Of a DNA stretch of 64,000 nt, positions 1 through 64,000 are shown in pieces. Origin of the DNA: Pseudomonas sp. S09G 359 (GTDB lineage: Bacteria; Pseudomonadota; Gammaproteobacteria; Pseudomonadales; Pseudomonadaceae); assembly GCF_002843605.1 (NCBI RefSeq), contig NZ_CP025263.1, positions 3,749,501 through 3,813,500 of the forward strand, read 5' to 3'. The position numbers were made by a program, and so were the translations under genes. Position 1 is the first letter of the stretch. The number at the start of each line of letters is the position of its first letter. The notes beneath the pieces are model-generated. The model was not told the DNA's origin, made no database searches, and saw only the letters and a program-made list of their open reading frames with translations.

Positions 1-303
1 CAATGGCCGACGGGCCGGTTCGAACTGATCGTGTTGAGCGAGCTGTGCTACTACCTCGACGCCGATGACCTGAGCCGCCTCATAGACTGCGCCGTCGCCA
101 GCCTGACGCCGGACGGCCAGGTGCTGGCCTGCCATTGGCGCCCCGTGATCGAGGGCTGCCCGCAGACCGCCGAACAGGTCCACCACCTGCTGCATGAGCG
201 CCTGGGCATGCCCCGGGTTGCCAGCCACCACGAAGAAGATTTTCTCCTCGACCTGTGGAGCCGCGACGGCACCTCGGTCGCCACCCTTGAGGGTCTGCGA
301 TGA
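1..303 (+). CDS. SAM-dependent methyltransferase, NodS-like, C-terminal part (5' end outside window)
   Basis: The frame is open from the first base, so the N-terminus and the SAM-binding glycine motif lie upstream and cannot be checked. The visible part has the line FELIVLSELCYYLD, which matches the post-motif strand of class I methyltransferases of the NodS type, followed by a helix and a C-terminal half usual for the family. Its stop codon overlaps the start of the glycosyltransferase gene as ATGA, so the two are translationally coupled. With the PIG-L deacetylase further on, an aminosugar or lipid methyl acceptor is plausible, but that is inference from neighbours only. Confidence 0.7.
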   Translation, partial: QWPTGRFELIVLSELCYYLDADDLSRLIDCAVASLTPDGQVLACHWRPVIEGCPQTAEQVHHLLHERLGMPRVASHHEEDFLLDLWSRDGTSVATLEGLR

Positions 304-959
304 TCGGTATTCTGATCCCGGTACATAACGAAGAGGCGTTGCTGGGCGACTGCTTGAATGCAGCCTTGATCGCAGCCAACCACCCCGGATTGCAAGGTGA
401 ACCGGTGCAGATCCTGGTGATACTCGACAGTTGCAGCGACGCCAGTGCGGCGATTGCCGAGGGTTATGCGGTACAGCGCCTGGAAGTCCAGGCGCGCAAT
501 GTAGGCCATGTACGCGGGGTGGGCGCGCGGCATCTGCTCAACCAGGGCGCGCGCTGGATCGCCTGCACCGACGCCGACAGCCGCGTAGCCCCCGATTGGC
601 TGGTGGCGCAGTTGGCGCTGCAGGCCGACGCCGTGTGCGGCACGGTGACCGTGGACGCCTGGAGCGAGGGGTTCGACCCCACCGCGCAGATCCGTTATCA
701 CCAGGCCTACCAGGCCAGCGACGGTCACCACCATATTCACGGTGCCAACCTGGGCATCAGTGCCGGCGCCTATGTGCGCGCCGGTGGTTTCGAGCCGCTG
801 GCCTGCCATGAAGATGTGCAACTGGTGCGCGACCTGGAGCGCTGCGGCGCTTCCATCGCCTGGAGCCACGCCCCGCAAGTCATCACCAGCGCGCGCCTGG
901 AGGCGCGTGCGCAGGGCGGTTTTGGTGACTATCTGAAGAGCCTGATGCTGGCTTCTTGA
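300..959 (+). CDS. Glycosyltransferase family 2 (GT-A fold)
   Basis: The protein of 219 aa starts MIGILIPVHNEE, the classic GT2 opening strand. It has a DSCSDAS nucleotide-contact region near residue 45 and CTDADSRV near residue 97, which holds the metal-binding DxD-type motif. HEDVQLVRDLERCG near residue 178 matches the ED acceptor or base motif. It transfers a sugar from a nucleotide-sugar donor; the acceptor is unknown. No membrane segment is evident, so it is probably cytosolic or peripheral. The ATG overlaps the stop of the methyltransferase. It is short for the family but complete in its core motifs. Confidence 0.8.
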   Translation: MIGILIPVHNEEALLGDCLNAALIAANHPGLQGEPVQILVILDSCSDASAAIAEGYAVQRLEVQARNVGHVRGVGARHLLNQGARWIACTDADSRVAPDWLVAQLALQADAVCGTVTVDAWSEGFDPTAQIRYHQAYQASDGHHHIHGANLGISAGAYVRAGGFEPLACHEDVQLVRDLERCGASIAWSHAPQVITSARLEARAQGGFGDYLKSLMLAS

Positions 960-1136
960 AAAAAACGACCTGCCTAAATGTAAAACCGCCTGATCCTTAG
1001 CTATGCTGAGTACGCCTTGCCGGCGGCCCAGGGTTGGACTGCCGCGCAACCTCCACGGCGGAGCCTGTGGTGGAAAAAGAGCGTCGTCCCGTCAACGGGG
1101 TACGACCCAGCATCAATCGACAAGGACGTGACACCC

Positions 1137-1898
1137 ATGAAGCTTGCCTCCTTAAGCGAGGGCCGCCGTGGTCCCGCGCAAATCTGGAACAGCGCCCCAC
1201 AACTGGCGCAGATTCCGCCTATCACCCCTGCAGCATTAGTCCCCAACGGGGCGCGCGTAGTGATCATCGCCCCCCACCCGGGCGATGAAGTATTGGCCTG
1301 CGGCGGGTTACTGCAACTGCTCAGCACCCTGGAACACCCGCTGCAACTGATCTCCATCACCGACGGCAGCGCCAGCCATCCCGGCTCCCATGTATGGCCG
1401 GCCAGCCGCCTGAGTGTGGTGCGGCCCCAGGAAAGCGCCGAAGCCCTGCGCCGCCTGGGCATGCCTTTACACAGCCTGAAATGGATTCGTGGCGGCTTTT
1501 GCGATAACGCCCTCGCCGCGCGTGAGCCGCAGTTGAGCCAATTTATCGCGCGGTACCTGCAACCGGGCGACGTGGTGTTTTCCACTTGGCGCAACGACGG
1601 CAATGACGACCACGACGCCGTCGGCCGAGCCAGTGCCAAGGCCTGCAGCCTGGTCGGCGCGCAGCTGTATGAGCTGCCGATCTGGGCGTGGCACTGGCCC
1701 GCCCGCGAAGGCGCGATGATCCCCTGGCAGCGCGCGCGCAAAGTACGCCTCGACACCTGGAGCGTGGCACGCAAACTCCACGCTGCCCATGCCTACGCCA
1801 GCCAGTTGGTGGGCGACCCGCAGATCGGCCTGCCACCAATGCTGGCCCAAGTGCTGCTGGAACGGATGCGCGAGCCCTACGAGATTGTGTTGTCCTGA
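1137..1898 (+). CDS. PIG-L family deacetylase
   Basis: The 253-aa protein has the zinc-binding PIG-L motif as APHPGDE at residues 46-51. The family usually has HPDDE, so one Asp is Gly here while the zinc-side Asp and Glu remain. A later NDDHDAVG segment supplies the usual third histidine. Members remove acetyl groups from N-acetylglucosamine-type sugars or related N-acyl compounds. The ATG at 1137 was chosen because AAGGA lies just upstream; an in-frame extension to 1017 has no ribosome site and no family similarity. It lies 177 bp after the glycosyltransferase, so it may have its own promoter, though none is clear. Confidence 0.8.
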   Translation: MKLASLSEGRRGPAQIWNSAPQLAQIPPITPAALVPNGARVVIIAPHPGDEVLACGGLLQLLSTLEHPLQLISITDGSASHPGSHVWPASRLSVVRPQESAEALRRLGMPLHSLKWIRGGFCDNALAAREPQLSQFIARYLQPGDVVFSTWRNDGNDDHDAVGRASAKACSLVGAQLYELPIWAWHWPAREGAMIPWQRARKVRLDTWSVARKLHAAHAYASQLVGDPQIGLPPMLAQVLLERMREPYEIVLS

Positions 1899-1981
1899 AC
1901 CCGGCTTTGTATCGCAGTGTGTACACGCAGGGCGCAGTAGACATTCCGCGCATGATGAAACGTAGGGCTTAGTAAAAACAA

Positions 1982-3388
1982 CTATAGCGCCGGGTTCTGC
2001 TGCCACCGATTGCGAAAGCGTGACAGCTGAAACGCAATCCCCAGCCAGATAAACCAAGCGGGCATCACATACAACGCCAAACGGGTGTCCGGACGCAGCG
2101 CCAGCAGGCACAACACGAAGGCCATAAAGGCCAGGGAAAACCAGGCCATGGGCACCCCACCAGGCATCTTGTAGGTGGATTGTGCATGCAGGTCCGGGCG
2201 TTTTTTCCGGTAGGCGATGTAGGACGCGAGGATGGTCGACCAGGTGAAAATCACCAGGATCGCCGACACCGTGGACACGATGGTGAAGGCCGTCATGACT
2301 TCCGGCACCACAAACAGCAACACCAGTCCCAGCAGCATCAAAAAGGTGGTAAACGCCAGGCTGATAAACGGCACGCTGTTCTGCGATAAACGCCGGAAGA
2401 TGCCCGGCGCATCCCCCAGGTCCGCCAGCCCGAACAGCATGCGGCTGGCGGAAAACACCCCGCTGTTGGCCGACGACGCGGCCGACGTCAGCACCACGAA
2501 ATTCACGATGCCCGCCGCGGCGGGAAACCCCGCCACCAGGAACAGCTCCACGAACGGGCTTTTGCTCGGCGAAACCTGCTGCCACGACGTAACCGCGATG
2601 ATGCACGCCAGGGCCAGCACGTAGAACAGGATGATGCGCAGCGGAATCGAGTTGATCGCCTTGGGCAAGGTCTTCTCCGGCGCGCGGGTTTCCGCGGCTG
2701 CGGTGCCGATCAGTTCGGTGCCGGCAAAGGAAAAGATTGCCATCTGGAACCCGGCGAAGAACCCGAACAGGCCATTCGGAAACGCCGCCTGTTTATCCAG
2801 CAAATGACTCAACGACGCCGTGACGCCGGTGGGCGAGACAAACGAGCTGGCGATCAGCACCACACTCACGCTGATCAGCGTGACCACAGCGATAATCTTG
2901 ATGATCGCGAACCAGAACTCCACTTCACCAAACAGCTTGACCGTCAGCACATTCAGCGCAAATAGCGTGAGCAACATGCCCACGGCGGGCATCCACGCCG
3001 GCACATGGGGGAACCAGTACTGGAAAAACCCGCCGACCACCACCGCATCCCCCACCACCGCCACGCTCCAGCTGAGCCAGTACGACCAGCCCAGGAAGAA
3101 CGCCGCACGCGGCCCCAGGTACGCCCCGGCAAAATCAGCGAAGCTTTTGAAGTTGAGGTTGGACAGCAGCAGCTCACCCATGGCGCGCATCACGAAATAC
3201 ACGAACAGGCCGATGATCATGTAGATCAGGATGATCGAGGTACCGGACAGCGCGATGATCTTGCCGGAGCCCATGAACAGGCCGGTGCCGATCGCACCGC
3301 CCATGGCCATCAGCTGAATATGGCGGTTGCTCAGGGTGCGTTGCAACGCAGGCTTTTCACAAAGCCCGGGCGTGGTTGTTTTCATCAC
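1982..3388 (-). CDS. cycA: APC-family amino acid permease, CycA-like
   Basis: This 468-aa integral membrane protein has about 12 hydrophobic segments. It starts with RTLSNRHIQLMAMGGAIGTG, the signature of the amino-acid transporter (AAT) branch of APC permeases. Long stretches resemble my recollection of E. coli CycA (D-serine, D-alanine and glycine uptake), for example SSANSGVFSASRMLFGLA and the KSPFVELF segment. It should import small neutral amino acids by proton symport. It follows the amidohydrolase gene by 60 bp on the same strand and may share its transcript. Substrate is inferred from similarity alone; another neutral amino acid or GABA is possible. Confidence 0.75.
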   Translation of the reverse strand: MMKTTTPGLCEKPALQRTLSNRHIQLMAMGGAIGTGLFMGSGKIIALSGTSIILIYMIIGLFVYFVMRAMGELLLSNLNFKSFADFAGAYLGPRAAFFLGWSYWLSWSVAVVGDAVVVGGFFQYWFPHVPAWMPAVGMLLTLFALNVLTVKLFGEVEFWFAIIKIIAVVTLISVSVVLIASSFVSPTGVTASLSHLLDKQAAFPNGLFGFFAGFQMAIFSFAGTELIGTAAAETRAPEKTLPKAINSIPLRIILFYVLALACIIAVTSWQQVSPSKSPFVELFLVAGFPAAAGIVNFVVLTSAASSANSGVFSASRMLFGLADLGDAPGIFRRLSQNSVPFISLAFTTFLMLLGLVLLFVVPEVMTAFTIVSTVSAILVIFTWSTILASYIAYRKKRPDLHAQSTYKMPGGVPMAWFSLAFMAFVLCLLALRPDTRLALYVMPAWFIWLGIAFQLSRFRNRWQQNPAL

Positions 3389-3448
3389 AAAACCTCTTGT
3401 TATGTTTTTGAGTTTTGGCAGAAAAAAGGGATTGAGCGTTGCTTGTTA

Positions 3449-4483
3449 TTAGGCGGTCTTGCTTTCGAAGCCGTGCAGCACGTTGACGGCATTGATGCCG
3501 ATTTCATCGACCATGTAGCCGCCTTCCATCACGAACAAGGTCGGCACGCCGACGCTGGCGATGATCTCGCCCATGCCGAGGAAGTCCTGGCTGTCGAGCA
3601 GGAAGTGGCTGATGGGGTCGTCCTTGAAGGTGTCCACGCCCAGGGAGATCACCAGCACTTCGGGCGCGAAGGCACGCAGTTTCTGGCAGGCGTCGATCAA
3701 TGCGCTCTGGTAGTGAGCCCAAGTGGTGTTTTTGGGCAGCGGGTAATTCAGGTTGAAGCCCTCCCCGGCACCCGCGCCACGCTCGCTGCTGAATCCGGAA
3801 AAATATGGGTAGGAAACGGCCGGCTCGCCGTGCAGGGAGATGAACAGCACATCTGGACGGTCGTAGAAAATGTTCTGCGTACCGTTGCCATGGTGAAAGT
3901 CCACATCCAGCACCGCCACACGCTTGGCGCCTTGGGTAATGGCCTGTTGCGCGGCAATCGCGGCATTGTTGAGGTAGCAGTAACCGCCCATGTATTCGCG
4001 GGCCGCATGGTGCCCCGGTGGGCGGCACAGGGCGAAGGCGCTGGTGTGGCCTTCATCGATCAGCGCCAGGCCGGTAAGCGCGATATCTGCGCTGGTTTTC
4101 ACCGCGTTCCAGGTGGTGGCGGTGATCGGCGAACCGGCGTCCATGGCAAAGAAGCCCAGCTTGCCGTCGATAAACGCAGGTACCTGATCGTTGGCCAGGT
4201 CACGCACCGGCCACACCAGCGGCAGCGCGTCATGGCTGCGGCCGAGGGTGGTCCACTCGGCCCATGCGCTTTCGAGGAAGGCGATGTAGCGCTCGCTGTG
4301 AGCATTGACGTAACAGGCACGCTCAAAGCTGCGCGGCACGATGATGTCGCCCAGCCCAACGTGCTGCACGCGGTCACGTACGGTGTCGGCGCGGCTGGGT
4401 TGTTCGAACGACGGCTTGAGCACGCCATCCTTCAGTTCGGTGCCATGGTGCAAACGGTGGTCATCACTAAAAACAGTCAGCAT
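3449..4483 (-). CDS. Histone deacetylase family protein, acetylpolyamine amidohydrolase type
   Basis: The 344-aa protein has the full arginase/deacetylase-fold active site: HH at 158-159 (CRPPGHHAA), zinc ligands D195 and H197 (VLDVDFHHGN) and D284 (GVDTFKDDP), and Y323 in EGGYM. Bacterial members such as P. aeruginosa AphA/AphB release acetate from acetylcadaverine and acetylputrescine. The gene is divergent from an Lrp regulator and is followed by a permease, which suits a small polyamine or amino-acid catabolic unit under Lrp control. The ATG has only a weak GGATG site upstream. A protein deacetylase role is less likely for this length and loop pattern. Confidence 0.85.
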   Translation of the reverse strand: MLTVFSDDHRLHHGTELKDGVLKPSFEQPSRADTVRDRVQHVGLGDIIVPRSFERACYVNAHSERYIAFLESAWAEWTTLGRSHDALPLVWPVRDLANDQVPAFIDGKLGFFAMDAGSPITATTWNAVKTSADIALTGLALIDEGHTSAFALCRPPGHHAAREYMGGYCYLNNAAIAAQQAITQGAKRVAVLDVDFHHGNGTQNIFYDRPDVLFISLHGEPAVSYPYFSGFSSERGAGAGEGFNLNYPLPKNTTWAHYQSALIDACQKLRAFAPEVLVISLGVDTFKDDPISHFLLDSQDFLGMGEIIASVGVPTLFVMEGGYMVDEIGINAVNVLHGFESKTA

Positions 4484-4603
4484 TTGAATACATCCGCCAG
4501 TAAAAGACAGGTCTATTTTGTTCTGGCAGTGCGGGGTGTTCTTTGCTTTTACTTACGAGGCTGTTAGGTTTATCGGGTGTTTTTACCCTTGTGATAGCCA
4601 GAT

Positions 4604-5098
4604 ATGAAAAATAAAACCAAACAGGTCGTTCTTGACGACACCGATCTCGCCATCCTCGCCCTGCTTCAGGAAGACGCGAGTATTTCCAATGCCCAACTGA
4701 GCGAACGCCTGTCCCTGAGCCTCACGCCCTGCTGGCGCCGACGCAAACGCCTGGAGGAAGAAGGCGTGATCAAGGACTACCAGGCCAACCTCGACCGCAA
4801 GATGCTCGGCCTGGACATCATGGCGTTTGTGCACGTGCGCTTCGCCATCCACACCGACCACGCGCCCGATGCCTTCGAGGCCGTAATCAAGGAACTGCCG
4901 GAGGTGCTGTCGTGCCACAAGATCACCGGCGACGCGGATTACCTGTTGCAGGTACTGGCCGAGGACCTGGACAGCTACAGCGAGTTCGTCGAAAGCGTGT
5001 TGCGCCGGCAGTTGGGCATTGCCTCGATCCAGTCGAGCCTGGCGTTGCGCGAAGTGAAGGCCACGAGCCGGGTGGCGATTGCGAAGCGACAGGCTTAG
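4604..5098 (+). CDS. Lrp/AsnC family transcriptional regulator
   Basis: The 164-aa protein has an N-terminal helix-turn-helix (about residues 12-60, with LDDTDLAILALLQEDASIS and LSLSLTPCWRRRKRLEEEGVI), then a RAM/ligand-binding domain with VLSCHKITGDADYLLQV near residue 105. Lrp-type regulators bind amino acids and control nearby transport or catabolic genes. It is divergent from the acetylpolyamine amidohydrolase and permease genes (120 bp gap), which are the likely targets. The start follows a region rich in T runs and has no strong ribosome site, but homologs begin at about this position. Confidence 0.85.
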   Translation: MKNKTKQVVLDDTDLAILALLQEDASISNAQLSERLSLSLTPCWRRRKRLEEEGVIKDYQANLDRKMLGLDIMAFVHVRFAIHTDHAPDAFEAVIKELPEVLSCHKITGDADYLLQVLAEDLDSYSEFVESVLRRQLGIASIQSSLALREVKATSRVAIAKRQA

Positions 5099-5183
5099 AT
5101 AAACCGCAATATTTTGCGACAGGTGCTCGGCCACGAAAAAATAATGGCAAAATGCCTTATTTGATCGCACGCAAGGAGCGACT

Positions 5184-5915
5184 GTGACACACGTTCTGAC
5201 CCCCTCGGACACCCTCCGCGAGACCACACCCTCCCCCTCAAACTTCCGCTTCTTCAGACGCCTCGGAATGTTTGTGGTGGCGGCACTGGTCTTCACCCTG
5301 GCCCCCGTTCCGGGCCTCTTGCTGACGCCGCCAGAGGCGCAGCATTACTCGATGTTCATCACCAATCTCGGCGTGATTGCAGTGTTGCTGTCGGGCCTGT
5401 TCGTGCTGCAGCACCGGCGCAACCTCGCCGCGACGTTTTACGGCAAGCGCATCCGCCAACCCTTGCGCCTGGGCGCGATCAGCGTGATTGCCTTGTATGC
5501 GTTGTGCGGGTTGGCCGTGATCGTGATGAACCAGCCGCGTGAAGCGTTCATGGCAGACCTGTTCAGTGGCCTGACCCAGGGGCAAACCCTGATCAAACTC
5601 GGCGCGTTGATCATCCTGCCGCCCATCGCCGAAGAACTGATGATGCGTCACTACCTGCTACGCCTGTTTCCCTATGAGCGCAGTGTGGTCTGGAAGTGGG
5701 TCGCGATTATCGTGACGTCAGCCTTGTTCACCAGCCTGCACACCCAATACGGCAGCTCGATCACATTGGCATTGATCTTCGTGATCGGTTGCCTGTTCGC
5801 ATGGGCGCGGATTGCCAGCGGTGGTTTGCTGGTGCCTATCCTGCTGCACATGCTCGCGGAAGTGCTGGGTTCGAGCCTGGATTGGACCTGGGCGTGGGCC
5901 GGGTTTTACGGCTGA
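5184..5915 (+). CDS. CPBP family intramembrane metalloprotease
   Basis: The 243-aa, mostly hydrophobic protein has the ABI/CPBP motifs: E150-E151 with R155 (EELMMR), F182 with H186 (FTSLH) and H222 (LHMLAE). These form the glutamate/histidine site of Rce1-like membrane proteases. About six membrane segments are visible. The GTG start at 5184 is supported by AAGGAG at 5173-5178 with 5-base spacing. In bacteria these proteins act in peptide maturation or self-immunity, but no bacteriocin gene is visible here, so the substrate is unknown. It stands alone, 85 bp after the Lrp gene. Confidence 0.85.
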   Translation: MTHVLTPSDTLRETTPSPSNFRFFRRLGMFVVAALVFTLAPVPGLLLTPPEAQHYSMFITNLGVIAVLLSGLFVLQHRRNLAATFYGKRIRQPLRLGAISVIALYALCGLAVIVMNQPREAFMADLFSGLTQGQTLIKLGALIILPPIAEELMMRHYLLRLFPYERSVVWKWVAIIVTSALFTSLHTQYGSSITLALIFVIGCLFAWARIASGGLLVPILLHMLAEVLGSSLDWTWAWAGFYG

Positions 5916-5930
5916 TCCAGCCTCCGCCCT

Positions 5931-5962
5931 AAGGGCGCGACACACCCGATGTTCGCGCCCTT
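5931..5962 (+). terminator. Hairpin downstream of the CPBP protease gene
   Basis: Perfect 10-bp stem AAGGGCGCGA / TCGCGCCCTT with a 12-base loop, 15 bp after the stop codon. There is no good T run after it, so it may be a weak terminator or an mRNA 3'-end stabiliser. Confidence 0.5.
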
Positions 5963-6064
5963 CACCGGCAAAGATGGCAAAACGCCTGCCCTCAAGATGT
6001 GAAAAATTCGTTAACTGATTCTTCCCAAAGGCTTTTTTTATACGAAAGATTACGGCAGATTAAC

Positions 6065-6095
6065 GCGAATAATTATCATCATCTTTATTATTCGC
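6065..6095 (+). promoter_or_regulatory. Candidate Fur box within an inverted repeat
   Basis: The stretch 6068-6086 matches the 19-base Fur consensus at about 13 positions. It lies within an inverted repeat with perfect 9-base arms GCGAATAAT (6065-6073) and ATTATTCGC (6087-6095). It sits just upstream of the TonB-dependent receptor gene, where Fur control would be expected. Match was counted by eye. Confidence 0.55.
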
Positions 6096-6126
6096 CATGG
6101 ACGGTACTTCGGGGAGAGTCCGTTCC

Positions 6127-8289
6127 ATGTCCGTGCAACAACATGCCGCTAAAGGTTTTACACCCAGCCTGATCGCGTTGGCTGTGTGCCTCGCCACTTC
6201 ACCTGCGGCCTTCGCCGCTGATGCCGAAGCCCCGGCAACCACGATTGAACTGGGCGCCACCCAGGTCTCCGGCGAGCAGCAGCTTGGCGAGACCACCGAA
6301 GGCACGCAGTCCTACACCACGGGCGCAATGAAGACCGCGACCAAGCTGCCCCTTACCCTGCGTGAAACCCCACAGGCCGTCACCGTGATTACCCGCCAGC
6401 GTATGGATGACCAGGCCATGACCAGCATCAACGATGTGGTCAACGCCACGCCAGGGTTGTTCCTCAACTACTCCAACGGCCCTGGCCGCGAGTCCTACAC
6501 CTCGCGCGGGTTCGACATCGACAACCTGATGTACGACGGCATCCCCAGCGGCTATAACGGCGTGTCGGTGGGCGCCCAGCCCAACCTGGCAATGTTCGAT
6601 CGTGTCGAAATCGTACGCGGTGCCACCGGCCTGGTGACCGGCGCGGGCAACCCTTCGGCCGCCATCAACCTGGTGCGCAAGCGGCCGCTGGACGAGCAGA
6701 AAGTCACCCTGACCGGCTCCGCCGGCACTTGGGAAGATTACCGTGGCGAGCTGGACGCCTCCAGCCCGCTGAACGACAGCGGCACCTTGCGCGGCCGGGT
6801 GGTTGCCTCTTACGGCGATGCCAACAGCTTTATCGATGACGTCGAGTCGTATCATGGCCTGTTCTACGCCGTCACCGAAGCCGACCTGAGCGAAGACACC
6901 AGCCTGACCCTCGGTTTCTCCAACCAGAAGGACAAGACCAACTACTTCTGGGGCTCCTCGATGATCGGCCAGGATGGCCACCACCTGAACCTGCCACGCT
7001 CCTACAACCCAGGCACCGACTGGGAAAACAAGGACCAGGAGATCAACACGGTATTCGCCGAGCTGCGCCAGCGCCTGGCCAACGACTGGAAACTCCAGGT
7101 CAACGCCAACTACGCCCAGCAGAACGCGCTGTTCTCTGGTTCCTATCAGTCGCGCTGGGTCGCCAACACGCTGGCCCGTACGGTCTACCAGGCGTCCTAC
7201 GATGAAGACCAGGCCGGCATCGATGCCTTCGCCAGCGGCCCGTTCCAGGCGTTCGGGCGTACCCATGAACTGGTGGTGGGCGCCAGCCGGCGCATCTACG
7301 ACATGACCACCCACAACTACAGCCCGTATAACCTCAACTGGCCGCTCACGGCGGGCAAGCCGGACTTCGTGCACACCACCAACGACCGTGAGGTCACCAC
7401 CCAGGACGGTGTTTACGTGACCACGCGGCTGAGCCTGGCCGACCCATTGAAGCTGATCCTCGGCGCGCGCCTGGACTGGTATGACTACGACGCCCATGGC
7501 AGTAACGACGGCGATTACCATGTGACCCGCAACCTCACCCGCTACGCCGGCTTGATCTACGAGCTGGACGACAACCATTCGGTCTATGTCAGCTACAGCG
7601 ATATCTTCACGCCGCAGACGGCCAAGGACACCTCGGGCACCCCGCTCAAGCCGATCGTCGGCAAGAACTATGAAGTCGGCATCAAGGGTGAATACCTCGG
7701 CGGTGCGTTGAATGCCAGCGTGGCGTTGTTCAACGTCGACCAGGAAAACCGCGCCGTGTCGGTGATCGTCGCAAACTGCCCGCAGGCCTCTTGCTCTGAA
7801 GCCTCCGGCAAGGTGCGCAGCCAGGGTATCGACTTCGAACTGCAAGGCGCGTTGACCGAGAACTGGCAGGTCGGCGGTGGTTATACCTACGCGCGTACCC
7901 ACACCATCAAGGACGAGGCCAACCCGCAGTTGGTCAACAAGCAACTCGACACGGATACCCCGGAGCAACTGTTCAAACTGACCACCAGCTACCGCTTCCA
8001 GGGCGCGCTGGAACGGCTGCGTGTCGGCGGCAACATGTCGTGGCAGAGCCGCATGTACAACGACGTCAAGCTGGCCGATGGCAGCACCTACCGACTCAAA
8101 CAGGGTTCCTACGCGATCACCGACCTGATGGCCGGCTACAAGGTCAACGACCACCTGGACCTGCAGGTCAATGCCAATAACATCTTCGACCGTCGTTATT
8201 ACAATGCCATTGCCAGCGACGTGAGCTATGGCGGTGACAGCTACGGCAACCCACGCAACATGATGCTGACGGCCAAGTACAGCTTCTAA
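6127..8289 (+). CDS. TonB-dependent siderophore receptor
   Basis: This outer-membrane beta-barrel receptor is 720 aa from ATG 6127, which follows GGGGAGAG at good spacing; an in-frame ATG at 6097 has no site. A signal peptide ends at AFA-AD near residue 30. The plug domain follows, with LPLTLRETPQAVTVITRQRM and the DNLMYDGIP segment, then the barrel ending in aromatic F (LTAKYSF). The plug and length resemble FhuE/FpvA-type ferric-siderophore receptors, but there is no N-terminal secretin/TonB signalling domain, so it should not signal to an ECF sigma factor. The cognate siderophore cannot be read from sequence. Iron regulation is suggested by the Fur-like box upstream. Confidence 0.9.
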   Translation: MSVQQHAAKGFTPSLIALAVCLATSPAAFAADAEAPATTIELGATQVSGEQQLGETTEGTQSYTTGAMKTATKLPLTLRETPQAVTVITRQRMDDQAMTSINDVVNATPGLFLNYSNGPGRESYTSRGFDIDNLMYDGIPSGYNGVSVGAQPNLAMFDRVEIVRGATGLVTGAGNPSAAINLVRKRPLDEQKVTLTGSAGTWEDYRGELDASSPLNDSGTLRGRVVASYGDANSFIDDVESYHGLFYAVTEADLSEDTSLTLGFSNQKDKTNYFWGSSMIGQDGHHLNLPRSYNPGTDWENKDQEINTVFAELRQRLANDWKLQVNANYAQQNALFSGSYQSRWVANTLARTVYQASYDEDQAGIDAFASGPFQAFGRTHELVVGASRRIYDMTTHNYSPYNLNWPLTAGKPDFVHTTNDREVTTQDGVYVTTRLSLADPLKLILGARLDWYDYDAHGSNDGDYHVTRNLTRYAGLIYELDDNHSVYVSYSDIFTPQTAKDTSGTPLKPIVGKNYEVGIKGEYLGGALNASVALFNVDQENRAVSVIVANCPQASCSEASGKVRSQGIDFELQGALTENWQVGGGYTYARTHTIKDEANPQLVNKQLDTDTPEQLFKLTTSYRFQGALERLRVGGNMSWQSRMYNDVKLADGSTYRLKQGSYAITDLMAGYKVNDHLDLQVNANNIFDRRYYNAIASDVSYGGDSYGNPRNMMLTAKYSF

Positions 8290-8298
8290 AAAAGCAGG

Positions 8299-8401
8299 GT
8301 GGCGAGGGAGCTTGCTCCCGTTGGGCCGCGAAGCGGCCCCGCTCTTTGTGTAGAAGAATGGGACTGCTGCGCAGTCCAACGGGAGCAAGCTCCCTCGCCA
8401 C
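8299..8401. repeat. REP palindrome pair (GTGGCGAGGGAGCTTGCTCC type)
   Basis: Two inverted copies of a pseudomonad REP unit flank a GC-rich spacer. The outer arms are reverse complements over about 26 bp. It lies just after the receptor gene stop and may protect its mRNA 3' end. The same family recurs at 21199, 47830 and 60309. Confidence 0.85.
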
Positions 8402-8465
8402 AGGTACGGTGTTCGCCTTTAACTGATTGGCATGACGACAAGGTCCGCCGCACATTCCCCCCGCC

Positions 8466-8492
8466 TAAAGTCGCTCCCACACGCGCCGATAG
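8466..8492 (+). promoter_or_regulatory. Sigma-28 (FliA) promoter for the downstream chemoreceptor
   Basis: TAAAGTCG (8466-8473), an 11-base spacer, then GCCGATAG (8485-8492). This is a close match in sequence and spacing to the flagellar sigma-28 consensus TAAAGTTT-N11-GCCGATAA. It lies 116 bp upstream of a methyl-accepting chemotaxis gene, as expected for late flagellar-class genes. Confidence 0.8.
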
Positions 8493-8608
8493 CCTATTGG
8501 CGTTCTTGAACCCACATAACGCCTGATTCCTGCTTTGCTCGGTACTGGCGCGCCGTAGTGGCACGCCGCATGCTTTGTTCCTGGTCCGTCCTCATGGAGT
8601 AAGAGTCA

Positions 8609-10102
8609 ATGCCCGCACGCACGCGTTTTAGGGAGCATTACCGCAAGGCCGACCGCATCATGCTGGCGTTGATCTGGCTGATGTTTGGGTTCTCTGTGGG
8701 CCTGGCGTTCTGGCACGACACCTTGCTGCAGGCGATCATCGTCGGCGGCGGCACCAGCCTGGTGCTCACCGCGCTGTACCGTGCCATCGGCGGCACTCGC
8801 GTGATGCGCTGTGCACTGGGCGCAGGCCTGATGGTCATGGCCGCGTTGCATATCAACCAGGCCCAGGGCGTGATCGAATCGCACTTCGGGATTTTCGCCC
8901 TGCTCGCGGTACTGACGTTCTACCGTGACTGGCTGCCGATCCTGGTGGCGGCACTGACCATCGCCGCGCACCACGTGGTGTTCCACGCGTTGCAGCATCA
9001 AGGTTTGCCGGTGTTTGTGATGGAGCATCATGGCGGCTGGGGCATGATTTTCGTGCACGCCTTCTACGTGGTAATGGAAACGATCGCCCTGCTCTACCTG
9101 GCCCTGCACAGCCACAAAGACGCGGTCGAGAGCCAGGAAATGCTGGAAAAGATGCTCGCCGTGACCTCGCAATTCACCGTCGAAACCGCCACTGGGGAAG
9201 GCAAGGTGCATGTGTCCCTCACCAAGCGTTTCGACCACTTCCTGCAGCAAATTACCGGCCTTATCGACGGCGTCGCACGCGACTCCCACGGCCTCGGCCA
9301 ACTCGGCCAGGAGTTGGCCCACGCCAGCGGTACCCTGGAGACAGGCGCCCGCCACCAACTGGCGGAAATCGCGCAAATGACCGGCTCCATGCAGCGCATG
9401 GAAGACGCCATGGGCAACATTACGGTGCACGTTGAACAAGCGGTTGAACACGCCGGCGTCGCGAGCAAACAAATCCTGCGCGGCCAGGAAAGCGTCGGCC
9501 GCGCCCAGCATGAAATCAGCCAACTGGCCTCACGCCTGCAAGGCACCAACCAGACCGTACAAGGCCTGGCCGTGCAGGCCGAGCAGATCGGCTCCGTGCT
9601 CGAAGTGATCAGCAGCATCGCCAACCAGACCAACCTGCTGGCCCTCAACGCCGCCATCGAAGCCGCCCGCGCCGGCGAGCAAGGCCGGGGTTTTGCCGTG
9701 GTCGCCGACGAAGTCCGCAGCCTGGCGCAACGCACCGCCGTCTCCACACAGGAGATCAAAACCATTATCGACAGTTTGCAGCAAGGCAGCCGCCAGGCCG
9801 TGGAAGCCATGCACGACAGCCGCCAGGGCGTAGAGCGCTGTGTGGAAGACAGCCAGGTGGCGGTCGAAATGCTGCGCGCAGTCGGCAACGACATCACCCA
9901 GATCGATGAGCTCAACGGGCGTATCGTCACCACCACCCGCGAGCAGACGGCGGCCAACCTGGAGATTGTCGGGCGCTTGCAGTCAGTGCAGAGCATTGCC
10001 CAAAGCACCGCCGACGATGTGGAGATGCTGGCCAGGAGCAGCGAGCAATTGCCACCGATTGCGGTGCGGCTGGATGCGCTGGGGAGGAAGTTTCATCCGT
10101 GA
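8609..10102 (+). CDS. Methyl-accepting chemotaxis protein with histidine-rich membrane sensor
   Basis: This 497-aa chemoreceptor has no periplasmic ligand domain. Its first 165 residues form several hydrophobic helices with many histidines (81, 92, 121, 122, 126, 130, 140, 141, 150), then a short linker. The cytoplasmic signalling hairpin is canonical ([20 protein letters not shown] followed by [18 protein letters not shown]), so it should work with CheA/CheW. The start has GGAG upstream and a clear sigma-28 promoter. A membrane-embedded His cluster suggests sensing of a metal, heme, redox state or a membrane property, but that is inference. It stands alone; the next gene is unrelated. Confidence 0.9.
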
Positions 10103-10160
10103 GGCCTGAATGGCAAATACGCTACACTCGCCACCTCAAACATCAGCCAAGGAGGCAACC

Positions 10161-10517
10161 ATGGGCGTTCGCGGTAAAGACCGGCAGATCGACAATATCG
10201 AACTCAACGTTGGCGACATTGCACGCAGCAAAGCCTTCTACGCCGATGCGTTCGGCTGGACCTTCGTCGACTACGGCCCCACCTACACCGAGTTCAGCGA
10301 CGGCCGCTTGACCGGTGGCTTCACCACCGGCGAGCCCGTTCGACCGGGCGGCCCTTTAATCATCTTGTACGCGGATAACCTCGCCGACACCCAACAGCGG
10401 CTAAAAGCCCTGGGCGCGATGATTACCCGAGAGACGTTTACGTTTCCGGGGGGTAGCCGGTTTCACTTCACCGATCCGGATGGGTATGAATTGGCGGTGT
10501 GGAGCGATCACGGCTAG
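10161..10517 (+). CDS. VOC family protein (glyoxalase-like)
   Basis: A 118-aa single-domain protein with the vicinal oxygen chelate pattern: IDNIELNVGDIARSKAFYADAFGWTF at the N-terminus and FHFTDPDGYELAVWSD at the C-terminus, where the terminal Glu is a usual metal ligand. Function ranges from glyoxalase to dioxygenase or resistance proteins and is not decided here. ATG 10161 follows AAGGAGG at 10149-10155, so the in-frame extension to 10110 is not used. Confidence 0.85.
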   Translation: MGVRGKDRQIDNIELNVGDIARSKAFYADAFGWTFVDYGPTYTEFSDGRLTGGFTTGEPVRPGGPLIILYADNLADTQQRLKALGAMITRETFTFPGGSRFHFTDPDGYELAVWSDHG

Positions 10518-10610
10518 GCCTGTGAGCAGCGGTGCCGGGTGTCTCGCGCAAGGGAGAAATCCGCGGCACGTTAAGAGGCTGAGCAGGGCTTTGCATTTAA
10601 TCTGCCGAGA

Positions 10611-11078
10611 CTACGCCCGATCTATTCGCCCGGAGTAGCAACCCTGCTTGGCGTTGTGAACGTGAATGTAACTAACCTCTGGATTGGCAAACATCCGAGT
10701 AACCACAGGTTCTATTGCTATTCCATCAGCGACGTCGGCGTCGAGCAGCATCCCATCATCAGTGAAAGCGCGAAGTGATAGCAGGCGGATTCGCATAGAC
10801 TCGGGTACCTGATCGACTGCGTCATAAGTTTGCGTGGCCCACTCCCGTATGAAGATCGCGTGTGAGGCATGGTATGGCGTCTTGGCTGGCTGACAGACAT
10901 GGTTGAGTAAAAGCACGCTCTGACCTAGCTGCGCATCCTTCATTTCGATACGGTCGGGAAAGCCTGGGTGGCTGTCGACGATGTAACGTTTTATCCCGAG
11001 AGCCACGAGCTCTTGGTCGGGCAATCCAAACAGCGACTGGAATGGCTCGGGGGAAAGGCCAGTTATACGAAACGCCAT
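10611..11078 (-). CDS. DUF1203 domain-containing protein
   Basis: The 155-aa protein opens MAFRITGLSPEPFQSLFGLPDQEL and has PGFPDRIEMKDAQLGQSVLLLNH, the pattern I associate with DUF1203. No function is established for the family. It contains several Cys and His residues (HVCQPAKTPYHASH, HVHNAKQGC) that could bind metal, but this is only a possibility. It is followed upstream on the same strand, after a 121-bp gap, by a SUKH-like gene. Base composition is slightly less GC-rich than the surrounding genes. Confidence 0.75.
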   Translation of the reverse strand: MAFRITGLSPEPFQSLFGLPDQELVALGIKRYIVDSHPGFPDRIEMKDAQLGQSVLLLNHVCQPAKTPYHASHAIFIREWATQTYDAVDQVPESMRIRLLSLRAFTDDGMLLDADVADGIAIEPVVTRMFANPEVSYIHVHNAKQGCYSGRIDRA

Positions 11079-11199
11079 GGTCGAACTCCTATTGGTTTGG
11101 AGTCCTATCAGGCTGGAATCGTACAGTACTTACTATCCGATTCTTGCTGCTTTATTCGAGCTGCTGCCGCCGTAAGCCAACCTGGATGTACGGAACCTT

Positions 11200-11850
11200 T
11201 CATTCATTGCTTACCTGTTTAAGCCAGTTCCAGAATGGGTCACTGGACTCACGCGCGTCCATGCTTGTTGTGCTTGGGATGAGGTCCGATGCGCGTGCCG
11301 GGATGCTGAGGCCGAGCGTGCGTTCCACGTAGTCGCGCAATGCCTTGGGCGGTGCTGGGTAGTCATCATCTTCGTAGTGCTGTTCACGCAACTCGGACGG
11401 TGTTATCGAAAATTCCTCTGGCCAGCAGTGCTCGTTGTAACCGATGGCCAGTAAGCGAATCAGGTCTTCCACACCATGGGTCAAGATGCAGAGCATGTCT
11501 GATCCCGAGCCCGAGCCAAGATGGACGATTCGCTGCTGATCGTGGTCGTCCAGCCACAACCCTGCCCACGATCCATCGCCCCCCGTCCTGAGGAATATTG
11601 ATAGGCGTTCGTTTACTCGGGGATCTTCGCTGGCAGTCCAACGGGCAGTATCGGCGGGGTCCGGAACGTGAAAGGCGGTGATAGCGCTGTTGTTGTATTC
11701 AGGTTCGGGATGCAAGGTCATGTAGCGGCCGCCACTCCTGTAGTGACGGACGCAGCCTAGTGCTTCCAGAAACTCCATGGTTTGTCGCAGTACCGCAGGT
11801 ACCGGATTTCTTGCCGGGAAGGCGGCTACCAATTCGTCAGTGAAGTTCAT
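11200..11850 (-). CDS. SMI1/KNR4 (SUKH)-like protein
   Basis: The 216-aa protein starts at ATG 11850, preceded by AGGA; a longer frame to 11985 lacks a start signal. The middle has IVHLGSGSGSDMLCILTHGVEDLIRLLAIGYNEH, which resembles the core of SUKH proteins, and a C-terminal YPAPPKALRDYVERTLGLSIP helix. Many SUKH proteins are immunity proteins against contact-dependent or polymorphic toxins, but no toxin gene is visible next to it, so it may be an orphan or a housekeeping member. The call rests on the central motif alone. Confidence 0.6.
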   Translation of the reverse strand: MNFTDELVAAFPARNPVPAVLRQTMEFLEALGCVRHYRSGGRYMTLHPEPEYNNSAITAFHVPDPADTARWTASEDPRVNERLSIFLRTGGDGSWAGLWLDDHDQQRIVHLGSGSGSDMLCILTHGVEDLIRLLAIGYNEHCWPEEFSITPSELREQHYEDDDYPAPPKALRDYVERTLGLSIPARASDLIPSTTSMDARESSDPFWNWLKQVSNE

Positions 11851-12030
11851 GTCTTTCCTAATAAGTGCCTTTAGCGCGCATCGTACTGCAGTACCAGGGA
11901 CAAATCGCCGTGCGCAGCCCAACATCTGCTTCTGGCCGACTCTGGTGAAAACAGCCGACCTCGTTGCCACACTGCCCCTCGCCAACCCAGGTATGATCCC
12001 ACCTCACCCAGCGCCACTGGACCCACCCCC

Positions 12031-12483
12031 ATGCCCCCATCCCATACCCGCCCTATCCCCGCGCCCCTCCTGCAGCCCGGTGAAACCGTGGTGTTGTTCG
12101 ACGGTGTGTGCAAGCTGTGCAACGGCTGGGCACGGTTTCTGATTCGCCATGATCATTCGCGGCGGGTGCGGTTGGCGGCCGTGCAGTCGCCCGAGGGGCA
12201 GGCGTTGCTGGCGTGGGCGGGGTTGCCGCTGGATCAGTTCGACACCCTGGCGGTGATTCGTGATCGGCACTATTGGCTGCGTTCGGAGGCGGTGTTCGAG
12301 ATCATCGGGCAACTGCCGGCCGCTTGGCGCCCATTGGGGCTGTTGCGTGGCGTGCCGCGAGTGCTGCGGGATTGGGCTTACGACCGTGTCGCGCGCAATC
12401 GCTATCGGCTCTTCGGCAAATACGACAGCTGCCTGCTGCCGACGGCGGACCACGAACAACGCTTTCTGAAGGCGCCATTGTGA
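12031..12483 (+). CDS. DCC (DUF393) family thiol-disulfide oxidoreductase-like protein
   Basis: The 150-aa protein carries the defining motif VVLFDGVCKLCN with C27 and C30 as a thioredoxin-like CxxC pair, then the family's arginine-rich middle and the C-terminal YRLFGKYDSCLLP. The reaction is not established for the family, which is named for its Asp-Cys-Cys pattern. Its stop overlaps the GTG start of a DoxX-like membrane protein (12480-12483), a pairing that suggests a joint redox role at the membrane. Confidence 0.85.
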   Translation: MPPSHTRPIPAPLLQPGETVVLFDGVCKLCNGWARFLIRHDHSRRVRLAAVQSPEGQALLAWAGLPLDQFDTLAVIRDRHYWLRSEAVFEIIGQLPAAWRPLGLLRGVPRVLRDWAYDRVARNRYRLFGKYDSCLLPTADHEQRFLKAPL

Positions 12484-12848
12484 ACGCTCTGGTGCGCATC
12501 AACTGGATCGCGCGCGGTGGCCTGGCGTTCATGTTTGCCTACCATGGGCTGGTGCCGAAGTTGCTGTGGCTGAGCGCGGGCGAGCAGAGGATGATCGAGG
12601 CCCATGGCATCGAGCAGGTGCAGCTGTTCGCCACCCTCGCGGGGGTTGGGGAGATTGCCCTGGCGTTATGGATACTGCTGGCGCCGCGCAATCCCTGGCC
12701 GATCGCGGTGGCGGCGGCAGCGCTGCTGGGGCTGCTGGTGGATGTGGCGGTGTTCAGCCCCGGACTGCTCAAGGAAGCGTTCAATCCAGTGTCGCTGAAT
12801 GTGGCGGGGTTGACATTGTGTGCGGTGGCCTGGAGTGCCAGGCGCTGA
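12480..12848 (+). CDS. DoxX-like small membrane protein
   Basis: From the GTG at 12480, which overlaps the previous stop, the protein is 122 aa with four hydrophobic segments (FMFAYHGLVPKLLWL, a helix near residue 45, AVAAAALLGLLVDVAVF and LNVAGLTLCAVAW). The size and layout match DoxX/DoxD-like membrane proteins. It is probably translated by coupling with the DCC gene. Substrate and activity are unknown. No ribosome site is needed for such an overlap and none is obvious. Confidence 0.7.
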   Translation: MNALVRINWIARGGLAFMFAYHGLVPKLLWLSAGEQRMIEAHGIEQVQLFATLAGVGEIALALWILLAPRNPWPIAVAAAALLGLLVDVAVFSPGLLKEAFNPVSLNVAGLTLCAVAWSARR

Positions 12849-12852
12849 AGTT

Positions 12853-13350
12853 TCAGGCACCTGCCAGTAACGCGACCAGCTGCCACGGGGTCATTTTCGT
12901 GACCATGATCAACACGATCACAAACATCCCCAGGAAGCCAAGAACCCCCATCCAGAACCATTTGCGGTAAACGTCACGGTAGCCCTCTTCGAGGGCTGTG
13001 CCGGTGTGTGCCGCCGTCGACGCCATCTGCTGCAGGCGCGTCTGCAGCACCAGCACCGGCAGCCAGAGCGAACCCACGCAGAGGAAGATGACCAGCGAGG
13101 TCAGCACCCAGTGCGTGGTCAAGCCGAGCCCGGTGAGGTGGATCAGCAGCAGGCCGGTGATGATCTGGATGAAGCCCGCCGGCGTGGTGATCCAGGTATC
13201 GAACTGCACCACCATGCGCGCCACATGGGCGATCACCTGGGGGTTGGCGGTACGGCTCGCGGCGATCAGATAGAGGTACGAGCCCATGCCGAAGCCGAAC
13301 AGGAAAATCGCCGCAATGATGTGCAGGTATTTCAAGCACAGGTAGAGCAT
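12853..13350 (-). CDS. DUF2269 family membrane protein
   Basis: The 165-aa protein has four membrane helices and conserved features of DUF2269: LKYLHIIAAIFLFGFGMGS at the N-terminus, TPAGFIQIITG near residue 56 and a C-terminal helix. Function unknown; the histidines in the helices could bind heme. It starts 3 bp after the stop of the saccharopine-dehydrogenase-like gene, so the two form an operon. It converges with the DoxX-like gene, with only 4 bp between stops. Confidence 0.8.
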   Translation of the reverse strand: MLYLCLKYLHIIAAIFLFGFGMGSYLYLIAASRTANPQVIAHVARMVVQFDTWITTPAGFIQIITGLLLIHLTGLGLTTHWVLTSLVIFLCVGSLWLPVLVLQTRLQQMASTAAHTGTALEEGYRDVYRKWFWMGVLGFLGMFVIVLIMVTKMTPWQLVALLAGA

Positions 13351-13353
13351 GGG

Positions 13354-14481
13354 TCAGCCCTGCCCGTCAGAGAAATGCACGGCCAGGCTCAGGTTTGCCG
13401 GGTCGTTGATGGCCGCCATGTATTCGTCGACGCTGATTTCGCCCACGCACGGCCGGGCACCTGGCTCAGGTACATAGCCCTGGGCCATTTTTGTCGCCAG
13501 GGCGACGGCCGCGCAGCTGGGGATTTCCGGGCCTTTGTCGTTCAGGGCCGTCAGTTGCACGGCCAAGGACAGTGGCCGCCCGCCTGTACCGAGGCCGTGT
13601 ACGTCGATGTACATCGCACTTTTGCCATCGCCAAAGCGTTCAAACCAGGTGCCCAGGCGATGCAGTCGTGCGGCCCACACGACGTGGTTGTGCACCAGTC
13701 CCACCCGCAGCGCCTGAGCCAGCAGGCCATTGGCGACGCCGCCAAGTTTCAGCCCGGCACCCGCCTTGAAGCTCAGCGTATGGGCGCCATAACGGCTGGC
13801 GAATATGTCCATGTCGGGCACGTCGACGTTGGCCAACAGCCGCGTGCCCAGCTGGGGCATCTTGCGTAGGGTCAGGTCCTGCCAGCCCAGCACCGGGTGC
13901 ACCTGGCCATTGCGGAGTTGCTTGATCGGTTTACCCGCGTAGGCGAGCACCCCCTCGACGGTCGACAGCCCCGGCATTTTCGCCGAGGAGGAAATGCCAT
14001 GCTCGATCGTGTCGATGCGCATGAAACGATGGCGGTACTGATCGATCAGCGCCGACGACAGCGTCGGCACCGAGCTGCAGCCACTCAGGATGGCCACGCC
14101 CGCCTGCCTGGCGCTGGCATCCAGCACGCCCACACCATTGACGAAGGTTCGGCAGTCGGACAGGTCGCAATAGTTCACCGCCGCGTCGATGCACGCCTGG
14201 GCGACGGCATAGGATTGCCCCTGGAACGGGCCACCGGTGTGTATCACCAACTGGATGTTCATCGACTGCAACACACGCGCAAAGCCAGCGCCCATGGCAT
14301 CGCCGCACCAGCCTTCGCACGCATTGACCGACGACGTGTTGAGCTCATCCACCTTGCGTTGCAACTTATGCGGGTCGCGACCAGAGATCACCAGTGCAAT
14401 GCCCGGCGCGCCCACCAAATGCCGGCAAACGATGCTGCCGAAGTTGCCGTAGCCACCGACCACCATCACCTTGAGTGCCAT
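13354..14481 (-). CDS. Saccharopine dehydrogenase NADP-binding domain protein
   Basis: The 375-aa protein has an N-terminal Rossmann motif VVGGYGNFGS (residues 7-16) and the usual HTGGPFQGQSYAVAQACIDAAVNYCDLSD segment of saccharopine dehydrogenase-like oxidoreductases. These enzymes act on various substrates and true lysine-pathway activity is unlikely from this context. It is the first gene of a two-gene operon with a DUF2269 membrane protein, so a membrane- or lipid-linked redox step is possible. AGGGA precedes the ATG. Confidence 0.8.
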   Translation of the reverse strand: MALKVMVVGGYGNFGSIVCRHLVGAPGIALVISGRDPHKLQRKVDELNTSSVNACEGWCGDAMGAGFARVLQSMNIQLVIHTGGPFQGQSYAVAQACIDAAVNYCDLSDCRTFVNGVGVLDASARQAGVAILSGCSSVPTLSSALIDQYRHRFMRIDTIEHGISSSAKMPGLSTVEGVLAYAGKPIKQLRNGQVHPVLGWQDLTLRKMPQLGTRLLANVDVPDMDIFASRYGAHTLSFKAGAGLKLGGVANGLLAQALRVGLVHNHVVWAARLHRLGTWFERFGDGKSAMYIDVHGLGTGGRPLSLAVQLTALNDKGPEIPSCAAVALATKMAQGYVPEPGARPCVGEISVDEYMAAINDPANLSLAVHFSDGQG

Positions 14482-14602
14482 TTCGTTCGTCCCTAAACCA
14501 TCGATCGCTCGCCGAGCCTGGAGCAGGCTGGCGGCTGAGGCGGCTAAAGATACCCGATTTCTTTAACTTCATGAGCGGTGATCAACCGGCATCTGCTGCG
14601 GT

Positions 14603-15007
14603 TTACGCTGTGATGGGCTCCGGCACCTTGGCGATCACTTTGATCTCGAACTGATAACCGTACAACCACGTAACGCCCACGCCGGTCAGCGTCGGGTGCG
14701 GTGCATTGCCCCAGAATTCCGGCACCACCTTCCAGATGGTTTCGAACCTGGATTCGGGGTCGACGATAAACACCGTCACATCAATCACATCATCGAAGCT
14801 GCAACCCGCGGCCTGCAGGATCGCATTCAGGTTGTTGAAGGCCAGCCGCACCTGGTCTTCCAGGTCTGGCTCGGGTGAGCCGTCTTCACGGCTGCCGACC
14901 TGCCCCGACACGAACAGAAAGCCATTGGACTTGATCGCCGGCGAATAACGATTGCGCTCATAAAGTGCCTGGCGGCCAGGCGGAAAAACCACATCACGCT
15001 GTGTCAT
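14603..15007 (-). CDS. RidA family protein, probably non-canonical
   Basis: The 134-aa protein matches the YjgF/RidA fold (YSPAIKSNGFLFVSGQVG, LNAILQAAGCSFDDVIDVTVFI, FEIKVIAKV). True RidA removes imines such as 2-aminoacrylate using an Arg in the R-V-E strand. Here that strand reads TLTGVGVTWLYGYQFEI with no Arg at the expected site, which places it in the Rid subgroups whose activity is unknown. It is divergent from a LysR gene with an inverted repeat between, so LysR control is likely. Confidence 0.85.
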   Translation of the reverse strand: MTQRDVVFPPGRQALYERNRYSPAIKSNGFLFVSGQVGSREDGSPEPDLEDQVRLAFNNLNAILQAAGCSFDDVIDVTVFIVDPESRFETIWKVVPEFWGNAPHPTLTGVGVTWLYGYQFEIKVIAKVPEPITA

Positions 15008-15090
15008 AAGAGTCTCTCTCGAGGAAGTTAACGGGAGAGAAACTCTAGGGGCTTGTGCCCGCTGGATAAACGCGCAACCTTAGCTATCAC

Positions 15091-15109
15091 TGTTTGTAAA
15101 ACCCAAACA
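15091..15109. promoter_or_regulatory. LysR-type operator between ridA-like and lysR genes
   Basis: Inverted repeat TGTTTG-N7-CAAACA with perfect 6-base arms, containing the T-N11-A pattern typical of LysR sites. It lies 13 bp upstream of the lysR start in the 115-bp divergent gap, placed for autoregulation and control of the RidA-like gene. Confidence 0.55.
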
Positions 15110-15122
15110 ATCGGAAGCCGCA

Positions 15123-16040
15123 ATGGACCGTTTTGATGCAATGCAGGCCTTCGCCCGCGTGGTGGAAGCCGGCAGCTTTACCAAAGCCGCTGAAACCCTG
15201 CACATGAGCAAGACCACCGTAACCCAACTGGTGCAGCAGCTCGAGGCGCGGCTGCGGGTTAAATTGCTCAACCGTACGACACGCAAAGTCAACGTCACCG
15301 CCGATGGCGCGGTGTACTACGAGCGCGTGCTACGGCTGCTGGCGGATATGGACGACGCCGAAACCAGCCTGTCCGGCGCCTCGACGCAACCCAGGGGCCG
15401 CTTGCGCGTAGACGTGCCAAGCCCACTGGCCAGCATGATCCTGGTGCCCGCCCTGCCGGATTTTTACGCGCGCTACCCGGACATCCAGATCGATATGGGG
15501 GTGAGCGACCGCATCGTCGATATGATCGATGAGAACGTCGACTGCGTGGTGCGTGGCGGCGAGCTGACGGACCAGTCGCTGATGGCCCGCCGCGTGGGCG
15601 ACCTGCAACTGGGTGTGTTCGCCGCGCCGAGCTACCTGGCCCGCGTCGGCCAACCCGTGCACCCACGGGAGCTGGAAGACTCGCACCAGCGCATCGTCGG
15701 CTTCCTGTGGGCACGTACCGGCAAGGCGCTGCCCTACGCCATGCGCAACGGCGCGGAAAGCCTCCAGATCAAAGGCCGCTATGCGTTGGCAGTGGACGAT
15801 GGCAATGCCTACCTCGCCGCCGGCCTGGCGGGGCTAGGCGTGCTGTGGCTGCCCACCTACATGTCCGAAGCCTACCAGGCCCGTGGGGAATTGGTGCCGC
15901 TGTTCGAGGGCTGGCGCATGGACCCTATGCCCCTGTATGTGGCGTTTCCGCCGAACCGGCATATCAGCACCAAACTGCGGGTGTTTATCGACTGGGTGGC
16001 GCAGTTGATGGCGCGCCAAGGTTGCAATATTGCCCCTTGA
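15123..16040 (+). CDS. LysR family transcriptional regulator
   Basis: The 305-aa regulator starts MDRFDAMQAFARVVEAGSFTKAAETL, the standard LysR helix-turn-helix, and continues with a periplasmic-binding-like effector domain (RLRVDVPSPLASMILVPALPDF). The close form resembles the large CrgA/AaeR-type clade with the MDRFDAM start. It faces away from the RidA-like gene with an inverted-repeat operator between. The effector is unknown. It converges with mesD, with 29 bp between stops. Confidence 0.9.
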   Translation: MDRFDAMQAFARVVEAGSFTKAAETLHMSKTTVTQLVQQLEARLRVKLLNRTTRKVNVTADGAVYYERVLRLLADMDDAETSLSGASTQPRGRLRVDVPSPLASMILVPALPDFYARYPDIQIDMGVSDRIVDMIDENVDCVVRGGELTDQSLMARRVGDLQLGVFAAPSYLARVGQPVHPRELEDSHQRIVGFLWARTGKALPYAMRNGAESLQIKGRYALAVDDGNAYLAAGLAGLGVLWLPTYMSEAYQARGELVPLFEGWRMDPMPLYVAFPPNRHISTKLRVFIDWVAQLMARQGCNIAP

Positions 16041-16069
16041 AATACAGCAATGGCTGCGCAGCAGCATGT

Positions 16070-17104
16070 TCAGCGGTCGTTCAAAAGTTCTCTTCGAACA
16101 ATTTCCGCACCCGCACTCAGCGCCCTGAGCTTTCCTCTTGCGACGCCACGAGGCAACGGCGCCATGCCACAGTTGGTGCAAGGGTAGAGCTTGTCGGCAT
16201 CTACAAACTGCAGTGCTTTGCGTAGGGTATTGGCGACTTCCTCAGGTGTTTCAATCGCATGGTTTGCCACATCAATGGCGCCGACCATCACTTTCTTGCC
16301 GCGAATCAGTTCGATGAGATCCATGGGCACATGGGAGTTGTGACACTCCAACGAGATGATATCGATACTGGATTTCTGCAGCTTGGGAAACGCCTCTTCA
16401 TACTGTCGCCACTCGGTTCCCAGTGTCTTTTTCCAATCGGTATTGGCTTTAATGCCGTAGCCGTAGCAAATGTGCACGGCCGTTTCGCACTTAAGGCCTT
16501 CGATGGCTCTTTCCAGGGTGGCAACCCCCCAATCATTCACCTCATCAAAGAACACGTTAAAGGCCGGCTCATCAAATTGGATGATATCAACGCCCGCCGC
16601 TTCCAGTTCCCTGGCTTCCTGGTTGAGAATCTTGGCGAATTCCCACGCGAGTTTTTCGCGACTTTTGTAATGGTTATCGTAAAGCGTGTCGATCATCGTC
16701 ATGGGCCCCGGCAGCGCCCACTTTATGGGTTGCTGGGTTTGCTGACGCAGGAACTTGGCATCTTCAACAAAGACCGGCTTCTGGCGACTTACCGCACCCA
16801 CCACGGTAGGTACACTCGCATCATAACGATCACGAATTCTAACGGTCTCACGCTTCTCAAAATCAACGCCGCTGAGGTGCTCAATGAACGTCGTCACAAA
16901 ATGTTGGCGCGTTTGTTCGCCATCACTGACGATATCAATGCCGGCTTGCTGTTGTTCCTGCAATGACAAACGCAAGGCATCCTGCTTGCCCTCAGTCAGT
17001 TCGTCACCTTGCAACTTCCAAGGCGACCAAAGGGTCTCTGGCTGTGCAAGCCAAGCGGGTTTAGGCAAGCTGCCCGCAGTGGACGTGGGTAATAATTTTT
17101 TCAC
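16070..17104 (-). CDS. mesD: Core methionine synthase MesD (folate-independent, MetE C-domain only)
   Basis: The 344-aa protein matches only the catalytic half of MetE. From GTG 17104 the zinc ligands are visible: H211 and C213 (HICYG), E253 (SLECHNS) and C312 (TNCGM). It lacks the N-terminal folate-binding half, so it cannot work as ordinary MetE. Published work on core methionine synthases describes the MesD family of aerobic bacteria, which needs the DUF1852 protein and oxygen but neither methyl-folate nor cobalamin. The DUF1852 gene lies 27 bp upstream, which fits exactly. GTG 17104 is preferred over TTG 17113 because AAGG sits 9 bases before it. The pair is AT-richer than its neighbours. 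Confidence 0.85.
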   Translation of the reverse strand: MKKLLPTSTAGSLPKPAWLAQPETLWSPWKLQGDELTEGKQDALRLSLQEQQQAGIDIVSDGEQTRQHFVTTFIEHLSGVDFEKRETVRIRDRYDASVPTVVGAVSRQKPVFVEDAKFLRQQTQQPIKWALPGPMTMIDTLYDNHYKSREKLAWEFAKILNQEARELEAAGVDIIQFDEPAFNVFFDEVNDWGVATLERAIEGLKCETAVHICYGYGIKANTDWKKTLGTEWRQYEEAFPKLQKSSIDIISLECHNSHVPMDLIELIRGKKVMVGAIDVANHAIETPEEVANTLRKALQFVDADKLYPCTNCGMAPLPRGVARGKLRALSAGAEIVRRELLNDR

Positions 17105-17131
17105 GATAGACAACCTTGTACTTTTAATCAG

Positions 17132-18115
17132 TTAAAGAGCGCAACTAGCGGACCACTGCTGAAGAACAGCGTGGTAGGGCTTGATAAAATTCTCTTCAAC
17201 AAACCGCCCCTGCTCAACCGCCAAGCGGCCACGTTCTTCGCGATCATAGACAATCAGGGTTAATGAATAATCCTGATGTTTCAAACTTGGCTGATAGGAC
17301 TTGCCTGCCGCAGAGTTCGCATTGTAAATCTCCGGCCGGTAAATCTTTTGGAAGGTGTCCATCGTGCTGATGGTACTGATAAGTTCAAGGTTGGTGTAAT
17401 CACTGAGCAAATCGCCGGCAAAATAAAACGCCAACGGCGCAACGCTATTGGGAGGCATGAAATAGCGAACCTTCAAGCCCATTTTCCGGAAATATTCATC
17501 GGTCAAGGAGTATTCGTCTTGCTGGTATTCAACACCCAACACAGGGTGCAGGTTTTCCGTCCGATGATAGGTCTTGGTATTTGAAACACTCAAGCATATA
17601 ACCGGCAGCTTACTGAAATGCTCCTTGTAAGCTGTGGAGTTCACGAATTGCTTGAACAGCTTTCCGTGCAGGTCGCCGAAGTCATCGGGAGCGCTAAACT
17701 CTTGCCGGCCCTTATTATGTTCCAGCAACAGCACACTGAAATCGTAATCCCGGACATAGGAGGAAAAATTATTACCGACCATGCCCGCAATGCGCTCATT
17801 GGTTTTTCGATCGATAATATTCGTTTTTAGTATCTCAATCAGAGGGATGGCATTATTGCCACCTTCAGCATCAACACCCATTTCAACGGATACAATTTCG
17901 AGCTCAACGGAATAACGATCACCCGTGGGGTTGTCCCAGTGCGCCAAGGCATTGAAGCGGTTGTCAATCATCCTTAACGTGTTGCGCAGGTTCTCTTGAC
18001 GACTTTCGCCCCTCGCCAAATTAGCGAAGTTAGTAGTAATGCGCGTATTTTCCGAGGGGTGATAATCCTCGTCAAAGCAAATGCTTTTAATGGTAAATGA
18101 AAATTCTGTAGTCAT
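17132..18115 (-). CDS. mesX: DUF1852 protein MesX, partner of MesD
   Basis: The 327-aa protein starts MTTEFSFTIKSICFDEDYHP at ATG 18115 (a longer frame to 18145 lacks support). It matches what I know of DUF1852, found beside MesD-type methionine synthases and required for their activity. Its chemistry is not established; the need for oxygen suggests it makes a methyl donor or activates the synthase by an oxygenase-like step. No cofactor motif is recognisable. It is the promoter-proximal gene of the pair, with a MetR-like palindrome 124 bp upstream. Codon use is less GC-biased than flanking genes, which suggests transfer. Confidence 0.8.
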   Translation of the reverse strand: MTTEFSFTIKSICFDEDYHPSENTRITTNFANLARGESRQENLRNTLRMIDNRFNALAHWDNPTGDRYSVELEIVSVEMGVDAEGGNNAIPLIEILKTNIIDRKTNERIAGMVGNNFSSYVRDYDFSVLLLEHNKGRQEFSAPDDFGDLHGKLFKQFVNSTAYKEHFSKLPVICLSVSNTKTYHRTENLHPVLGVEYQQDEYSLTDEYFRKMGLKVRYFMPPNSVAPLAFYFAGDLLSDYTNLELISTISTMDTFQKIYRPEIYNANSAAGKSYQPSLKHQDYSLTLIVYDREERGRLAVEQGRFVEENFIKPYHAVLQQWSASCAL

Positions 18116-18238
18116 TGCAATTCTGCACCCTAATACCCGCGGCAAACCTGATTTGTAATCGTCTGGCTTTTACTTAGCAGTATTTATAATGTCTGTGATT
18201 AAGATGTAGTTTATGCTGAAGACTAGATTGATAGAAAA

Positions 18239-18251
18239 TGAATTGATTTCA
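18239..18251. promoter_or_regulatory. MetR-like box upstream of mesX
   Basis: TGAATTGATTTCA fits the MetR palindrome TGAA-N5-TTCA exactly. It lies in the 275-bp region between mesX and the LysE gene, 124 bp before the mesX start. MetR activates metE in response to homocysteine, so control of a replacement methionine synthase would make sense. A single eight-base match in AT-rich DNA, so moderate support only. Confidence 0.45.
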
Positions 18252-18390
18252 CTAAATCGTTAGCGCTGTTCATGATGTGGCCCCTTATTCTAATGTCGCC
18301 CCACAATTGCACTATCGCGATGATGGGCTATCCAACCGCCTCAACGCCCATTACCCTCAAACTCTCCACCCCCATGAACCCGGAGCCGCC

Positions 18391-19011
18391 ATGGACCTCG
18401 CCACCCTCGCCATTTTCCTCCCCGCCTGCTTCGCCCTGAACATGGCTCCCGGCCCGAACAACCTGCTGTCGGTGAGCAACTCCACCCGCTATGGCTACCG
18501 CACCTCGTGCCTCGCCGGGATCGGCCGCCTTCTGGCCTTCGCCGGGATGATCGCCCTCGCTTCCGCCGGGCTTGCTGTGGTGCTGCAAACCTCAGAGTTG
18601 TTGTTCTATGTGATCAAGATCCTGGGCGCGGCGTATCTGTTTTATCTGGCGTTTCAGTTGTGGCGAGCCAATCCCGAGGCTGAGGCGCAAGCGGTTTCCG
18701 CCAAGGTGGGTTTATGGGCGTTGGCGCGCCAGGAGTTTCTTGTGGCGGCGGGCAACCCTAAGGCCATCCTGATTTTCACCGCCTTCCTCCCGCAATTCGT
18801 GGTGCCCGGCCAACCAATCACGCCACAATTCGCGGTGCTCGGCGCGCTGTTCCTGATGCTCGAATGGGTCGCCATCAGCCTCTACGCTTACATGGGCGTG
18901 CATATGCGCCGCTGGTTTGCCGAGCCTAAAGGCAAGCGGATATTCAATCGCTGCTGCGCCGGGTTGTTGTCGGCGGCGGCTTCGGTATTGTTGATGGCGC
19001 GTCGTGCATAA
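18391..19011 (+). CDS. LysE/RhtB family amino acid exporter
   Basis: The 206-aa protein starts MDLATLAIFLPACFALNMAPGPNNLL, the standard RhtB/LysE first helix with the PGPN motif, and has about six membrane segments and the internal GNPKAILIFTAFLPQFV signature. It should export amino acids or related metabolites from the inner membrane. ATG 18391 follows CGGAG at good spacing; upstream in-frame codons to 18277 are in a non-family stretch. Substrate cannot be told from sequence. Confidence 0.85.
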   Translation: MDLATLAIFLPACFALNMAPGPNNLLSVSNSTRYGYRTSCLAGIGRLLAFAGMIALASAGLAVVLQTSELLFYVIKILGAAYLFYLAFQLWRANPEAEAQAVSAKVGLWALARQEFLVAAGNPKAILIFTAFLPQFVVPGQPITPQFAVLGALFLMLEWVAISLYAYMGVHMRRWFAEPKGKRIFNRCCAGLLSAAASVLLMARRA

Positions 19012-19021
19012 GGAGAACGTG

Positions 19022-19417
19022 TTGACCCGTAACCAACTCGCCAGTTTTTACCAAGGCTACATCGACTGCCTGAATCGCCAGGCCTGGGATCAGTTGGGCG
19101 AGTTCGTGCACCCGCAGGTGACCCACAACGCCAAACCGGTCGGCCTCGCCGGTTACCGCGGCATGCTGGAACGGGACTTTCGCGAAATCCCCGACCTGGT
19201 GTTTCACATCCAGTTGCTGATCGCCGATCCACCGAACATCGCCAGCCGCCTGGACTTCAACGTCACGCCCAGGGGCGAGTTCTTTGGGTTGCCGATCAAT
19301 GGCCGCAAGGTGAAATTCGCCGAGAATGTGTTCTACGAATGTGTCGACGGCAAAATTTCGCGAGTGTGGTCGGTGATTGATACGGCGGCGATCGCGCAGC
19401 AGTTGGGCGGCGATTAG
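19022..19417 (+). CDS. SnoaL-like ester cyclase / NTF2-fold protein
   Basis: The 131-aa protein has the SnoaL pattern: FYQGYIDCLNRQAWDQLGEFVHPQVTHN, then GYRGMLERDFREIPDL and a beta-rich C-terminal half ending FYECVDGKISRVWSVID. Members include polyketide cyclases and many small enzymes of unknown role. AAGGAG at 19010-19015 favours the TTG at 19022 (6-base spacing) over the GTG at 19019. It lies 10 bp after the exporter gene and may be co-transcribed. Confidence 0.75.
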   Translation: MTRNQLASFYQGYIDCLNRQAWDQLGEFVHPQVTHNAKPVGLAGYRGMLERDFREIPDLVFHIQLLIADPPNIASRLDFNVTPRGEFFGLPINGRKVKFAENVFYECVDGKISRVWSVIDTAAIAQQLGGD

Positions 19418-19472
19418 CCCCGGCCGAGGGTCGTCTAAACTCCACGCACCCCTTCATACGTGGAGATCGATC

Positions 19473-19964
19473 ATGGCCAATAAAAACACCCTGTGCCTCT
19501 GGTACAACGGCACCGCCGAAGAGGCTGCGCGCTTTTACGCCAAGACCTTCCCGGACAGCGCGGTCAACGCCGTGCACCGAGCCCCCGGCGATTACCCGGC
19601 GGGTAAACAGGGCGACGTGTTGACCGTTGATTTCACCGTGCTGGGCATCCCTTGTATCGGCCTCAATGGCGGCCCGGCGTTCAGCCATAGCGAGGCCTTT
19701 TCGTTCCAGGTGGCCACTGATGATCAGGCCGAAACCGACCGCTACTGGAACGCCATCATCGACAACGGTGGCCAGGCCAGCGCGTGTGGCTGGTGCAAGG
19801 ATAAATGGGGGCTGTCGTGGCAGATCTCGCCTCGAGTGTTGACGGATGCCGTGACCCATCCCGACCCGGTAATCGCCAAGCGGGCCTTCGATGCGATGAT
19901 GACCATGAGCAAGATCGACATTGCTGCGATTGAGGCGGCCGTAAAAGGCTCGCCAGGTGCTTGA
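19473..19964 (+). CDS. VOC family protein, PhnB / 3-demethylubiquinone-methyltransferase-like
   Basis: The 163-aa protein has the pattern CLWYNGTAEEAARFYAKTFPDS, a LNGGPAFSHSEAFSFQV strand and CGWCKDKWGLSWQISP, typical of the PhnB-like group often misnamed 3-demethylubiquinone-9 methyltransferase. The C-terminal helix DPVIAKRAFDAMMTMSKIDIAAIEAA is also conserved in the group. The true reaction is unknown. ATG 19473 follows GGAG at 19462. A long hairpin directly follows the stop. Confidence 0.85.
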   Translation: MANKNTLCLWYNGTAEEAARFYAKTFPDSAVNAVHRAPGDYPAGKQGDVLTVDFTVLGIPCIGLNGGPAFSHSEAFSFQVATDDQAETDRYWNAIIDNGGQASACGWCKDKWGLSWQISPRVLTDAVTHPDPVIAKRAFDAMMTMSKIDIAAIEAAVKGSPGA

Positions 19965-19965
19965 C

Positions 19966-20022
19966 ACATTTACTGACATCCCCTGAAGATGGAGCTCTTC
20001 TTCAGGGTGTGTCAGTAAATGT
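19966..20022. repeat. Long two-part hairpin after the PhnB-like gene
   Basis: Outer arms ACATTTACTGACA (19966-19978) and TGTCAGTAAATGT (20010-20022) are perfect complements. Inner arms CCCTGAAGA and TCTTCAGGG (19981-19989, 19999-20007) also pair. It starts 2 bp after the stop codon. No T run follows, so it may be an mRNA end stabiliser or a bidirectional terminator. The rest of the gap to 20247 shows nothing recognisable. Confidence 0.6.
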
Positions 20023-20247
20023 CCGCATTTTTATTCGCTAACCGATCCGTCATTGGCTTGATTGCCAAGGCGCAAGGTTGCGTTGCGCACGCCCTCAAAT
20101 CGAAGAAACAGTCGCTCATGTGATCGGGGCGCGCTGTCCCGTCAGATGAGCTGACAGGACATTGAGCGCGGACTCCCTCCCCCCCTTGCACAATTCCCCA
20201 TGCCCTTCTGACGGTGACTTTATCGGTCAACCTTCAGGAGAAAGTAC

Positions 20248-21111
20248 ATGTCATCGTTTCAAGGTATCTGGGTTCCCGTGGTCACGCCGTTCCATGACGG
20301 CGCCATCGACTTTATCGCCCTGCGCCGGCTGGTCAGCCACCTGCTGGAACAGCATGTGGCCGGGATCATGGTGTGCACCACCACGGGTGAAGCCGCCGCG
20401 CTGAGCCGAGAGGAACAACTGGCCGTGCTGGACGCGGTATTGCAACTTGTGCCGGCGCACCGCGTGGTGATGGGCCTGGCGGGCAATAACCAGATTGAAT
20501 TGCTGCAGTTCCAGAGCGAAATCCTCAAGCGCCCGGTGGCCGGTTTATTGGTGCCGGCGCCAGGTTATATCCGCCCGTCCCAGGCCGGCCTTGAAGCGTT
20601 CTTTCGCACGGTGGCGGATGCGTCAGGCGTGCCGATAATCCTGTATGACATTCCCTACCGTACCGGCGCGACCTTCGAGCAGGCCACCCTGCTGAATATC
20701 GTCGCGCACCCACGCATCGCCGCAATCAAGGACTGTGGCGGCAACCTGGGTAATACCCTGGCGCTGCTGGCCAGTGGCGAGGTGGACGTGCTGTGCGGCG
20801 AGGACCTGCAGATGTTCAACGCGCTGTGCCTGGGTGCCAGTGGGGCGATTGCCGCGTCGGCGCACGTGCAGACCGCGCAATTTGTGGCGCTGTGGCAGCA
20901 GGTGCGGGATAACCAGTTGGCCGAAGCACGGGCAACGTTCCTGAGCCTGGTACCACTGATCAACACACTGTTCATGGAGCCAAACCCAGCGCCGGTGAAA
21001 GCTGCCCTGGCCTTGCAGGGCCTGATCGGCAGCGAGTTGCGCGCACCGATGCAACAAGCCAGCGACGTGATGCTGGTTCGATTACGCGAACGCCTCAAGC
21101 ACACCCAATAA
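20248..21111 (+). CDS. DapA family aldolase/lyase
   Basis: This 287-aa TIM-barrel protein has the family's catalytic set: T45-T46 (TTTGE), Y137 (YDIPYRTG) and the Schiff-base K161 (IAAIKDCGG). Members are dihydrodipicolinate synthases, N-acetylneuraminate lyases, KDG aldolases and others. The LAGNNQIELLQ and GEDLQMFNALCLGASG segments keep the dipicolinate-synthase style. It stands apart from lysine genes and next to a GntR gene, so a catabolic or paralogous role is as likely as lysine synthesis. ATG 20248 follows CAGGAG. Confidence 0.85.
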   Translation: MSSFQGIWVPVVTPFHDGAIDFIALRRLVSHLLEQHVAGIMVCTTTGEAAALSREEQLAVLDAVLQLVPAHRVVMGLAGNNQIELLQFQSEILKRPVAGLLVPAPGYIRPSQAGLEAFFRTVADASGVPIILYDIPYRTGATFEQATLLNIVAHPRIAAIKDCGGNLGNTLALLASGEVDVLCGEDLQMFNALCLGASGAIAASAHVQTAQFVALWQQVRDNQLAEARATFLSLVPLINTLFMEPNPAPVKAALALQGLIGSELRAPMQQASDVMLVRLRERLKHTQ

Positions 21112-21115
21112 CCCT

Positions 21116-21420
21116 GTGGCGAGCGGGCTTGCGGGGGATTAGCGCTTTCGGGCAATTCTTGCCTCTTGCCTCGGGATCACAGCCCCACCCATACCCCTGT
21201 GGCGAGCGGGCTTGCCCGCGTTGGGGCGCGCAGCGGCCCCAGTGCAGACGCAGGCGGTGTGTCAGGCGGTCTTTGGGTGCTGGGTTTGGGGCTGCTGCGC
21301 AACCCAACGCGGGCAAGCCCGCTCGCCACGAGAAGCGGGTTTGCAGGGGATTAGCGCTATCAGGCAATTCTTGCCTCTTACCTCGGGATCACAGCCGCTT
21401 ATATCCCGGTGGCGAGCGGG
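21116..21420. repeat. REP cluster with a repeated spacer
   Basis: A complete REP pair occupies 21199-21329 (GTGGCGAGCGGGCTTGCCCG type). On either side lies a direct repeat of about 80 bp (around 21134 and 21348) containing GGGATTAGCGCT and TCGGGATCACAGCC, each ending in a further REP half. The cluster runs up to the last codon of the GntR gene. Confidence 0.8.
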
Positions 21421-21421
21421 T

Positions 21422-22123
21422 TCAGGGTTGTCTTGCCACATGCAACCGATGCAAGGTGATCTCGCGCACCGCTTGCTTGCTGAGTTCGATGTGCCGCTTG
21501 AGCAGTTGCTGCGCCTGTTCACTGCGCCGTTGCAGGATCGCCGTCAAGATTTGCCCATGCTCCTCGTACGTCGCGGCAATACGCGGCGCCTGGGTAAAGT
21601 CGAGGCGGCGGATGATGCGGATCTTTTCCGTTATGTCGAAGTGCATGCGCGCCATTTCGCGGTTGCCGGCGGCTTCCACCAGGGCGCAGTGGAAGCGTTC
21701 ATCCAGCGCGGACACTGCTTGGGTGTCTTGCAGGCGTTCACCCGCGGCCACCAGCCAGGTCGCCTGCAACGTCAACAGCACTGGGCTCGGTTCATCCATC
21801 AGGCACAGGCGGCCGACGGCGGCCAGTTCCAGCACGATACGCACGTCGTACAGGTCTTCAAAGTAGGCAAAGTCAAACGGCTTGACCTGCCAGCCGCTGC
21901 GAAAATACACCTCCAGATACCCTTCCTTCTCCAGGCGATACAGCGCCTGGCGCACCGGCGTGCGGCTGGCGTGCATGCGCGTGGCCACGTCGCCTTCGCT
22001 GAAGCGGTCACCCGGCAACAGGCGGAAGTCGAATATATCCGCCTTGAGCTGCGCGTAAATCAGTTCAGCCAGGCTGTCGGGGCGCGCCTTGGAGGTTCTC
22101 GCCGTGGCCAGCTGCACGCTCAC
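21422..22123 (-). CDS. GntR family regulator (FadR/FCD subfamily)
   Basis: The 233-aa protein has an N-terminal winged helix (LAELIYAQLKADIFDFRLLPGDRFSEGDVATRMHASRTPVRQALYRLEKEGYL) and an all-helical FCD ligand domain (about residues 90-215) with metal-binding residues such as the VRIVLE Asp/Arg region and FHCALVEAAGNREMARMH. Its GTG start overlaps the stop of the allophanate hydrolase gene, so it is its likely local repressor. The ligand is unknown. Confidence 0.85.
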   Translation of the reverse strand: MSVQLATARTSKARPDSLAELIYAQLKADIFDFRLLPGDRFSEGDVATRMHASRTPVRQALYRLEKEGYLEVYFRSGWQVKPFDFAYFEDLYDVRIVLELAAVGRLCLMDEPSPVLLTLQATWLVAAGERLQDTQAVSALDERFHCALVEAAGNREMARMHFDITEKIRIIRRLDFTQAPRIAATYEEHGQILTAILQRRSEQAQQLLKRHIELSKQAVREITLHRLHVARQP

Positions 22124-23916
22124 CCCCGGCTCGCAATGAAGGCACGCCAGCCACCGAACTCGGTGATGTCCAGCGCATCCGCCAACGCCCAGGGCTCGCA
22201 GATAAAGCCTTTGACACTGCGCCCATCCGCCAGCTTGAGGTTGCCGATACCCAGCGGCGCGGGGATCTCGGCGACAAACTCACCAAAGCGCGCGATGGGC
22301 ATGTCCCACAGTTCTACGATGATCGGCCGCCCACTGTCCGCCTTGGCCAGCCCTGGCTTGGGCGGCACGGTGCCTGGCAGCGCGTAGAGGCGATAGGTGT
22401 CGGCCGTGAGGGTTTGCTCCACCAGTACCGCGTTGCGGCCGGTGAGCTGGAAGTTCAGCGGCATGCCGGTGAGGTGTGCACCCACCACCGCCACACGCAC
22501 GCTGCCGGACGCTTGTACCGTCGGCGTCGGCGCAGGCAAACCGCGCTCGGTGGCGCCCAACGGCAGGTCAAGCCCGGCCTGCCAGCGTTTGCCCAGGTGC
22601 GCCAGCGCGCTGTCATGCCAGGCCGGGGCAAGCAAGGTGATGCCGCTGGGCAAGCCATCGGCGCGCAGGCCGGCTGGCAACGCCAGGGCCGAGAGGTCGG
22701 CCAGGTTGGTGAAGTTGGTGTAGTAGCCAAATTGCGAGTTGTAGCGCACCGGCTCCACGGCCATTTCGGCCTGCGTGCGAATCGTCGGTGATGTGGGCAC
22801 CAGCAAGGCATCGAAACCGGCCAGGCTGTCGTTGATGCGGCGGCTCAGTTCCGCGCGCAAGTATTCGGCTTTGTAGGCATCACATGCGCTGTAGGTGTAG
22901 CCACTTTCGACAATGCCGCGCACCACCGGGTTGATCGCGTCGGGCTGGGTTTGCAGCATGCCCTCCAGGGCCACGGTGCGTTCGGCGACCCAAGGGCCGT
23001 AATACAGTTGATCCGCCAATTCCTTGAACGGAGTGAAATCCACGGGCGTAATCACCGCCCCCAGGGCCTTGAAACGCTCCACCGCCTGCTCGAATACCGC
23101 CTGGTTCTGACTATCGCCAAAGAACTCCAGGACTGCCGGGATCGCTAGCTTGATCGAGGCCGCCACCGCGACCGGCGCCGTGTTCGGGTTGGCGCGGGAG
23201 TAAGCGTCGCTGGCGTCGTAACCCGCCGCCACCTGCGCCACCGCCTCGGCATCGTCGACGGTCAGCGCAAACACCGAGATGCAATCCACCGTGCGGCACG
23301 CGGGCACCACGCCGGTATTGGAGAAACGCCCCTTGGTCGGCTTCAACCCGACAATGTTGTTGAACCCCGCCGGTACGCGCCCGGAGCCTGCGGTATCGGT
23401 GCCCAGGGCAAACGCCACCAGGCCACGCGCTACCACCGACGCCGAGCCGGAGCTGGAGCCGCCGCTGACATAATCCGGGTTGAAGCTGTTGCCTACCGCG
23501 CCATAGGGCGAGCGCGTGCCCACCAGGCCCGTAGCGAACTGATCGAGGTTGGTCTTGCCCATCAGGATTGCACCGGCCGCGCACAGCTTCTGCACCACAG
23601 AAGCATCCTGCGCCGCCGTGTAGGCAAATTCGGGGCAAGCTGCCGTGGTGTCCCAACCGGCCGCGTCGATATTGTCCTTGATCGCAAACGGCACGCCATA
23701 CAGCGGCAGCTTGGCCATGTCGCCGCCGACGGCCGCCAGCCGGTCGCTCAGTTGCGCCAATTGCTCGGCCAGTTGCGCAGGCGTGGCGTGGGCGATCCAG
23801 GCGCTATCGTCGACGGGGTATTGCGTGGCCAGGGTCAGTAAATAATCTGTGGTAATGGCCCCACTGCGGTAAGCATCCAACCATTCACCGAGGGTCCAGC
23901 CGAAAGCGTTTTGCAT
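22120..23916 (-). CDS. atzF: Allophanate hydrolase
   Basis: The 598-aa protein has the amidase-signature catalytic triad: K80 (FAIKDN), a Ser in GGSSSGS (about 154) and nucleophile S178 (TDTAGSGRVP). The C-terminal 130 residues (VRVAVVGAHLTGMPLNFQL, FICEPWALA) match the second domain that only allophanate hydrolases carry. It splits allophanate to ammonia and CO2, finishing urea or cyanuric acid breakdown. No urea carboxylase or biuret hydrolase lies in the window, so its substrate source is not apparent. ATG 23916 follows GGAG; a TTG further out is not used. The GntR gene overlaps its end. Confidence 0.9.
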   Translation of the reverse strand: MQNAFGWTLGEWLDAYRSGAITTDYLLTLATQYPVDDSAWIAHATPAQLAEQLAQLSDRLAAVGGDMAKLPLYGVPFAIKDNIDAAGWDTTAACPEFAYTAAQDASVVQKLCAAGAILMGKTNLDQFATGLVGTRSPYGAVGNSFNPDYVSGGSSSGSASVVARGLVAFALGTDTAGSGRVPAGFNNIVGLKPTKGRFSNTGVVPACRTVDCISVFALTVDDAEAVAQVAAGYDASDAYSRANPNTAPVAVAASIKLAIPAVLEFFGDSQNQAVFEQAVERFKALGAVITPVDFTPFKELADQLYYGPWVAERTVALEGMLQTQPDAINPVVRGIVESGYTYSACDAYKAEYLRAELSRRINDSLAGFDALLVPTSPTIRTQAEMAVEPVRYNSQFGYYTNFTNLADLSALALPAGLRADGLPSGITLLAPAWHDSALAHLGKRWQAGLDLPLGATERGLPAPTPTVQASGSVRVAVVGAHLTGMPLNFQLTGRNAVLVEQTLTADTYRLYALPGTVPPKPGLAKADSGRPIIVELWDMPIARFGEFVAEIPAPLGIGNLKLADGRSVKGFICEPWALADALDITEFGGWRAFIASRG

Positions 23917-23930
23917 GGGGAGACTCCATC

Positions 23931-23940
23931 TTGTATCCAA
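23931..23940. promoter_or_regulatory. Candidate GntR operator before atzF
   Basis: TTGTATCCAA is a near-perfect palindrome of the FadR-subfamily GntR type (one mismatched pair), 14 bp upstream of the atzF start. It is positioned to block translation-proximal transcription. Single short match, so tentative. Confidence 0.35.
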
Positions 23941-24164
23941 GTTTGAATTCTCTATAGCAAAGCCCAGGCCAGGTCACTTCGCCCAATTATTACGAGGAAA
24001 TCGGCGCACACCGTGCGCCCACATGGCGCACCGCGGCAACGCTGATGCGCCAAAAAAAGACATTCAGCGGACCGCTTGGTTGCGACCCGCCGGATACAGG
24101 CCTACTGTTCCAAGCCATGTTGTGCGATTTGCTGTCCCCCCACCCTAAGCCCCCAGGTGACGAC

Positions 24165-25541
24165 ATGCCTACGCTTCCCCGCCCCGCCGTACTCGAACTG
24201 ATCGGCAACACCCCACTGGTACGGGTCAGCCGCTTCGATACCGGCCCTTGCACGCTGTTCCTCAAGCTTGAATCCCAGAACCCCGGCGGCTCGATCAAGG
24301 ACCGCATTGGCCTGGCCATGATCGACGCCGCCGAGCGTGACGGCCGCCTGCGCCCCGGCGGCACCATTATCGAAGCCACCGCCGGCAATACGGGCCTGGG
24401 CCTTGCGCTGGTGGGCCGGGCCAAGGGCTATCGCGTGGTGCTGGTGGTGCCCGACAAGATGTCCACGGAAAAGGTGCTGCACCTCAAGGCCATGGGCGCC
24501 GAGGTGCACATCACTCGCTCCGATGTCGGCAAGGGCCACCCCGAGTATTACCAGGATGTCGCCGCGCGCCTGGCCAAGGATATTGCCGGTTCATTCTTCG
24601 CCGACCAGTTCAACAACCCGGCCAACCCCCTGGCCCACGAAACCAGCACCGCCCCGGAGATCTGGGCGCAAACCCAGCATGACGTGGACGCGATCGTGGT
24701 GGGTGTCGGCTCGGCGGGCACCCTCACCGGCCTGACGCGTTTCTTCAAGCGTGTGCAGCCTGAGCTGGAAATGGTGCTGGCCGACCCGGTGGGCTCGGTG
24801 ATGGCCGAATACAGCCGCAGCGGCAGGCTTGAAACCCCGGGTTCGTGGGCGGTGGAAGGTATCGGCGAAGACTTCATCCCCTCGATTGCCGACCTCTCCA
24901 GCGTGCGCCACGCCTATTCCATCAGCGATGAAGAAAGCTTCGACCACGCCCGCCAACTGCTCAAGGCCGAGGGCATTCTGGGTGGCTCCTCCACCGGCAC
25001 CCTGCTCGCCGCCGCCCTGCGCTATTGCCGCGAACAGACGGAGCCCAAGCGCGTGGTGACCTTTGTCTGCGACACCGGCACGCGCTATCTGTCCAAGGTC
25101 TACAACGACCAATGGATGAACGACGCCGGGCTGTTGCAGTACAAACACTACGGCGACCTGCGCGACCTCATCGCCCGCCGCTTCGAAGATGGCCGCGTGA
25201 TCAGCGTGAGCCCCGACGACACTTTGCTCACCGCCTTCCAGCGCATGCGCCTGGCCGACGTGTCGCAACTGCCGGTGCTGGTCGACGGCCGCGAGCTGGT
25301 GGGGGTAATCGATGAATCCGACATCCTGCTGGGCCTGCACCACGATGCCGCGCATTTCACCATGACCGTCGCCAGCGCCATGACCAACACCCTGCAAACC
25401 CTGGCCCCCGGCGCGAGCCTGGCCGAACTGCAGGCGGAACTGGATCGCGGCCTGGTCGCCATCATCGCCGATGAGTCGGGCTTCTACGGCCTGATCACCC
25501 GCGTCGACCTGCTCAACCACCTACGGAGATCCCTTGCATGA
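24165..25541 (+). CDS. Cystathionine beta-synthase (PLP domain plus CBS pair)
   Basis: The 458-aa enzyme condenses homocysteine and serine to cystathionine. Residues 1-320 form the fold II PLP domain: K45 (GGSIKDRIG), EATAGNTG near 70-77 and GGSSTGT for phosphate binding. Residues about 335-455 hold two CBS motifs (VISVSPDDTLLTAFQRMRL, ADVSQLPVLVDG). ATG 24165 is preceded by AGGTG. Its stop overlaps the next start as ATGA, making an operon with the lyase, i.e. reverse transsulfuration from methionine to cysteine. It is longer than plain cysteine synthase because of the CBS pair. Confidence 0.9.
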   Translation: MPTLPRPAVLELIGNTPLVRVSRFDTGPCTLFLKLESQNPGGSIKDRIGLAMIDAAERDGRLRPGGTIIEATAGNTGLGLALVGRAKGYRVVLVVPDKMSTEKVLHLKAMGAEVHITRSDVGKGHPEYYQDVAARLAKDIAGSFFADQFNNPANPLAHETSTAPEIWAQTQHDVDAIVVGVGSAGTLTGLTRFFKRVQPELEMVLADPVGSVMAEYSRSGRLETPGSWAVEGIGEDFIPSIADLSSVRHAYSISDEESFDHARQLLKAEGILGGSSTGTLLAAALRYCREQTEPKRVVTFVCDTGTRYLSKVYNDQWMNDAGLLQYKHYGDLRDLIARRFEDGRVISVSPDDTLLTAFQRMRLADVSQLPVLVDGRELVGVIDESDILLGLHHDAAHFTMTVASAMTNTLQTLAPGASLAELQAELDRGLVAIIADESGFYGLITRVDLLNHLRRSLA

Positions 25542-26704
25542 GCCTGCCCGATAAAAGCGCGTTTGCCACCCGTGTGATCCACGCCGGGCAATCCCCCGAC
25601 CCGACCACGGGCGCGCTGATGCCGCCGATCTACGCCAACTCCACCTACCTGCAAGACAGCCCTGGCGTGCACAAGGGCTTCGACTACGGCCGCTCCCACA
25701 ACCCCACGCGTTTTGCCCTCGAGCGTTGCGTGGCCGACCTGGAAGGCGGCAGCCAGGCGTTTGCCTTCGCCTCCGGGCTGGCGGCGATCTCCACCGTGCT
25801 GGAACTGCTGGATGCCGGCGCACATATCGTTTCGGGCAACGACCTGTACGGCGGCACCTTCCGCCTGTTCGACAAAGTGCGCCAACGCAGCGCCGGGCAC
25901 CGTTTCAGTTTTGTGGACTTGAGTGACCTGTCAGCGTTTGAAGCTTCGCTGCAGGACGACACACGCATGGTCTGGGTCGAGACCCCAAGCAACCCGCTGC
26001 TGAGCCTCACTGACCTCAGCGCCATTGCCGGTATCTGCCGGGCTCGCGGGATTATCTGCGTAGCCGACAACACCTTCGCCAGCCCCTGGATCCAGCGCCC
26101 GCTGGAGTTGGGTGTTGATGTGGTGGTGCACTCCACCACCAAGTACCTCAACGGCCACTCGGATGTGATCGGCGGTATCGCCATCGTCGGCGACAACGCA
26201 GAACTCGCCGAACGCCTGGGCTTCCTGCAAAACTCGGTGGGCGCCATCGCCGGGCCCTTCGACGCCTTCCTGACCCTGCGCGGTGTAAAAACCCTGGCCT
26301 TGCGCATGGAGCGCCATTGCAGCAACGCCCTCGACCTGGCCACGTGGCTGGAACAGCAACCGCAAGTGGCGCGGGTGTATTACCCGGGGTTGGCGTCCCA
26401 CCCCCAGCACGCATTGGCCCGCAGGCAGATGCGTGGATTTGGCGGGATGATTTCGGTGGATTTGAACACCGACCTGGCCGGTGCCACGCGCTTCCTGGAA
26501 ACCGTCAAAATCTTCGCCCTGGCCGAAAGCCTGGGGGGCGTGGAAAGTTTGATCGAACACCCGGCGATCATGACCCATGCCAGCATCCCGGCGGCCACGC
26601 GGGCGCAGTTGGGGATTGGTGATGGGCTGGTGCGGTTATCGGTGGGGGTTGAAGATGTGGAAGATCTGAGGGCGGATCTGGCGCAGGCGCTGGCCCAAAT
26701 CTAA
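25538..26704 (+). CDS. Cystathionine gamma-lyase / Cys-Met metabolism PLP enzyme
   Basis: The 388-aa fold I PLP enzyme has the lysine K202 in HSTTKYLNGHSDVIGG, the YGRSHNPTR entry segment and FASGLAAIST. These mark the cystathionine gamma-synthase/lyase group. Its place directly behind the beta-synthase (ATGA overlap) favours gamma-lyase, producing cysteine, ammonia and 2-oxobutanoate. A gamma-synthase or homocysteine-lyase role cannot be excluded on motifs alone. Confidence 0.9.
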   Translation: MSLPDKSAFATRVIHAGQSPDPTTGALMPPIYANSTYLQDSPGVHKGFDYGRSHNPTRFALERCVADLEGGSQAFAFASGLAAISTVLELLDAGAHIVSGNDLYGGTFRLFDKVRQRSAGHRFSFVDLSDLSAFEASLQDDTRMVWVETPSNPLLSLTDLSAIAGICRARGIICVADNTFASPWIQRPLELGVDVVVHSTTKYLNGHSDVIGGIAIVGDNAELAERLGFLQNSVGAIAGPFDAFLTLRGVKTLALRMERHCSNALDLATWLEQQPQVARVYYPGLASHPQHALARRQMRGFGGMISVDLNTDLAGATRFLETVKIFALAESLGGVESLIEHPAIMTHASIPAATRAQLGIGDGLVRLSVGVEDVEDLRADLAQALAQI

Positions 26705-26726
26705 ATAGGCCGGACAACAAAGATCA

Positions 26727-27499
26727 ATGTGGGAGGGCCAGTCACCAGATGCAGTGACTGAAAGACTGCCATCGGGGGCAAGCCCCCTCCCACATGGAGC
26801 CTGCGTCAGGCAGAAGTGATCTTCGCCCGCGCTGTACAGCTTCCCGCCAGCTGTCAATCAAGCGCGCATTCAGAACATGCGCCAGTGATCCAATGTGGGA
26901 GGGGGCTTGCTCCCTCCCACATTGGGCCTGCATCAGGCAGAAGTGATCTTCGCCAGTGCTGTACAGCTTCCCGCCAGCTGTCAATCAAGCGCACATTCAG
27001 AACATGCGCCAGTGATCCAATGTGGGAGGGGGCTTGCCCCCGATAGCGGTTGATCAGCCAATGTATCTGTTGACTGACACTCCGTCATCGGGGGCAAGCC
27101 CCCTCCTACATTGAGCCTGCGTCAGGCTGAAGTGATCTTCGCCCGTGCTGTACAGCTTCCCGCCAGCTGTCAATCAAGCGCACATTCAGAACATGCGCCA
27201 GTGATCCAATGTGGGAGGGGGCTTGCCCCCGATAGCGGTTGATCAGCCAATGTATCTGTTGACTGACACTCCGCCATCGGGGGCAAGCCCCCTCCTACAT
27301 TGGGCCTGCGTCAGGCAGAAGTGATCTTCGCCCGTGCTGTACAGCCTTCCGCCAGCTGTCAATCAAGCGCACATTCAGAACATGCGCCAGTGATCCAATG
27401 TGGGAGGGGGCTTGCCCCCGATAGCGGTTGATCAGCCAATGTATCTGTTGACTGATACTCCGCCATCGGGGGCAAGCCCCCTCCTACATTGAGCCTGCG
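26727..27499. repeat. Tandem array with exact 189-bp period containing REP pairs and a gene 3'-end copy
   Basis: The marker GCCTGCGTCAGG or a variant starts at 26799, 26926, 27115, 27304 and 27493. The last three spacings are exactly 189 bp; the first is 127 bp. Each unit carries a REP pair (TGTGGGAGGGGGCTTGCCCC and its inverse) and a segment very similar to the last 60 bases of the OsmC-YcaO gene, where the fifth copy begins. The stretch holds no gene; short frames in it are repeat artefacts. Confidence 0.9.
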
Positions 27500-29698
27500 T
27501 CAGGCAGAAGTGATGTTGGCCCGTGCCGAATGCAGCTTCTTGTAGCTGTCAATCAAACGCAAATGCCGGTCCAGGCCTTCCAGCTTCATGCTGGTCGGCG
27601 TCAGCCCGTAGAAGCGCACGCTGCCATCGACCGAGCCGATCACCGCGTCCATCCGCTCATTGCCGAACATGCGGCGGAAGTTGGCTTCGTAATCCGCCAG
27701 TTCCAGGTCGTCGTCCAGTTCCATTTCCAGCACCGCATTCATCGCCTGGTAGAACAGGCCGCGTTCGGCGGTGTTGTCGTTGTACTGCAGGAACATCTCC
27801 ACGCATTCCTTGGCCTCTTCATACTGCTGCAAGGCCAGGAAAATCAGCAGTTTCAACTCCAGGATGGTCAGTTGACCCCAGGCGGTGTTGTCGTCGAATT
27901 CGATGCCGATCAAGGTGGTGATGTCGGTGTAGTCGTCCAGCTCGCTTTCGATCAAGCGTTCGACCAGTGCGGTCAGCTCGGCCTCGTCCAGACGGTGCAG
28001 GTTGAGGATGTCTTCACGGAAAAACAGCGCCTTGTTGGTGTTGTCCCAGATCAGGTCGTCCACCGGGTAGATTTCCGAGTAGTCCGGCACCAGGATGCGG
28101 CACGCGGTGGCGCCGAGGTGCTCGTACACGGCCATATAGGCTTCTTTGCCCATGCCTTGCAGAATGCCGAACAGCGTCGCGGCTTCCTGGACGTTGGAGT
28201 CTTCGCCTTCGCCGGAGAAGTCCCACTCGACAAACTCGTAGTCCGACTGCGCACTGAAGAAGCGCCACGACACCACGCCGCTGGAGTCGATAAAGTGCTC
28301 GACGAAGTTGTTCGGCTCGGTCACCGCCTGGGCTTCGAAGGTCGGCTGCGGCAAGTCGTTCAAGCCTTCGAAGCTGCGGCCTTGCAGCAGTTCGGTGAGG
28401 CTGCGCTCCAGCGCCACTTCCAGGCTTGGGTGCGCGCCGAACGAGGCGAACACGCCGCCGGTGCGCGGGTTCATCAGGGTCACGCACATCACCGGGAATT
28501 CACCGCCCAGGGACGCGTCCTTGACCAGCACCGGGAAGCCCTGGGCTTCCAGGCCCTGGATACCGGCCAGGATGCCGGGGTATTTGGCCAACACCTCGGC
28601 GGGCACGTCCGGCAGGGCGAATTCACCCTCGATGATTTCGCGCTTCACTGCCCGCTCGAAAATCTCCGACAGGCACTGCACCTGGGCTTCGGCCAGGGTA
28701 TTGCCCGCGCTCATGCCATTGCTGAGGTAGAGGTTCTCGATCAGGTTGGACGGGAAATACACCACTTCGCCGTCGGACTGGCGCACGAACGGCAGCGACA
28801 CGATACCGCGCTGTTCATTGCCGGAGTTGGTGTCAAACAGGTGTGAACCACGCAGCTCACCCTCGCGGTTGTAGATCTTGAGGCAGTAGGCATCGAGGAT
28901 TTCGCTTGGCAGCGCATCGTCAGGCCCCGGCTGGAACCAGCGCTCGTCCGGGTAATGCACGAACGCTGCGTTGGCGATGTCTTCGCCCCAGAACTGGTCG
29001 TTATAGAAGAAGTTGCAGTTGAGCCGCTCGATAAACTCGCCCAACGCCGACGCGAGCGCGCCTTCCTTGGTGGCGCCCTTGCCATTGGTGAAGCACATCG
29101 GCGAGTGCGCGTCGCGGATATGCAGCGACCACACGTTGGGCACGATATTGCGCCACGACGCGATCTCGATCTTCATGCCCAGGTCGGCAAGGATCCCGGA
29201 CATATTGGCGATGGTCTGCTCCAGCGGCAGGTCTTTACCGGCAATGTAGGTGCCCGCCTGGGAAGTGCTGCTGGGCATCAACAATGCCTGGGCATCGGCG
29301 TCGAGGTTTTCGACTTCCTCGATCACGAACTCGGGACCGGCCTGCACCACTTTTTTTACCGTGCAACGGTCGATGGAACGCAGGATGCCCTGGCGGTCCT
29401 TATCGGAGATATCCGCTGGCAATTCCACCTGGATCTTGAAGATCTGGTTATAGCGGTTTTCCGGGTCGACGATGTTGTTCTGCGACAGGCGAATATTGTC
29501 CGTGGGGATATTGCGCGTCTCGCAATACAACTTCACGAAATACGCCGCGCACAACGCCGACGACGCCAGGAAGTAATCGAATGGGCCCGGCGCCGAACCA
29601 TCGCCTTTATAGCGGATGGGTTGGTCGGCAATCACCGTGAAGTCATCGAACTTGGCTTCAAGCCGGAGGTTGTCGAGAAAGTTGACCTTAATTTCCAT
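27500..29698 (-). CDS. OsmC-like domain fused to YcaO domain
   Basis: The 732-aa protein starts MEIKVNFLDNLRLEAKFDDF. Residues 1-140 resemble OsmC (peroxide-detoxifying thiol protein) with C47 and C56 region residues; residues about 155-730 match E. coli YcaO, including the ATP site region FTNGKGATKEGALASALGEFIERL and the C-terminal TPR-like part. YcaO enzymes use ATP to activate amide backbones, and E. coli YcaO affects ribosomal protein S12 methylthiolation. The fused form is common in pseudomonads; its substrate is unknown. Its 3' end abuts a 189-bp repeat array. ATG 29698 is chosen over an in-frame codon at 29728 by homology; the ribosome site is weak. Confidence 0.85.
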   Translation of the reverse strand: MEIKVNFLDNLRLEAKFDDFTVIADQPIRYKGDGSAPGPFDYFLASSALCAAYFVKLYCETRNIPTDNIRLSQNNIVDPENRYNQIFKIQVELPADISDKDRQGILRSIDRCTVKKVVQAGPEFVIEEVENLDADAQALLMPSSTSQAGTYIAGKDLPLEQTIANMSGILADLGMKIEIASWRNIVPNVWSLHIRDAHSPMCFTNGKGATKEGALASALGEFIERLNCNFFYNDQFWGEDIANAAFVHYPDERWFQPGPDDALPSEILDAYCLKIYNREGELRGSHLFDTNSGNEQRGIVSLPFVRQSDGEVVYFPSNLIENLYLSNGMSAGNTLAEAQVQCLSEIFERAVKREIIEGEFALPDVPAEVLAKYPGILAGIQGLEAQGFPVLVKDASLGGEFPVMCVTLMNPRTGGVFASFGAHPSLEVALERSLTELLQGRSFEGLNDLPQPTFEAQAVTEPNNFVEHFIDSSGVVSWRFFSAQSDYEFVEWDFSGEGEDSNVQEAATLFGILQGMGKEAYMAVYEHLGATACRILVPDYSEIYPVDDLIWDNTNKALFFREDILNLHRLDEAELTALVERLIESELDDYTDITTLIGIEFDDNTAWGQLTILELKLLIFLALQQYEEAKECVEMFLQYNDNTAERGLFYQAMNAVLEMELDDDLELADYEANFRRMFGNERMDAVIGSVDGSVRFYGLTPTSMKLEGLDRHLRLIDSYKKLHSARANITSA

Positions 29699-29807
29699 AC
29701 GGGCACACCAGAATAACGGGCTAAACAAAAATGGCCGCCATTATGAGGTGTTTCATCGGGAAGTTTCAGGCTTTTGACCAGCGGCTGGCGAAATAGCAGA
29801 TGTGCAT

Positions 29808-29834
29808 TAATCTTCTGCCAGTTGGCGCCGATGG
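29808..29834 (+). promoter_or_regulatory. Candidate sigma-28 promoter for aer
   Basis: TAATCTTC (29808-29815), 11-base spacer, GCCGATGG (29827-29834), 27 bp before the aer start. The -10 and spacing are good; the -35 is imperfect. Confidence 0.5.
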
Positions 29835-29861
29835 ACTGAGTGCAACCAGGGAGTAGTCGGA

Positions 29862-31427
29862 ATGCGCAACAACCAGCCTGTAACACAACGCGAGATTTCC
29901 CTCGCGCCGCAACAAAAACTCATCTCGGCGACGGATGTTCGAGGTGTGATCACTTACTGCAACGATGCCTTTGTCGACATCAGCGGCTTTGAACGGGCCG
30001 ACCTGATCGGCGCCCCGCAGAACATCGTGCGTCACCCCGACGTGCCCCCGGCCGTATTTGCGCATATGTGGAATGCGCTCAAGCAGGGCCTGCCCTGGAT
30101 GGGGATCGTCAAGAACCGCTCGAAAAACGGCGACCATTATTGGGTCAACGCCTACGTCACACCGATATTCGACGGCAGCAACGTGGTCGGCTTCGAGTCG
30201 GTGCGGGTCAAGCCCACGGCCGACGAGATCCGTCGCGCCCAAGCGCTTTACCGACGCATCAGCCAGGGCAAACCGGCCGTGCCGCGCCAGGATGCCTGGC
30301 TGCCCGCCCTACTGAGTAGCGTGCCCTACGTGGCCACCGCGGTCGCCGGCAGCGTCGCCGGGTTGTTTCTCAGCGCGCCGCTGGCCATTGCAGTCGCCGT
30401 GGCCGTCGCGGTGCCGGTGGGTGTGCTCTGTTCACGCGTTCGCCAAGGCAGCACCTTACGCCTGCTGGCGGGTGTGGAGCCGTCGACCTCGGATGCCTTG
30501 ATCGCGCAGATGTACAGCGACGCCCGCGGCCCCCAGGCGCGCCTGGAAACCGCGTTCCTCAGCCAGACCGCACGCCTGAAAACCTGCCTCACACGCCTGC
30601 AGGACAGTGCCGAGCAACTCAGTGCCCTCGCCGGGCAATCTGATCAACTGGCCACCGCCAGCGCCAAAGGCCTGGACCGCCAGCGCGTCGAGACCGAACA
30701 AGTCTCGGCGGCCGTCAACCAGATGGCCGCCACCACCCAGGAAGTCGCCAGCCACGTGCAGCGCACCGCTGACGCCACCCAACAAGCGAATACCCTCACC
30801 GGGCGCGGGCGTGAAGTCGCGCGTGACACCCGTGAAGCCATCGAGCGCCTGTCTGCGGTAGTCGGCGAAACGGGCGCCACCGTAGCGCAACTGGCCCGCG
30901 ACAGCGATGAAATCGGCAGCGTGGTGGATGTGATCAAAGGCATCGCCGACCAAACCAACCTGCTCGCCCTTAACGCCGCCATTGAAGCCGCGCGTGCTGG
31001 CGACATGGGTCGCGGCTTTGCCGTGGTGGCCGACGAAGTGCGCCAATTGGCCCAGCGCACCTCGCAATCCACCACTCAGATCCACGCCCTGATCACCCAA
31101 CTGCAAACCTCCTCCAACAACGCCGTGACCAGCATGCAGCACGGCCAACGCCAGGCCCAGGAAGGCGTGGCCTGGGTGCTTGAAGCCGACCAGGCGCTGG
31201 TGGGTATCAGCGAAGCGGTGTCGCACATCACCGACATGACCACCCAGATCGCCGCCGCCACCGAGGAGCAAAGCGCGGTCGCCGAGGAGATCAGCCGCAA
31301 TATCACCACCATCGCCGAACTGGCCGACCAGACCTCGCTGCAAGCCCACCAATCCACCGACCTGAGCAAGGAATTGACCAATACCGCGTCGACCCAATAC
31401 GCCTTGGTCGAGCGTTTCAACCGCTAA
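29862..31427 (+). CDS. aer: Aerotaxis receptor Aer (PAS chemoreceptor)
   Basis: The 521-aa receptor begins [11 protein letters not shown] and has a PAS domain (about 20-115: [54 protein letters not shown]) that binds FAD in Aer. Two hydrophobic segments (about 145-185) anchor it, followed by a HAMP-like linker and the signalling hairpin [15 protein letters not shown]. Length and N-terminus equal P. aeruginosa Aer as I remember it. It senses redox/oxygen change and drives CheA. AGGGAG precedes the ATG. A strong hairpin follows the stop. Confidence 0.92.
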
Positions 31428-31432
31428 CCCAC

Positions 31433-31473
31433 CCCACGCCGGTCCGCCCGTTTGCAGGGCGGACCGGCGTGGG
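31433..31473 (+). terminator. Strong 17-bp hairpin after aer
   Basis: Perfect stem CCCACGCCGGTCCGCCC / GGGCGGACCGGCGTGGG with loop GTTTGCA, starting 6 bp after the aer stop. The tail is only TTAAC, so it may terminate with help or block read-through by structure. Confidence 0.7.
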
Positions 31474-31510
31474 TTAACGTCGCTGCAAGCCCCGCCAAGA
31501 AGCCCAGCGC

Positions 31511-32131
31511 ATGTCCATCACCGACAACCTCCTTGCCTTCACCCTCGCCGCCACCCTGCTCACCCTCACGCCCGGGCTCGACACAGCCTTGGTGCTGCGC
31601 ACCGCCACGGTGGAAGGCAAACGCCAGGCGTTGCAGGCCACGCTGGGGATCAACGCCGGCTGCCTGGTGTGGGGTGCGGCGGTGGCCTTTGGCCTGGGCG
31701 CGTTGATTGCGGTGTCGGAAGTGGCCTTCAACCTGCTCAAATACTGCGGCGCCGCGTACCTGGCCTGGCTGGGCCTGAACATGCTGCTGCGCCCGCGCCG
31801 CTCCCTGGCCCCTGCCGTGGCGGATGGCAAGCCCAGTGGCAACTGGTTTATCAAGGGTATGCTGGGCAATGTGCTGAACCCCAAGGTGGGGATTTTCTAT
31901 GTGTCGTTCCTGCCGCAATTCATTCCACAGGGCCAATCATTGATTGCCTGGACCTTCGGCCTGGTGAGCATTCATGTAGCGCTGGGGCTGCTGTGGTCGC
32001 TGGTGTTGATTGGCGCGACGCAGCAGCTGTCCGGCGTGCTGCGCCGGGAAAAGGTCATTCAGTGGATGGACCGCACTACGGGCGTGATCTTTGTGATGTT
32101 TGCGGCGCGGTTGGCGTTCAGTAGGCGTTGA
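31511..32131 (+). CDS. LysE family translocator
   Basis: The 206-aa protein has the LysE/RhtB layout: first helix with TLTPGLDTALVLRTA (the family PGP motif is PGL here), GNVLNPKVGIFYVSFLPQFIP in the middle and about six membrane helices. It should export an amino acid or related solute. This is the second exporter of the family in the window and is not closely similar to the one at 18391. No operon partner. Confidence 0.85.
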   Translation: MSITDNLLAFTLAATLLTLTPGLDTALVLRTATVEGKRQALQATLGINAGCLVWGAAVAFGLGALIAVSEVAFNLLKYCGAAYLAWLGLNMLLRPRRSLAPAVADGKPSGNWFIKGMLGNVLNPKVGIFYVSFLPQFIPQGQSLIAWTFGLVSIHVALGLLWSLVLIGATQQLSGVLRREKVIQWMDRTTGVIFVMFAARLAFSRR

Positions 32132-32277
32132 GCCGCCGCAAGGCGAACCGGGCAGCTCACTGTCATTGGGCGCGTTACAGCAAGTGGGCTAAATCTACCT
32201 GTCAGCGCTCAAACCGAACCCAATGAGCGCTGCCACATTTCACATCGACCTGGAGTGAGGAGCGTACGACGCCCACC

Positions 32278-33666
32278 TCACGGCTGCTTGCGATACATCC
32301 CGGTCAAATAATCCGGAAAGTCCGGCGCCGAGTTGTGCTCGATAACTGCAAAGTTCTTCACCAATTGAATGTGGTACGGCCCCGCGCGGCGGCCCGCCTC
32401 CGGTTCGCGCACGATGATGAGGTTTTCGGTTTCCATCGGCACGGTGAGGTGGGTGGTCACGATGACTTTGTCGGTGCCGGTGTCTTTGAGCGTGATAGTG
32501 AACTCCGCGAGTTCCCTGCCCTGGGCGTCGCGTTCAGGGAGGATTTTCAAGTCCAGGTCGCCGTCGCGGTCGAGGAAGTCATTGCGCATCTGGTAGTGGC
32601 CGTCGCGCTGGTCGCGGGCGACTTCGTCGAACTTGTCGTATTCAGGCTCACGGTATTCGTCGTGCAGCTGGATGGCCCGCTCACGCTTGTCACCCTTGGC
32701 GCCGCTGACCCAGGTGCCGGTGTAATCCGACTTGATGCGCCAGATGCCGGTCTGATGGCCGTCGTCGGTGTATTCGTGCAGGTAGAGGAAGGATTCGTCG
32801 CCATACTCGCCGCGATCGCCCACCAGTTTAATCGGTTTGGCGCTGCCGCTCTTGGTGTAGCGCAGCTCGCCGATCATCACGGCGCCCTGCTGCTGGTACC
32901 AGATTTCCACCGGGATCTTGCCGTCGAGGGTGCCCACCAGCCGCTGCGCGTCTTCATTGACCGGGCCTTCGAGCCTTGGGGTTTCCAGCCATTGGCCGTC
33001 TTTCCACTCGCCGGTGGTGCGGAGCATATAGCCGCTGGGCATGCTGTTGTTGGCGTCGTCGTCCGTCGCCGGCACGTCTTCCTGGGTGTAGAAACTCAGC
33101 CGCATCAGCTCGCCGTCACGCATTTGCCAACGGCTGCTACGCGTCCAGCAGCAGCCTCGGTCGGTCTGCGTGTGAATCACGCCGTCCTTGGGATTGATCG
33201 TGAACATCCCGCCGGAGTTTTCGTTGGCCAGGTCGGTCAAGGGGCGGTTCAATACCCATTGGCGCTTCTGCGGGTCTTGCAGGTACACGTCGTAGTTGAA
33301 CTGGAAGTCCTTGTCGGCGCCGGTGTCGTTGCGGATCGCCAGGTCCTGGCGACCATCGCCGTTGATGTCAGCGAAGTACAACAGGCCGTACTCACCCACC
33401 AGGTGATGCGTATCGGTTTTGCCGTCGCGGTCCAGCGGCACATTGCCCGCTGGCGTCTCCAGTTGCTGAAGAATCTCAAGCGTATTTTTGTCGCGCACGG
33501 TGATCAGTGCGCGCACCAGTTCGCGCAGGTCTTCGGGCACTTGCGGGAACAGCACTTCAACCAGGTAGTTGCCACTGGGGTCATCGACCGAGAACGAGCG
33601 GGGTTCGGCCATGGCCGGGGCGGCAAGCGCCGTGGAGAGCAGCACAGCGCTGACAAGCGAACGCAT
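32278..33666 (-). CDS. Secreted XAC2610-like protein with FG-GAP/calcium-type motif
   Basis: The 462-aa protein has a signal peptide (MRSLVSAVLLSTALAAPAMA, cut near residue 20). Residues 95-115 read FADINGDGRQDLAIRND, an Asp-rich calcium-binding loop as in FG-GAP repeats and XAC2610-type periplasmic proteins, and RDGDLDLKI later is a second Asp-rich loop. A CCW pair lies near residue 172. No enzyme motif is visible. It is probably periplasmic or exported; function unknown. AAGGATG precedes the ATG. Confidence 0.7.
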   Translation of the reverse strand: MRSLVSAVLLSTALAAPAMAEPRSFSVDDPSGNYLVEVLFPQVPEDLRELVRALITVRDKNTLEILQQLETPAGNVPLDRDGKTDTHHLVGEYGLLYFADINGDGRQDLAIRNDTGADKDFQFNYDVYLQDPQKRQWVLNRPLTDLANENSGGMFTINPKDGVIHTQTDRGCCWTRSSRWQMRDGELMRLSFYTQEDVPATDDDANNSMPSGYMLRTTGEWKDGQWLETPRLEGPVNEDAQRLVGTLDGKIPVEIWYQQQGAVMIGELRYTKSGSAKPIKLVGDRGEYGDESFLYLHEYTDDGHQTGIWRIKSDYTGTWVSGAKGDKRERAIQLHDEYREPEYDKFDEVARDQRDGHYQMRNDFLDRDGDLDLKILPERDAQGRELAEFTITLKDTGTDKVIVTTHLTVPMETENLIIVREPEAGRRAGPYHIQLVKNFAVIEHNSAPDFPDYLTGMYRKQP

Positions 33667-33786
33667 TCAAAGCATCCTTGCTGAAATTCGGGGGCGGCAG
33701 TGTAGCGTGTGTTTTCGAACAAATCGCTGTTTTGCGGCCCACGTTGGCTGATATGTTTCGTGCCTCAAGCAGCCAAAGGACGTGCC

Positions 33787-34347
33787 ATGGAACCGCTAGC
33801 CAGCAACGCCACACTGGTGCTCATCGACATGCAACAGGGCATGCACCAGCCTACGCTTGGGCGGCGTAACAACCCTGACGCCGAAGGGCAGATGCAGCGC
33901 CTGCTCAGCGCATGGCGGCAAGCATCGCGGCCCATCGTGCATGTGCGGCATATTTCCCGCACGCCCGGTTCGGTGTTCTGGCCGGGCCAGCCGGGTTGTG
34001 AGTTCCAGGCCGCACTGCAACCACTGCCCCATGAGCATGTGGTGGAGAAAAACGTCCCGGATGCCTTCACCCACACCGGGCTGGAACGCTGGCTGCATGC
34101 CCGTGCGATCCGGCAGGTGGTGATCGTTGGGGTGATTACCAACAACTCTGTCGAGGCCACGGCGCGGTCGGGCGGCAACCTGGGCTTTGAGGTGATCGTG
34201 GCGGCGGACGCCTGCTACACGTTCGACCAGACCGACCTGGCGGGACGCCTCTGGCCGGCGGAGGATGTGCACGCGCTGTCGCTGAGCAACCTGGCGATGG
34301 ACTATGCCAGGGTGGTGGAGACTGCCGAGATCATCGCCAGGATCTGA
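33787..34347 (+). CDS. Isochorismatase/nicotinamidase-fold protein with Ser at the nucleophile site
   Basis: The 186-aa protein has the cysteine-hydrolase fold with catalytic D14 (LIDMQQGM) and K88 (VEKNVPDAF). The usual GVxTxxCV nucleophile elbow reads GVITNNSVEATAR, placing S121 where the Cys is expected. The cis-peptide bond and Rossmann core look intact. Either it is a Ser-dependent variant, a different enzyme of the fold, or catalytically dead. ATG 33787 follows AAAGGA; upstream in-frame codons are not family-like. Confidence 0.8.
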   Translation: MEPLASNATLVLIDMQQGMHQPTLGRRNNPDAEGQMQRLLSAWRQASRPIVHVRHISRTPGSVFWPGQPGCEFQAALQPLPHEHVVEKNVPDAFTHTGLERWLHARAIRQVVIVGVITNNSVEATARSGGNLGFEVIVAADACYTFDQTDLAGRLWPAEDVHALSLSNLAMDYARVVETAEIIARI

Positions 34348-34365
34348 GCGCAATATGCACGGGGT

Positions 34366-35010
34366 CTATTCCTTGCTTGATAAAACGTGTTGATGGGTCT
34401 GCAGGTAGGCGGTCAACAACAACGTGGTCTGTTGTTCCAGACCGGCCTCGAAGGCAGGCGACGCATTGCCTTCGAGCAGCGTGCGCACCGGGCCGGCGAT
34501 CGCACTGAAGGAAATGGCCGCGGTCAGGTGAGGGTCGTCAAAATGCGCATCGGCGGCGGTCGCGAGCATTGCTGCGATCACCGCCACCACGCGCGTATTG
34601 ACCCGGGCGACCAACTCAGCGCCGCCCCGCTCGCCCGCGATGGCATACAGGGCTTTGGAAATGCCCTGGTCGCGCAGTTTGGCGGCGACCATCGCCGACA
34701 CCAACCCGGCCGCCATTTCAACCACCGGCATGCCTTGATGGCGGGCACAGGTCTGCTCCACAGTCTGGGCGAACCGTTCCAGGTGTTTCTCCAATACGGC
34801 GGCGAGCAAGGCGTCGCGGTTGGGGTAGTACTGGTAGACACTGCCCACCGAAATCCCCGCCCGTTCCGCCACGCGGGTGGTGGTGCAACGCACCAGCCCC
34901 TGCTGGATCAAAACCTGAATGGTTGCCTGGTGCAGCGCCTCGACAGTCACCGCTGAGCGCGCCTGAACCGCCGATTTTCTTGGCTTCAAGGAGGGTTTGG
35001 GAAAGCTCAC
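34366..35010 (-). CDS. TetR family transcriptional regulator
   Basis: The 214-aa regulator has the TetR helix-turn-helix (about residues 18-66: ALHQATIQVLIQQGLVRCTTTRVAERAGISVGSVYQYYPNRDALL) and a helical ligand domain. It starts at a GTG and faces the pdxI-like gene with a 72-bp gap that holds a perfect palindrome, so it very probably represses itself and the reductase. The inducer is unknown. Confidence 0.9.
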   Translation of the reverse strand: MSFPKPSLKPRKSAVQARSAVTVEALHQATIQVLIQQGLVRCTTTRVAERAGISVGSVYQYYPNRDALLAAVLEKHLERFAQTVEQTCARHQGMPVVEMAAGLVSAMVAAKLRDQGISKALYAIAGERGGAELVARVNTRVVAVIAAMLATAADAHFDDPHLTAAISFSAIAGPVRTLLEGNASPAFEAGLEQQTTLLLTAYLQTHQHVLSSKE

Positions 35011-35027
35011 GGAATGCGAATTCCAAT

Positions 35028-35047
35028 ATCTGAAGGATCCTTCATAT
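35028..35047. promoter_or_regulatory. TetR operator between regulator and pdxI-like gene
   Basis: The core TGAAGGATCCTTCA (35031-35044) is a perfect palindrome and extends with AT pairs on both sides to 20 bp. It lies in the only gap between the divergent genes, overlapping the likely promoters. Confidence 0.75.
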
Positions 35048-35082
35048 TAGAGCCTTACTCAGTTGAAGCAAGGGCGACGCAC

Positions 35083-35949
35083 ATGACACGTTTGGCAACC
35101 AGCGACACATTCACCCTCGGCGACCGCCAGGTCAACCGCATCGGCTACGGCGCCATGCAGCTGGCAGGCCCCCATGTGTTCGGCCCGCCCAAGGATCGTA
35201 ACGCGGCACTGGCCGTGCTGCGCGAGGCCGTCGCAGCCGGTGTGAACCATATCGACACCAGCGACTTCTACGGGCCCCACGTCACCAACCAGATTATCCG
35301 CGAGGCGCTACACCCTTATCGGGATGATCTCACCCTCGTCACCAAAATCGGTGCCCGTCGCGACAATGAGGGCGGATGGCATGCCGCTGCGTCAAAAGAG
35401 CAACTGACCCAGGCCGTACACGACAACTTGCGCAACCTTGGGTTGGACGTGCTGGATGTGGTTAATTTCCGCTGCGCGTATAACCTGATGGGGCCGGGTG
35501 AAGGCTCAATCGAAGCCTCATTGACCGCGCTTGCCGAGCTGCAACACCAGGGGCTGGTACGCCACATCGGCATCAGCAACGTCACCCCGACGCAAGTCGC
35601 CGAAGCGCGTGCCCTGGTCAAGTTCGTCTGCGTACAGAACCTCTACAACATCGCCCAACAGCACGATAACGCCTTGATCGACGAACTGGCCGAGGACGGC
35701 ATTGCCTATGTGCCGTTCTTCCCGTTGGGTGGTTTCAGCCCGGTGCAGTCGTCTACCTTGTCCAGCCTTGCGCAGCAGCTGGAGGTGACGCCCAAACAAC
35801 TGGCGCTGGCGTGGTTGCTGCACCGTTCACCGAATATCCTGCTGATTCCCGGCACTTCGTCGGTGGCCCATTTACATGAAAACCTGGCGGTGGGGGAACT
35901 GGATTTGTCGGATGACGTGGTGGCGCAACTGAACGCCATCGCCGGTTGA
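35083..35949 (+). CDS. pdxI: Aldo/keto reductase, pyridoxal reductase PdxI (YdbC)-like
   Basis: The 288-aa enzyme is very close to E. coli YdbC/PdxI as remembered: GYGAMQLAGPHVFGPPKDR, VNHIDTSDFYGPHVTNQIIREAL, LVTKIGARRD and IAYVPFFPLGGF. PdxI reduces pyridoxal to pyridoxine with NADPH in vitamin B6 salvage. The catalytic Asp, Tyr and Lys are present; the site usually held by His reads VVNFR, as in PdxI. A TetR repressor is divergent. ATG 35083 is preferred over an extension to 35014. Whether B6 is the true substrate is inferred. Confidence 0.8.
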   Translation: MTRLATSDTFTLGDRQVNRIGYGAMQLAGPHVFGPPKDRNAALAVLREAVAAGVNHIDTSDFYGPHVTNQIIREALHPYRDDLTLVTKIGARRDNEGGWHAAASKEQLTQAVHDNLRNLGLDVLDVVNFRCAYNLMGPGEGSIEASLTALAELQHQGLVRHIGISNVTPTQVAEARALVKFVCVQNLYNIAQQHDNALIDELAEDGIAYVPFFPLGGFSPVQSSTLSSLAQQLEVTPKQLALAWLLHRSPNILLIPGTSSVAHLHENLAVGELDLSDDVVAQLNAIAG

Positions 35950-35953
35950 GGTC

Positions 35954-36382
35954 TCAGCCCAGCAACTGCGCAATAGCCTTGCGCAGTTCCCCATGCACGT
36001 CTTCGGCATACGGCACCGCGTTTTTCCAGTCATAAAACCAGGCGGGCATCTTACGTTTGTCGTCTGGCTCCGAGGCGTAGCGTGGGAAGAGATGGCAATG
36101 CAGCTCGGGCTCGGAATTGCCCAGGATCTCGTAGTTCATGCGCAGCGCGCCGGTGGCCTGCAGCACCGCGTCGCCGATGCGTGCCATGTCCAGCAGATAG
36201 ACAGCACGGGCCTCGGCGTCCAGGTCGTTCAAACTCGCCACTACGGGATCGGGTAACAACAGGCAGTACCCCGGCAAGAATTGCACGTCCCCCATCACTG
36301 CCCAGCCCGAGGGCATGCGGCAGATGACTTTGTCGTTGGCTCCGTTGCGAGCCAGTGCTACGCGTTCCATGATCAGCGCCAC
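35954..36382 (-). CDS. HIT family protein
   Basis: The 142-aa protein has the reduced histidine-triad motif ELHCHLFPRY near residue 95, with FLPGYCLLLPDPVV and a MNYEILGNSEP strand before it. HIT proteins hydrolyse nucleotide phosphoramidates or dinucleotide polyphosphates, but the triad here is incomplete (H-C-H). The GTG at 36382 has AAGGA at 6-base spacing and is preferred to ATG 36370, which has none. It converges with pdxI, 4 bp between stops. Confidence 0.75.
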   Translation of the reverse strand: MALIMERVALARNGANDKVICRMPSGWAVMGDVQFLPGYCLLLPDPVVASLNDLDAEARAVYLLDMARIGDAVLQATGALRMNYEILGNSEPELHCHLFPRYASEPDDKRKMPAWFYDWKNAVPYAEDVHGELRKAIAQLLG

Positions 36383-36459
36383 AGCGTGTCCTTGATTAAG
36401 CTGGGTGGGGACGGCATCTTAACGCGCTGCAACCCGATTTCCAGCCCTGGAACCCACCC

Positions 36460-37134
36460 ATGCGCATTGCCTGCCTGCACACCGCCGCCAGTAACATCAG
36501 CGTGTTTGACGCGGCCGCCCAAGCCTTGGGGCTCGGCCCGGAGGTGCTGCGTCATGAAGTGCGCGCCGGCCTCTTGGCCGCAGCCGAACACGCCGGCCAG
36601 CTGACGCCCGAAATCGCCGCTGCAACCGCAGCGGCGCTGCTGGCACTGGCGCAGCACGCGGATGCGGTTGTCCTCACCTGCTCGACCCTGGGCCCGGCGA
36701 TTGAAGGGATCGGCACCCGCACGCCGATTCTGCGCACCGACGCAGCACTCGCCACTTCAGCGGTTCAGGCCGGCGGCAAGGTCGTGGTGTTGTGTGCGGT
36801 GCAGACAACCCTGGAGCCCACCTCGCGGCTGTTCCGTGAGGCGGCGTTGCACGCGAATGCGCGCGTCGAGGTGCAATGGGTTCCGGGGGCATGGGACCTG
36901 TTCAAGGCGGGCGACATCGACGGTTACCTGGCGGCTGTCGCCAAGGCCGCCGATGCCGCCTACGTGGCAGGTGCATCAACGGTTGCGTTGGCTCAGGCAT
37001 CAATGGGCGGCGCGGCCGCGTCTGTCACGGCAGGCCCACGCCCGCTCACCAGTGCCCTGACCGGCCTGGAAGCCGCCGTGCGCTCAGTTGAGCACCCGCC
37101 CGAGGTAGGCCTCCAGCAGGTCGACCTGGGCTGA
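36460..37134 (+). CDS. Aspartate/glutamate racemase-like protein
   Basis: The 224-aa protein has the racemase-type fold with the first catalytic cysteine C74 (VVLTCSTLGPAIE). The second Cys expected after a beta strand is missing: the site reads VALAQASMGGAA. With one Cys it could be a decarboxylase, isomerase or inactive relative. The last 51 bp overlap the 3' end of the convergent FAD monooxygenase gene. Target amino acid unknown. Confidence 0.7.
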   Translation: MRIACLHTAASNISVFDAAAQALGLGPEVLRHEVRAGLLAAAEHAGQLTPEIAAATAAALLALAQHADAVVLTCSTLGPAIEGIGTRTPILRTDAALATSAVQAGGKVVVLCAVQTTLEPTSRLFREAALHANARVEVQWVPGAWDLFKAGDIDGYLAAVAKAADAAYVAGASTVALAQASMGGAAASVTAGPRPLTSALTGLEAAVRSVEHPPEVGLQQVDLG

Positions 37135-38574
37135 CGAAACCATCGCGCCGACATACCCATCGGGACGCACCAGCACCCAATCACCTATCGCCCGCCCATA
37201 GGCACGTTGAAAATGACCCTGGTCGTCGACCAACTCACCTTGCGCGCCAAACACATGGATATGCAGGCCTGGCCGTGGCGCCACCAGCGCGCGCGACGCG
37301 CCATAGCCCAGCAGTGTCCAGTGCGGGCCTTGCAGCAGATTGAACACCCGTAACGCCTGCCCGGCGGCGCCACGTATCGGCGCATCGGGAGCCCGATCAC
37401 CGGCACATAGGCTGGCCGTACATGCCGGATGCGCCAGGACCAATGAAGACTGCGGGTACCCGATATCCAACTGATGCACTTCCCTGCCCCGACGCATCTC
37501 GCCCTTTTTCATCTCACCCAGCAACTGAGTCGATAACCCGAGCACATTCGCGGCAACAGGACGACGCTCTTCCTCATAGCTGTCGAGTAATCCATCCGGC
37601 GCACCGTTGATCACCGCCGCCAGCTTCCAGCCCAGGTTATAGGCGTCCTGCACACTGGTGTTGAGACCCTGGCCGCCAGTAGGTGGATGGATATGCGCCG
37701 CGTCGCCCACCAGCAATACCCGGCCAACCCGGTACCTGTCGGCCAGGCGCGCATTCATGTTGTAGGCCGATGCCCACGACACCGAATGCACCCGTATATC
37801 GTCGCGCCCGGTCCGCTGGGAGACAATTGCGCTAAGCCCTTCGGCGCTGAAATCAATGTCGGCATCGGGCGCAATCGGCCCCTGGATCTGGAACAGCTCG
37901 GTCCCGGCCAGTGGGCAAAGGGCAATCTGGCGCTGCATGTCGCCTTCGCCAAAACGATGCCAGCGGTCGCGGGGTAAACCGCTCAACACCACGTCGGCAA
38001 CCAGGGCGCTGACGCCCAGGGTCTTGCCTGGAAAACCGATATCAAGCACATGCCGCACCAGGCTGCGGCCGCCATCGGCGCCGATCAACCAGCGTGCGCG
38101 GACGCGTTCTTCTCCCGCCGGCCCGACAAGCTGCGCAGTGACGCCATCCTCAGCCTGCACGAAGCCCACCAACTCACAGCCGAATTCTGGCTGATGACCC
38201 AGCTCCAGCAGGCGCTCGCGCAGCACCTGCTCGGTCAGAAACTGCGCCAGCATCAACGGTTGTTGATAGGGTTCGGCAGGTGTCGGTGCCTGGGCTTCGA
38301 TGAAATCCGCATCGCTGTAGCTGCCATCATCGCGGTAGCGCCGCTCAGTCGGATAGACTCCCCCCAGTGCCACCAGGCGGTCGAGAACCCCCAGGTCTTC
38401 GAAGACTTCCTGCGACCGTGGCTGAATGCCCTTGCCGCGCGAACCGTGGAAGGGTCGCGGGCTTTTTTCGATCAGGCGCAGGGGGATGCCCTGCCTGGCC
38501 AAGTCAATCGCCAAGGTCAGGCCGGCGGCACCGGCACCGCAAATCAGTACATCGACAGCGCATGGCTCGCTCAT
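37084..38574 (-). CDS. FAD-dependent aromatic monooxygenase (PheA/TfdB type)
   Basis: The 496-aa flavoprotein has the class A hydroxylase motifs: GAGAAGLTLAIDLARQGI near the N-terminus, the FAD/NADPH DG motif (IGADGGRSLVRHVL) and the GD motif (RVLLVGDAAHIHPPTGGQGLNTSVQDAYNLGWKL). It ends with a thioredoxin-like C-terminal region as in phenol hydroxylases. It likely hydroxylates an aromatic or polyketide compound. ATG 38574 follows AGGTGA. A MarR regulator is divergent, with paired operators, so the substrate may be its inducer. Confidence 0.85.
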   Translation of the reverse strand: MSEPCAVDVLICGAGAAGLTLAIDLARQGIPLRLIEKSPRPFHGSRGKGIQPRSQEVFEDLGVLDRLVALGGVYPTERRYRDDGSYSDADFIEAQAPTPAEPYQQPLMLAQFLTEQVLRERLLELGHQPEFGCELVGFVQAEDGVTAQLVGPAGEERVRARWLIGADGGRSLVRHVLDIGFPGKTLGVSALVADVVLSGLPRDRWHRFGEGDMQRQIALCPLAGTELFQIQGPIAPDADIDFSAEGLSAIVSQRTGRDDIRVHSVSWASAYNMNARLADRYRVGRVLLVGDAAHIHPPTGGQGLNTSVQDAYNLGWKLAAVINGAPDGLLDSYEEERRPVAANVLGLSTQLLGEMKKGEMRRGREVHQLDIGYPQSSLVLAHPACTASLCAGDRAPDAPIRGAAGQALRVFNLLQGPHWTLLGYGASRALVAPRPGLHIHVFGAQGELVDDQGHFQRAYGRAIGDWVLVRPDGYVGAMVSSAQVDLLEAYLGRVLN

Positions 38575-38587
38575 ACGGATCACCTAT

Positions 38588-38604
38588 ATGTGTAGTATGC
38601 ACAT
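38588..38604. promoter_or_regulatory. MarR operator 1
   Basis: ATGTGT-N5-GCACAT, one mismatch in the arms, in the 49-bp gap between the monooxygenase and marR starts. Its AT-flanked arms match operator 2, so both are probably bound by the adjacent MarR. Confidence 0.65.
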
Positions 38605-38623
38605 ATTAAGACGGAGAAAATCA

Positions 38624-39121
38624 GTGTCAATTAAAAATGTGCAAACCGCACATATATCCGCCCAGCTGCGCGATCTGCATGGGTCCCTGGTGGAAATCGT
38701 GGGTGTGATGAACCGCCCGCAACGTGACGAAGCCATGGTGCGCGAGGCCGGGATTTCCCTGGATCGCGCGCTGTTTCCGCTGCTGGTGCTGGTGGAACGG
38801 CTGGGCCCGATCGGCGTGGTCGAACTGGCCGACCGCGTCGGCCGCGACTACACCACCGTCAGCCGCCAAGTCGGCAAGCTGGAAAGCCTCGGCTTGATCC
38901 TGCGCCAGGAAAGCGCAGCCGACCGCCGCGTGCGCGAGTCGGTGATCAGCGAAAAAGGCAAGGCCATGACCGACCGTGTCGATGAAGCACGCGAGAAGAT
39001 TGGCGTATCGATCTTTTCCACCTGGGACGAGGGCGACTTCGACAACCTGGTGCGGCTGATGCGCAAGTTCGCCGACGAGCTGAAGGACGATTCGGTCCGC
39101 GCCACCAAAGATATCTACTAA
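38624..39121 (+). CDS. MarR family transcriptional regulator
   Basis: The 165-aa regulator has a MarR winged helix: LDRALFPLLVLVERLGPIGVVELADRVGRDYTTVSRQVGKLESLGLILRQESAADRRVR, with the usual D-R wing. GTG 38624 is chosen because GGAG lies 7 bases before it. It is divergent from the FAD monooxygenase, and two matching palindromes cover its promoter and its first codons, so it should repress both genes until an aromatic ligand binds. Confidence 0.85.
   Translation: MSIKNVQTAHISAQLRDLHGSLVEIVGVMNRPQRDEAMVREAGISLDRALFPLLVLVERLGPIGVVELADRVGRDYTTVSRQVGKLESLGLILRQESAADRRVRESVISEKGKAMTDRVDEAREKIGVSIFSTWDEGDFDNLVRLMRKFADELKDDSVRATKDIY
38637..38653. promoter_or_regulatory. MarR operator 2 (inside the first codons of marR)
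   Basis: ATGTGC-N5-GCACAT, perfect arms, with its centre 49 bp from operator 1. It lies within codons 5-10 of the marR gene. Confidence 0.65.
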
Positions 39122-39279
39122 CCCTGACTGTTGCCGCAACAACAGTGCCTGGACAGCTTGTGCTGAATCGACACATGCCTTTTCTCCGCACAACCGCCGT
39201 ATCCCCTTGAAGTAAAAGCTTTTATTCCCCTGGCATGGCCCGTGCAATCGCCTTCGCATACACCCCGAAGGATGCACCC

Positions 39280-40335
39280 ATGCCCCACACTCTGCCCCAG
39301 GCGCTGTTGCGCCAAGCCCAAACCCGCGGCAAGGCGATTGCGTTGCGCTACAAGCGGCTGGGCATCTGGCATGAGCGATGCTGGAGCGAACTGGCCGACG
39401 ACATCGGCCAACTGGCTGGCGCCCTGCAACAGCGCGGCGTTGGGCGCGACGATGAGGTGTTGATCCTCAGCCAGGCGCGCCCCGAGGCCCTGTTGCTGGC
39501 GCTGGCCGCGCAATGGTTGGGCGCCAGCGTCACCCTGCTGGACCCCGACCGCGACAACCGTGCGCGGCTGGCGGCACTGCGACCGCGTTTGGTGCTGGCA
39601 CAAGACCTGGAGAGCGTTCAGCAGGTGAGTGAGTGCGAGGTGCTGGTGTACCTCGACGGGCGCGGCTTGAACCAGCCCCAACATAGAAGCCTGATCGCCT
39701 ACGCCGACCTGTACATCGACGCCGATGCGCCCGCATGCGCTGCACATTCAAGCGATCTCGCCTTCGTGTTCCATGCCGACATGCGCGTGCAGTTGACCCA
39801 TGCGCAACTGCTGGCGGGCGCTCGCACGCTGATCGCCCGTGAGCACCTCGGCAGCCACGAAGAGGCCTTGGCGGCTCGGGTATTTGCCGCCAGCGGGCAG
39901 GCGCGCTACTTGCTCGCACCCTGGCTGCTGGCCGGGTTTTGCCTGAACTTCCCCGAAGCCCTGAGCACCCGCGATACCGACCGCCGAGAACTGGGCCCGA
40001 CGCTGGTGCTAGGCACCCGCGAGTCCTACGGGCGCCTTGAAGAGTGGGCGCGCGAGCGTCTGCCACTGCCCGGCACGTTCAGCCATCGCTTGTACACCTG
40101 GGCCATGCAGCCAACTCCATCGCCCGTGCGCCGCTGGCTTGGCCACTGGCTGGTACGCCGGCCGCTGCGCGATGTGCTGGGCATGAGCCGCCTGCGTGCG
40201 CCCCTGCTGGTGGGGCCGGCGCTGAGCCCGCAAAGCGCGGCGTTTTTTGCCGCCTTGGGCATTCACCCCGGCAACTGGCAGGAACCGTCCACGCGCCATG
40301 AACCCATCGCCCCCCTGCTGTCTCACCCAGCCTGA
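39280..40335 (+). CDS. Degenerate, truncated AMP-dependent synthetase-like protein
   Basis: The 351-aa protein aligns in style with the N-terminal half of acyl-CoA synthetases found at the head of Liv-type ABC operons (RGKAIALRYKRLGIWHERCWSELADDIGQLAGAL; PLRDVLGMSRLRAPLLVGPALS). The ATP-binding P-loop that should read like SGTTGxPKG is replaced by FVFHADMRVQLTHAQLLAG, and the protein stops where the GQTE motif and C-terminal lid should begin. It cannot be a normal ligase. It is 10 bp ahead of the ABC ATPase gene and clearly in the operon. AAGGA precedes ATG 39280. It may be a decayed gene or a repurposed partner. Confidence 0.7.
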   Translation: MPHTLPQALLRQAQTRGKAIALRYKRLGIWHERCWSELADDIGQLAGALQQRGVGRDDEVLILSQARPEALLLALAAQWLGASVTLLDPDRDNRARLAALRPRLVLAQDLESVQQVSECEVLVYLDGRGLNQPQHRSLIAYADLYIDADAPACAAHSSDLAFVFHADMRVQLTHAQLLAGARTLIAREHLGSHEEALAARVFAASGQARYLLAPWLLAGFCLNFPEALSTRDTDRRELGPTLVLGTRESYGRLEEWARERLPLPGTFSHRLYTWAMQPTPSPVRRWLGHWLVRRPLRDVLGMSRLRAPLLVGPALSPQSAAFFAALGIHPGNWQEPSTRHEPIAPLLSHPA

Positions 40336-40345
40336 CGAGCCCGCC

Positions 40346-41122
40346 ATGCCCACCTCCACTGAAACAGTATTACTGCGGCTCGATGACATCTCCCTGTCGT
40401 TCAAGGGCATCAAGGCCATCACCTCGATCAGCTTCGATGTGAAGGCCGGCGACATCTGCGGGCTGATCGGCCCCAACGGCGCCGGCAAAAGCTCACTGCT
40501 CAATGTGATCAACGGCGTCTACCACCCACAGAGCGGTAGCATCCGCTACGCCGGCCAGACCCGCCGACGCATGCGCGCGCATCAGGCCGCCGAGGGAGGT
40601 ATCGCGCGCACCTTCCAGAACATCGCGTTGTTCAAGGGCATGAGCGTGCTCGACAACGTGCTCAGCGGTCGCAACCTCAAGCGCCGCAGCAGTTGGGTCG
40701 AGCAAATGCTGCGCCTGGGCCGCGCGCCACGCGAGGACGACGCGCACCGTCTGCACGCCGAACAGGTGATCGCCTTTTTGCAGATTCACCCGTGGCGTCA
40801 CGTGCTGGTGGGCACCCTGCCCTACGGCCTGCAAAAACGTGTGGAACTGGCCCGTGCCTTGGCCTGCGAACCGACCCTGTTGCTGCTGGATGAACCCATG
40901 GCCGGCATGAACGCCCAGGAGAAGGCACAGATGAGCCAGTTCATCCGCGACATCAACCGCGAATACGGCACCACGGTGGTCTTGATCGAACACGATATCG
41001 GCGTGGTCATGGGCTTGTGCGACCACGTGGTGGTGCTCGACTATGGCCGCAAGATTGGCGATGGCACCCCGGAACAGGTGCGCGCCAACCCCGAGGTCAT
41101 TGCCGCCTACCTGGGGAGTTGA
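40346..41122 (+). CDS. ABC transporter ATP-binding protein, LivG type
   Basis: The 258-aa ATPase has Walker A GPNGAGKSS (about 42-50), a signature LPYGLQKRVELARAL in place of LSYGQQ and Walker B LLLLDEPMAGM, then the H-loop IEHDIGVVM and the LivG-like C-terminal DYGRKIGDGTPEQVRANPEVIAAYLG. It powers import together with the two permeases that follow. ATG 40346 is the start that leaves a normal LivG N-terminus. A second ATPase (LivF) is not found in the operon. Confidence 0.9.
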   Translation: MPTSTETVLLRLDDISLSFKGIKAITSISFDVKAGDICGLIGPNGAGKSSLLNVINGVYHPQSGSIRYAGQTRRRMRAHQAAEGGIARTFQNIALFKGMSVLDNVLSGRNLKRRSSWVEQMLRLGRAPREDDAHRLHAEQVIAFLQIHPWRHVLVGTLPYGLQKRVELARALACEPTLLLLDEPMAGMNAQEKAQMSQFIRDINREYGTTVVLIEHDIGVVMGLCDHVVVLDYGRKIGDGTPEQVRANPEVIAAYLGS

Positions 41123-41124
41123 GC

Positions 41125-42006
41125 ATGGAATTTTTCTTCGAAGTGCTGATCGGCGGCCTCCTCGCGGGCGTGATGTATGCCCTGGTGGCGATTGGTTTTG
41201 TACTGATCTACAAGGCCTCCGGCGTGTTCAACTTTGCCCAGGGCGCCATGGTGCTGTTTGCCGCGCTGACGTTTGTCAGCCTGCTCGAACGCGGCCTGCC
41301 CTTTGCCTGGGCATTCCTCGCCACCTTGGCCAGCATGGTGGTGCTGGCGCTGTTGATCGAGAAAGTGGTGCTGCGCCCGCTGGTCAATCGCCCGCCGATC
41401 ATCCTGTTTATGGCCACCCTCGGTCTGTCCTACATGATCGAAGGGTTTGCGCAGTTCCTTTGGGGCGCGCAGGTGCACGGGCTGGACTTGGGCATCGCCG
41501 ATGAGCCGCTGGAAATCCGCGGCATGCTGCTGTCGCAATTCGATCTGTTTGCCGCCGGCACCGCAGCGGCGCTGGTGCTGGTGCTGTCACTGCTGTTCAA
41601 CAAAACCCGGATTGGCCTCTCATTGCGTGCGGTGGCCGATGACCCGCTGGCATCGATGGCGGTGGGCATTCGCCTGCCGCGCATCTGGGCCCTGGTGTGG
41701 GCAGTGGCGGGGTTTGTCGGGCTGGTGGCCGGGTTGCTCTGGGGCGCGCGCCTGGGGGTGCAGTTCTCGCTGTCGCTGGTGGTGCTCAAGGCGTTGCCGG
41801 TGTTGATCATCGGCGGCTTCTCCTCGATTGGTGGGGCGATTGTCGGCGGTTTGATCATCGGTGCGGCGGAGAAAATCGCCGAGATCTACCTCGGGCCGAT
41901 TATCGGCAGCGGTATTGAAAACTGGGTGCCCTACGTCCTGGCGTTGCTGTTTTTGCTGGTGCGGCCTGCCGGGTTGTTCGGCGAGCGTGCCATCGAACGG
42001 GTCTGA
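41125..42006 (+). CDS. Branched-chain amino acid type ABC permease, LivH
   Basis: The 293-aa membrane protein has about eight helices and LivH hallmarks: GGLLAGVMYALVAIGFVLIYKASGVFNFAQGAMV, a GLSLRAVADDPLASMAVGI coupling loop and GGFSSIGGAIVGGLIIG. It forms the channel with LivM. It starts 2 bp after the ATPase stop, with GGGGAG upstream. The substrate is set by the binding protein and is not known. Confidence 0.9.
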   Translation: MEFFFEVLIGGLLAGVMYALVAIGFVLIYKASGVFNFAQGAMVLFAALTFVSLLERGLPFAWAFLATLASMVVLALLIEKVVLRPLVNRPPIILFMATLGLSYMIEGFAQFLWGAQVHGLDLGIADEPLEIRGMLLSQFDLFAAGTAAALVLVLSLLFNKTRIGLSLRAVADDPLASMAVGIRLPRIWALVWAVAGFVGLVAGLLWGARLGVQFSLSLVVLKALPVLIIGGFSSIGGAIVGGLIIGAAEKIAEIYLGPIIGSGIENWVPYVLALLFLLVRPAGLFGERAIERV

Positions 42007-42028
42007 TCGTTTTTAAGGAAATGCCTGC

Positions 42029-43096
42029 ATGCTGTATCAAGAAGTCGGTCAAATCAGCACCTCCTACGCGGCCGAGCGCCGCACCTTCCGCCTGCGTCAG
42101 GACCGCATCGCGCTGTGGCTGTTGCTGGGCTTCGCGTTTCTGGCCGTGCCGTGGCTGGGCAACGACTACTGGTTCAGCGCAATCCTGGTGCCGCTGCTGG
42201 TGCTGTCCCTCGCCGGGCTGGGGCTGAACCTGCTCACCGGCTACGCGGGGCAACTGTCGCTGGGCTCGGCGGCGTTCATGGCGGTGGGCGCATTTGCCGC
42301 CTACAACCTGCAACTGCGCGTGCCTGGCTTGCCGTTGCTGGTGAGCTTCGCCCTGGGCGGCGTGATCGCCGCGTTGGTGGCGGTGTTTTTTGGTTTGCCG
42401 AGCCTGCGCATCAAGGGCTTCTACCTGCTGGTGGCAACCCTGGCCGCGCAGTTCGTGGTCGAGTGGGTGCTCACCCGCTTCAGCTGGTTTACCAACGACA
42501 ACGCGTCCGGGGTGATCACCTCGCCGCCGCTGCTGATTGCCGGACTCGATTTCAGCTCGCCCCGGGGCCGCTACCTGCTGACCCTGGCGGTGGTAGTCGG
42601 GTTGTTCTGGCTGGGTAAAAACCTGGTACGCAGCGAGCTGGGTCGCAATTGGATGGCGGTGCGCGACATGGACACCGCCGCCGCCGTGATCGGCATCCGC
42701 CTGCTCAAGGCCAAGCTGCTGGCGTTTGCTATCAGCGGCTTCTATCTGGGCGTCGCCGGTTCACTGTGGGCATTTGCCTACCTCGGCACGGTGGAGCCCC
42801 ACGGCTTTGACCTGAGCCGCTCGTTCCAGGTGCTGTTCATCATCATTATCGGCGGCCTCGGCAGCGTGCTCGGCAATGTCCTGGGCGCGGCGTTCATCGT
42901 GTTGTTCCCGATCCTGCTGGGCAACCTGTTTGCCCTGTTACCTGCGGGGCTGATGGACGCGGGCCAATTGGAAAACATCCAGAAGATGCTGTTCGGCGCG
43001 CTGATCATCACCTTCCTGATCAAAGAACCGGAGGGGCTGGCCCGACTGTGGCAGCGCTTTCGCCAACGGGCCAGGGTCTGGCCGTTGCGTTATTAA
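42029..43096 (+). CDS. Branched-chain amino acid type ABC permease, LivM
   Basis: The 355-aa protein has a cytosolic N-terminal extension (about 30 residues) and then LivM motifs: GLNLLTGYAGQLSLGSAAFMAVGAFAAYN, GFYLLVATLAAQF, RDMDTAAAVIGI and IIGGLGSVLGNVLGAAFIVLFP. It pairs with the preceding LivH permease. AAGGAA lies 8 bases before the ATG. Confidence 0.9.
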   Translation: MLYQEVGQISTSYAAERRTFRLRQDRIALWLLLGFAFLAVPWLGNDYWFSAILVPLLVLSLAGLGLNLLTGYAGQLSLGSAAFMAVGAFAAYNLQLRVPGLPLLVSFALGGVIAALVAVFFGLPSLRIKGFYLLVATLAAQFVVEWVLTRFSWFTNDNASGVITSPPLLIAGLDFSSPRGRYLLTLAVVVGLFWLGKNLVRSELGRNWMAVRDMDTAAAVIGIRLLKAKLLAFAISGFYLGVAGSLWAFAYLGTVEPHGFDLSRSFQVLFIIIIGGLGSVLGNVLGAAFIVLFPILLGNLFALLPAGLMDAGQLENIQKMLFGALIITFLIKEPEGLARLWQRFRQRARVWPLRY

Positions 43097-43104
43097 ATTC
43101 ATCA

Positions 43105-43114
43105 CCCCCCCCCC
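43105..43114 (+). repeat. C10 homopolymer tract before the binding-protein gene
   Basis: Ten C residues immediately precede the AGGAA ribosome site of the substrate-binding gene. Such tracts can slip, but this one lies outside the spacing between site and start codon. Confidence 0.8.
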
Positions 43115-43127
43115 AGGAATACCCTCT

Positions 43128-44459
43128 ATGACACACCGCTTATCGCTGCGCCGCCTGGCATTGGGCCTGGCCTTGATCACCGCCGGGCTCACCGGCGGCG
43201 CCCAGGCCGCCAACGAACAATACTTCCCGTTGCAGAGCTACCGGGTCGGGCCTTACGCCGCCGGTGGCACCGGGTTCTTTGGTGGCTTTATCGACTACCT
43301 GCAATACGTCAACGCCAAGGGCGGTGTGAACGGGGTCAAGTTGACCTGGAGCGAATGCGAAACCGAATACGTGGTGGAAAAAGGCGTCGAGTGCTACGAG
43401 CGCCTCAAGGGTGGCTTGAACGGCGCCCCCGCCGCCGCCACCAACCCGCTGTCGGTGGGCATTGCCTACGCCACGCTGGACCGCTCCACAGCCGACAAAT
43501 TGCCGCTGATCACCATCAACCACGGGCGCACCGATTCCACCGACGGCAGCGTGTTCCCCTACGTGTTCCCGCTGCAACTGAACCCGTACTCGGAAGTCTC
43601 GGCGATCATCAACTACATCGGCCAACGCGAAGGCGGCGCCGACAAACTCAAGGGCAAGAAAATCGCCGTGCTCTACCACGGCTCCCCGTACGGCAAGGAA
43701 ACCAACGGCGTACTGGAAACCCTGGCGAAAAACGCCGGTTTCGAACTGACCCTGCTGGAAGTGCCGCACCCCGGCAATGAACAGCAGTCCCAATGGCTGA
43801 ACATCCGCCGCCTCAAGCCCGACTGGGTGATCTTGCGCGGCTGGGGCGTGATGAACCCGGTGGCGCTAAAATCCGCGCAAAAGGTCGGCTACCCGGCCGA
43901 TCACATCATCGGCAATATCTGGAGCAATTCGGAAGAAGACGTGGTGCCGGCCGGCAGTGCGGCCAAGGGCTTTATCTCGATCACCACCCACCCGTCGGGC
44001 ACTGATTTCCCGGTACTGCAAGGTATCAAGCAGGAAGTGGTCGACGCCGGCAAGGGCAACCTGGCCGACCCGAAACGCTTCGGCACCGTGTACTACAACC
44101 TGGGCGTGGTCAACGGCATTCTCAACGTCGAAGCCGTGCGCCTGGCCCAGGAAAAATACGGCCACCAAGCGCTTACCGGCGAACAGGTACGCTGGGGGTT
44201 CGAGCACCTGAACCTCGACGATGCGCGCCTGCAAGCGCTGGGCGCGAAAGGCCTGGTACAACCGCTGAAACTCTCCTGCGCCGACCACGAAGGCGGCGGC
44301 GCGGTGCGCTTTCAGCAATGGGATGGGCAGCGCTGGAACCTGATCAGCGATTGGGTCCAGGCCGACCGCGCACTGCTGCGGCCGATCATCGAAGCGTCGG
44401 CCGCGCAGTACGCCAAGGAGAAAGGCATTACGCCGAGGGATTGCAGCAAGGAGCAGTAA
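43128..44459 (+). CDS. Periplasmic substrate-binding protein, Liv/amide-type
   Basis: The 443-aa protein has a signal peptide (RLALGLALITAGLTGGAQA, cut near 26) and the two-lobe type I periplasmic binding fold: LQSYRVGPYAAGGTGFFGGFIDYLQYVNAKGGVNGVKLTW, YHGSPYGKETNGVLETLA and LNIRRLKPDWVILRGWGVMN. It delivers solute to LivHM. The group is used for amino acids, amides, urea or aromatic acids, and the AMP-binding relative in the operon suggests an acid rather than an amino acid. AGGAA precedes ATG. Confidence 0.85.
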   Translation: MTHRLSLRRLALGLALITAGLTGGAQAANEQYFPLQSYRVGPYAAGGTGFFGGFIDYLQYVNAKGGVNGVKLTWSECETEYVVEKGVECYERLKGGLNGAPAAATNPLSVGIAYATLDRSTADKLPLITINHGRTDSTDGSVFPYVFPLQLNPYSEVSAIINYIGQREGGADKLKGKKIAVLYHGSPYGKETNGVLETLAKNAGFELTLLEVPHPGNEQQSQWLNIRRLKPDWVILRGWGVMNPVALKSAQKVGYPADHIIGNIWSNSEEDVVPAGSAAKGFISITTHPSGTDFPVLQGIKQEVVDAGKGNLADPKRFGTVYYNLGVVNGILNVEAVRLAQEKYGHQALTGEQVRWGFEHLNLDDARLQALGAKGLVQPLKLSCADHEGGGAVRFQQWDGQRWNLISDWVQADRALLRPIIEASAAQYAKEKGITPRDCSKEQ

Positions 44460-44488
44460 GATCCATCGGCTGAAACGCAATACAGAAG

Positions 44489-44594
44489 TGTGGGAGCGGG
44501 CTTGCTCGCGAATGCAGTGGGTCAGTCGCCAAATGCAGTGACTGACACTCCCCATTCGCGAGCAAGTCGAATCGTCGCACCGCCCCTCCCACAT
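44489..44594. repeat. REP pair (TGTGGGAGCGGGCTTGCTCG type)
   Basis: Two inverted copies of the second REP type, the one also seen in the 26727 array, close the ABC operon and separate it from nirD (convergent). Their ends TGTGGGAG and CTCCCACA are inverted; the second half is disrupted by a short insertion. Confidence 0.8.
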
Positions 44595-44631
44595 TTGGAC
44601 CCCGGTGTATCAGCTGAATCCCACTCAGCGC

Positions 44632-44991
44632 TCAGTCCAGGCCGAGTTCCACCACGCCTGCGTTCAACCGCACCGGCCATACCCGCAACCGCTGATTTGG
44701 CGCCTCCAGGCACTGCCCGTCCTGCAATCGATAATGCTGCTTGTAGATCGGCGCGGCCACCACCAGGTCGCCCTTGATGCTGCCCACCAAGCCACGGCCG
44801 ATAACATTCGCGCCGGATTCCGGGTCATGGTTGTCGATGGCGAACAGCGTCTGCTCCTGCGCGCCCGGCAGGTAGAACAGCGCCACTTGCGCGCCGTCCA
44901 GCCACACCACCACGCCGGAGTTGCTCACCAGGTCTTGCTCGCTGCACACCCCTTTCCAGGTGGCGAGTTGTTGAATGTGGGGCTGGCTCAT
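44632..44991 (-). CDS. nirD: Nitrite reductase small subunit NirD
   Basis: The 119-aa protein has the Rieske-like fold of NirD (VCSEQDLVSNSGVVVWLDGAQVALFYLP, LFAIDNHDP, GLVGSIKGDLVVAAPIYKQHYRL) but lacks the cluster-binding Cys/His pairs, as normal for NirD. It supports the large subunit in NADH-dependent reduction of nitrite to ammonium in the cytosol. Its ATG overlaps the nirB stop as ATGA, so expression is coupled. Confidence 0.9.
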   Translation of the reverse strand: MSQPHIQQLATWKGVCSEQDLVSNSGVVVWLDGAQVALFYLPGAQEQTLFAIDNHDPESGANVIGRGLVGSIKGDLVVAAPIYKQHYRLQDGQCLEAPNQRLRVWPVRLNAGVVELGLD

Positions 44992-47534
44992 CAGGCGATC
45001 TCCTCGATGACGGGAATCAGGTTGAGTTCGGCGGCCATGATCGGCCGGCGCTGGCCGCGTTCCTGGACAAAATGGATGTCCGGGTCCGGGCGTTTGTCAT
45101 TGACGAAGGTGCGGAAGCGCTTGAGTTTTTCCGGGTCTTTGAGGGCGTTGGCCCACTCGCATTCGTAGCGGTCGACCACCAGTTGCATCTGCGCTTCGAG
45201 CTCGGCGCCGAGGCCGAGGCTGTCGTGCAGGATCACGTCCTTGAGGAAATCCAGGCCGCCTTCCAGGCTCTCGCGCCATACCGAAGTACGCTGCAGTTTG
45301 TCGGCGGTGCGGATGTAGAACATCAGGAAGCGGTCGATGTACTGGATCAGCGTGGCGTCGTCCAGGTCGGTGGCGAACAGCTCGGCATGGCGCGGGCGCA
45401 TGCCGCCATTGCCGGCGATGTAGAGGTTCCAGCCCTTCTCGGTGGCAATCACGCCGACGTCCTTGCTCTGGGCCTCGGCGCACTCGCGGGTGCAGCCAGA
45501 CACCGCAAACTTGAGCTTGTGCGGCGAGCGCAGGCCCTTGTAGCGATCCTCGATCAGCAGCGCCATTTTCACGCTGTCCTGCACGCCATAACGGCACCAG
45601 GTGCTGCCCACGCACGACTTCACCGTGCGCGTGGATTTGCCATAGGCATGCCCGGTTTCAAAACCCGCGGCGATCAGCTCGGCCCAGATATCCGGCAGTT
45701 CATGCAGTTGCGCACCAAACAGGTCGATGCGCTGGCCGCCGGTGATCTTGGTGTAGAGGTCGTATTTCTTCGCCACCTCGCCGATCACTATCAGCTTGTC
45801 GGCGGTGATCTCGCCGCCCGGAATGCGCGGTACCACCGAATAGGTGCCGTTCTTCTGCATGTTGGCCATGAAGGTGTCGTTGGTGTCCTGCAACGGCACC
45901 AGGGAAGCATCCATGATCGGCTGGTTCCAGCACGAGGCCAGGATCGAACCCACCGCCGGCTTGCACACATCACAACCGGTGTGGCCACGGCCATGTTTGG
46001 CCAGCAACTCTTCGAAGGTGATCACCCCTTCCACGCGCACCAGGGCGTACAGCTCCTGACGGGTGTAGGCAAAATGTTCGCACAGGCTCTTGTCGACGCT
46101 GACACCACGGGCAATCAATTCATGCTCGAACACTTGCTTGAGCAACCCCGCGCAACCGCCGCAGCCGGTACAGGCCTTGGTCTGGGACTTGAGCAAGCCA
46201 AGGTCGCTGCAACCGCCGTCGATGGCCGAGCAGATCGCGCCCTTGGTGACGTTGTGGCAGGAGCACACGGTGGCCGACTCCGGCAAGGCGCCGGGGCCGA
46301 GGGTGGGTGCGCCGGCGGACGACGGCAGGATCAGGCTGGCCGGTTCGGCGGGCAGCGTGATGCTGTTCTGCATGTATTGCAGCAAGGTGTCGTAGTAGCT
46401 GTTATCACCGACCAGCACCGCGCCGATCACATGCTTGCCGCTCGCGTCCACCACCAGGCGGCGGTAACTGGCGCTGGCCTCGTCGATAAACTGATAGCTG
46501 CGCGCGCCAGGGGTGTGGGCATGGGCGTCGCCGATGGAGCCGACGTCCACCCCCAGCAGTTTCAGCTTGGTCGACATATCGGCGCCAACAAACGGCTCGG
46601 CGCCCTGCTCGCACAACAGCGCGGCAACCCCACGGGCCATCTGGTAACCCGGCGCGACCAGGCCAAACAGGCTGCCATTCCACGAGGCGCACTCACCAAT
46701 CGCGTAGATGTGCGGGTCGCAACTCAAGCACTCATCGTTGATCACCACGCCGCCGCGCGGGCCAATCTCAAGGCCGGCCTGGCGGGCCAGGGCATCCTGG
46801 GCACGGATACCGGCGGAGAACACGATCAGGTCGGTTTCGAGGAATTCGTCATTGGCGAAGTTCATGCGATAGCGGTACTGCTCGCCCGCGCTGATCGACT
46901 GGGTGGCGCGCGACAAGTGCACACCGACGCCCAGCCGTTCGATCTGCGCCTTGAGCGCCAGCCCGCCAAAATCATCCAGCTGCACCGGCATCAGGCGCGG
47001 CGCGAATTCCACCACATGGGCTTCCAGGCCGAGGCTTTTCAGCGCGTTGGCAGCCTCCAGGCCCAGCAGCCCACCACCGACCACCACGCCACGCCGGGCG
47101 TTGGCGGCGGCTGTGCGGATCGCATCAAGATCTTGCAGCGTGCGGTACACCAGGCGTGAATCGCCTTCGGCGCCTTCGATCGGCGGCACAAACGGGTAAG
47201 AGCCGGTAGCCAGCACTAACGTGTCGTAGGCCACGCAACCGTTGGCCGTGATCACCTCGCGACGGGCGCGGTCGATTTCCAGCACCGGTACGCCCAAGTG
47301 CAAAGTCACGCCTGGCGTCTGGTACAGCGAGGCCTCGGACAATGCCAGCGACTCGGCATCGCGGCCGGTGAAATACTCGGACAGGTGCACACGGTCATAG
47401 GCGCGCATAGGCTCCTCGCTGAACACATGCAGGCGGTAGTGATCCAGCGCGCCGCGCTCGATCAATTGCTCCACGCAGTGATGGCCGACCATGCCATTGC
47501 CAACGACGATCAGGGTTTTCATCGGTTTGTTCAT
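44991..47534 (-). CDS. nirB: Nitrite reductase [NAD(P)H] large subunit NirB
   Basis: The 847-aa enzyme reduces nitrite to ammonium. The N-terminal 400 residues hold FAD/NADH motifs (VVGNGMVGHHCVEQL, LVLATGSYPFVPP), followed by the [2Fe-2S] BFD-like domain (CSCHNVTKGAICSAI, CTGCGGC), then siroheme/4Fe-4S residues (CVGSTWCRYG and GCTRECAEAQSKDVGV). ATG 47534 (MNKPMK) is preferred because AGGTG precedes it; a frame to 47552 exists. Its transcript carries a sigma-54 promoter, ANTAR-type hairpins and a terminator 40-75 bp before the start, so it should be nitrate-controlled by antitermination. Confidence 0.93.
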   Translation of the reverse strand: MNKPMKTLIVVGNGMVGHHCVEQLIERGALDHYRLHVFSEEPMRAYDRVHLSEYFTGRDAESLALSEASLYQTPGVTLHLGVPVLEIDRARREVITANGCVAYDTLVLATGSYPFVPPIEGAEGDSRLVYRTLQDLDAIRTAAANARRGVVVGGGLLGLEAANALKSLGLEAHVVEFAPRLMPVQLDDFGGLALKAQIERLGVGVHLSRATQSISAGEQYRYRMNFANDEFLETDLIVFSAGIRAQDALARQAGLEIGPRGGVVINDECLSCDPHIYAIGECASWNGSLFGLVAPGYQMARGVAALLCEQGAEPFVGADMSTKLKLLGVDVGSIGDAHAHTPGARSYQFIDEASASYRRLVVDASGKHVIGAVLVGDNSYYDTLLQYMQNSITLPAEPASLILPSSAGAPTLGPGALPESATVCSCHNVTKGAICSAIDGGCSDLGLLKSQTKACTGCGGCAGLLKQVFEHELIARGVSVDKSLCEHFAYTRQELYALVRVEGVITFEELLAKHGRGHTGCDVCKPAVGSILASCWNQPIMDASLVPLQDTNDTFMANMQKNGTYSVVPRIPGGEITADKLIVIGEVAKKYDLYTKITGGQRIDLFGAQLHELPDIWAELIAAGFETGHAYGKSTRTVKSCVGSTWCRYGVQDSVKMALLIEDRYKGLRSPHKLKFAVSGCTRECAEAQSKDVGVIATEKGWNLYIAGNGGMRPRHAELFATDLDDATLIQYIDRFLMFYIRTADKLQRTSVWRESLEGGLDFLKDVILHDSLGLGAELEAQMQLVVDRYECEWANALKDPEKLKRFRTFVNDKRPDPDIHFVQERGQRRPIMAAELNLIPVIEEIA

Positions 47535-47573
47535 ATCAGCACCTGACAACATTCATCACGGTTTTTGAAAAGC

Positions 47574-47609
47574 AAAAAAAAACGCCTGAAACCTTGCGGT
47601 TCCAGGCGT
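47574..47609 (-). terminator. Leader terminator of nirB (attenuator)
   Basis: On the minus strand the stem ACGCCTG ... CAGGCGT (with an inner AACC/GGTT stem) is followed by nine U. It lies 40 bp before the nirB start, and no gene ends here, so it must act inside the nirB leader. Confidence 0.85.
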
Positions 47610-47618
47610 CTTTGCCTG
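47603..47618 (-). promoter_or_regulatory. ANTAR-type hairpin P2 of the nirB leader
   Basis: CAGGC-AAAGAC-GCCTG: 5-bp stem and hexaloop with A at 1 and G at 4. Its 3' arm is the 5' arm of the terminator, so formation of P2 would prevent termination. Confidence 0.75.
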
Positions 47619-47677
47619 TTCTTATTGCGGGATCGGTTCGGCGACTGCGCCGGATCCATCGCTATTGCCCTGGTTGT

Positions 47678-47693
47678 CGATCGTCGTTGACCG
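47678..47693 (-). promoter_or_regulatory. ANTAR-type hairpin P1 of the nirB leader
   Basis: CGGTC-AACGAC-GATCG: 5-bp stem (one G-U) with hexaloop A1, G4, about 10 nt after the predicted transcription start. The linker to P2 is about 60 nt and folds into its own hairpin. Confidence 0.65.
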
Positions 47694-47713
47694 AGGTGGG
47701 TTGAAGCTGGACT

Positions 47714-47729
47714 TGCAGGCGGCGTGCCA
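47714..47729 (-). promoter_or_regulatory. Sigma-54 promoter of nirBD
   Basis: Minus-strand TGGCACGCCGCCTGCA has the -24 GG and -12 GC dinucleotides at the required 10-base separation and nearly the full TGGCAC-N5-TTGCA consensus. Transcription would start near 47703, giving a leader of about 170 nt. Confidence 0.75.
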
Positions 47730-47781
47730 ATCCGTAGGCAGCCCGTAATTGCGGGATCAAGCCGTATCCGGCCCGCTCAAA

Positions 47782-47800
47782 TGCGCCTCCAACTGGTGCG
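47782..47800. promoter_or_regulatory. Possible NtrC-type enhancer
   Basis: TGCGCC-N7-GGTGCG resembles the NtrC dyad, though the spacing is 7 rather than 5. It lies upstream of both sigma-54 promoters. A further TGCACC is at 47817. Weak evidence. Confidence 0.3.
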
Positions 47801-47829
47801 CCGCGCCTTATAAAAGTGCACCCCCACCT

Positions 47830-47921
47830 GTGGCGAGCGAGCTTGCTCGCGTTGGAGTGCGCAGCGCTCCGAGGATTTTGGCGCCGCTACGCAGCCCAAC
47901 GGGAGCAAGCTCCCTCGCCAC
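47830..47921. repeat. REP pair between nirB and nasA
   Basis: GTGGCGAGCGAGCTTGCTCG and an inverted GAGCAAGCTCCCTCGCCAC copy flank a GC-rich spacer, in the divergent gap. Confidence 0.8.
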
Positions 47922-47956
47922 ATAAAACCCGCTCATCACCAGGGCCCTGCCAAAGC

Positions 47957-47972
47957 TGGCGCGTGACTTGCT
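47957..47972 (+). promoter_or_regulatory. Sigma-54 promoter of nasA
   Basis: TGGCGCGTGACTTGCT has GG and GC separated by 10 bases and matches TGGCAC-N5-TTGCT except at one base. The start site would be near 47983, giving a leader of about 120 nt. Confidence 0.75.
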
Positions 47973-47989
47973 AGGGAGATACCTACCAA

Positions 47990-48030
47990 GCAGTCAACGC
48001 TGATTGCCCATTCACGACAAAGGCGCCGTG
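47990..48030 (+). promoter_or_regulatory. Dual-hexaloop ANTAR motif in the nasA leader
   Basis: P1 (47990-48007): GCAGTC-AACGCT-GATTGC, 6-bp stem, hexaloop with A1 and G4. P2 (48013-48030): CACGAC-AAAGGC-GCCGTG, stem with one A-C mismatch, again A1 and G4. A 5-nt linker joins them. P2 shares bases with the 5' arm of the following terminator. This is the layout recognised by ANTAR antiterminators (NasR, NasT). Confidence 0.8.
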
Positions 48031-48070
48031 CAGCCCCCGTTTCCAACGGAGGGTTGCAGGGCGCTTTTTT
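48022..48070 (+). terminator. Leader terminator of nasA (attenuator)
   Basis: Long stem from GCGCC (48023) to GGCGC (48060-48064), with paired inner CCC/GGG and CGTT/AACG parts, then six T (48065-48070). It stands 35 bp before the nasA start with no gene ending upstream. Confidence 0.85.
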
Positions 48071-48105
48071 GTTGGCGGCAAGAAAAGAAGGTTCGAGGGT
48101 TAACG

Positions 48106-51100
48106 ATGGCAAACCAAAGCGTACGCAGCGTGTGTCCCTATTGTGGCGTGGGCTGCGGCATCGTCATGCAGGTCGAAAACAACAAAGTGGTCAAGGTGAC
48201 CGGCGACAAGGCCCACCCCACCAACTTCGGTCGCCTGTGCACCAAGGGCACCACGTGCGGCCAGGCCATCGCCGAGTCTGGCCGCATGGAAAACGCCTAC
48301 CTGCGTGAGCAGCGCGACCAAGACCCGGTGCGCACTGCGATGGACACCGCCATCAGCGAAACCGCCGACCGCTTGCGCCACATCCTCGATCGCGATGGCC
48401 CCGAGGCGCTGGCGTTCTACGTGTCCGGGCAGATGTCGTTGGAAGCCCAATACCTGGCCAATAAGCTGGCCAAAGGTTTTGTGCGCACCCCTCACATCGA
48501 GTCCAACTCACGCCTGTGCATGGCCAGCGCCGGCAGCGGCTACAAGCTGTCCCTGGGCTCCGACGGCCCGCCCGGCTCCTATGCAGATTTCGACCGTGCC
48601 GACCTGTTCTTCGTGATCGGCGCCAATATGGCCGACTGTCATCCGATTCTGTTCCTGCGCATGATGGACCGGGTCAAGGCCGGGGCGAAGCTGATCGTCG
48701 TCGACCCCAGGCGCAGCGCCACGGCCGATAAGGCCAGCCTGTACCTGCCGATCAAGCCAGGTACCGACCTCGCCTTGCTCAATGGCCTGCTGCACCTGTT
48801 GGTGAAAAACGGCCACACCGACCCGGCCTTTATCGCCGCGTTCACCGACGGCTGGGACGCCATGCCCGGTTTCCTCGAGGACTACCCGCCGCAGACTGTC
48901 GCCGACCTCACGGGCCTGGCCGAAGCGGATATCCGCCAAGCCGCCGACTGGATCGGCCAGGCCGCCGAGTGGATGAGCTGCTGGACCATGGGCCTCAACC
49001 AGAGCACCCACGGCACCTGGAACACCAACGCCCTGTGCAACCTGCACCTGGCCACCGGCGCCATCTGCCGCCCCGGCAGCGGGCCGTTTTCGCTTACCGG
49101 CCAACCCAATGCCATGGGCGGACGCGAAATGGGTTACATGGGCCCGGGCCTGCCAGGGCAGCGCTCGGTGTTGGTGGAGGCCGACCGCGAATTTATCGCA
49201 GACCTCTGGCAAATCCCCCACGACAGCCTGCCGCGCCAGGCCGGCGGCGGTACCGTGGCGATGTTCGAGCAGATGGCCGCCGGGCAGATCAAGGCCTGCT
49301 GGATCATCTGCACCAACCCGGTCGCCAGCGCGCCCAACCGCAAGACCGTAATCGCCGGCCTGCAAGCCGCCGAACTGGTGATCACCCAGGACGCCTTCCT
49401 CGACACCGAGACCAACCGCTACGCCGACATCCTCTTGCCCGGCGCACTGTGGGCCGAGGCCGAAGGCGTGATGATCAACTCCGAACGCAACTTGACCCTG
49501 ATGCAAAAGGCCGTCGACGCACCGGGCGAAACCCTGCCCGACTGGCAGATCATTGCCCGGGTCGCCTGCGCAATGGGCTTTGCCGAGGCTTTCACCTATG
49601 CATCCGCCGCCGACGTCTTCGAAGAGATCAAACGCGCCTGGAACCCCAAGACCGGCTATGACATTCGTGGCGCCAGCTACGCGCGGCTGCGGGACCAACC
49701 GCTGCAATGGCCCTGTGCATCGAATGAGGCCGACGACCGCAACCCGATTCGCTACCTGGATACCGGCACACTCAAATTTGCCACCGATAACGGCAAGGGC
49801 CAGTTTTTTCCACGCCCGCATATGCCACCGGCGGAAATGCCCGATGACGCCTTCCCCTTCGTACTCAATACCGGCCGCCTGCAGCACCAGTGGCACACCC
49901 TGACCAAGACCGGCAAGGTCGCCACGCTGAACAAACTCAACCCTGGCCCGTTTGTGGAAATCCACCCGCAAGACGCTGCGCGCCTGGGCATCAACGCCAA
50001 GGATTCGGTGGAGATCCGCTCCGCGCGCGGCCGCGCCGTACTGCCTGCGGTGGTCACCGACCGCGTGCGTCCGGGCAACTGCTTTGCACCCTTCCACTGG
50101 AACGATGTGTTTGGCGACAACCTGGCGATCAACGCCGTGACCAACGACGCCGTCGACCCGATTTCGCTGCAGCCCGAATTCAAGTTCTGCGCGGTCGCCC
50201 TCGCCCGTGTCGCCCTGATCGACCACCAGTTTCTCGACGCGCCGGCAGCGGCTGAACACTCCCCGTTAACAGAGGCCCTCACTATGTCGCGTCTCGACGC
50301 CTTCGCCGACCTCACCGGCATCCGCGACCTGCCCAAACCCCAGCTGAGCGACAGTGAACGCACCTACCTCGCCGGTTTCCTCAGCGGCCTGCAAGCCAGT
50401 GCCGGAGGGGTACCGGTGATGCCGGCCAATGCGCCGTTGGCCAAGGATTCGCGGTTGTGGCTGGACGGCTTGCTCGGCGGTTTATTCAGCCGTGCCGACA
50501 CCGTTGTTGCCGCACCGCCCTCGCCGACAGTGACCCTGCTGTGGGCCTCGCAAACCGGCAACGCCGAAGCCCTGGCCGAGCGCTTTGCCAAGCGCCTGCG
50601 CGACGCCGGCATCAGCGTGGAACTGAGCGCCATGGCCGACTTCCCGCCGAGCAAACTGGCGACCACCCAGACCCTGGCCGTGATCAGTAGCACCTTTGGC
50701 GACGGCGACCCACCGGACAACGGTGAAAGCTTCTGGCACGGCCTCAGCAACGTCGACACGCGCCTGGAGTCGCTGCGCTTTGCGGTGCTGGCGCTGGGCG
50801 ATCCAAATTACGACCAGTTCTGCAAACACGGTAAACAACTCGACCAGCGCCTGCTGGAATTGGGCGCCACGCGTCTGCTCGACCGTGTGGACTGCGACAC
50901 CGAATTCGAAGAACGCGCCGATGCCTGGCTGGCGCAGTTCCAGCAAGCCCTCAACCCGGCAAAACCGCCAAGCCTGCCCACGCCGGCGGGCAAAACCAAG
51001 CTGCACGGGGCACGGCTGCTGCTCAACCGGCACCTCAACCCCCACAGCCGTCACAAGGAAACCCGCCAGTTCGCCCTCGACCTGGCCGACTCCGGGTTGG

Positions 51101-52089
51101 CCTATGAAGCCGGCGATGCCCTTGGCGTGCGGCCGCGCAACTGCCCTGAACTGGTGAGCGAATTGCTCGACCTGACCCGCTTGAACGCCAGCACCTCGGT
51201 GAACATCGACACCTTCGGTGATGTGCCACTGCAACAGGCGCTCACCCAACATTTCGAAATCGCCCGCCCCGGCGCTGAAACCCTCGCGTTTATTGCCGAG
51301 CGCAGCGCCAACCCTGGCCTGGAGCACTTATTGCGGCCCGAGCACAAGGCCGAACTAAAAGACTGGCTCTGGGGCCGGCAGCTGGTGGACGTGCTGCAGG
51401 AATACCCCGTCGAGTGTTCGGCCGACGAGCTGCTGGGCACCCTCAAGCGCCTGCAACCGCGCCTGTACTCGATTGCCTCCAGCGCCAAGGCGCACCCACA
51501 CGAAGTGCACCTCACCGTGGCCGCCGTGCGTTACGGCAAGCGCAAAGGCGTGTCGTCGACCTTCCTGGCCGACCGTGCGGGCGACGGCGAAGTGCCGGTG
51601 TTCGTACAGCCGAACAAGCACTTTCGTACGCCCACTGACGGCGATGTACCGATGATCATGATCGGCCCTGGCACCGGCGTGGCGCCGTTCCGCGCGTTTT
51701 TGCAGGAGCGCCGGGCGCAGGGGCATCAGGGCCGTAACTGGCTGTTCTTTGGCGAGCAGCATGCCGCCAGCGACTTCTACTATCAGGATGAGCTGCAAGG
51801 CTTGCAGCGCGACGGCTTGCTCACCCACCTGAGCCTGGCGTTTTCCCGCGACCAGGCGCAGAAAATCTACGTGCAGGACCGCATCCGCGAAACAGGCGAC
51901 GAGCTGTGGCGCTGGCTACAGGACGGCGCCAAGCTGTACATCTGCGGGGACGCCAGCCAGATGGCCAAGGACGTCGACCAGGCATTGCGCCAGGTCGCGC
52001 AAACCCACGGCGGGCTGAGTGCCGAGAGCGCCGTGGAGTACTGGCGGCAGTTGAGCGAGCAGAAGCGTTATCTGCGTGATGTGTATTGA
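48106..52089 (+). CDS. nasA: Assimilatory nitrate reductase fused to CysJ-type flavoprotein
   Basis: The 1327-aa protein joins two enzymes. Residues 1 to about 705 are a bis-MGD nitrate reductase with an N-terminal [4Fe-4S] site (C10, C13, C17, C45) and molybdopterin motifs. Residues about 808-950 are a flavodoxin domain (LLWASQTGNAEALAERF), and about 965-1327 the FAD/NADPH part (RLYSIASSA, GPGTGVAPFRAFLQERR, YICGDASQMAKDV), as in sulfite reductase alpha. NADPH electrons should pass through FAD and FMN straight to molybdenum, replacing a separate NasB/C reductase. It is annotated in pseudomonads as bifunctional nitrate/sulfite reductase. ATG 48106 was chosen by homology and GAGGG upstream. 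Confidence 0.93.
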   Translation: MANQSVRSVCPYCGVGCGIVMQVENNKVVKVTGDKAHPTNFGRLCTKGTTCGQAIAESGRMENAYLREQRDQDPVRTAMDTAISETADRLRHILDRDGPEALAFYVSGQMSLEAQYLANKLAKGFVRTPHIESNSRLCMASAGSGYKLSLGSDGPPGSYADFDRADLFFVIGANMADCHPILFLRMMDRVKAGAKLIVVDPRRSATADKASLYLPIKPGTDLALLNGLLHLLVKNGHTDPAFIAAFTDGWDAMPGFLEDYPPQTVADLTGLAEADIRQAADWIGQAAEWMSCWTMGLNQSTHGTWNTNALCNLHLATGAICRPGSGPFSLTGQPNAMGGREMGYMGPGLPGQRSVLVEADREFIADLWQIPHDSLPRQAGGGTVAMFEQMAAGQIKACWIICTNPVASAPNRKTVIAGLQAAELVITQDAFLDTETNRYADILLPGALWAEAEGVMINSERNLTLMQKAVDAPGETLPDWQIIARVACAMGFAEAFTYASAADVFEEIKRAWNPKTGYDIRGASYARLRDQPLQWPCASNEADDRNPIRYLDTGTLKFATDNGKGQFFPRPHMPPAEMPDDAFPFVLNTGRLQHQWHTLTKTGKVATLNKLNPGPFVEIHPQDAARLGINAKDSVEIRSARGRAVLPAVVTDRVRPGNCFAPFHWNDVFGDNLAINAVTNDAVDPISLQPEFKFCAVALARVALIDHQFLDAPAAAEHSPLTEALTMSRLDAFADLTGIRDLPKPQLSDSERTYLAGFLSGLQASAGGVPVMPANAPLAKDSRLWLDGLLGGLFSRADTVVAAPPSPTVTLLWASQTGNAEALAERFAKRLRDAGISVELSAMADFPPSKLATTQTLAVISSTFGDGDPPDNGESFWHGLSNVDTRLESLRFAVLALGDPNYDQFCKHGKQLDQRLLELGATRLLDRVDCDTEFEERADAWLAQFQQALNPAKPPSLPTPAGKTKLHGARLLLNRHLNPHSRHKETRQFALDLADSGLAYEAGDALGVRPRNCPELVSELLDLTRLNASTSVNIDTFGDVPLQQALTQHFEIARPGAETLAFIAERSANPGLEHLLRPEHKAELKDWLWGRQLVDVLQEYPVECSADELLGTLKRLQPRLYSIASSAKAHPHEVHLTVAAVRYGKRKGVSSTFLADRAGDGEVPVFVQPNKHFRTPTDGDVPMIMIGPGTGVAPFRAFLQERRAQGHQGRNWLFFGEQHAASDFYYQDELQGLQRDGLLTHLSLAFSRDQAQKIYVQDRIRETGDELWRWLQDGAKLYICGDASQMAKDVDQALRQVAQTHGGLSAESAVEYWRQLSEQKRYLRDVY

Positions 52090-52133
52090 TTGGATACAGA
52101 ACAATCGCGAATTGTATTGTGTACAAAAAACCC

Positions 52134-52160
52134 TAAAGATTTGTCGACGCCAGGCCGACA
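52134..52160 (+). promoter_or_regulatory. Candidate sigma-28 promoter for the dCache chemoreceptor
   Basis: TAAAG (52134-52138), 15-base spacer, GCCGACA (52154-52160). One base longer than the best spacing and one mismatch in GCCGATA; it lies 66 bp before the gene. Confidence 0.5.
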
Positions 52161-52226
52161 CAGCAGTGATAGCAAATCGCCTCGCGTTTTTCTCGAAGCG
52201 CGACGATTTGGCCGCCCTCCACGCTG

Positions 52227-54179
52227 ATGGTCGTCTCGATGAAAATAAAAAATAAGCTTGTACTGGCTTTTGTCTCGGTCGCGTTTATCCCGGTAAGCCT
52301 GGTGGCCGTGATTTCTGTGATGAACACACGGACCCAGGCGGTCGACCAGTTCATCGACGGCAGCACCCGGGAAATCCGCCAGATCGATGGCAATATCCGC
52401 CAGTTCTTCGATGGCACGCTGCAGAACGTCGATCAGATGGCCACTGATCCTGTATACACTTCCGTGAACACACTCAAGAACTACCAACCCGCCGACGCCG
52501 CCAGCCAGCCGCTGCCGGCAGAGGCGCAAAGCGTGATTGAGCGCTTCGCCCGGTTTGGCGCCACGCACCCGGCGGCGGCCATTCTGTCCATCGGCCTCGA
52601 AGACGGCACCTACGCCAAATGGCCCGATGACCCACAACTGGCCAAGTACGACCCGCGCACGCGCCCCTGGTACAAGGCGGCAATGGCCAGCCCCGGCAAG
52701 ACCGTGCGCACCCCGGCTTACTATTACGACAAGGACGACGTAGCCCTGGTGGGCACCGCGCGCGCCCTGCTGGATACCAGCGGCAAGGCCAAGGGGGTGT
52801 TTGTGGTCAGCGTGTCGCTGAAGAACCTCACCGAGCTGGTCAAGAGCATCAAGCTCGGCGAAAGCGGCTACGTGATGCTGATCGAAGACGGCGTGGTGCT
52901 GGTGGACCCGCGTGACGCCGCCCACAGTTTCAAACCGCTCAAGGACCTGGGCGCGCCTTACGCGCACTTGGCCGAAACGCCGCAAGGCTCCACCGAAGTG
53001 GAGATCAATGGTGTTCGTTACATGGCCAACGTCTGGACCTCACCGGGCCTGGGCTGGCGTTATGTAGGGCTGATCGAGCACCGCGAAGTGATGGCCGAGG
53101 CCACGCGCATGACCTACCTGACTGCCGCCATCGTTGGCGTGCTGGTGCTGATTTTCGGCTTGCTCGCGGCGGCGTTCTCCAAGGTTATCGTCAAGCCGAT
53201 CGGCCAGGTCAGTACCGGTTTGCAGTCCATCGCCCAGGGCGAAGGCGATTTGCGCCATGAACTGCAGGTGCAGGGCAAGGATGAAACCGCCGAACTGGCC
53301 GGTTGGTTCAACAAGTTCCTCGCAGCCATCCGCCAGCTGATCCAGCATATCGGCGCGGCCTCGGCCAATTTGCAGAACGCCTCGAAGGTCAACAGCGAAG
53401 TCGCGCACAACATGAACGAAGCCGCCGGGCGCCAGCGTGAGGCAGTGGAATTAGTATCCACCGCATTCAATGAAATGGTCGCCACCGCCAACGAAGTCGC
53501 CCGCTCGTGCAGCGGTGCCGCCGAATCCGCCGAGAACGGCCATCGCCGCGTCGCCGAGGGCAAGCAGCAGATCGAAGTGACCACCGATAACGTCAACCGC
53601 CTGGGCCGCCGCCTGACCGAATCGTCCCAGGCCATGGTCGAGCTGGAAGCCGGCAGCCGCAGCATCAACCAGATCCTCGGCACCATCCGTGCGATTGCCG
53701 AGCAGACCAACCTGCTGGCGCTTAACGCAGCCATCGAGGCTGCGCGCGCCGGCGACCAGGGCCGTGGTTTTGCCGTGGTCGCCGACGAGGTGCGCGCCCT
53801 GGCCAAGCGCACCTCCGACTCCACCGGCGAGATCGAGAACCTGCTCGGCACCCTGGAAAACAAGACCCAGGAAGTCACCCAGAAAATGGGCAGCTGCCTG
53901 GACCTGTCACGGGCCAGTGTGTCGTCCATCGAAAGCGCACGGGACAGTTTTGAAGGCATCCAGTTGTCGGTCAACGAGATCCGCGACCAGAACCTGCAAA
54001 TCTCCGCTGCCGCCGAGGAGCAACACAGCGTGGCCGAAGAGATCAACCGGCATATCCAGCAGATCTACGACGAGGCGCGCCTGGTGGAAAGCCTGGCCAA
54101 CTCGGCGCAGGACGACTCCGGAAGGTTGTCGAATTTGTCGGATGAGTTGAATGGCTTGGTGGGGCGCTTCAAGTCCTGA
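52227..54179 (+). CDS. Methyl-accepting chemotaxis protein with dCache-type sensor
   Basis: The 650-aa receptor has a first membrane helix (about 12-32), a periplasmic double-Cache region (about 35-285, with [31 protein letters not shown] and [21 protein letters not shown]), a second helix (about 290-312), HAMP and the signalling hairpin [15 protein letters not shown]. The DxxxRPWY motif marks the amino-acid/organic-acid Cache type. It should respond to extracellular small molecules. An internal ATG at 52239 (MKIKNKL) is an equally possible start; neither has a clear ribosome site. Confidence 0.9.
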
Positions 54180-54249
54180 TGAGCTGCGAAATCTTAGGCT
54201 GCGCGTATGCAGGGTTTAGCTTAGAGCCACCATCCCTATCGAACCTGCC

Positions 54250-55278
54250 CTACGTTGAACGAGACTTGAACTGTTCGTAGAACGCCAACGCTGCGATGTT
54301 CTTGCCCTTGGCTTCAAGCATGATGTCGAAACGATCGATAAACTGCAGCGCGTAGTCGTTGGTCCAGCGGTTCCACATCTGCGCGCTGTGGGCATAGAGG
54401 TCGCGCTTGGAGACCACCTGCAGCAAGGCCTCCATTTCCAGCTTGTGGTCGGCGTCGAAGCCCAGATCCTGCAGGCTTTCCTGCGGTTGGGAATAGTGCA
54501 TGGTCGGGCGTACGCCTCGCCAGCTTTCAATCACCCGCGCGACGCGTTCCGAGTGGGGGTCGATGTAGTCGTCTTCGTTGATCCAGCAATGGTGGATGTC
54601 CAGCACCACCGGCGCCAGGTCGGCGACTTGCAGGCAGTGATCCAGGCCGTAGGTTTTCTCGTCGTTCTCGAAGGTGATGCAGTTGCGCGCCACTTCCGAC
54701 AGGCGCGGCCACACCGCGCGCGTGCCTTCCACGCCGAGGCGGCCGGCGATATGCACGTTGCACTTGAGGTCCTGGAAACGTCGGCCGTAGCCCATCATGC
54801 GGATCATGTCGGCGTGGTATTCGAATTCGGCGAGGCTGTTTTCCACCACGCCAGGGTTCTCCGAAGCGAGCACACAGTACTGGCCGGGGTGGAACGACAG
54901 GCGGATGTCCGCAGCGCGCGCCAGGTCGCCGATCGCGGCAAACCCCTCGACCAGCTGACGTTCGATGGCCGGGTCCTTGTACAGCGCGGCGACTTTCGGG
55001 TGGCTATAGAACGGCAACAGGTCGCTGCTCAGACGCAGCATGTGCAAGGTCGGCGGCAGCTCGGCGACATAGGTCAACAGGCGTAATTGGGCGGCCAGGT
55101 TATGGGTGACCACTTCGACCAATTTATCGCGGGCCACCTGCGGCGTGACACTCTCCATCCAGCGCAACGTGGTGGTGCGCGGGTTGAAAGGGCCTTCGAT
55201 CAGCTTCAAGGCGCTGGCGGACAGCAGGCGATCAGGATGCTGGTACTGGCACAGGAAACCGATGCGGGGGTGAGTCAT
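54250..55278 (-). CDS. uvsE: UV damage endonuclease UvsE
   Basis: The 342-aa TIM-barrel enzyme matches UvdE/UvsE: IGFLCQYQHPD, FNPRTTTLRW, RLSFHPGQYCVLASENPGVVENSLAEFEYHADM and VVLDIHHCWIN hold the metal-binding His, Glu and Asp residues, with ITFENDEKTYGLDH. It nicks DNA 5' to UV photoproducts in a repair path separate from UvrABC. ATG 55278 follows AAGGCG; the frame is open further out to 55581 but that part has no family resemblance. It stands alone. Confidence 0.88.
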   Translation of the reverse strand: MTHPRIGFLCQYQHPDRLLSASALKLIEGPFNPRTTTLRWMESVTPQVARDKLVEVVTHNLAAQLRLLTYVAELPPTLHMLRLSSDLLPFYSHPKVAALYKDPAIERQLVEGFAAIGDLARAADIRLSFHPGQYCVLASENPGVVENSLAEFEYHADMIRMMGYGRRFQDLKCNVHIAGRLGVEGTRAVWPRLSEVARNCITFENDEKTYGLDHCLQVADLAPVVLDIHHCWINEDDYIDPHSERVARVIESWRGVRPTMHYSQPQESLQDLGFDADHKLEMEALLQVVSKRDLYAHSAQMWNRWTNDYALQFIDRFDIMLEAKGKNIAALAFYEQFKSRST

Positions 55279-55452
55279 GGAAGCGCCTTGCGTTGGAAAA
55301 GTGCGGGATGATACGGCGTTAGGCCGGGGCCTACCCAGCGGGTTCACAATATTTCGACACGATTGACGCTGAACTTTCTGACACGTGGTGCGTTCATTTC
55401 CTATGCGCTGCCCCGACCCAGGGGCGTTGTACAACAAGGAGCCGCCACGCCT

Positions 55453-55866
55453 ATGACTACCCTCCCCGCCTACCGATACACGCCAGGGCCGCTGCATGCG
55501 ACTTTGCTGGCCGGCACCGTGCCGTTGTTTCTCGGCGCCTTGCTCAGTGACATTGCCTACACCCAGACCTACCAGATTCAATGGGCCAACTTCGCATCCT
55601 GGTTGATCGCCGGCGCGCTGGTGTTCGCGGGCTTCGCGTTCCTGTTCGCGCTGGTCAACCTGCTCCGCGCCGAGCGTAAGGCCGGGCAGCCCACGCGGTA
55701 TGTCCTGCTGCTGTTGGCCACCTGGCTATTGGGCCTGGTCAACGCCTTCCAGCATGCCAAGGATGCCTACGCCTCGATGCCGACAGGCCTGGTGCTGTCG
55801 GCCATCGTCTTGCTGCTGACACTGGCAGCCACCTGGACCGGCCTGCGTTCGCGAGGTGTCCAATGA
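55453..55866 (+). CDS. DUF2231 membrane protein
   Basis: The 137-aa protein has four hydrophobic helices and the DUF2231 opening (GPLHATLLAGTVPLFLGALLSDIAY). It lies just ahead of the PQQ sugar dehydrogenase gene with an ATGA overlap, a pairing seen in other genomes, so it may help anchor or accept electrons from that enzyme. This role is inferred. AAGGAG precedes ATG 55453. Confidence 0.8.
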   Translation: MTTLPAYRYTPGPLHATLLAGTVPLFLGALLSDIAYTQTYQIQWANFASWLIAGALVFAGFAFLFALVNLLRAERKAGQPTRYVLLLLATWLLGLVNAFQHAKDAYASMPTGLVLSAIVLLLTLAATWTGLRSRGVQ

Positions 55867-57155
55867 AAACCTCCAGCACACTGACCCTGTTGAGCGCTGC
55901 ACTGTTGCTGACCGCCTGTGGTGGCGAAGGCGACAAAACCCAGGCCCGTGGCCCCGACCCCAAACTGCCCGAGCAGCAAAGCAGCCTGCTGCCAAGCATG
56001 AAGATTGCCGAGCCGGCGCCGTGGGGCGAGCAAAAACCCAAAGTGCCCGAGGGCTACAGCATCACGGCCATCGCCACCGACCTGGCCATCCCGCGCCAGA
56101 CCCTGGTGCTGCCCAACGGTGACATCCTGATCGCCGAAGGCCGTGGCGGCAGCGCGGCCAAGCTCAAGCCCAAGGATGTGATCGCCAGCCTGATCAAGGC
56201 CGAGGGCAACACCAAGGTCAAGGGCGGCAACCGCCTGACCCTGCTGCGCGATGCCGACGGTGACGGCACCTACGAACTCAAGACCGTGTTCGCCGACAAT
56301 CTCAATGCGCCCTACGGCCTGGCATTTGCCAACGGCAAACTGTACGTCGCCAACCAGGACGCACTGGTGAGCTTCGACTACGCCGACGGCCAGACCAAGG
56401 CCAGCGGCCCGCCGACCAAGGTCACCGACCTGCCGGCGCAGATCAACCACCACTGGACCAAATCCCTGGCGATCAGCGCCGATGGGCGCCAGTTGTACGT
56501 GGGTATCGGCTCTAACAGCAATGTCACCGAACGCGGCATGGAAGTGGAGATCGACCGCGCGATGGTCTGGCAGATCGACGCGGCTACCGGCGCCCACAAA
56601 CCCTACGCCACCGGCCTGCGTAACCCCACGGCGTTGACCATTCAACCCGACTCCGGGCAATTGTGGACGGTGGTCAACGAGCGCGACGAACTCGGCCCGG
56701 ACCTGGTGCCGGATTACCTGACCTCGGTGCGCGAAGGCGCCTTCTACGGCTGGCCCTACAGCTATTGGGGCCAGAACGTCGACCCGCGCGCCCAGCCGCA
56801 GAACCCGGCCAAAGTCGCCGCCGCGATCAAGCCGGATTACAGCCTCGGTTCCCACGTGGCGGCGCTGGGCGTGGACTTCTCGATCCCGGCCATGGGCGAA
56901 AAATTTGCCGACGGCGTGTTTGTCGGCGAGCACGGCAGCTGGAACCGCGACAACCCGGTGGGCTACAAAGTGATCTTTGTGCCGTTCAGCAATGGCAAGC
57001 CTTCCGGCGAGCCCGTTGATTTTGCCAGCGGCTTTCGCGGTGACGACGGCAAGACTCGTGGGCGCCCGGTGGGCGTGACGGTCGACCCGAAAGGCGCGCT
57101 GATCATTGCCGACGACCTGGCCAACACCGTTTGGCGGGTAACGCGTAACCGCTAA
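55863..57155 (+). CDS. PQQ-dependent sugar dehydrogenase family lipoprotein (sorbosone dehydrogenase-like)
   Basis: The 430-aa protein has a lipobox (LLLTAC, C19), so it is membrane-anchored in the periplasm. The body is a six-bladed beta-propeller of the soluble glucose/sorbosone dehydrogenase type: GYSITAIATDLAIPRQTLVLPNGDILIAEG, FADNLNAPYGLAF, TGLRNPTALTIQPDSGQLWTVVNERDELG and GEHGSWNR. These oxidise aldoses or sorbosone with PQQ. Substrate and need for PQQ are inferred. It is coupled to the DUF2231 gene. Confidence 0.85.
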   Translation: MKTSSTLTLLSAALLLTACGGEGDKTQARGPDPKLPEQQSSLLPSMKIAEPAPWGEQKPKVPEGYSITAIATDLAIPRQTLVLPNGDILIAEGRGGSAAKLKPKDVIASLIKAEGNTKVKGGNRLTLLRDADGDGTYELKTVFADNLNAPYGLAFANGKLYVANQDALVSFDYADGQTKASGPPTKVTDLPAQINHHWTKSLAISADGRQLYVGIGSNSNVTERGMEVEIDRAMVWQIDAATGAHKPYATGLRNPTALTIQPDSGQLWTVVNERDELGPDLVPDYLTSVREGAFYGWPYSYWGQNVDPRAQPQNPAKVAAAIKPDYSLGSHVAALGVDFSIPAMGEKFADGVFVGEHGSWNRDNPVGYKVIFVPFSNGKPSGEPVDFASGFRGDDGKTRGRPVGVTVDPKGALIIADDLANTVWRVTRNR

Positions 57156-57173
57156 GCAAATGGTTTGACATGC

Positions 57174-57207
57174 TTGCCTGAGGCAACAATATAATTGCCT
57201 CAGGCAA
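57174..57207. promoter_or_regulatory. Twin MarR operators over a promoter
   Basis: Palindromes TTGCCTGAGGCAA (57174-57186) and TTGCCTCAGGCAA (57195-57207) are 21 bp apart, two helical turns. A TATAAT (57190-57195) lies between them and TTGACA (57165-57170) just upstream, though at 19-base spacing. The next gene is a MarR-type regulator, so autorepression is likely. Confidence 0.8.
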
Positions 57208-57224
57208 CCATTCGAGCATCCGCC

Positions 57225-58145
57225 ATGTCTACACCCCTGCTTGTCGAGCGCGCCGGCATTGTGCGCGGCTTCAACCGCTTCTATACCCACCAGATCGGCG
57301 TGTTGCAGGAACACCTGCTACAAAGCGACTTTTCCCTGACCGAAATCCGCGTGATGTACGAGTTGTCCTCGCGTGGCGACCTGACCAGCGCTGACCTGTG
57401 CCAGATGCTCAGCCTGGACGCGGGCTACCTGAGCCGGCTGACCGGTGGTTTCGAGAAAAAAGGCCTGATCCAGAAAGTCCGCTCCGTCACCGACGCGCGC
57501 GCAATCCAACTGCACCTCACCGACCTCGGCCGTGCGGTGCTGGCGCCCCTGGAGCAACAAACCCAGGACGAAGTGATCGCCCTGCTCGACGGCCTGCCTG
57601 AATCCCAGCAACAGCAACTGACCGACGCCATGCGCCGAATCCAGGCCGTGCTCCAAGGCACTGCGCCCAGCTACCTGCTGCGCGACCCGCAACCGGGCGA
57701 TATGGGCCACGTAGTGCAGGCGCAGTCGGCGCTGTATGCCCGCGAGTATCAGTGGAACTGGGAGTTCGAAGCGCTGGTGGCCGAAATTGTTGCCAAGTAC
57801 CTGCGCGAATTCGACCCGACACGCGAGCGCTGCTGGATTGCGGAGAAGGATGGCGAGGTGGTTGGCTCGGTATTCGTGGTGCGCCATGACGACAGCACCG
57901 CCCAGCTGCGCATGCTCTATGTGGACGCCAGCGCCCGCGGCCTGGGGATCGGCCAGCGCCTGGTGGACGAGTGCCTGCGCTTTGCGCGCAATGCCGGCTA
58001 CCAACGCATGATGCTGTGGACCGTAGACATCCTCACCGATGCGCGCAAGCTCTATCAAAAAGCCGGTTTCGAGTTGCTGGAAGAGGAACCCATGCGCAGT
58101 TTCGGCAAGCAACTGGTCAGCCAGACCTGGGCACGCGCGCTGTAA
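57225..58145 (+). CDS. MarR-type regulator fused to GNAT acetyltransferase
   Basis: The 306-aa protein joins a MarR winged helix (about 10-140: SDFSLTEIRVMYELSSRGDLTSADLCQMLSLDAGYLSRLTGGFEKKGLIQKVRS) to a GNAT domain (about 145-306: MLYVDASARGLGIGQRLVDECLRFARNAGY, the acetyl-CoA motif A with RGLGIG). Twin palindromes cover its promoter, so it probably represses itself. The acetyl acceptor is unknown. ATG 57225 is chosen since the upstream in-frame start lies inside the operator. Confidence 0.88.
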   Translation: MSTPLLVERAGIVRGFNRFYTHQIGVLQEHLLQSDFSLTEIRVMYELSSRGDLTSADLCQMLSLDAGYLSRLTGGFEKKGLIQKVRSVTDARAIQLHLTDLGRAVLAPLEQQTQDEVIALLDGLPESQQQQLTDAMRRIQAVLQGTAPSYLLRDPQPGDMGHVVQAQSALYAREYQWNWEFEALVAEIVAKYLREFDPTRERCWIAEKDGEVVGSVFVVRHDDSTAQLRMLYVDASARGLGIGQRLVDECLRFARNAGYQRMMLWTVDILTDARKLYQKAGFELLEEEPMRSFGKQLVSQTWARAL

Positions 58146-58174
58146 AAAAAAGGGGCTTGAATGGCTCAAGCCCC
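58144..58174 (-). terminator. Intrinsic terminator of the MFS gene
   Basis: On the minus strand GGGGCTTGA ... TCAAGCCCC (9-bp stem, 5-base loop) is followed by eight U. It begins 8 bp after the MFS stop. The same stem also lies at the end of the plus-strand MarR-GNAT gene. Confidence 0.85.
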
Positions 58175-58181
58175 ACACCCT

Positions 58182-59585
58182 TTACAGGTCAGTGATTTCC
58201 TTGTGGCGTGGCACCAGGGTTTTCATCACGCTCCAGGCTACCAGGTAGGCCAGGGCACAGATCGCGAACATGATCATGTAGCCGGTATGGATATCGTTGA
58301 TCGATTTGTAATAGTCGAACACCCAGCCGCCGATCTTGGTCATGACCACGCCACCAATGCCGCCGGCCATACCGCCGATGCCGACCACCGAGGCCACGGT
58401 TTTTTGCGGGAACATGTCGGACACGGTGGTGAAGATATTGCACGACCACGCCTGGTGCGCCGAGGCGCCCACGCCGATCAGCAGTACCGGCACCCAGAAG
58501 CTGATGTAGCCCAGCGGCTGCGCCAGCAACACCACCAGCGGGAACAGGGCGATCACCAACATGGCTTTCATGCGGCCGTCATAGGGTGCATCGCCACGCG
58601 CCATGAAGTAGCTGGGGAACCAGCCACCGCCAATGCTGCCGACCATGGTCATGCTGTACAGCACGGCCAGCGGCATCACGATATCGGCGCCTTTCATGCC
58701 GTATTGCGCCGACAGGTAGGTGGGCAGCCAGAACAGGAAGAACCACCACACGCCATCCGTCATGAACTTGCCGAAGGCAAAGGCCCAGGTCTGGCGATAG
58801 GTGAGCAACTTGAACCACGAGACTTTTTTCTCGACGGTGCCGGCTGGCGCCGGGGTAAAGGCCTGCACGGTCTGGTCGCTGCGGATGTAGGCCAGCTCCT
58901 CGGCCGACAGGCGCTTTTGCTGGTCGGGCTTTTCATACACGGCCGCCCATACCGCCACCCACACGAAGCCGAGCATGCCGATCACCATAAAGGCGGCCTC
59001 CCAGCCCCACATGCCGGCAATCAGTGGCACGCAGATCGGCGCGAGGATCGCACCCACGTTGGCCCCGGAGTTGAAAATACCGGTGGCCAGGGAGCGCTCT
59101 TTCTTCGGGAAATATTCAGCGGTGGCCTTGATCGCGATCGGGAAGTTACCCGCTTCGCCAATCGCCAGCACGGCGCGGGACAGCATGAAGCCGGCAATCG
59201 ACACCGGAATCACTGCAAGCCCGATCGCGCCACTGACGGCGGCGATGCCCTCGCCCATCGGCACCGAGAACGCATGCATGATGGCGCCGGTGGACCAGAT
59301 GCCAATCGCTACCACGTAGGCGGCCTTGGTGCCGATCTTGTCGACAAAGCGCCCGGCGAACAGCATGGAAATCGCATAGACAAACTGGAACACAGCGGCA
59401 ATGTTGGCGTAGTCGGTGTTGCTCCAGCCAAATTGCGTCGACAACTGCGGGGCCAGCAGGCTGAGCACCTGGCGGTCGAGGTAGTTGACGGTGGTGGCGA
59501 AAAACAGCATCGCGCAGATGGTCCAGCGATAGTTGCCTACAGCTTGACCAACGCGGTGGGCGTTGATGGGCTCGTTCAAGTTCAT
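58182..59585 (-). CDS. MFS transporter of the anion:cation symporter type (ExuT/GudP-like)
   Basis: The 467-aa protein has 12 membrane helices and the ACS-family start MNLNEPINAHRVGQAVGNYRWTICAMLFFATTVNYLDRQVLSLLAPQL, then AVLAIGEAGNFPIAIKATAEYFPKKERSLATGIFNSGANVGAI, typical of hexuronate, glucarate and similar sugar-acid carriers. No sugar-acid enzyme lies next to it, so its target is unknown. ATG 59585 has no clear ribosome site but fits homologs. A 22-bp palindrome lies upstream, and an intrinsic terminator follows. Confidence 0.87.
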   Translation of the reverse strand: MNLNEPINAHRVGQAVGNYRWTICAMLFFATTVNYLDRQVLSLLAPQLSTQFGWSNTDYANIAAVFQFVYAISMLFAGRFVDKIGTKAAYVVAIGIWSTGAIMHAFSVPMGEGIAAVSGAIGLAVIPVSIAGFMLSRAVLAIGEAGNFPIAIKATAEYFPKKERSLATGIFNSGANVGAILAPICVPLIAGMWGWEAAFMVIGMLGFVWVAVWAAVYEKPDQQKRLSAEELAYIRSDQTVQAFTPAPAGTVEKKVSWFKLLTYRQTWAFAFGKFMTDGVWWFFLFWLPTYLSAQYGMKGADIVMPLAVLYSMTMVGSIGGGWFPSYFMARGDAPYDGRMKAMLVIALFPLVVLLAQPLGYISFWVPVLLIGVGASAHQAWSCNIFTTVSDMFPQKTVASVVGIGGMAGGIGGVVMTKIGGWVFDYYKSINDIHTGYMIMFAICALAYLVAWSVMKTLVPRHKEITDL

Positions 59586-59613
59586 GGCATCACTTTTTAT
59601 TTTTGTTAGGTAG

Positions 59614-59635
59614 GACATATGTAACGTCATATGTC
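59614..59635. promoter_or_regulatory. Operator-like palindrome before the MFS gene
   Basis: Arms GACATATG (59614-59621) and CATATGTC (59628-59635) around a 6-base spacer, 29 bp upstream of the start. Such sites often bind GntR-type repressors of sugar-acid genes, but no regulator gene is adjacent. Confidence 0.5.
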
Positions 59636-59728
59636 GTCGTACAACTGCGACTTTTATATCGGGACGCCTGTCCGGTGTCAATCGCAAAGATTGCCGTATG
59701 TCTAGCTATTACGTGGTTACGAAAAGTG

Positions 59729-60253
59729 TCAGATGTGCACGGTTGTAGGACGACAAACGCGCATCACCAAACTCGGTGCCTTGCCGGGTACGTCATCAAG
59801 CTCGCCGAACGGCTGCATACCGACCTTTTCGAGCACATGAATCGACGCCGCGTGTTCTGGCCGCACCAGGCCAAACACCTCGGGTACGCCCAAGGTGTCA
59901 AATGCCAGCACCAGCGCATCGCGCGCCAGTTCGGTGGCATAGCCCTGCCCCCAGGCTTCTACGGCGAAGCGGTAGCCCAGGTTGATGCGCGATTGCGTGA
60001 GGTAGTTGAGCGGCGCGATACCGCCAAACCCGATGAGGTGGTCCGGCGCCTCAACACGGGCGATGGCCCACCAGCCGTATCCGAGGGTAGCCCACTGTTC
60101 GAGCCAGTGATCGAGCAGACGCTGGGCGGCGGAAAGGCTGGGCATGGGCCCGGCGGGGTTGAAGAGGTTGGTCTGCGGGTCGCCGAAGATCGCGAACAAT
60201 CGCTGCACATCCGTGGGCTGTGGCTTGCGGTAGACCAGGCGCGAGGGGGGCAT
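59729..60253 (-). CDS. GNAT family N-acetyltransferase (RimJ/RimL-like)
   Basis: The 174-aa protein has the RimJ-like pattern: RLVYRKPQPTDVQRLFAIFGDP, YGWWAIARVEAPDHLIGFGGI, LGYRFAVEAWGQGYATELARDALVLAFDTLGVPEVFGLVRPEHAASIHVLEKVGM. The acetyl-CoA loop is GQGYAT. It acetylates an unknown amine, ribosomal or small-molecule. ATG 60253 follows GGAG. Confidence 0.85.
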   Translation of the reverse strand: MPPSRLVYRKPQPTDVQRLFAIFGDPQTNLFNPAGPMPSLSAAQRLLDHWLEQWATLGYGWWAIARVEAPDHLIGFGGIAPLNYLTQSRINLGYRFAVEAWGQGYATELARDALVLAFDTLGVPEVFGLVRPEHAASIHVLEKVGMQPFGELDDVPGKAPSLVMRVCRPTTVHI

Positions 60254-60308
60254 TTGATTGGCTCCTGTTTCCGTGCATATCGGTGTTTTGTGCCACGCAA
60301 GCCTTTCT

Positions 60309-60437
60309 GTGGCGAGCGGGCTTGCCCGCGTTGGGCTGCGAAGCAGCCCCAAAAAAACTCCGCGTAACTTCAGGTAAATCTCCGTCGCAGGTTTTGGGAC
60401 TGCTGCGCACTCCAACGCGGGCAAGCCCGCTCGCCAC
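60309..60437. repeat. REP pair between the GNAT and ProP-like genes
   Basis: GTGGCGAGCGGGCTTGCCCG and its inverted copy GGGCAAGCCCGCTCGCCAC flank a GC-rich middle. The rest of the 60254-60605 gap holds no gene or clear promoter. Confidence 0.85.
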
Positions 60438-60605
60438 AAACAGCGTGTCCATCCACTAAATAGGGCTGCCAAGCACAAAAAACCAATGCCCCTGCAAAAA
60501 AACACAAATAGTGGTGAATTATTTCGTATGCAGTTGTATCTGAACTGACAGAGCGGTGCCATCGCAACGATGGCACCTCCCCTGTTCAGTTTTAGAGTGG
60601 CCCGC

Positions 60606-62108
60606 ATGAAATTACGTAAGAAGAGCGTCAAGCCCATCGGCTTGAAAGACATCACCATCGTCGACGACGCCAAGATGCGCAAGGCGATTACCGCCGCCGC
60701 ACTGGGCAACGCCATGGAATGGTTCGACTTTGGCGTCTACGGGTTTGTCGCCTATGTGCTCGGCAAGGTGTTCTTCCCCGACGCCTCACCCAGCGTACAA
60801 ATGATCGCCGCACTGGCCACCTTCTCGGTGCCGTTCCTGATTCGCCCACTGGGTGGCCTGTTCTTCGGCGCGCTGGGGGATAAATACGGGCGACAGAAAG
60901 TCCTCGCCGCTACCATCGTGATCATGTCCCTGAGCACCTTCGCCATCGGCCTGATTCCCGGCTATGCCTCCATTGGCATCTGGGCACCGATTCTGTTGCT
61001 GCTGTGCAAGATGGCCCAGGGCTTCTCGGTGGGCGGTGAATACACCGGCGCCTCGATTTTCGTCGCCGAATACGCCCCGGACCGCAAGCGCGGCTTCCTT
61101 GGCAGCTGGCTGGACTTCGGCTCCATCGCCGGTTTCGTCTTGGGTGCTGGCGTAGTGGTGCTGATTTCCAGCGTGCTCGGCGAAGCGGAGTTCGAATCCT
61201 GGGGCTGGCGCCTGCCGTTCTTCCTCGCCCTGCCCTTGGGCATGATCGGCCTGTACCTGCGCCATGCACTGGAAGAAACCCCGGCCTTCCAACAGCACGT
61301 CGACAAGCTCGAACAGGGTGACCGCGAGGGCTTGACCCACGGCCCCAAAGTGTCTTTCAAGGAAATCGCCACCAAGCACTGGCGCAGCCTGCTGACCTGC
61401 ATCGGTATCGTCGCGGCCACCAACGTGACGTACTACATGCTGCTCACGTACATGCCGAGCTACCTCTCGCATAACCTGCACTACCCGGAAAACAGCGGCG
61501 TGCTGATCATCATCGCGATCATGGTCGGCATGCTGTTCGTGCAGCCGTTCATTGGCTTTGTCAGCGACAAGATCGGCCGCAAGCCCTTCATTATCGCTGG
61601 TAGCATCGGCCTGCTGTTCCTGGCCATCCCGGCGTTCATGCTGATCACCAGCGGCAAGACCGGCCTGATCTTCGCCGGCCTGCTGATTCTTGCGGTGATC
61701 CTGAACTTCTTTATCGGCGTGATGGCCTCGACGCTGCCCGCGATGTTCCCCACACACCTGCGCTACAGCGCGTTGGCCAGTGCCTTCAACGTCTCGGTAC
61801 TGATCGCAGGCGTTACGCCGACCGCCGTGGCCTGGCTGGTGGAAAGCACCAACGACCTGTACATGCCCGCCTACTACCTGATGGTATTTGCCGTGGTCGG
61901 CCTGATCACCGGCCTGACCATGAAGGAAACCGCCAACAAGCCCCTGCGCGGCGCGGCGCCGGCCGCTTCCGATATGGAAGAGGCCAAGGAACTGCTACAA
62001 GAGCACCACGACAACATCGAGCAGAAAATCGAAGACATCGACGCCGAGATTGCCGAGCTGGAAGCCAAGCGCCAGAATCTGGTGCAGCAGCATCCACGGA
62101 TTAATTAA
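60606..62108 (+). CDS. proP: ProP-like MFS transporter (osmoprotectant:proton symporter)
   Basis: The 500-aa protein has 12 helices with the MHS-family start (AITAAALGNAMEWFDFGVYGFVAYVLGKVFF) and RPLGGLFFGALGDKYGRQKVL. The C-terminal tail (about 460-495, EEAKELLQEHHDNIEQKIEDIDAEIAELEAKRQNL) is an antiparallel coiled-coil type, the part that tunes ProP to osmotic stress. It should take up proline and glycine betaine. ATG 60606 has GAGTGG upstream. Related MHS dicarboxylate carriers are excluded by the tail. Confidence 0.85.
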   Translation: MKLRKKSVKPIGLKDITIVDDAKMRKAITAAALGNAMEWFDFGVYGFVAYVLGKVFFPDASPSVQMIAALATFSVPFLIRPLGGLFFGALGDKYGRQKVLAATIVIMSLSTFAIGLIPGYASIGIWAPILLLLCKMAQGFSVGGEYTGASIFVAEYAPDRKRGFLGSWLDFGSIAGFVLGAGVVVLISSVLGEAEFESWGWRLPFFLALPLGMIGLYLRHALEETPAFQQHVDKLEQGDREGLTHGPKVSFKEIATKHWRSLLTCIGIVAATNVTYYMLLTYMPSYLSHNLHYPENSGVLIIIAIMVGMLFVQPFIGFVSDKIGRKPFIIAGSIGLLFLAIPAFMLITSGKTGLIFAGLLILAVILNFFIGVMASTLPAMFPTHLRYSALASAFNVSVLIAGVTPTAVAWLVESTNDLYMPAYYLMVFAVVGLITGLTMKETANKPLRGAAPAASDMEEAKELLQEHHDNIEQKIEDIDAEIAELEAKRQNLVQQHPRIN

Positions 62109-62161
62109 CAGACCTGACCCTGCGTGGCGGCGCAAACCGCCACGCCTTTGGAGTGCGCAGC

Positions 62162-62668
62162 ATGGTTCCAAGTGTCACCGCCGCACAATCGTTGCTCAAC
62201 GCCGACGAACGCGCAGCCATCGCCGAAATTGAAGCCACCACTAGCATCCTGCAATTGGTCACCCGCCTGACCGGCATGCGCTTCGCCGGCATCGCCAAGT
62301 TCACCGAAGTGGACTGGATTGTCTGCTCCGTCCACGACACCGCCGACATGGGCATTCATGTCGATGATGTGCTCGACCTCGAAACCACCCTGTGCAGCGA
62401 GTTCTGCATCAACCCGCAAACCTTGTTCATTCCGCAAATCAGCGCCAATGGCCGCTTTGCCGTTCGCCCGGTGGTCAAGCAATTTGCCATCGAGAGCTAC
62501 GCCGGTGCGCCGATCTTCCTGCCCGACGGCCGCCTGTTCGGTGCGCTGTGCGCACTGGATTCCCGGGCGATGCTGTTCGACGACCCCAACCTGCCGGAAA
62601 CCCTCAGCCTGTTTGCGCGGCTGATCGGCTGCATCTTCTACGCTAACTTGACGACGACCGATCAGTGA
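62162..62668 (+). CDS. GAF domain protein
   Basis: The 168-aa protein is a single GAF domain: ILQLVTRLTGMRFAGIAKFTEVDWIVCSVHD, then CINPQTLFIPQISANGRFAVRPVVKQFAIESYAGAPIFLPDGRLFGALCALDS. No output domain is attached. Such stand-alone GAF proteins may bind a small ligand or act with a kinase. GGAG lies 8 bases before ATG 62162. The gene ends inside the convergent AraC gene. Confidence 0.8.
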   Translation: MVPSVTAAQSLLNADERAAIAEIEATTSILQLVTRLTGMRFAGIAKFTEVDWIVCSVHDTADMGIHVDDVLDLETTLCSEFCINPQTLFIPQISANGRFAVRPVVKQFAIESYAGAPIFLPDGRLFGALCALDSRAMLFDDPNLPETLSLFARLIGCIFYANLTTTDQ

Positions 62669-63557
62669 TCGTCGGCTGGCCGCGCAACGCAGCGATATCG
62701 CGCTTGGGTGGCACACCAAACAAGCGGCTGTACTCACGGCTGAACTGCGACGGGCTTTCATAACCCACTTTGAATGCAGCGCTGGACACGTCCTGATGCT
62801 CGTTCAACATCAAGCGCCGCGCCTCGTTGAGGCGCAGCCACTTCTGATATTGCAATGGGCTCATCGCCGTCAGTTGGCGAAAGTGATGGTGAAACGTCGC
62901 CGCACTCATTTGTACCCGTGCGGCCAACTCATCCACGCGCAGCGCCGCGTCGTAGTTGAGTTTCAGCCAGTCGATCGCCCGGGCAATCCTATACCCCTGC
63001 CCGTCCACCGCACAGATCTGGCGCAATCGGCCAGCTTGATCGCTTTGCAATAGCCGGTAATGAATCTCGCGCTGGATCAACGGCGCGAGCACCGGTATGG
63101 CTTCGGGCTCATCGAGCAATGCTACCAGGCGTGCGAATGACGCCAGCATGCCCTCGGTCACCACGCCAATCCCCACGCCCTTCATTACCGCCCGCTCGCG
63201 CTTGGGCGGCAGCTCACTCTGGGCGATCAGCTCGGCGAGGATGCGCAAGTCCAGCTTGAAGGTCAGCCCCAGGCATGGCCGATTCGGGGTAGCAACCAGC
63301 ACTTCGGAATTGGCCGGGATGTCCAGCGAGGTCACCAGGAATCGCGACGTGTCATACGGGTAGCCCTCACCGCCGACCCACAACTGCTTTTCACCTTGGG
63401 CCACCAGCACGATGCTTGGCGGGACCATGCACACCACCGGCCTGCAAGGCTGCTCACGCCGGTAAAAACTCAGGCCTGGAACCGCCGTGGGCTCGTCGCC
63501 GGGGGTAAAGATTCGCGCACCGATGGCGTGAGCCAGCGCGTGCAGATTGTTGTTCAT
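62643..63557 (-). CDS. AraC family transcriptional regulator
   Basis: The 304-aa regulator has an N-terminal cupin-like AraC-type sensor (SFYRREQPCRPVVCMVPPSIVLVAQGEKQLWVGGEGYPYDTSRFLVTSLDIPANSEV) and a C-terminal double helix-turn-helix (LRVDELAARVQMSAATFHHHFRQLTAMSPLQYQKWLRLNEARRLML and AAFKVGYESPSQFSREYSRLFG). It is divergent from the hydrolase gene at 63724, its likely target. ATG 63557 is chosen; a longer frame to 63605 is not supported. Its 3' end overlaps the GAF gene by 26 bp. Confidence 0.9.
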   Translation of the reverse strand: MNNNLHALAHAIGARIFTPGDEPTAVPGLSFYRREQPCRPVVCMVPPSIVLVAQGEKQLWVGGEGYPYDTSRFLVTSLDIPANSEVLVATPNRPCLGLTFKLDLRILAELIAQSELPPKRERAVMKGVGIGVVTEGMLASFARLVALLDEPEAIPVLAPLIQREIHYRLLQSDQAGRLRQICAVDGQGYRIARAIDWLKLNYDAALRVDELAARVQMSAATFHHHFRQLTAMSPLQYQKWLRLNEARRLMLNEHQDVSSAAFKVGYESPSQFSREYSRLFGVPPKRDIAALRGQPTITDRSSSS

Positions 63558-63723
63558 AACCAGCCCTTTTCGTTCGTCAGCGAACTTTACCCCCGCACCA
63601 CCCAAGACGTCGCCGGCAACCGGCGAGACTCAGAGGATCAGGCAAGTAATCCAGCGGAACGCACTACAGAACCCAGGTACATGCCGGGAAAATGTGCGAA
63701 CCAACCGCCTCAAGGATTACCCC

Positions 63724-64000
63724 ATGAAACGCCTTTTACTTGCCATGGCTTTGCTGGTGACGTCCTTTTCTTCACTGGGAGCCGATATGTCCAACGGTGC
63801 TGACAACTTCTATACCAGCGACAAGGTGACCGTCGAAAAGGTCACCTTCAACAACCAATACGGCCTGCGGGTTGCAGGCAACCTGTTCGTACCCAAGCAC
63901 CTTGCCGCTGGCGCAAAAAGCCCGGCGATTATCGTCGGCCATCCGATGGGCGCCGTCAAAGAGCAAAGCGCGAACCTGTACGCCACCAAAATGGCCGAAC
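63724..64000 (+). CDS. Alpha/beta hydrolase (dienelactone-hydrolase-like), N-terminal part
   Basis: The gene runs off the window after 92 codons. A signal peptide (MKRLLLAMALLVTSFSSLGA) points to export. The start of the fold reads VTFNNQYGLRVAGNLFVPKHLAAGAKSPAIIVGHPMGAVKEQSANLYATKMAE, with the HPMG oxyanion region typical of the group. The catalytic Ser, Asp and His lie outside. It is divergent from an AraC regulator that probably controls it. Confidence 0.8.
   Translation, partial: MKRLLLAMALLVTSFSSLGADMSNGADNFYTSDKVTVEKVTFNNQYGLRVAGNLFVPKHLAAGAKSPAIIVGHPMGAVKEQSANLYATKMAE

Follow-up and report, generated by a model that had tools for sequence, protein, structure and literature searches.

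Leader anatomy points to NasS/NasT-type attenuation behind the sigma-54 promoters of the divergent nirB and nasB operons of Pseudomonas sp. S09G 359

Introduction

The ANTAR antiterminators EutV, NasR and AmiR act on a dual-hexaloop RNA element, and the rule that describes this element is reported to apply also in front of nitrogen genes, including those for nitrate/nitrite transporters and nitrite reductase (Ramesh 2012, PMC3369931). In Klebsiella, nitrate-dependent antitermination by NasR is described at a two-hairpin element of the nasF leader, and in SELEX experiments NasR is reported to prefer a closing C-G pair at the loop (PMC7496416). The Paracoccus nasA leader is reported to be bound by NasT, which NasS releases in response to nitrate or nitrite (PMC3795266), and mutation of one leader hairpin severely lowered nasA expression (PMC5424462). 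Within Pseudomonas, deletion of nasT in P. putida is reported to prevent growth on nitrate (PMC7261876). In PAO1 and P. protegens the nitrate/nitrite operon is described as having a leader RNA, NalA, that is transcribed from a sigma-54 promoter (PMC3973561), and a review treats NalA as a NasT-dependent nirBD leader (PMC12830290). Sigma-54 promoters have also been predicted upstream of nasT-type genes (PMC12316311). For EutV, single hexaloops are reported to be bound, 20 extra nucleotides between the hairpins abolished antitermination, and the dimer was proposed to cycle between the hexaloops, first to second (PMC8934654); the structure left this passage between hairpins at the stage of a model in which the distance is strictly limited.

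Here we analysed a window of 64,000 nucleotides from Pseudomonas sp. S09G 359. An earlier sequence-only reading had proposed that two divergent nitrate/nitrite operons in this window carry the same switch, composed of a sigma-54 promoter, dual-hexaloop ANTAR hairpins and a leader terminator. All of these elements could be located in the sequence on both strands, and we consider it very probable (about 0.9) that nitrate-relieved attenuation by NasS/NasT behind sigma-54 promoters governs both operons as two locks in series. This type of switch is already known; what we add is a link to two Rfam families and a question of hairpin spacing.

Results and discussion

Two leaders in the gap between nirB and nasB

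The window contains a divergent gene pair, nirB on the minus strand and nasB on the plus strand, separated by an intergenic gap of 571 bp (47535-48105):

44991..47534, minus strand: nirB, large subunit of assimilatory NAD(P)H nitrite reductase, an open reading frame (ORF) with NCBIfam TIGR02374 at 1029 bits and PRK14989 at 1225 bits, both above cut-off
48106..52089, plus strand: nasB, assimilatory nitrate reductase fused to a sulfite-reductase-type flavoprotein, an ORF with Pfam domains above cut-off

The nirB frame starts at the ATG at 47534 and has a second in-frame ATG at 47552. The nasB product comprises 1327 aa counted from the ATG at 48106, and its best NCBIfam matches (CysJ, NasC and others) score below their cut-offs. 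Among ORFs of at least 150 aa none ends in the gap, in agreement with what had been claimed. Going outward on each strand, the order is the same, namely a -24/-12 site, a hexaloop hairpin (P1), a second hexaloop hairpin (P2) and an intrinsic terminator. The left leader, in front of nirB, consists of:

47729-47714, minus strand: sigma-54 (-24/-12) promoter of nirB, TGGCACGccgcCTGCA / TGGCACGCCGCCTGCA, scoring 11/12, GG-N10-GC
47694-47677, minus strand: hairpin P1, TCGGTC AACGAC GATCGA, hexaloop AACGAC
47652-47639, minus strand: middle (third) hairpin, CGGC GCAGTC GCCG, within the 58-nt linker between P1 and P2
47618-47603, minus strand: hairpin P2, CAGGC AAAGAC GCCTG, hexaloop AAAGAC
47613-47574, minus strand: intrinsic terminator, -24.7 kcal/mol, 16 pairs in a simple scan, also seen in folds

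The right leader, in front of nasB, consists of:

47957..47972, plus strand: sigma-54 (-24/-12) promoter of nasB, TGGCGCGtgacTTGCT / TGGCGCGTGACTTGCT, scoring 11/12, GG-N10-GC
47990..48007, plus strand: hairpin P1, GCAGTC AACGCT GATTGC, hexaloop AACGCT
48013..48030, plus strand: hairpin P2, CACGAC AAAGGC GCCGTG, hexaloop AAAGGC, one A.C mismatch in the stem
48022..48070, plus strand: intrinsic terminator, -35.3 kcal/mol, from folds

Both promoters show the proposed 10-base separation of GG and GC, and the leader RNAs were estimated to start at about 47703 (nirB) and 47983 (nasB). The two P1 and two P2 loops all have A at position 1 and G at position 4 (A1 and G4), as the sequence-only reading had stated, and each is closed by a C-G pair. 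Its description of the hairpins as dual holds for the right leader; the left one has the third hairpin in its linker. In the loop of this middle hairpin, GCAGTC, G1 can pair with C6 to leave a CAGT tetraloop, and the hexaloop has probably been lost here in the nirB leader of this genome. On the right, the folding program pairs the P1 loop further and likewise gives a tetraloop, and the A.C mismatch of P2 adjoins the closing C-G pair.

The second hairpin had been said to share bases with the terminator, and it does so in both leaders. The nirB terminator includes the GCCTG arm and part of the P2 loop; the nasB terminator, missed by the simple scan yet plain in folds, includes the 3' arm of P2 and part of its loop. 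P2 and the terminator are mutually exclusive, since the bases of the 3' arm of P2 also serve in the 5' arm of the terminator. The minimum free energy was -50.7 against -39.4 with P2 enforced for the left leader, and -49.1 against -27.6 for the right one. In isolation P2 is by far the less stable of the two structures, so it would have to be held co-transcriptionally.

Between the two promoters lies one further element:

47829..47922, no strand assigned: inverted pair of REP type with 38-nt arms, 87% complementary

This pair, which we take to be a REP/REPIN, belongs to neither switch. Matches to microRNA and STnc310 scored under their cut-offs, and we put them down to chance or to the inverted pair.

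Chance levels in the window

A1/G4 hexaloops on at least five contiguous pairs occurred once in the right leader and twice in the left. Among dinucleotide shuffles (5000 per leader), 2.1% for the right and 2.7% for the left contained at least one such hexaloop, and none contained two. The right P2 falls outside this count because its A.C mismatch adjoins its closing pair. We relied on contiguous pairs, as a stem counter allowing one mismatch or bulge proved too lenient. Counting hexaloops over the whole gap gave a weaker result, with the observed number reached by 19% of shuffles on the plus strand and 2.2% on the minus strand. Sites of the -24/-12 type scoring at least 11/12 were equally many (3) in the 64-kb window and in one shuffled version of it, so by themselves they are within chance for 64 kb, and the evidence they offer is their recurrence in relatives. 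In view of these weak whole-gap and promoter counts, the case rests on conservation.

Conservation of the leaders in the genus

The genus sample comprised 59 genomes, this one included. A search with the first 254 residues of NirB (E 1e-60) found the gene in 39 of the 59. NasB was present in 56, of which 19 were of the window type (at least 71% identity) and the others had 42-47% identity; the nasB leaders analysed are those 19. The nirB and nasB leader sets were located via the protein, and the loop was left free in the patterns for nirB P2, nasB P1 and nasB P2. All 39 nirB P2 loops have A1 and all 39 have G4. In nasB, where P1 was found in all 19 leaders, G4 is invariant in both hairpins (19/19 each), and A1 occurs in 18/19 P1 loops and 16/19 P2 loops, the remaining one and three having G. 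These G bases count against NasT recognition as we propose it, as does the mismatched stem of the right P2; a pattern demanding the mismatch matches all 19 nasB leaders. P1 of nirB was found in 38/39 leaders with a pattern demanding A1 and G4. Both hairpins together with the terminator anatomy are thus present in 38/39 nirB and 19/19 nasB leaders, a few loops being without A1. The sequence-only reading had named beforehand, as a finding that would speak against it, a failure of the A1/G4 bases and stems to be conserved in relatives; both are kept.

Leaders of narK and nasS in the relatives were gathered with the Rfam model RF03032, which gave 98 rows in the genus; 42 were analysed as narK and 26 as nasS, labelled by score and position rather than by each downstream ORF, and the others were nasB leaders or were left aside. 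Because this model includes the promoter and P1, the promoter is present in these 68 leaders partly by construction. The patterns for narK and nasS, like that for nirB P1, demanded A1, plus G4 except in nasS P1, so the A1/G4 counts in these sets are also partly by construction. The closing C-G pair, likewise demanded, was matched in 125/126 leaders for P1 and in 126/126 for P2. As the promoter we took the best GG-N10-GC site of each extracted stretch, counted without a chance level. This site scored 9-11/12 in 39/39 nirB leaders, 10-11/12 in 19/19 nasB leaders and at least 9/12 in all 126 leaders of the four sets.

The P1 stem shows covariation. In an alignment of 69 distinct windows out of 125, 155 cells had changed on both sides of a pair where shuffles gave 56; the covariation score was 0.754 against 0.232, and neither value was equalled in 500 shuffles. 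Counted simply as pairs that had changed on both sides, however, the result (6/7) was equalled by 473 of the 500 shuffles. Since the innermost P1 pairs stood in the patterns (four for nirB, three for nasB, two each for narK and nasS), it is the outer pairs that carry this evidence. P2 also overlaps the terminator with regularity: of 146 leaders, among them 20 of P11, 145 have the 3' arm of P2 within the terminator stem (with the T-run of greatest overlap chosen for each leader), and the remaining one has 3/5 of the bases there.

Strong terminators in front of both genes would also be found if they were constitutive insulators, with the operons driven from promoters below them and the hexaloops incidental. 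A scan for sigma-70-type sites, which knows that type alone, found none in 47300-48300, the GG-N10-GC site is present in 126/126 leaders, and covariation is seen in P1, a hairpin outside the terminator. We regard insulation as extremely unlikely, and attenuation as the function to which the conserved anatomy points.

The switch had further been described as mirrored on both strands. Each operon does own its leader, in all 19 genomes with window-type nasB; the mirror image itself is a mere arrangement, as the two genes are divergent in 9 of these genomes, on the same strand in 9 and on two contigs in 1.

A covariance model of short-linker leaders (R1, aligned from 47 of 61 distinct cores) misses the nirB leader, giving 9.5 bits at 47696-47640. 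For this reason a second model (R2) was built from the nirB leaders of relatives, with the sequence of this genome excluded. It matched the left leader with 109.9 bits (E 2.8e-21), and the next best place in the genome had 19.8 bits. A further R2 match of 19.5 bits, at 47495-47611 on the plus strand, overlaps the left terminator on the opposite strand. A fourth alignment (A4) was made from 19 of 24 listed leaders.

A single NasT-like protein and four leaders

The NasT/NasS genes had been said to lie outside the window, and NasS- and NasT-like genes are indeed found elsewhere in the genome. A genome-wide search at E 1e-3 yielded one ANTAR domain. The NasT-like protein that carries it combines a receiver with this domain, and its ORF, which lies at 5.10 Mb, about 1.3 Mb from the window (3.75-3.81 Mb), overlaps a NasS-like ORF at the latter's end. 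A NarK-type transporter gene adjoins the pair (TIGR00886 at 307.9 bits, slightly under the cut-off of 311.7). Leaders of the same build also precede nasS-nasT and narK, which together with those of nirB and nasB makes four in this genome; after these, the next model matches have at most 23 bits. The leader in front of nasS implies that NasT would control its own nasS-nasT operon.

In a sample of the class with 274 genomes, R1 matched 11 (E 1e-4) and the ANTAR family PF03861 was found in 87 (E 1e-3). All 11 R1-positive genomes have an ANTAR gene, located upstream of one element on the same strand at about 46-2665 bp. The hypergeometric chance of this 11/11 co-occurrence is about 2e-6, calculated by hand with kinship ignored and this genome counted. 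In the genus, 57/59 genomes encode an ANTAR protein and 53/59 have an RF03032 match at E 1e-3, 51 of them above cut-off.

These distributions bear on the possibility that the leaders attenuate but are not controlled by NasT, the signal being instead a leader peptide, for example, or a riboswitch ligand, or a different RNA-binding protein. Rfam keeps narK RNA and P11 as separate families, and four of the 57 ANTAR-bearing genus genomes (G001, G018, G041 and G051) have no RF03032 match, as such a signal would allow. Against it, the loop rules and the closing pair fit the ANTAR motif, and this genome encodes just one ANTAR protein. Among the class genomes sampled, every one with the element also has an ANTAR gene, located nearby. 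RF03032 has no match in G003 and G037, the two members of the genus sample in which no ANTAR protein was found; at the cut-off applied, however, nirB and nasB are missing from both as well. We judge a non-NasT signal very unlikely.

Proposed mechanism and comparison with known systems

The ANTAR antitermination logic that had been proposed is supported by the conserved loops, the covariation of P1, the shared P2 arm and the NasT/NasS-like genes. We consider attenuation by NasS/NasT well supported because the anatomy recurs in relatives, P1 covaries, and the genome holds both the NasT-like/NasS-like pair and two further leaders. By analogy with the described systems, the switch may work as follows. 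Sigma-54 polymerase would start each leader under nitrogen shortage, presumably under general nitrogen control by NtrC. By default P1 would fold and then the strong terminator, so that transcription would end before the start codon. Without nitrate, NasS would hold NasT. Binding of nitrate or nitrite to NasS would free NasT, whose ANTAR domain would grip the A1/G4 hexaloops of P1 and P2; P2 would then persist and the polymerase would read through. One NasT would serve at least four leaders (nirB, nasB, narK and nasS-nasT). If this is true, a single protein released by nitrate acts on RNA elongation, downstream of sigma-54 promoters, to gate uptake (narK), both reductions (nasB and nirB) and, through nasS-nasT, the making of that same protein.

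A scan of the window with the NtrC consensus TGCACYN5RGTGCA gave 91 matches with up to three mismatches compared with 119 expected from shuffles, and no convincing NtrC site; matches with three mismatches lie at 47804-47820 (in the gap, above the promoters) and 48042-48058 (in the right leader). By eye, TGCAC half-sites stand upstream of several nirB promoters in relatives.

The leaders of the window resemble the ANTAR dual-hexaloop antiterminators (EutV, NasR, AmiR) in having two A1/G4 hexaloop hairpins with a closing C-G pair, in the exclusion between P2 and the terminator, and in the presence of an ANTAR protein in the genome. They differ in the sigma-54 promoter directly above each leader, in the mismatched stem of the right P2 and in the 58-nt linker with a third hairpin in the nirB leader. 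The Klebsiella nasF leader is similar in its two-hairpin element before a nitrate assimilation operon, but NasR has its own nitrate-sensing domain, whereas a receiver-ANTAR protein and a separate NasS-like protein are encoded here. NalA, which we likened by description only, agrees with the nirB leader in its position before nirB, its -24/-12 promoter and its terminator; its NasT dependence is published, while for the nirB leader of the window we infer it.

Spacing of the hairpins in nirB leaders

The distance between the two loops is 17 nt in the right leader of the window and 69 nt in the left. Across the genus it is 32-83 nt (median 69) in nirB leaders, compared with 16-39 nt in nasB, 17-23 nt in narK and 15-20 nt in nasS leaders. 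The left linker, at 58 nt, is longer than EutV tolerates, a limit measured for EutV and not for NasT.

A possible consequence of this spacing is that, of the two leaders, that of nasB alone is a true target of NasT, with P1 of nirB too far away (58 nt) and P2 acting alone or with the middle hairpin. Both the loss of EutV antitermination with 20 extra nucleotides and the binding of single hexaloops by EutV (PMC8934654) would fit this, as would three nirB leaders of the genus. In G001, P2 is kept and no P1 was found by the patterns; in G018 and G056 a hairpin at the middle position carries an AACGNN loop, and the upstream hairpin is by eye absent or without A1. On the other hand, P1 is present in nearly every nirB leader (38/39, with A1 and G4 demanded by the pattern), and folding of the linker can bring P1 and P2 closer. 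When folded, the left linker leaves 22 unpaired nt, near the 21-27 nt of short-linker leaders; elsewhere the predicted number ranges from 1 to 22. The linker helix is weakly supported. In an alignment of 19 of the 24 linkers with a spacing of at least 60 nt, 80.3% of cells were paired against 78.2% in shuffles, 37 of 500 shuffles being as high; the covariation score was reached by 5 of 500, and the RNAalifold energy was -4.3. We consider a restriction of NasT to the nasB leader unlikely, though a serious alternative, and prefer control of both leaders by NasT. As the distance between the loops varies naturally over 32-83 nt, nirB leaders form a ready test set for the transfer of an ANTAR protein from P1 to P2.

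Two Rfam families of probable ANTAR-type design

The right leader is a member of Rfam family RF03032 by score:

47958..48029, plus strand: match to RF03032 (narK RNA), 54.7 bits against a gathering threshold of 43.2

The match starts on the nasB promoter and stops one base before the outer base of P2. The first 15 positions of the model fall on the promoter, the sole helix it contains is P1, and most of P2 is spanned; the family thus pairs P1 alone, whereas the unit described here extends through P2 and the terminator. On the left leader RF03032 gave 15.5 bits, under the threshold of 43.2 bits, and RF00625 (P11) gave 12.7 bits, under its threshold of 70 bits. One RF03032 row in the nasS set (G008b) precedes an ORF resembling a nitrate-binding transport protein.

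P11 has been reported as a bacterial RNA that drives inherited avoidance in C. elegans. It is also called a regulator of a nitrogen assimilation operon (PMC12080996). In the genus it was above cut-off in 38/59 genomes, and in this genome there was no match at E 1e-3. Its anatomy was taken from 20 of the 38 rows above cut-off, with tallies made by hand. GG-N10-GC was present in 19/20, and a nirB-type ORF was the longest downstream frame in 19/20. The first hairpin, with an AACGNN or AAAGAC loop on at least four pairs, was found in 16/20; the middle hairpin, CCCG-N6-CGGG, in 20/20 (A1 in 18 and G4 in 18); and a hairpin GGAC AAAGGC GTCC inside the terminator in 20/20. P11 leaders therefore share the plan of the window leaders (-24/-12 site, hexaloop hairpins, terminator, nirB-type ORF) and differ in that they mostly have three hexaloops set close together. 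Below cut-off, P11 matched window-type nirB leaders at 6 of 12 loci examined, and at 9 in the genus-wide search.

Both narK RNA and P11 look like leaders of ANTAR-type design, and if this reading is right the two families gain a proposed mechanism. In the literature, searched at the level of titles and the beginnings of abstracts, we saw neither family tied to NasT nor a nasB leader described; an earlier link may exist.

The third hairpin of the nirB leaders allows a more speculative proposal, which we put forward tentatively and hold to be more doubtful than true. The nirB leaders could be relays of three stations, in which P1 recruits the ANTAR protein, the middle hexaloop stands at the tip of the folded linker and P2 antiterminates, the protein being handed along an RNA too long for the two-station model of EutV. 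Stations would turn over in evolution, the middle one having taken the place of P1 in G018 and G056 and having closed to a tetraloop in the lineage of the window, and P11 would be the terminated form of a relay leader. The middle hairpin was examined in 26 nirB leaders, 24 with a spacing of at least 60 nt plus those of G018 and G056. The form GGC-N6-GYY is kept in 22 of the 26, and among these 22 the loop has G4 in 21 and A1 in 14. An A1/G4 hexaloop lies within 13 of the 24 long linkers, compared with 2.5 expected from shuffles with kinship ignored.

Leaders of the nasS-nasT operon and narK

In the own genome, leaders with a sigma-54 promoter, hexaloop hairpins and a terminator also stand before the nasS-nasT operon and a narK-type transporter gene, in a locus outside the window (L002).

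L002:4005-4080 and L002:5968-6090, sigma-54/hexaloop/terminator leaders of nasS-nasT and of the narK-type gene

Since the nasS-nasT operon carries such a leader of its own, NasT probably controls its own synthesis.

Relation to Rfam P11 and variation of the leaders

The Rfam family P11 (RF00625) was found above the cut-off in 38 of the 59 genus genomes, the own genome not being among them. Twenty of these loci were read (L235-L254), of which 19 had a nirB-type ORF downstream, its start mostly being MKKLKLVMIGNGMAGVRTLEEL or a near variant, and most loci contained three hexaloop hairpins. Hairpin turnover is possible in the leaders of G018 (L058), G056 (L059) and G001 (L254), where, by eye, the middle-position hairpin carries an AACGNN loop and the upstream hairpin is missing or altered.

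In the nasB leader, P2 (window 48013-48030) has an A.C mismatch adjoining the closing pair, which recurred in 19/19 nasB leaders; the 42 narK leaders have A-U at this site.

An additional leader of the same build was observed in G008 (L143, G008:C5:506326-506407), followed by an ORF similar, by eye, to nitrate transport binding proteins. Other genera and families in the class also carry this element (L189-L199), with an ANTAR gene upstream of it; at several of these loci it precedes ORFs judged by eye to be NarK-like, nitrate-binding-protein-like or nirB-like.

Between the nirB and nasB promoters lies a REP-type (REP/REPIN) inverted pair.

47829-47922, inverted pair with 38-nt arms
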